Below, piece after piece: positions 1 through 14,275 of a DNA stretch of 14,275 nucleotides (positions within the stretch are counted from its first letter, which is position 1; every line of letters starts with the position of its first letter). The translations under genes were made by a program, and so were the position numbers. Source of the stretch: Anaerolineae bacterium (GTDB lineage Bacteria > Chloroflexota > Anaerolineae > JAFGEY01); assembly GCA_016931365.1 (NCBI GenBank), contig JAFGEY010000317.1:1-14275 (forward strand), read 5' to 3'. The notes below the pieces were generated by a model that was not told where the DNA came from, searched no databases, and saw nothing but the letters and a program-made list of their open reading frames with translations.

Positions 1-27
1 CAGCCAGAGACAAGATGAACCGGCATT

Positions 28-1002
28 ATGTCGATGTTAACGTTGCAAACGAAAAATTTAAAGAAACTTAGTTTCCGGTGTACTCAGTTACTATCACAAC
101 AAACTATACAGGAAATCAGCAAGTCTTTAGCCGGACTGGCAAACGGTTCTGTACAGTCAGGACGCACGATTGAATTTCTCAGCGATCAGTTTACAAAGCG
201 ATACCGTCGGCCGTCAAACTTCTCGATAAACAAGAGTAATCCCATCAAGGAAATTCGACATGATTGTGGAGGTGCATCGGCGGTAGCTTGGCTTGCGATG
301 ACAATCTCACATTTAGGTACATCTTCTTCTTGGGAGATTTATGAGGAATATTCACGCTATACAGGGGTAATCTCAACAATATCCTCATGTATTGACGCAT
401 CGGGAGTGTACTCACTTTCCAACTATCTTTATCGATTACTTTTAGAAAATTTGTATATATTGCGTACACCTCCCCAAGAAGGTAGTGTTGTGTCTCCGGT
501 TTTTGAAAAACAATCATCACTTCAAGAAATTGCTCCTATTGCTGCTAGTGGACCTGTCAATGAAACATCCTCATCTGTTGAAGGCGACCTTTCTCAAAAG
601 GAAATGGAGCATTATAGAGAACCATCTGCGAGTAGAACTCCTCCTACATTTTCATCTGAAAACGCCCCACAAAAACACTCAAGGTCGTTTCCTCTCCCTG
701 AAAATCAAAAAGTGTATCCACCCGATAGCCATATCGTAAGTATAGATGGTCTTTATGGAAATGAGTTATCCTTAATAGAAATAAAGCAAGGTTATCAGTA
801 TAGGATTAGTAGCAAGAATTTGATTTCACTCGTAGACTGTTCAAATTACTATGAATTTATCATTATTCAATGGTTGTTTTGGCTTTTTGAGAAAAAAATC
901 AGATTGGTTCTTCCTAAAAATGGCTTAATGGAACGGCAGGTAAAAGATATAAATCAATTCTACAGTATTGTCACTTCTTCCAGTGATCGCTTCATGCGAT
1001 AG
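28..1002 (+). CDS. Putative C39-like (papain-fold) cysteine peptidase on an integron-type gene cassette
   Basis: Encodes 324 residues and is far richer in A and T than every other gene here, which suggests transfer. An N-terminal stretch around residues 75-140 reads R-H-D-C80-G-G-A...A-M...L-G, like the nucleophile region of C39-type peptidases (DCG.A..AM...G). Residues 148-228 are a low-complexity Ser/Pro/Glu linker. After it, His235-I-V-S-I-D-G...E251-I-K-Q-G255 matches the C39 pattern of His, a beta hairpin, then D-P-x-x-G exactly 16 residues on, except that Glu replaces Asp. No signal peptide or clear membrane helix is seen, so it is probably cytoplasmic. The start is ATG 28 (ATG 34 is an alternative); the frame is closed by a stop at 16-18 and no good ribosome site is visible. 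The substrate is unknown. A PD-(D/E)xK nuclease reading of D240...E251-I-K253 is a weaker alternative. The gene is confident; the peptidase call is moderate. Confidence 0.6.
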   Translation: MSMLTLQTKNLKKLSFRCTQLLSQQTIQEISKSLAGLANGSVQSGRTIEFLSDQFTKRYRRPSNFSINKSNPIKEIRHDCGGASAVAWLAMTISHLGTSSSWEIYEEYSRYTGVISTISSCIDASGVYSLSNYLYRLLLENLYILRTPPQEGSVVSPVFEKQSSLQEIAPIAASGPVNETSSSVEGDLSQKEMEHYREPSASRTPPTFSSENAPQKHSRSFPLPENQKVYPPDSHIVSIDGLYGNELSLIEIKQGYQYRISSKNLISLVDCSNYYEFIIIQWLFWLFEKKIRLVLPKNGLMERQVKDINQFYSIVTSSSDRFMR

Positions 1003-1019
1003 TAAAGCTGAGAGAAACT

Positions 1020-1144
1020 GCCCAACAAGCGCGTGCAGCCGAATGCCTACCACCGCGTTTTTCAAAGGTTACGCGCCCACAACCCCACTTTTAATTGAGG
1101 GTGGTCTTGCTGGCCCGGCAGCGGGTGAACCGCTGGCGTTATGG
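1020..1144 (+). other. attC-like integron recombination site
   Basis: The left end begins GCCCAAC (1020-1026, fitting the R'' box RYYYAAC) and continues AAGCGCGTGCAGCCGA, very close to the left half of classical attC sites. The right end reads GGGTGAACCGCTGGC followed by GTTATGG (1138-1144), like attC right halves that end in GTTRRRY, although two of the seven R' positions deviate. The interior shows partial self-complementarity: ACCACC near 1048-1054 with GGTGGT near 1101-1106, plus GCC/GGC blocks. The total length of about 125 bases lies within the known attC range. It starts 17 bases after the preceding stop codon, the usual place for a cassette's attC. No integrase or attI is in the window. 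Structure prediction on the bottom strand would settle it. Confidence 0.6.
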
Positions 1145-1170
1145 CGGCGGCTTCGCTCGCCGCCATAACG
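1137..1170. repeat. Perfect 13-bp inverted repeat with CTTCG-containing loop
   Basis: CGTTATGGCGGCG (1137-1149) pairs perfectly with CGCCGCCATAACG (1158-1170) around an 8-base loop containing CTTCG. The left arm includes the GTTATGG box that ends the attC-like site, so the two elements overlap. There is no adjacent T run, so a terminator role is unlikely. Confidence 0.75.
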
Positions 1171-1297
1171 GTGCCGCGAATAAGGCTTCGCCTTCATCCG
1201 CCTGTCATCGCGGCTGCGTTCCGCTTCGCCGCATAACAAGCGGATGAACCCGTCCGGTCGCCTGTCGTTGTGCTATCCCGGCCGGCAGCGCAACGAT
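1171..1297. other. Non-coding stretch with small hairpins and a possible attC half-site
   Basis: I see no credible gene here. It holds a small hairpin AAGGC-TTC-GCCTT (1182-1194), a second imperfect hairpin GCGGC...GCCGC (about 1210-1232) and then GCATAACAAGCGGATGAACC (1231-1250). The last resembles the left half of an attC site. A GTTGTGC at about 1267-1273 could be its partner box, but the resulting site would be unusually short. Confidence 0.35.
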
Positions 1298-1327
1298 CAA
1301 GCGCCTATCCGATCGGATAGGCGCTTG
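1298..1327. terminator. Perfect 30-base palindrome, probable terminator after the enolase-like gene
   Basis: CAAGCGCCTATCCGA (1298-1312) is followed directly by its exact reverse complement (1313-1327), giving a very strong hairpin. It lies 62 bases beyond the stop of the minus-strand enolase-like gene. On the minus strand the stem is not followed by a T run (CTTGATCG); on the plus strand it is followed by TTTATA. It may act as a weak two-way terminator or an mRNA 3'-end stabiliser. Confidence 0.5.
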
Positions 1328-1389
1328 TTTATACACTGTTGATCCCCCGCTCAACCAACCCCCGAAATCGCTCGGACGCCGGGGGTGAA

Positions 1390-2661
1390 TTAACCGGCCG
1401 CGTTCCGCCGGCCCTTGTACGCCGCTTTGCCCAGCCACACGGCCGTCCGGCCCAATTCCGCCTCGATCGCCAGCAGGCGGTTGTGCTCGCCCGCCCGCGC
1501 CTGCCCGGCGTTCAGCCCGACGGCAAAATCGCCCACGCTGTGCTGATCGCCGCGGCTGCCACAGGGGTGGACGTTGTAGCCGTTGCTCAAAGCCAGGCGG
1601 CAGGCGGCCAGCGCCTCGCTCACCGTGCCGACCTGGGTGATCTTGAGCACCATCGAGTTGGCCGCGCCCGCCGCGATGCCCTGTCGCAGCCGCGCGGCGT
1701 TGGTGGTGAACAGGTCGTCGCCCACCACCTCGATGCCCAGTTCCCGCGTCGCCAGGGCGTGCCCCTCAAAGTCCTCTTCGTGCAGCGGGTCTTCGAGCGA
1801 GACGATGGGATAGCTGGTCACCCAATCTTTGAGCAGCGCGATCAGTTCGTCGCGCGTCTTTTCGCCCGGTGAAAACAGGCCCACGTAGCGGTCGATGTCC
1901 GGCTCGTAGTAGCAGTCGGCGGCGCAGTCGAAATAAATGCCCATCCGGCCTTCGTAGCCGCAGCGGACGATGCTCTCGGTCATTGTTTCGAGCAGTTCGC
2001 GGTCGTCGCCGATCACCCCGGCCAGTCCCCGGCCGTGATAGGCGGGGAAATAGGTGTCCGGGTAGCGCTCGCGCAGCAGCCGTTTGACCTCCTCTGAGCA
2101 GCGCCAGCTCCAGTGCAATGCCTCCGCGTAGCCGCCTGCACCGTAAGCGGCGAACTCGTAGCTGGGCTTGAACCAGCGCGAGTTGCCCGGATCGCGGTAG
2201 CGCCCGCCGGCGCCGATGCCGACGATGGGGATGGGCAGCGTGCAGGCATTGGCCCCGCCGATGTATCGATAGAGCGGCAGTCCCACGCTGGCCGCGGCAG
2301 CCTTGAGGGCAGCCAGCGATACGCCGACAATGGCGTTCGCGCCGAGTTTGGATTTCTCCGGCGTGCCATCCAATTCGATCATCAACCGGTCGATCTCGCC
2401 CTGGGCGGTCACGTCCATCCCGATCAGCGCCGGGGCAATGACCTCGGTGATTTGGGCGACTGCCTTGCGCACGCCAAGCCCTTTGTAACGGTCACCGCCG
2501 TCGAGCAGGAATTTGGCTTCGTGCGTGCCGGTCGACACGCCCGATTCGGGCGTCGATGTGCCGGTCGCACCGCAATCTGTCGTCACGGTGACTTCCAGAG
2601 CCAGCAATCCGCGCTGGGCCATAATTTCACGCGCAGTGATGCTTTGAATTGTCGATCCCAT
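1390..2661 (-). CDS. Divergent enolase-family protein (noncanonical active site)
   Basis: Encodes 423 residues, close to the usual enolase length, and aligns with enolases from end to end. Family signatures kept: ITAREI near the start, SGVSTG (40-45, with the mobile-loop Ser43), ELDGTPEKSKLGANAI..SLA (96-117), metal ligands Asp245, Glu290 (SLEDP) and Asp315 (VGDDL), catalytic-base Lys340 (VLKITQVGT) and a His at 365. Lost or changed: SRGNPT becomes QRGLLA; GGSHAGN (yeast His159) is replaced by GGRYRDPGN; the GDEGGFAP loop with the catalytic Glu (yeast Glu211) becomes YHGRGLAG; and the Lys in GQIKTG (yeast Lys396) is Arg389. Canonical 2-phosphoglycerate dehydration is therefore doubtful. A related 2-hydroxy acid or phospho-acid substrate is more likely (inference). 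The start has a clear AAGGAG ribosome site about 6 bases upstream, and the gene follows the glycerate-kinase-like gene by 16 bases, so they share a transcript. Automatic annotation would probably call it eno; I withhold the symbol. Confidence 0.85.
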   Translation of the reverse strand: MGSTIQSITAREIMAQRGLLALEVTVTTDCGATGTSTPESGVSTGTHEAKFLLDGGDRYKGLGVRKAVAQITEVIAPALIGMDVTAQGEIDRLMIELDGTPEKSKLGANAIVGVSLAALKAAAASVGLPLYRYIGGANACTLPIPIVGIGAGGRYRDPGNSRWFKPSYEFAAYGAGGYAEALHWSWRCSEEVKRLLRERYPDTYFPAYHGRGLAGVIGDDRELLETMTESIVRCGYEGRMGIYFDCAADCYYEPDIDRYVGLFSPGEKTRDELIALLKDWVTSYPIVSLEDPLHEEDFEGHALATRELGIEVVGDDLFTTNAARLRQGIAAGAANSMVLKITQVGTVSEALAACRLALSNGYNVHPCGSRGDQHSVGDFAVGLNAGQARAGEHNRLLAIEAELGRTAVWLGKAAYKGRRNAAG

Positions 2662-2677
2662 TTTTTTCTCCTTTTTG

Positions 2678-4126
2678 CTAGCGAACGAGGGTCACGCGCA
2701 GGTCGCCCAGGCACGCGCCAGTGTTGCCGGTGTGAATCGCGCTGTCGAGCTCGATCAGGGCGATCGTTGAATTGTGGTTTCCAAGTTCGGCGGTCACGTC
2801 GACGCCGCGTTCTGCGGCCAGGGCCATCGTATAGCCATCGACGATGCCGCCGGCCATACAGATCGTCTCCCCGGCGCCGGCGTGCTGCGTGCCGGGGCCG
2901 TCGGTGCCGTCGGAATCCATCGCCGCCACCACCACCCGCGTGCTCGCCAGCCGCCCGCTGCCGAGCGTTTGGGCCCAGCGCAGGGCAAATTCCTGGTTTC
3001 TCCCGCCGATGCCGGTTGCATCGCCGACCGGCACGTCGAGGTGCCCGCCGGTGATCAAGGCCACCGGCGGCGCGAAGGGACGGCCGTAACGCTCGCATTC
3101 GCAGGCGATTTGCGCCAGGACATTGGCTGCCTCGGCCGATTGTGCCGTCAGGTGCGAGGACAAAATCACCCCTTTGAATCCCAACGCTTCGGCCCTGGCG
3201 CGCGCCCCTTCAACCATCTGGTACAGGTCGATCGGTTGCCAATAGCTGGCGCGCATCCCGGCGAACAGTGTGCGATCTGGCACCTCATAGCACGCCTCTC
3301 CGCTTTCCAGCGCCGCGCGCAATGTGGGGGACAACGCGAACCACCAGGGCCTGGTTTTTAACTCGCACACCGCCTGGGACAATTTCCGTTCCGGCGGTGG
3401 CCAGCTCGGCGACCAGGAACCGCTTTCGGGCAGAGGGCCGTGCCAACGCGGGAACAAACCCACCTGCATGATCAGGTTGACCATGCGGGCGGGATGGATT
3501 GCCGCAGTGATCCGCCCACACTTGACTGCTGAGGCGTAGGGCATCACTGCGTGGATCAGCGCTTGCGAACCGTGCCTGATCGCCAGGAAATAGACCTGAC
3601 GGATGTCGTCGAGGGTCAGACCGGGTGCAGGAAGCTCGCAGAGCGACGACGCGCCGTCGGAAAAAAGGGTGAAGACGAGGTCGCGCTCGCCCGCCTGTTG
3701 GGCAATGTCCATCATCTTGTGCGCGCCGATCACGCTTTGTTCGTCGGGGACAGGATGCGCGGCTTCTGTCACCTCGATGCGGCGCAACTGGCGGCCTTCG
3801 CCCTGTTTGACCGTGATTGCGCCGGTAGTAAGCCGGTCGCCGAGCAGGTCTTCAAGCGCCTGGGCCTGACGCTGCACGGCTTTGCCCGCGCCGACCACAT
3901 AGATGTGGTCAATCCCGCGCAGATCGATGACCTCGTCGCCAAAGCCAGAGACGTCCATCTCTGGATGTCCGCCGACCAGCAGCGTGTCGCCCTCGATGCG
4001 GATCAGATTCAGCGTGTTTTGGTAGGGATCGGCGGCAGTTAAGCCGCCTTCGAGGATATCCAGGGCCAGCGACCGCCCTTCGCGGTCGCTGTGTGAGGTG
4101 AGTTCGGCTCGATTTTTGATCCACAT
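2678..4126 (-). CDS. Divergent MOFRL-type glycerate 2-kinase homologue
   Basis: Encodes 482 residues from ATG 4126, chosen because AAGGAGG lies 6 bases upstream; an open frame extends to 4231 but lacks such a site and overlaps the promoter. The family (DUF4147 plus MOFRL) phosphorylates D-glycerate to 2-phosphoglycerate with ATP in the cytoplasm. Visible marks: YVVGAGKA (76-83, with the conserved Lys82), EAAHPVPDE (121-129), and in the C-terminal MOFRL domain GIGGRNQEFAL (372-382), DSDGTDGPGT (404-413) and TGNTGACLGDL (466-476). Departures: the SGGGSALL phosphate loop is FSDGASSL (155-162), the KHLS.IKGGRLA motif is PYASAVKCGRI (196-206), and the NDSY motif is NHNST. The middle of the protein (about 224-262, many Trp and Pro) has no clear family match. 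It is the first gene of a two-gene operon with the enolase-like gene. It is probably a kinase for a glycerate-like acid, though another reaction is possible. Confidence 0.8.
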   Translation of the reverse strand: MWIKNRAELTSHSDREGRSLALDILEGGLTAADPYQNTLNLIRIEGDTLLVGGHPEMDVSGFGDEVIDLRGIDHIYVVGAGKAVQRQAQALEDLLGDRLTTGAITVKQGEGRQLRRIEVTEAAHPVPDEQSVIGAHKMMDIAQQAGERDLVFTLFSDGASSLCELPAPGLTLDDIRQVYFLAIRHGSQALIHAVMPYASAVKCGRITAAIHPARMVNLIMQVGLFPRWHGPLPESGSWSPSWPPPERKLSQAVCELKTRPWWFALSPTLRAALESGEACYEVPDRTLFAGMRASYWQPIDLYQMVEGARARAEALGFKGVILSSHLTAQSAEAANVLAQIACECERYGRPFAPPVALITGGHLDVPVGDATGIGGRNQEFALRWAQTLGSGRLASTRVVVAAMDSDGTDGPGTQHAGAGETICMAGGIVDGYTMALAAERGVDVTAELGNHNSTIALIELDSAIHTGNTGACLGDLRVTLVR

Positions 4127-4157
4127 CGAGTGCCTCCTTGAGCCAAGATGCGACGCC

Positions 4158-4186
4158 ATTGTACCACCAAGCCGGTACGCCGCCAA
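4158..4186 (-). promoter_or_regulatory. Sigma70-type promoter of the kinase/enolase-like operon
   Basis: Read on the minus strand, TTGGCG (4186-4181), a 17-base spacer and TACAAT (4163-4158) form a good vegetative promoter. Transcription would start near 4151, giving a leader of about 25 bases to the ATG at 4126. This supports the shorter start of the kinase-like gene. Confidence 0.55.
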
Positions 4187-4202
4187 ACCTGGCCCACTCG
4201 AT

Positions 4203-4231
4203 TGGACAAATGCGCTGACCAAGAGTATCAT
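4203..4231 (+). promoter_or_regulatory. Candidate promoter of the acetyltransferase gene
   Basis: TGGACA (4203-4208), a 17-base spacer and TATCAT (4226-4231) each match the consensus at five of six positions. The ATG at 4269 lies 37 bases beyond the -10. It is divergent from, and lies just beside, the promoter of the kinase-like operon. Confidence 0.45.
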
Positions 4232-4268
4232 TCTGGACGATAGAAAATACTTTCGCCGGAGAGTCCCA

Positions 4269-4832
4269 ATGAGTGCTCAATCTTTTCCTGTGCTGCACAC
4301 GGAACGATTGACTTTGCGCCAGGCCGGCGTGGCCGATGTGCTGCCTTTGTTGCGGATTATGCAAGACCCGGAAGTGCTTTGCTACTATGGGATGCCGTCC
4401 CTGGAAACCGAGCAACAGGCCCTTGCCGAGATATTCTGGTTCAATCAGGTCTTTGCCCAGGGCGCCGGCATTCGCTGGGTCATCGCCCGTCAGGACGCAA
4501 GTGATTACATCGGCGACGTTGGCTTTTTCAAACACGAAAAACAGCATGCCCGCGCCGAAGTCGGCTACCGGCTGGTCCGCTCCTGTTGGGGGCAAGGGCT
4601 GATGACCGAAGCGCTGGCTGCTGCCGTCGAATATGGGTTTGCGCAGATGGCACTGAACCGCATCGAGGCGCTGGCCGATCCGCGCAACGGGGCGACGCTG
4701 CGCGTATTGAGCAAGGTGGGCTTTATCCAGGAGGGCCTTCTCCGCGAATACGAGATCGAACAGAGCCGGCCCGTCGATCTGGTCATGCTGTCGCTGCTCA
4801 AGCGAGAATGGAGACAGAGCACAGCAAGTTGA
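4269..4832 (+). CDS. GNAT N-acetyltransferase, RimJ/RimL type
   Basis: Encodes 187 residues, the usual size for this family, which transfers acetyl from acetyl-CoA to an amino group (ribosomal protein N-termini in RimJ/RimL, or small amines and antibiotics in relatives). Seen: the opening TERLTLRQ (11-18), a beta-strand motif YIGDVGFF (80-87), the EVGYRLVRSCWGQGLMTEAL stretch (97-116) with the W-G-Q-G acetyl-CoA loop, and the C-terminal RIEA...N..TLRVLSKVGFIQEG (131-156). The start is ATG 4269, with GGAGAG at 4258-4263 five bases upstream; the frame is open back to 4098, but that overlaps the divergent promoters. The substrate cannot be told from the sequence. The next gene lies 81 bases on and has its own likely promoter. 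Confidence 0.85.
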   Translation: MSAQSFPVLHTERLTLRQAGVADVLPLLRIMQDPEVLCYYGMPSLETEQQALAEIFWFNQVFAQGAGIRWVIARQDASDYIGDVGFFKHEKQHARAEVGYRLVRSCWGQGLMTEALAAAVEYGFAQMALNRIEALADPRNGATLRVLSKVGFIQEGLLREYEIEQSRPVDLVMLSLLKREWRQSTAS

Positions 4833-4856
4833 TTGCTCTTCAAGGTCAAATATGAT
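4829..4856 (+). promoter_or_regulatory. Candidate promoter of the glycosyltransferase gene
   Basis: TTGATT (4829-4834, overlapping the stop codon of the acetyltransferase gene), a 16-base spacer and TATGAT (4851-4856) make a plausible vegetative promoter. The predicted start of transcription is near 4863, with a leader of about 50 bases to the ATG at 4914. Confidence 0.45.
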
Positions 4857-4913
4857 ACCGTAAGATCGATTTCTGCGTAGATTGTGCAAACCGTCCCAAG
4901 GAGCTGTTGCCGG

Positions 4914-6104
4914 ATGCATCTGCGTATTGCAATGTGGAGCAATTTTTTCAAGCCGATCATCAGCGGCGTGGTCACGTCGGTTTCGTTGTTTCGCCAGGGG
5001 TTGCTCGAACAGGGGCACGACGTGCACATATTCACCACCGAGGCCGAGAATTACGAAGACCCAGATCCCTACATCTATCGTCTCCCGGCGCTGCTCGATC
5101 TCACCGAGTCGTTCGAGTTTTCGTTGGCGTTGCCCGTGCGCTGGCCAATGCTTTACGCAATGAAAGGGATCAAGCCGCACGTCATTCACAGCCAGCACCC
5201 GGTTTTGCTCGGCGACCTGGCCGCGCGTTATGCCCAGGAATTTGGCCTGCCCCTCGTGTTTACCTTCCATACTCGCTATGATGAGTTTATGAAATCCAAC
5301 TTTCCGCTCATCTCCGGGGTGGCAGTGCAGTTGGCCCACGAGGTGCTTCGGGATTATCTGGCTCAATGCACGCACATCATCGCACCGACGCCGAGCGTCC
5401 AGGAAATGATCTATGCCGACTATGATGTCGATGTGCCGGTGACGGTGCTGCCCACACCGATCGATCTGGCCCAATACAACGCACTGGAACCGGATTCGAT
5501 CCGGGCGCAGTATGGCCTGCAAGACAAACACGTTTTACTCTACCTGGGACGGATTTCGCAGGAAAAAAGCATCGATCTGCTCTTGCATATGCTCTCTCAC
5601 CTCGTCGAGCGGCGATCGGACGTCGTGTTGATGATTGTGGGGCGGGGTCCACAGAGCGAAGAGCTTGAAGAATTGGCCCAGGAATTGCACATCGACGAGC
5701 GGGTGGTGTTTACCGGTGCTGTTTCCCACGAACAGGTGCCGCATTATATGGCGGCAGCCGATCTGTTTACCTTTCCATCGATTTTTGAAACGCAAGGGCT
5801 GGTCCTGATCGAAGCGCTGGCTGCTGGGACGCCGGTTGTGGCTGTGCGCGCTATGGGCGCCACTGACGTTCTGGTTGACACTGATGTCGGGGTTCTGGTC
5901 GATCACAATGCACTGGCCCTGGCGGCAGCCGTGGATGATCTGCTCGATCGGCCCGAACGATTGGCGGAGATGCGGCGGGCGGCCCTCGATTTCGCGCGCG
6001 CCTATTCGATCTCTGCCGCGACCGAGCGCCTGGTCGGCGTCTACGAGCAGGCGATGGCCGACGGCCCGCATGTGCTCAAGCGGCATGTGTTCAGCCGCAA
6101 CTGA
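4914..6104 (+). CDS. GT4 family glycosyltransferase, diacylglycerol glucosyltransferase-like
   Basis: Encodes 396 residues with a complete GT-B fold of family GT4, a retaining glycosyltransferase using nucleotide sugars. The N-terminal half starts LRIAMWSNFFKPIISGVVTS (3-22), close to the opening of 1,2-diacylglycerol 3-glucosyltransferases and related lipid or mannosyl transferases, and has the acceptor-side FTFHTRYDEF (117-126). The donor half has YLGRISQEKSID (210-221, with the phosphate-binding Arg213 and Lys218), IVGRGP (241-246), VVFTGAV (264-270) and the E-x7-E motif FETQGLVLIE (291-300). ATG 4914 was chosen for its AAGGAG 10 bases upstream and because the family begins here; the frame is open from 4884. 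The likely role is glycolipid synthesis at the membrane face; cell-wall or exopolysaccharide transfer is the alternative. Confidence 0.85.
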   Translation: MHLRIAMWSNFFKPIISGVVTSVSLFRQGLLEQGHDVHIFTTEAENYEDPDPYIYRLPALLDLTESFEFSLALPVRWPMLYAMKGIKPHVIHSQHPVLLGDLAARYAQEFGLPLVFTFHTRYDEFMKSNFPLISGVAVQLAHEVLRDYLAQCTHIIAPTPSVQEMIYADYDVDVPVTVLPTPIDLAQYNALEPDSIRAQYGLQDKHVLLYLGRISQEKSIDLLLHMLSHLVERRSDVVLMIVGRGPQSEELEELAQELHIDERVVFTGAVSHEQVPHYMAAADLFTFPSIFETQGLVLIEALAAGTPVVAVRAMGATDVLVDTDVGVLVDHNALALAAAVDDLLDRPERLAEMRRAALDFARAYSISAATERLVGVYEQAMADGPHVLKRHVFSRN

Positions 6105-6122
6105 TCGACTCGATTTTTTTCT

Positions 6123-6151
6123 TTGTCAAGCCGCCTGCTTTCAGGTATAAT
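6123..6151 (+). promoter_or_regulatory. Near-consensus sigma70 promoter of the TPR protein gene
   Basis: TTGTCA (6123-6128), a 17-base spacer and a perfect TATAAT (6146-6151). This is the best promoter in the window and suggests steady, strong expression. The expected start of transcription is near 6158, with a leader of about 34 bases. It rules out the upstream in-frame ATG at 6123 as the translation start. Confidence 0.8.
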
Positions 6152-6191
6152 CAGACCCGGTTTCAAATTCAACGCAAGGGAGACGCCCACT

Positions 6192-8135
6192 ATGTCCGAT
6201 CGCCTGGATGACCGTGAAGAAACGACCGAGCAAATGCCGGAAGAAACGCCTTTGAACGAGGAAGAGCAGTCGTCTTTGTCCGAGGACGAGATCGAGGCTC
6301 AAGAGACTGCGACGCCAGAGCAAGATGCCGCTCAAGCACCACATCTCACGCCGATCCCCGACCCTCCGCCCGTCACCAGGGTGCGATTGTGGCTCAGTGT
6401 CCTCTATGGCCTGATCGCCGCGCTGGGCGGTGCCTTGTTGTGGAATTTGGCCACCGGGCGAACCGACAATGATATGCGTCTGCTGGCGCTGATCTTGGGC
6501 ATCGTCTCCGGCGCGATGGTCAGCCTGTTCAGCGGCGGCAGTGGGGCGCTGCCGTATGGGCTGATTGGCGGCGCAAGCACGCTGTTGACCCTGGTTTTGG
6601 GTGGTTATCTGGCCTATGGCGACCGTGGTTGGCCCGAGTTCAGCCGTCCACTGGTCGATGTAATCCTGGGTGCGATGATCGTCCTTGGCGGCTACGCGCT
6701 GCCCCGCTCCGCGCCGGTCGTGTTCCGTCGCTGGCACAGACTGGCTGCGCCGCCCAACGCGCGCTGGTTGGTTGTGGTGGGCGGCGTCATAGCTATGGCG
6801 CTGATCGTTTTGGCCGTTTACCAGTCGCCCTCTTTCGTCGATTGGACGGTCAATCGCTACGTCGCCCAGGCGCAGGCGGCGCTCGATGCGGGCGATCTGG
6901 CGCAGGCCAATCAATGGGTCGATCGCGCGCTGGCCCGCAGCGGCCGCGCAGCGAGCGCGTATGTGCTGCGTGGTCGCATCCTGGAAGCCGAAGGCTCGCC
7001 CGAACAGGCCGCCGGCGCGTACCGTGATGCGATCGCTGCCGTCCCCGACGACGTTGAGGCAAACGAGCGTTTGGGGAGTCTGCTCCTGAACTACAACGAT
7101 GCGGAGGGCGCGTATCCCTACCTGCAAAAAGTCGTTCAGGTCAGGCCCGACGATGTGGAGGCGCACTATTTGCTGGGCAAAGCGGCCCTGGCGCGCGGCG
7201 ACGCGAACACCGCGCATGCTGAATACCAGAAAGCGATCGAGCTTGACCCGCAATATGCGCCAGCGTTTGCCGGTTTGGGTCTGCTCTACGCACAGATGGG
7301 ACAGATTGAGGCATCTCTGAGCGCGCTGGAATCGGCGATTGCCCTAAACACCGACGATCCCGAAACGTATCTGTTGGCCGGCTCGGCCTACCTGCAAACT
7401 GAGCAATTTGATCGCGCGGCAGAACTGCTGGAAAAAGCCCTGTCGCTGACCGGCGAAGAGGCAGAAACGCTTTACCTGCTTGGTTTTGCCTACGCCGGCG
7501 TCAAGTTGAATGACCAGGCGAAACAAAGCCTGGAGCGCGCGGTTGAACTGTCGCCGGACACGGCGCGCTACCATGTGGGGTTGAGCTATTTTTATCGTAC
7601 GCTAGAAATGATGCCTAAAGCTTTGTCAGAAATTCAGACGGCGATCCAACTCAATCCGAGCGATCCCGGGCTAAAGCAGTTTCTTGCCGAAACCTACCTG
7701 GAGTCCGGACAGTTGGAAGCGGCCCTGACTGAATACCTCGCCCTTGATGCTCAGTATCCAAATCTTGCTATGCTGCAAAGCGCTTTGGCCTATACCTACT
7801 TTTTCCTGGGACGCCAGCAAGAGGCTGAAGCGGCGGCCCGGTATACGATCGAACTCGATCCCGGCCTGGCGCAGGGATACAAAAACCTGGCTTTGACGTT
7901 GCACGCGCAAGGGCGCGTTGACGAGGCGTTTGAGAATGCCCAAAAAGCCGTCGAGTTGGGACCGGACCTCGCACTTGCAAACTATATTTTGGGCGCCTGC
8001 TACAAAGAACTGGGCCAGGATACTGAGGCGATCGCGGCTCTGAAAAAAGTATTGGAGCTGGGCTTGATCAATTTTGAGCGACAGATGTTTCAGGATCAGG
8101 TCGAGGCCTGGCTTGTAGAACTCGAGGCTGAATAA
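6192..8135 (+). CDS. Five-helix membrane protein with a long C-terminal TPR domain
   Basis: Encodes 647 residues. Residues 1-60 are very acidic (Glu, Asp, Gln rich) and probably disordered. Hydrophobic segments lie at about 65-87, 95-113, 120-141, 154-170 and 191-210. From about 222 to the end the protein is a run of 34-residue tetratricopeptide repeats, roughly eleven or twelve, with typical A..LG..Y...G....A...Y..AI.L.P signatures. TPR arrays bind protein partners. With five helices and a presumed cytoplasmic acidic start, the array would lie outside the membrane, but this topology is inferred. The start is ATG 6192, with AAGGGAG about 9 bases upstream and a promoter at 6123-6151. I cannot assign a pathway; a scaffold for envelope assembly or lipid-linked glycan work would fit the glycosyltransferase next door. 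Confidence 0.85.
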   Translation: MSDRLDDREETTEQMPEETPLNEEEQSSLSEDEIEAQETATPEQDAAQAPHLTPIPDPPPVTRVRLWLSVLYGLIAALGGALLWNLATGRTDNDMRLLALILGIVSGAMVSLFSGGSGALPYGLIGGASTLLTLVLGGYLAYGDRGWPEFSRPLVDVILGAMIVLGGYALPRSAPVVFRRWHRLAAPPNARWLVVVGGVIAMALIVLAVYQSPSFVDWTVNRYVAQAQAALDAGDLAQANQWVDRALARSGRAASAYVLRGRILEAEGSPEQAAGAYRDAIAAVPDDVEANERLGSLLLNYNDAEGAYPYLQKVVQVRPDDVEAHYLLGKAALARGDANTAHAEYQKAIELDPQYAPAFAGLGLLYAQMGQIEASLSALESAIALNTDDPETYLLAGSAYLQTEQFDRAAELLEKALSLTGEEAETLYLLGFAYAGVKLNDQAKQSLERAVELSPDTARYHVGLSYFYRTLEMMPKALSEIQTAIQLNPSDPGLKQFLAETYLESGQLEAALTEYLALDAQYPNLAMLQSALAYTYFFLGRQQEAEAAARYTIELDPGLAQGYKNLALTLHAQGRVDEAFENAQKAVELGPDLALANYILGACYKELGQDTEAIAALKKVLELGLINFERQMFQDQVEAWLVELEAE

Positions 8136-8190
8136 TTTATCGGGGGCTACGGGCACCTATTGAACGCTTCCTGTCGACCAAAGTCGGCGA

Positions 8191-8844
8191 ATGAGATTGA
8201 AATCGGGGGTTATGGAAACAGGATTCGTCTTCGTCTGGGCAATTTCCTTGGCGGCGATCGCGGTCTTGTTGGTCTTGCTGGGGATCGCGCTGCGCCGGCA
8301 GTCGGCGCGCGCACAGCAGGACGACGATGTCGCGCGCGGCTATGTGCCTGCGCGGGACACGCTGATCTTTTACCATGAAAACGAGTGCGTCCGCAGCACA
8401 CTGGATGGTCGACTCTGGCTGCGCATTCCCGGCATTGCCTGGGACGCCAGTTGGCGGAGCGATCTGCTTCGTGTCGAGGTGCGCGCTCAAGACCCTGATC
8501 AGATTGTCCCTGGCGATCCGTATGCCGATGCTCAAGTCATCGCCGCGTATGATTTTCTGGCTTTTCGAATGACCGAGACGGGCGGCGATCTCGATGTGCG
8601 ACAGTTTGTCAAGCCGGTTGGGGTGGCTTTTCTGGTGGATGGCGTTGATCCGGCCCTGGTCGATGTGCTGGCGCGGCGCGGCGGCGAGTGGCAGCTTGTG
8701 CCATGTGTGCAGGTCGAGCCAGAGACGCTGGGCATCAAAAGGCTGGTCAAAATGCAACATTTGGCGGCTGTTTCGGTCGGCAGGCTCGATCCATTGTGCG
8801 TGGTTCGTCGTCCTCCATCTGCGGCAAGTGGGGAGTTGGGCTAG
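8191..8844 (+). CDS. Membrane-anchored protein of unknown function
   Basis: Encodes 217 residues from ATG 8191, or 210 from ATG 8212. Neither start has a textbook ribosome site (GGGGG sits only 2 bases before 8212), so the start is uncertain. One N-terminal hydrophobic helix (about 10-34) is followed by a basic patch LRRQSAR and a soluble domain of about 170 residues with no family I recognise. It lies 55 bases after the TPR gene with no obvious promoter between them, so the two may be co-transcribed. It ends just before a strong terminator. Coding is supported by its GC-rich codon use like its neighbours, and by its position between a gene and a terminator. Confidence 0.7.
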   Translation: MRLKSGVMETGFVFVWAISLAAIAVLLVLLGIALRRQSARAQQDDDVARGYVPARDTLIFYHENECVRSTLDGRLWLRIPGIAWDASWRSDLLRVEVRAQDPDQIVPGDPYADAQVIAAYDFLAFRMTETGGDLDVRQFVKPVGVAFLVDGVDPALVDVLARRGGEWQLVPCVQVEPETLGIKRLVKMQHLAAVSVGRLDPLCVVRRPPSAASGELG

Positions 8845-8849
8845 AAATA

Positions 8850-8882
8850 AAAAAAGAAGGGCCGGTCAGGTCCTTCTTTTTT
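8850..8882. terminator. Bidirectional intrinsic terminator between convergent genes
   Basis: AAAAAAGAAGGGCC (8850-8863) pairs with GGTCCTTCTTTTTT (8869-8882) around a 5-base loop, with a single G-T wobble. The T run on one side and the A run on the other let it stop transcription from both directions. It begins 6 bases after the plus-strand stop codon and lies 21 bases from the minus-strand stop codon at 8904. Confidence 0.9.
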
Positions 8883-8903
8883 GTCATCAATTGTGAGCGA
8901 CGT

Positions 8904-9962
8904 TTACAGGTCGAGTTCACCTTCGACGCCACGCACATTGGCTTCTTTGCTGCGCGTGATCAATTCCAACGTCAACCGGTCGAAAAAGCTGTTGGCGGGT
9001 AGCGTACCCGTTCCATAAACAGCCTCGGTGACCATCACGTCGATGCGCAGGGTCAGTGTCTCGATGGTGATCGGCTTGCCGGGGACGATCAGGGCGGGTT
9101 CGCCCTTGGTGGCAAGACGGGCGCGCAACTCTTGATCGTTGAAAGCGTACTCACTCATCAGCACCCGGGTCACGGTGCGGATATCGTTCTTGTCGAACAG
9201 CCAGACCTCAAAGGCGGTCACTTTGTCCGGATCGCCCACATCGATCGTTTCCGAAATGCCCACGCCACATTCGCCCATAAAGTCCCCGCCCGGCGACTCG
9301 ATGCTGAAAGATTCATCATAGACGTCGTTGCCCAGTGCATAACTGGTGACAAAGTGCGCCAACGGCGGCGTCTGTGGGGCTTCTCCTTCCGTAGGCATCG
9401 TGGTAGACCAATCGGTAAATTCTTCTTCTTTGGGCGGCGCCTGTTTCTTGGACTTGCGCAGGCGCAAGAACAAAAAGACAACGATGACGATGAAAACCAG
9501 GATGAGCAAGAGTCCCAACCCGACGGTGCGCAGCAGACTGCCGAGGCCACCCGTCGCCGCAGGTTCTTCGCCTGTCGGTTGTGCGGGCGTTGGCTGCGCC
9601 GTCGAAGGGGTGGGCATCGCAGTCGTCGCGCCAATCGCTTTTTCTTCCAGCGATTGCAGCTTCATCTGCATTTCAGGGCTGGCTTCGACGTAAGCGAATT
9701 CAAGCGCTGCTTTGCGCCGGGCTTCATCATCCCACACGCCCAGTTGCTTTTGGGCCAGCGTCAGATCGCCGTGTTTGTCGTAAGACTCTGTAACCAGCGC
9801 CCAATAGTATGCGCCATAATCTGTGCGCAATTCCTGTGGGCTGACGTCGGTCCACTGTACCGGAGCGATGACATAGCCAAACAGCAGGCCGATGCCCAGC
9901 CCCAAAATCACGCCGACGACTAATCCAATCAGCAGCCGTGTCATTCCACTGTTTTGATTCAT
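8904..9962 (-). CDS. Two-helix membrane protein of unknown function
   Basis: Encodes 352 residues from ATG 9962, chosen for GAGGTG 6 bases upstream; a GTG at 9971 is the alternative. Helix one (about 9-33, glycine-rich) is followed by an outer-facing segment (34-110) with the pattern LRTDYGAYYWALVTESY..HGDL.LAQ.QL, which I recall from hypothetical proteins of Chloroflexota. A Thr/Pro/Ala-rich linker (112-137) leads to helix two (about 147-167), a basic stop-transfer patch (LRKSKK) and a C-terminal domain (about 200-352) rich in beta strands (HFVTSYALGND...ESFSIES..G.FMGECGVGISE). The second domain would be cytoplasmic if helix one enters with its N-terminus inside. It lies 101 bases after lepA with its own likely promoter. 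No known function can be assigned. Confidence 0.8.
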   Translation of the reverse strand: MNQNSGMTRLLIGLVVGVILGLGIGLLFGYVIAPVQWTDVSPQELRTDYGAYYWALVTESYDKHGDLTLAQKQLGVWDDEARRKAALEFAYVEASPEMQMKLQSLEEKAIGATTAMPTPSTAQPTPAQPTGEEPAATGGLGSLLRTVGLGLLLILVFIVIVVFLFLRLRKSKKQAPPKEEEFTDWSTTMPTEGEAPQTPPLAHFVTSYALGNDVYDESFSIESPGGDFMGECGVGISETIDVGDPDKVTAFEVWLFDKNDIRTVTRVLMSEYAFNDQELRARLATKGEPALIVPGKPITIETLTLRIDVMVTEAVYGTGTLPANSFFDRLTLELITRSKEANVRGVEGELDL

Positions 9963-10014
9963 GCTCCCCACCTCGTCTTTGGTTTCATCATTCTAGCTTG
10001 ACATATTATTTTCA

Positions 10015-10043
10015 ATTTTACCATAATCTACCAGATAAGGCAA
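10015..10043 (-). promoter_or_regulatory. Candidate promoter of the two-helix membrane protein gene
   Basis: On the minus strand TTGCCT (10043-10038), a 17-base spacer and TAAAAT (10020-10015) lie in the AT-rich gap after lepA. The start would be near 10008, giving a leader of about 46 bases. It suggests the gene can be expressed apart from the lepA transcript. Confidence 0.5.
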
Positions 10044-10063
10044 GAGCCAATTTCACATAAAAT

Positions 10064-11866
10064 TTATTCGTCGTCCAGGCGCAGCACGGCCATAAAGGCT
10101 TCCTGCGGGATCGACACGCGGCCGATCATTTTGAGGCGTTTTTTGCCCGCTTTTTGCTTTTCCAGCAGTTTGCGCTTGCGGGTCACGTCGCCGCCGTAGC
10201 ACTTGGCCGTGACATCTTTGCGCACTGCCTTGACATTGGCGCGCGAGATGACTTTTTTGCCTATCGCAGCCTGGATCGGCACCTGGAATTGCTGCCTGGG
10301 AATGGCCTCTTTGAGTTTGGATACAAGCCGCTGTCCCTTTTGATAAGCCTGATTGCGGTGGACGATGATCGATAAAGCGTCGACCGCTTGCTCGTTGACC
10401 AGCACATCCAGTTTAACCAGGTCGGCGGCTTCATAGCGCACAAAGACGTAATCCATCGAGGCATAGCCGCGCGTCGATGATTTGAGCCGGTCAAAGTAAT
10501 CGACCAGAATTTCGATCAGCGGGATGTGAAAGATGATCAAGACCCGTTTCGGGTCAAGATACTCCATTTTTTGATACAGGCCTCGGCGGGTGGTGGTCAG
10601 GTCCATCACCTGGCCAATGTACTCGGCGGGCGAAAAGACGCTCAATTCGACCCACGGCTCGGAAATCTCGGCGATTTCGGTCTCCGGCGGCAGGTCAGCG
10701 GGGTTGGAGATGCGAATCTCGCCGCTGTCGGTCTTGATGATGTGATATTCGACGCTTGGGGCGGTTGCTATCAGGTCGAGGTTGTATTCGCGTTCCAGCC
10801 GTTCCTGGATGATCTCCATATGAAAGAGGCCCAGGAATCCGCAGCGAAAGCCAAAGCCCAGTGCGGGCGACGTTTCCGGCTCGTAAAAGAGGGCGGCGTC
10901 GTTCAGTTGCAGTTTTTCCAGCGCTTCGCCGAGCAGTTCATAGTCCTCGCCTTCGGCGGGATAGAACCCGGCAAAGACCATCGACTTGGCGGGGCGATAG
11001 CCGGGCAGCGCTTCGCCGGCGGGACGGTCGCGCCCGGTGAACGTATCGCCGACAGCGCAATCCTGAAGCTCTTTCAGCCCGGTGGCGATATAGCCTACTT
11101 CGCCGGCGCTCAATCCGTCGATGGGGGTCATTTTGGGCGAGAACGTGCCCACTTCGATCGGATCGACCGGGATGTTGTTGGACATCAGTTTGAGCGGCGT
11201 GCTTTTGCTGACCTGACCATCGACCACGCGGACGTAGGCCACGACGCCCTTGTAAGGGTCATAGTGCGAGTCAAAGATCAGCGCGCGCAGCGGGCTTGCG
11301 GCGTCGCCTTGCGGCAAGGGAACGCGCTCGATGACGGCTTGCAGCACACCGTCGATGTTGGTGCCCTCTTTGGCCGAGATGCGCAGAATTTCTTGCGGCA
11401 AAAAGCCAAACAGGTCGCCCAGTTCTTGCTCTACCTCGTCCGGACGTGCAGAAACCAGGTCGATCTTGTTGATCACCGGAATGATGGTCAGGTCGTGGTC
11501 GAGGGCCAGGTAGAGGTTGGCAAGTGTCTGCGCTTCGATGCCCTGCGATGCGTCGACTATGAGCAGGGCGCCCTCACAGGCGTTCAGCGCGCGCGACACC
11601 TCATAGTTGAAATCAACGTGGCCCGGCGTGTCGATCAGGTTCAGTTCGTAGGTCTGGCCGTCTTGCGTATAGTTCATGCGCACGGCAGAGGCCTTGATCG
11701 TCACCCCTTTTTCGCGTTCCAGGTCCATTGTGTCGAGCACTTGCTCGGTCATCTCACGCGCAGTCAGCGTGCCGGTGCGCTCTAACAGACGATCGGCCAG
11801 GGTTGATTTGCCGTGATCGATGTGGGCGATAATGCAAAAGTTGCGGATCAGCGTTCGGTCTTGCAT
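10064..11866 (-). CDS. lepA: Elongation factor 4 (LepA), back-translocating translational GTPase
   Basis: Encodes 600 residues, the standard length. EF4 is a ribosome-binding GTPase that helps stalled or misplaced ribosomes and acts in 30S maturation. GTPase motifs: AHIDHGKST (14-22), REKGVTIKA (51-59, with the G2 Thr), DTPGH (79-83), NKID (133-136) and SAKEG. The LepA-specific C-terminal domain is present and intact, with [20 protein letters not shown] and the ending [10 protein letters not shown]. The start ATG 11866 lies 5 bases after the trmB stop, with AAAAGGA directly abutting the ATG, so translation is probably coupled to trmB. It is the distal housekeeping gene of the minus-strand block. 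Confidence 0.98.
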
Positions 11867-11871
11867 TCCTT

Positions 11872-12513
11872 TTACTCTCGAACGAATCTCAAGCGGAAAA
11901 TATCGATGCCTTGCTCAAGGTAGTACTGCTCTTCGCGGGTGCGGATGCCGGTCGTGCTGGTGGGACAAAACTGCCCCATACCACAGGCGTTCTTATAGCC
12001 GCCGTGTGCTTCAAACAGGGCCAGCATCTCTGCGCCGACAACCTGTTTGTCGGTCATCAGGTGGACCTCGCCGCCCGGCTTGAGCAGAGTGTGCAGTGTC
12101 GAGACGAGGGTTTCATCGACCATGCGCCGCTTGTGGTGCTTTTTGCGCTGCGTCCACGGGTCGGGAAAATGAATGTATACCCGGCTCAACATGCCCGGAT
12201 CGAACAGGGTGGGCAAGTGTATCTTGACGTTGGCGAACATAATGTGTATGTTGGCAACGCCTGCCAGTTCGAGGTATTCTTGCATCTTGTCGATCAGGTA
12301 TTGGCGGATTTCCAGGCCTACCAACTGTGCGTGCGGGGCCTGTCTGGCGCGTTCGATCAGAAACTCGCCGCGCCCAAAGCCTAGATCGACCTCGAACGGC
12401 CTGTCGATGCCTTCGGCATCGGTGCCGCCGGTGATGGCGTTCCAATCGGGCCGCGCCACGTCAATGCGGATGCGAAAGGGGTTGATGCTTTTGCGATGCC
12501 GGATGCGGGCCAT
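11872..12513 (-). CDS. trmB: tRNA (guanine-N7-)-methyltransferase
   Basis: Encodes 213 residues, the usual size. The enzyme methylates G46 in the variable loop of tRNA using S-adenosylmethionine. Motifs: [13 protein letters not shown] (40-52) for the methyl donor, VGLEIR (65-70), the catalytic [15 protein letters not shown] (115-130), LKPGG...TDK (144-156) and [15 protein letters not shown] (188-202), the C-terminal substrate motif. The start ATG 12513 lacks an obvious ribosome site; the preceding lepB gene ends 62 bases upstream, with a palindrome between them. It is followed at 5 bases by lepA. Confidence 0.97.
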
Positions 12514-12541
12514 AAGTCATTCAACTACAGACAGTACAGAG

Positions 12542-12573
12542 AAACCCGGTTTGGGTCAAAAACCGGGTTTTTT
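12542..12573. repeat. AAACCCGGTTT palindrome between lepB and trmB
   Basis: AAACCCGGTTT (12542-12552) pairs perfectly with AAACCGGGTTT (12560-12570) around GGGTCAA. It begins 3 bases after the lepB stop on the minus strand. The T run (six T) is on the plus strand; on the minus strand, the direction of transcription, only TTTCTCT follows, so it would be at most a leaky attenuator. The core resembles interspersed AAACCCGGTTT palindromes that I recall from Chloroflexota and cyanobacteria. Confidence 0.75.
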
Positions 12574-12575
12574 GT

Positions 12576-13178
12576 CTATTCAACCAGTCCCAACACATCA
12601 AACGGCCAGTATGAAACCCAGGCGCGGCCGACTATCTGGTCGATGCGCACCGGGCCAAAGGAGCGTGAGTCATTGCTCGCGCCTCGATTGTCTCCCATCA
12701 CAAAGACACTATCAACTGGTACGGTCAGCGGCCCATAGTTGCCGTATGTTTCGATGTCCAGGTATGGCTCGGCCAACCGCTCGCCGTTGATGTACACGCC
12801 GCCCTCTTTGACCTCGATCGTCTCACCGGGCAGGGCGATAACCCGTTTGATCAGCAGTTCGCGGCTTTGATTGGGCAGGTGCAGCACCACCACGTCGCTG
12901 CGCTGTGGGATGTGCAGCTTGTAGCTCACCTTTTCCACCACCAGGCGTTGGTCGGTGTGCAGCGTCGGCTCCATGCTGTGCCCGTAGACGCGTGTTGCCT
13001 GGGCCAGGAACAGGTTGATCAACACGGCAATGACGATCGCCGGCAGCACCGTCTCGCTGATCTCGATCAGCCAGGCCCAGAACATATTGGAACCCGGTTC
13101 GGACGGCCCTTGAGGGCCGTCTTGCCGGACCGGGTTGTGGTTATCGTTTGAAACGCCGTCTGATGAGGGCTGTTCCAT
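12576..13178 (-). CDS. lepB: Signal peptidase I
   Basis: Encodes 200 residues. The enzyme cleaves signal peptides from exported proteins at the outer face of the membrane, using a Ser-Lys pair. Seen: a disordered, Gly/Pro-rich cytoplasmic start (1-30), one membrane helix (about 43-60), the nucleophile Ser68 in GHSMEPTL, the general base Lys111 in LIKRVIALPGE, and GDNRGASNDSRSFGPV (162-177). It is short like Gram-positive enzymes. The start ATG 13178 has GGGAG 4 bases upstream and lies 14 bases after the pnp stop, so the genes are co-transcribed. The disordered start is encoded partly by a nested palindrome (13091-13136). Confidence 0.97.
   Translation of the reverse strand: MEQPSSDGVSNDNHNPVRQDGPQGPSEPGSNMFWAWLIEISETVLPAIVIAVLINLFLAQATRVYGHSMEPTLHTDQRLVVEKVSYKLHIPQRSDVVVLHLPNQSRELLIKRVIALPGETIEVKEGGVYINGERLAEPYLDIETYGNYGPLTVPVDSVFVMGDNRGASNDSRSFGPVRIDQIVGRAWVSYWPFDVLGLVE
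13091..13136. repeat. Nested palindrome inside the 5' coding region of lepB
   Basis: The outer arms AACCCGGT (13091-13098) and ACCGGGTT (13129-13136) enclose the inner arms GACGGCCC (13102-13109) and GGGCCGTC (13114-13121) with a TTGA loop. All arms pair perfectly. It encodes residues about 15-30 of the signal peptidase, a disordered linker. The outer arms share AACCCGGT with the palindrome just after lepB. Confidence 0.75.
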
Positions 13179-13192
13179 CGTGCTCCCGTGTT

Positions 13193-14275
13193 TTACCTGC
13201 GATCTCGGCGATCGCCAGAGCGCCCGCCGCCGCCGCCGCCACCCGGACGGCGACCACCGCCATCGCGCTCGCGCGCTTCTTCGGCGGTCCAGCCTTCGAG
13301 GACGGCCTGGCGTGAGAGCCGGATTTTGCCCTCTGGGCTGACGTCAGTGACCATGACCATCACTTCGTCGCCCACCTGGACTACCGATTCGACGCTGGGC
13401 ACGCGCTCGCTGGCGAGTTGGGAGATGTGTACCATGCCATCTTTGCCGGGCAAGATTTCCACAAACGCGCCAAAGTCGGTGGTGCGCACCACTTTGCCGG
13501 TATAGATTCTGCCGATCTCGGCATCTTCAGTGAGGGCCAGGATGCGCTGCCGGGCCGCTTCAGCAGCGACGCCATCGACGGCAGCAATAGTTACCGTGCC
13601 GTCATCCGCGATGTCGATCTGGACGCCGGTTTCATCCTGGATGCTGCGGATGGTCTTGCCGCCCGAGCCGATCACCGCGCCGATCTTGTCGGGATTGATT
13701 TTGATCGTGGTCAGGCGCGGCGCATAGGGCGACATTTCCTCGCGCGGCGCGGCGATGCAGGCCTGGATCACGTCGAGGATTTGGTAGCGCGCTTTTTGGG
13801 CCTGATCCAACGCCTGGGCCATGATCTCGCGGCTGATGCCCTTGACCTTGATGTCCATCTGCAAGGCAGTAATGCCCTGGCGCGTGCCGGCGACTTTGAA
13901 ATCCATATCGCCGAGGTGATCTTCGATGCCCTGGATGTCGGTGAGGGTCTTGTACTTGCCGGTCGCCTCGTCGATCACCAGCCCCATGGCGATGCCTGCC
14001 ACCGGAGCCTTGATTGGCACGCCAGCGTCCATCAGCGCCAGGGTGCTGCCGCAGATGCTGGCCTGCGAGGTGGAGCCGTTGCTGCTGAGCACTTCGCTGA
14101 CCACGCGGATGGTGTAGGGAAACACCTCTTGCGGGGGGAGCACGGCAATCAGCGCGCGCTCGCCCAATGCACCGTGACCGATCTCACGCCGTCCGGTGCC
14201 GCCCAGTCGGCCGGTCTCGCCGGTGCTGAAGGGCGGAAAGTTGTAATGGTGCATGTAGCGCTTGCTCTCTTCGGG
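13193..14275 (-). CDS. pnp: Polynucleotide phosphorylase, C-terminal part (runs off the window)
   Basis: The visible 360 codons are the C-terminal half of PNPase, the phosphorolytic 3'-5' exoribonuclease of RNA turnover; the reading frame continues past the right edge. It covers the second RNase PH domain ([46 protein letters not shown], and [18 protein letters not shown] with both catalytic Asp positions), the KH domain ([20 protein letters not shown]) and the S1 domain ([31 protein letters not shown]). It ends in an Arg/Gly-rich tail ([14 protein letters not shown]...) that may add RNA binding. Active-site residues in view are intact. It is the first gene seen of the block leading to lepB, trmB and lepA. 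Confidence 0.97.

Follow-up and report, generated by a model that had tools for sequence, protein, structure and literature searches.

The window, a stretch of 14,275 nucleotides from a contig of an Anaerolineae bacterium (JAFGEY010000317.1), carries two adjoining genes for an altered glycerate kinase and an altered enolase, which, as judged from their sequences, evolved in step, their probable substrate being an uncommon glycerate relative that arises in sugar breakdown. The pair is real and conserved, and it is probably misnamed by automatic annotation. The kinase consists of the DUF4147 and MOFRL domains of Pfam and the enolase-like protein of Enolase_N and Enolase_C (Table 1); the length of the kinase is counted from the ATG at position 4126, the open frame extending to 4231. 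The initial annotation of this DNA had described two genes with a 16-base gap and one promoter, and the coordinates of the open reading frames bear out the former. As for the latter, one promoter-like site lies 5' of the kinase and matches the consensus at 9 of 12 positions, and a scan of the gap for minus-strand promoter-like sites found none, which supports the claim on consensus evidence. Reading of the open reading frames, Pfam and NCBIfam identified no catabolic gene among the neighbours of the pair in the window: an acetyltransferase, a glycosyltransferase and a TPR protein lie on one flank and an open reading frame without a Pfam or NCBIfam match on the other, with LepA, TrmB, signal peptidase I and polynucleotide phosphorylase, as read by eye, farther away.

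Table 1. Features of the kinase-enolase pair, with positions in the window; TM1585 residues and yeast K396 follow the available portions of PMC1079889 and PMC4922564, respectively.
Feature	Position	Strand	Basis
Divergent class II (DUF4147/MOFRL) glycerate-kinase-like gene, 482 aa	2678..4126	-	ORF + Pfam
Divergent enolase-like gene, 423 aa, PCxSRG[DE] clade	1390..2661	-	ORF + Pfam
Gap of 16 bases from kinase stop to enolase start	2662..2677	-	
Promoter-like site TTGGCG-17-TACAAT, 5' of the kinase	4158..4186	-	consensus match only
Kinase K82, position of Lys47 of TM1585, kept	3881..3883	-	alignment
Kinase V222, position of Asp189 of TM1585, changed	3461..3463	-	alignment
Kinase H362, position of Glu312 of TM1585, changed	3041..3043	-	alignment
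Kinase R376, position of Arg325 of TM1585, kept	2999..3001	-	alignment
Kinase D406, position of Asp351 of TM1585, kept	2909..2911	-	alignment
Kinase C472, position of Asn407 of TM1585, changed	2711..2713	-	alignment
Enolase loop 2 region (residues 150-168), basic RYR...RWFKPSY, acidic in the canonical set	2158..2214	-	
Enolase region of about residues 204-217, replacing the canonical VGDEGGFAP loop that bears E211	2011..2052	-	
Enolase K340, counterpart of the canonical base lysine (yeast K345), kept	1642..1644	-	alignment
Enolase HPCGSRGD motif (residues 365-372), replacing SHRSGET	1546..1569	-	
Enolase R389, replacing the canonical lysine (yeast K396)	1495..1497	-	alignment

The enolase-like protein scores 324.1 bits with the NCBIfam model for phosphopyruvate hydratase (TIGR01060) and thereby exceeds the cut-off of 300, for which reason its name may mislead. 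Its structure model, built from 63 sequences that included 8 enolases of the canonical set, has a pLDDT of 91.6 and a pTM of 0.90 and shows the enolase fold across the full length, being weaker in loop 2 (blocks at 68 and 77) and near residues 201-210 (74); an earlier model from 24 close sequences (pLDDT 67.5) was set aside. The 50 matches that Foldseek and VIA-align listed for the model are all enolases, and M. tuberculosis enolases mutated at E204 and E163, which we take to be the counterparts of yeast E211 and E168, are among the nearest solved structures. All divergent enolases that cover the respective columns retain the metal ligands D245 (37/37), E290 (36/36) and D316 (35/35), presumably equivalent to yeast D246, E295 and D320, with which they were equated by motif, as well as the base lysine K340 (34/34) and the serine of loop 1 (36/36).

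In the available text of PMC4922564, E168, E211, K345 and K396 are given as the catalytic residues of enolase, and the accessible part of PMC8495383 places active-site loop 2 at residues 156-162 of human enolase 1. Measured against the former, the enolase-like protein lacks both the GDEGG loop with its catalytic acid (E211) and the HRS motif. DEGG occurs in none of the 37 divergent enolases and in none of the 240 homologues among the matches listed, but in eight of the nine members of the canonical set, and HRSGE is likewise missing from all 37 and all 240. The pattern PCxSRG[DE] is found instead in every one of the 240 and in 33 of the 37 divergent enolases of the genome set, the other four being truncated, and its form HPCGSRGD in 120/120 homologues of the window enolase among the matches listed (the window protein included). 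The positions of R374, S375 and K396 accordingly read S, R and R in 33/33 divergent enolases, as opposed to the unchanged form in 9/9 canonical ones. The departure at substrate loops that the initial annotation had proposed for the enolase holds. In loop 2, K165 and P166 are invariant (37/37) and the mean net charge is +2.65 in the 37 divergent enolases versus -1.89 in the nine of the canonical set, a comparison restricted to this loop because the E211-loop columns are misaligned for canonical sequences. The loop beside C3, with the geometry of the pocket deduced from sequence, thus appears to have switched from acidic to basic in the divergent enolases. The loss of GDEGG and HRS is the strongest change in the pair and had gone unnamed in the initial annotation; within the canonical set, L084_74 is an outlier in having no DEGG.

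For the kinase, the available portion of PMC1079889 names six conserved active-site residues of TM1585 (K47, D189, E312, R325, D351 and N407) and suggests that K47 and R325 may contact the phosphates of ATP; the numbering was transferred from the structure chain, assuming a 12-residue tag. Three of these six are kept in window-type kinases, with D189 replaced by V, E312 by H and N407 by C in 6/6, while across the divergent kinases K47 and R325 are retained in 35/35 and D351 in 34. The 29 divergent kinases not of the window type are less rewritten, with E312 in 29/29, D189 in 8/29 and N407 in 6/29. The kinase loop changes listed in the initial annotation are seen against canonical paralogues of related genomes (SGGGSA to SDGASSL, IKGGR to VKCGR and NDSY to NHNST), and SGGGSA and TNVND each occur in 0/120 kinase homologues among the matches listed, the window protein included. 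The kinase also falls below both NCBIfam glycerate 2-kinase cut-offs (92.7 bits against 550 and 87.8 against 670), although these models may not span all known glycerate 2-kinases. Taken together, the losses and retentions indicate that the window-type pair keeps a common catalytic core, with the rest rewritten in both enzymes. These motif changes are conserved in kinase and enolase alike and are not due to chance, and the altered active-site residues make it less likely that the two enzymes use D-glycerate and 2-phosphoglycerate in the normal way.

Of the 37 divergent enolases, 24 have a same-strand kinase within 250 bases or overlapping as called, with the kinase first in 18 and the enolase first in six, so that the adjoining of the two genes noticed in the window recurs in both gene orders. 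Since the genomes were found via the enolase, this paired fraction describes carriers only. The remaining enolases include one convergent with the neighbouring kinase (L062), two with the kinase about 1.3 and 4.5 kb away (L136 and L129), four with no kinase within the fetched stretch (L078, L079, L080 and L128) and six at the edge of a contig or region with no called kinase (L001, L003, L008, L066, L075_26 and L138), a kinase piece lying across the edge in L003. Conversely, at least seven divergent kinases have no adjacent enolase (L061_33, L065, L069, L070 twice, L074 and L077), and these partnerless genes on both sides imply that the coupling of the two steps is not strict. The parallel divergence claimed in the initial annotation is reflected in the trees of the 24 pairs, which share 15 of 21 splits, and in a Mantel r of 0.66 (p 1e-4), a value reached by none of 9,999 permutations, whose maximum was 0.54. 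Midpoint rooting puts all 37 divergent enolases into a single clade (support 1.0) that excludes the nine canonical-set enolases, and the 35 divergent kinases are likewise separated from seven of canonical type (support values of 0.89 and 1.0). The pairing, residue, motif and tree sets leave aside L088_0, a fragment with the divergent motif that was scored 'canon', and L136_1, a short fragment beside L136_10, and L007, which duplicates L075, is excluded from the alignment, pairing and residue counts. As a control, the fetched stretches (5.5-19 kb) around the nine canonical-set enolases contain no canonical kinase; the sole kinase among them (L060) is paired with a different enolase, which is divergent. 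Chance pairing was considered and judged unlikely, given the same-strand pairs, the shared tree splits and the co-occurrence across genomes.

That co-occurrence is clearest in the class of one carrier (G005), where, among 396 genomes, the divergent kinase is present in 16 and the divergent enolase in 16, with both in 15 (Fisher p 5e-25, uncorrected for shared ancestry), which answers the question raised in the initial annotation of whether homologues stay together: 15 genomes have both, and one each has the kinase or the enolase only. The two draws of 396 are taken as the same because genomes without a match carry identical handles, and at most four candidates were scored per genome. Both exceptions are explained by contig ends: in G008 the kinase is reduced to a 384-base piece at a contig edge, and in G009 a contig end truncates the enolase gene. 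Ten further enolase carriers, all within the 396, have the divergent kinase without exception. At the strict threshold, the divergent enolase was found in 9/199 genomes of the class of another carrier (G002) and in 16/396 of that of G005, in 1/1 and 6/15 genomes of their respective orders, and in 2/301 genomes of a draw from the phylum, both previously found in this analysis.

The pair belongs to a multi-copy family. Among the 120 matches listed per protein, homologues of the window proteins are at least 75% (enolase) and at least 54% (kinase) identical and come, where an organism is named, from Chloroflexi or Anaerolineae; a search with an enolase of the second subgroup listed 120 more, those with a name being from Chloroflexi/Chloroflexota or Anaerolineae except for a single one from Thermodesulfobacteriota. 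A scan of the genome collection reduced 53 pattern matches to nine confirmed loci, the genomes behind which have one to six enolase matches and two to seven reported kinase matches each, some of the latter being pieces of one gene. Canonical enolases with the DEGG and HRS motifs coexist in seven of these nine genomes (of the other two, G006 has one further partial enolase match and for G003 no second match was reported), and seven of the nine likewise encode glycerate kinases of the canonical type. Among viral contigs, 44 and 6 pattern matches yielded no encoded relative.

Several of the neighbourhoods in other genomes are sugar or sugar-acid operons. This is based on 89 neighbour genes scanned with Pfam, which were picked by eye from maps and therefore carry no claim of enrichment. 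At L009 and L134, a FucI-like isomerase, a PfkB kinase and a class II aldolase, 58-67% identical between the two loci, lie upstream of kinase and enolase, followed in L134 by a second kinase, with permeases. L002 combines an MFS transporter, a DUF2284 protein, kinase, enolase, a TPP enzyme, a 2-hydroxyacid dehydrogenase, a zinc dehydrogenase, two transketolase parts and a sulfatase. L004 has a DHDPS-type aldolase, an MR_MLE enzyme, kinase, enolase, a TPP enzyme, an HpcH aldolase, a hydrolase, a dehydrogenase and an aminotransferase, and L005 and L006 have kinase, enolase and a TPP enzyme. L129 comprises a LacI-type sensor domain, an aldehyde:ferredoxin oxidoreductase, kinase, an HpcH aldolase, ABC transport genes, enolase and a 2-hydroxyacid dehydrogenase; in L079 the enolase is accompanied by a DeoC-type aldolase and an MR_MLE-type enzyme above the galactonate dehydratase cut-off, and in L080 by a sulfatase, an MR_MLE enzyme and ABC genes. 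Enzymes of the MR_MLE type, a superfamily of sugar-acid dehydratases, are thus found near L004, L006, L078, L079 and L080, and another sulfatase sits beside the L063 pair. The transporters and dehydrogenases that the initial annotation had suggested looking for are therefore present at several pairs, together with aldolases. It has to be noted that neighbours vary between loci and are uninformative at many; uninformative or non-catabolic ones occur at L132, L133 (aldo/keto reductase, SelB), L061 (DltD, AMP-ligase, MBOAT), L063 (cytidylate-kinase-like) and L067 (amino-acid-type binding protein).

From the conserved pairing, the co-divergence, the residue losses and gains and the sugar-catabolism neighbours we infer a chemistry, an order of steps and a type of substrate, in a model that we hold to be somewhat more probable than its negation. 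The parallel pathway for a glycerate analogue put forward in the initial annotation is supported in part, at the level of genomes, with the analogue itself remaining putative. In this model, the pair would be a two-step module, in which an aldolase of the same operon releases a short aldehyde, whose oxidation would supply a 2-hydroxy acid of the kind that a glycerate-type kinase would naturally take. The DUF4147-type kinase would then phosphorylate this glycerate-like acid at the expense of ATP, following which the enolase-like enzyme would take the alpha proton via K340 and the metal ions and expel the group at C3 by beta-elimination, yielding PEP or a related enol-phosphate. The substrate would differ from D-2-phosphoglycerate on its C3 side, through a different configuration (as in L-glycerate), a negatively charged substituent (as in sulfolactate, which would yield PEP and sulfite) or an extended chain (as in an aldonate), and the lost acid together with the basic loop at C3 may suit an anionic C3 group or a phosphate on that side. 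D-glyceraldehyde would need no special pair, as opposed to L-glyceraldehyde or sulfolactaldehyde. In a fungal pathway described in the available part of PMC11219438, L-glyceraldehyde is reduced to glycerol. A bolder version, which we put forward tentatively and regard as rather unlikely, is that an enolase-fold enzyme without the enolase acid expels a group other than hydroxide, e.g., sulfite from 2-phosphosulfolactate, or converts L-2-phosphoglycerate to PEP, so that some Chloroflexota would possess an additional lower glycolysis serving sulfonated or L-series sugars.

The paralogues may alternatively serve different longer 2-hydroxy acids (tetronates, pentonates or hexonates), which would be phosphorylated at O-2 and dehydrated to the enol phosphate of a 2-keto-3-deoxy acid. 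The up to six enolase-family matches per genome, the strong variation of the loops around the lost acid among subgroups and the MR_MLE-type neighbours are consistent with that. However, L009 and L134 share their upstream operon despite having different pair subtypes, which suggests a common small substrate, and no enzyme using a larger enol phosphate was identified; we regard this explanation as unlikely.

That the pair acts on ordinary D-glycerate and 2-phosphoglycerate, as a dedicated lower branch of the non-phosphorylative Entner-Doudoroff pathway with altered catalytic residues, appears distinctly unlikely. Some neighbourhoods fit such a branch, which, according to the accessible text of PMC2063504, uses an aldolase, aldehyde oxidation, glycerate 2-kinase and enolase, and the score above the phosphopyruvate hydratase cut-off would agree with it; yet this reading has to account for the absence of DEGG and HRSGE from 240/240 homologues among the matches listed, for the three altered residues of the window-type kinase and for the canonical copies of both enzymes, each in seven of nine genomes.

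Clearly improbable, too, is a sulfolactate route, in which sulfolactaldehyde from a sulfosugar would be oxidised to sulfolactate, the C2 of which would receive the phosphate before the enolase-like enzyme eliminates sulfite and leaves PEP. The departure of sulfite should need no acid, the basic C3 loop would suit a sulfonate, and the best solved-structure match of the PfkB proteins of L134 and L009 is sulfofructose kinase (123 and 117 bits, the next being 101 and 90). This match is remote, however, and the residues of sulfofructose kinase that we take to contact the sulfonate (K27, N109 and R138) are not conserved in the alignments of either PfkB, while the FucI-like protein of L134 has no PDB match at E 0.1. 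TauE sulfite exporters are encoded in seven of eight genomes but also in 14/14 controls, and in those eight genomes no exporter gene comes as close as 10 kb to a pair. Finally, since the base and metals for proton abstraction are kept and the leaving-group acid is lost, the enolase-like protein might not be a lyase at all but epimerise or racemise a phosphorylated acid. This appears very improbable, no obvious second conserved base being seen in the sequences.

Should the two-step module act on a glycerate analogue, it would add a step not described so far to the sugar breakdown of Chloroflexota and be an example of two consecutive enzymes evolving together towards a new substrate; such genes could also distort counts of glycolysis in metagenomes. 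A literature search covering titles and the openings of abstracts, with subscription papers mostly out of reach, returned no description of such a kinase-enolase pair, and the named homologues among the 240 matches listed are called enolase, phosphopyruvate hydratase or enolase-like. The pair ranks as a variant of known families. From the canonical enolase of TIGR01060 the divergent one differs by the missing DEGG loop, the exchange of HRS for C-x-S-R and of K396 for R, and the basic loop 2. With the class II glycerate 2-kinases TM1585 and PH0495, the kinase shares both domains, GxGK, GGRNQE and the Asp of the DGTDG motif, and differs from them by the altered positions of D189, E312 and N407 in the window type and by scores below the NCBIfam cut-offs. 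Sulfoquinovose breakdown of the sulfo-EMP type proceeds in the order of isomerase, PfkB kinase and aldolase. L009 and L134 resemble it in this order and in the closest solved relative of their PfkB, and seem unlike it in the presumed sulfonate-binding residues and in having no recognised sulfosugar-specific gene among the scanned neighbours. The branched, non-phosphorylative Entner-Doudoroff pathway likewise employs glycerate kinase and then enolase after an aldolase (PMC2063504, available text), but the system described here is a dedicated, co-diverged pair that stands beside canonical copies and occurs also behind a set of isomerase, PfkB and class II aldolase.

The divergent kinase and enolase-like genes of the window adjoin a stretch of low G+C content (0.39 at positions 1-1000, against 0.54-0.65 over the remaining window), which is possibly a recent insertion or a foreign segment, and the 324-residue reading frame within it returned no match in searches of Pfam and NCBIfam.

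Coordinates of features in the window and in loci (L) from related genomes (G)
Feature	Location	Strand	Remark
ORF, 324 aa	window 28-1002		in low-G+C stretch near the pair
Facing elements, G007 contig	L075:3-1451; L075:1535-4485	plus; minus	
Two tandem divergent kinases	L070:7952-11042	plus	
Further odd enolase, G001	L084:8930-10222	minus	outside the PCxSRG clade

On a single contig of G007, a kinase-enolase pair from the second subgroup faces an enolase that belongs to the window's larger subgroup. The further enolase of G001 has VGGAYTPP and SVRSGEC at the positions where canonical enolases carry VGDEGGFAP and SHRSGET, respectively.

Divergent kinases were also observed with no adjoining enolase at L065, L069 and L074, where their common neighbours are two or three of a GFO/IDH oxidoreductase, an FMN reductase and an aldo/keto reductase, and no enolase occurs near the tandem kinases of L070 in the stretch fetched.

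One family of TPP enzymes lies downstream of four pairs of the window's own subtype (L002, L004, L005 and L006). Its members at L002 and L004 reached no NCBIfam cut-off among the 25 matches listed, and the closest solved structures to the L004 enzyme are those of oxalyl-CoA decarboxylase/2-hydroxyacyl-CoA lyase and glyoxylate carboligase.
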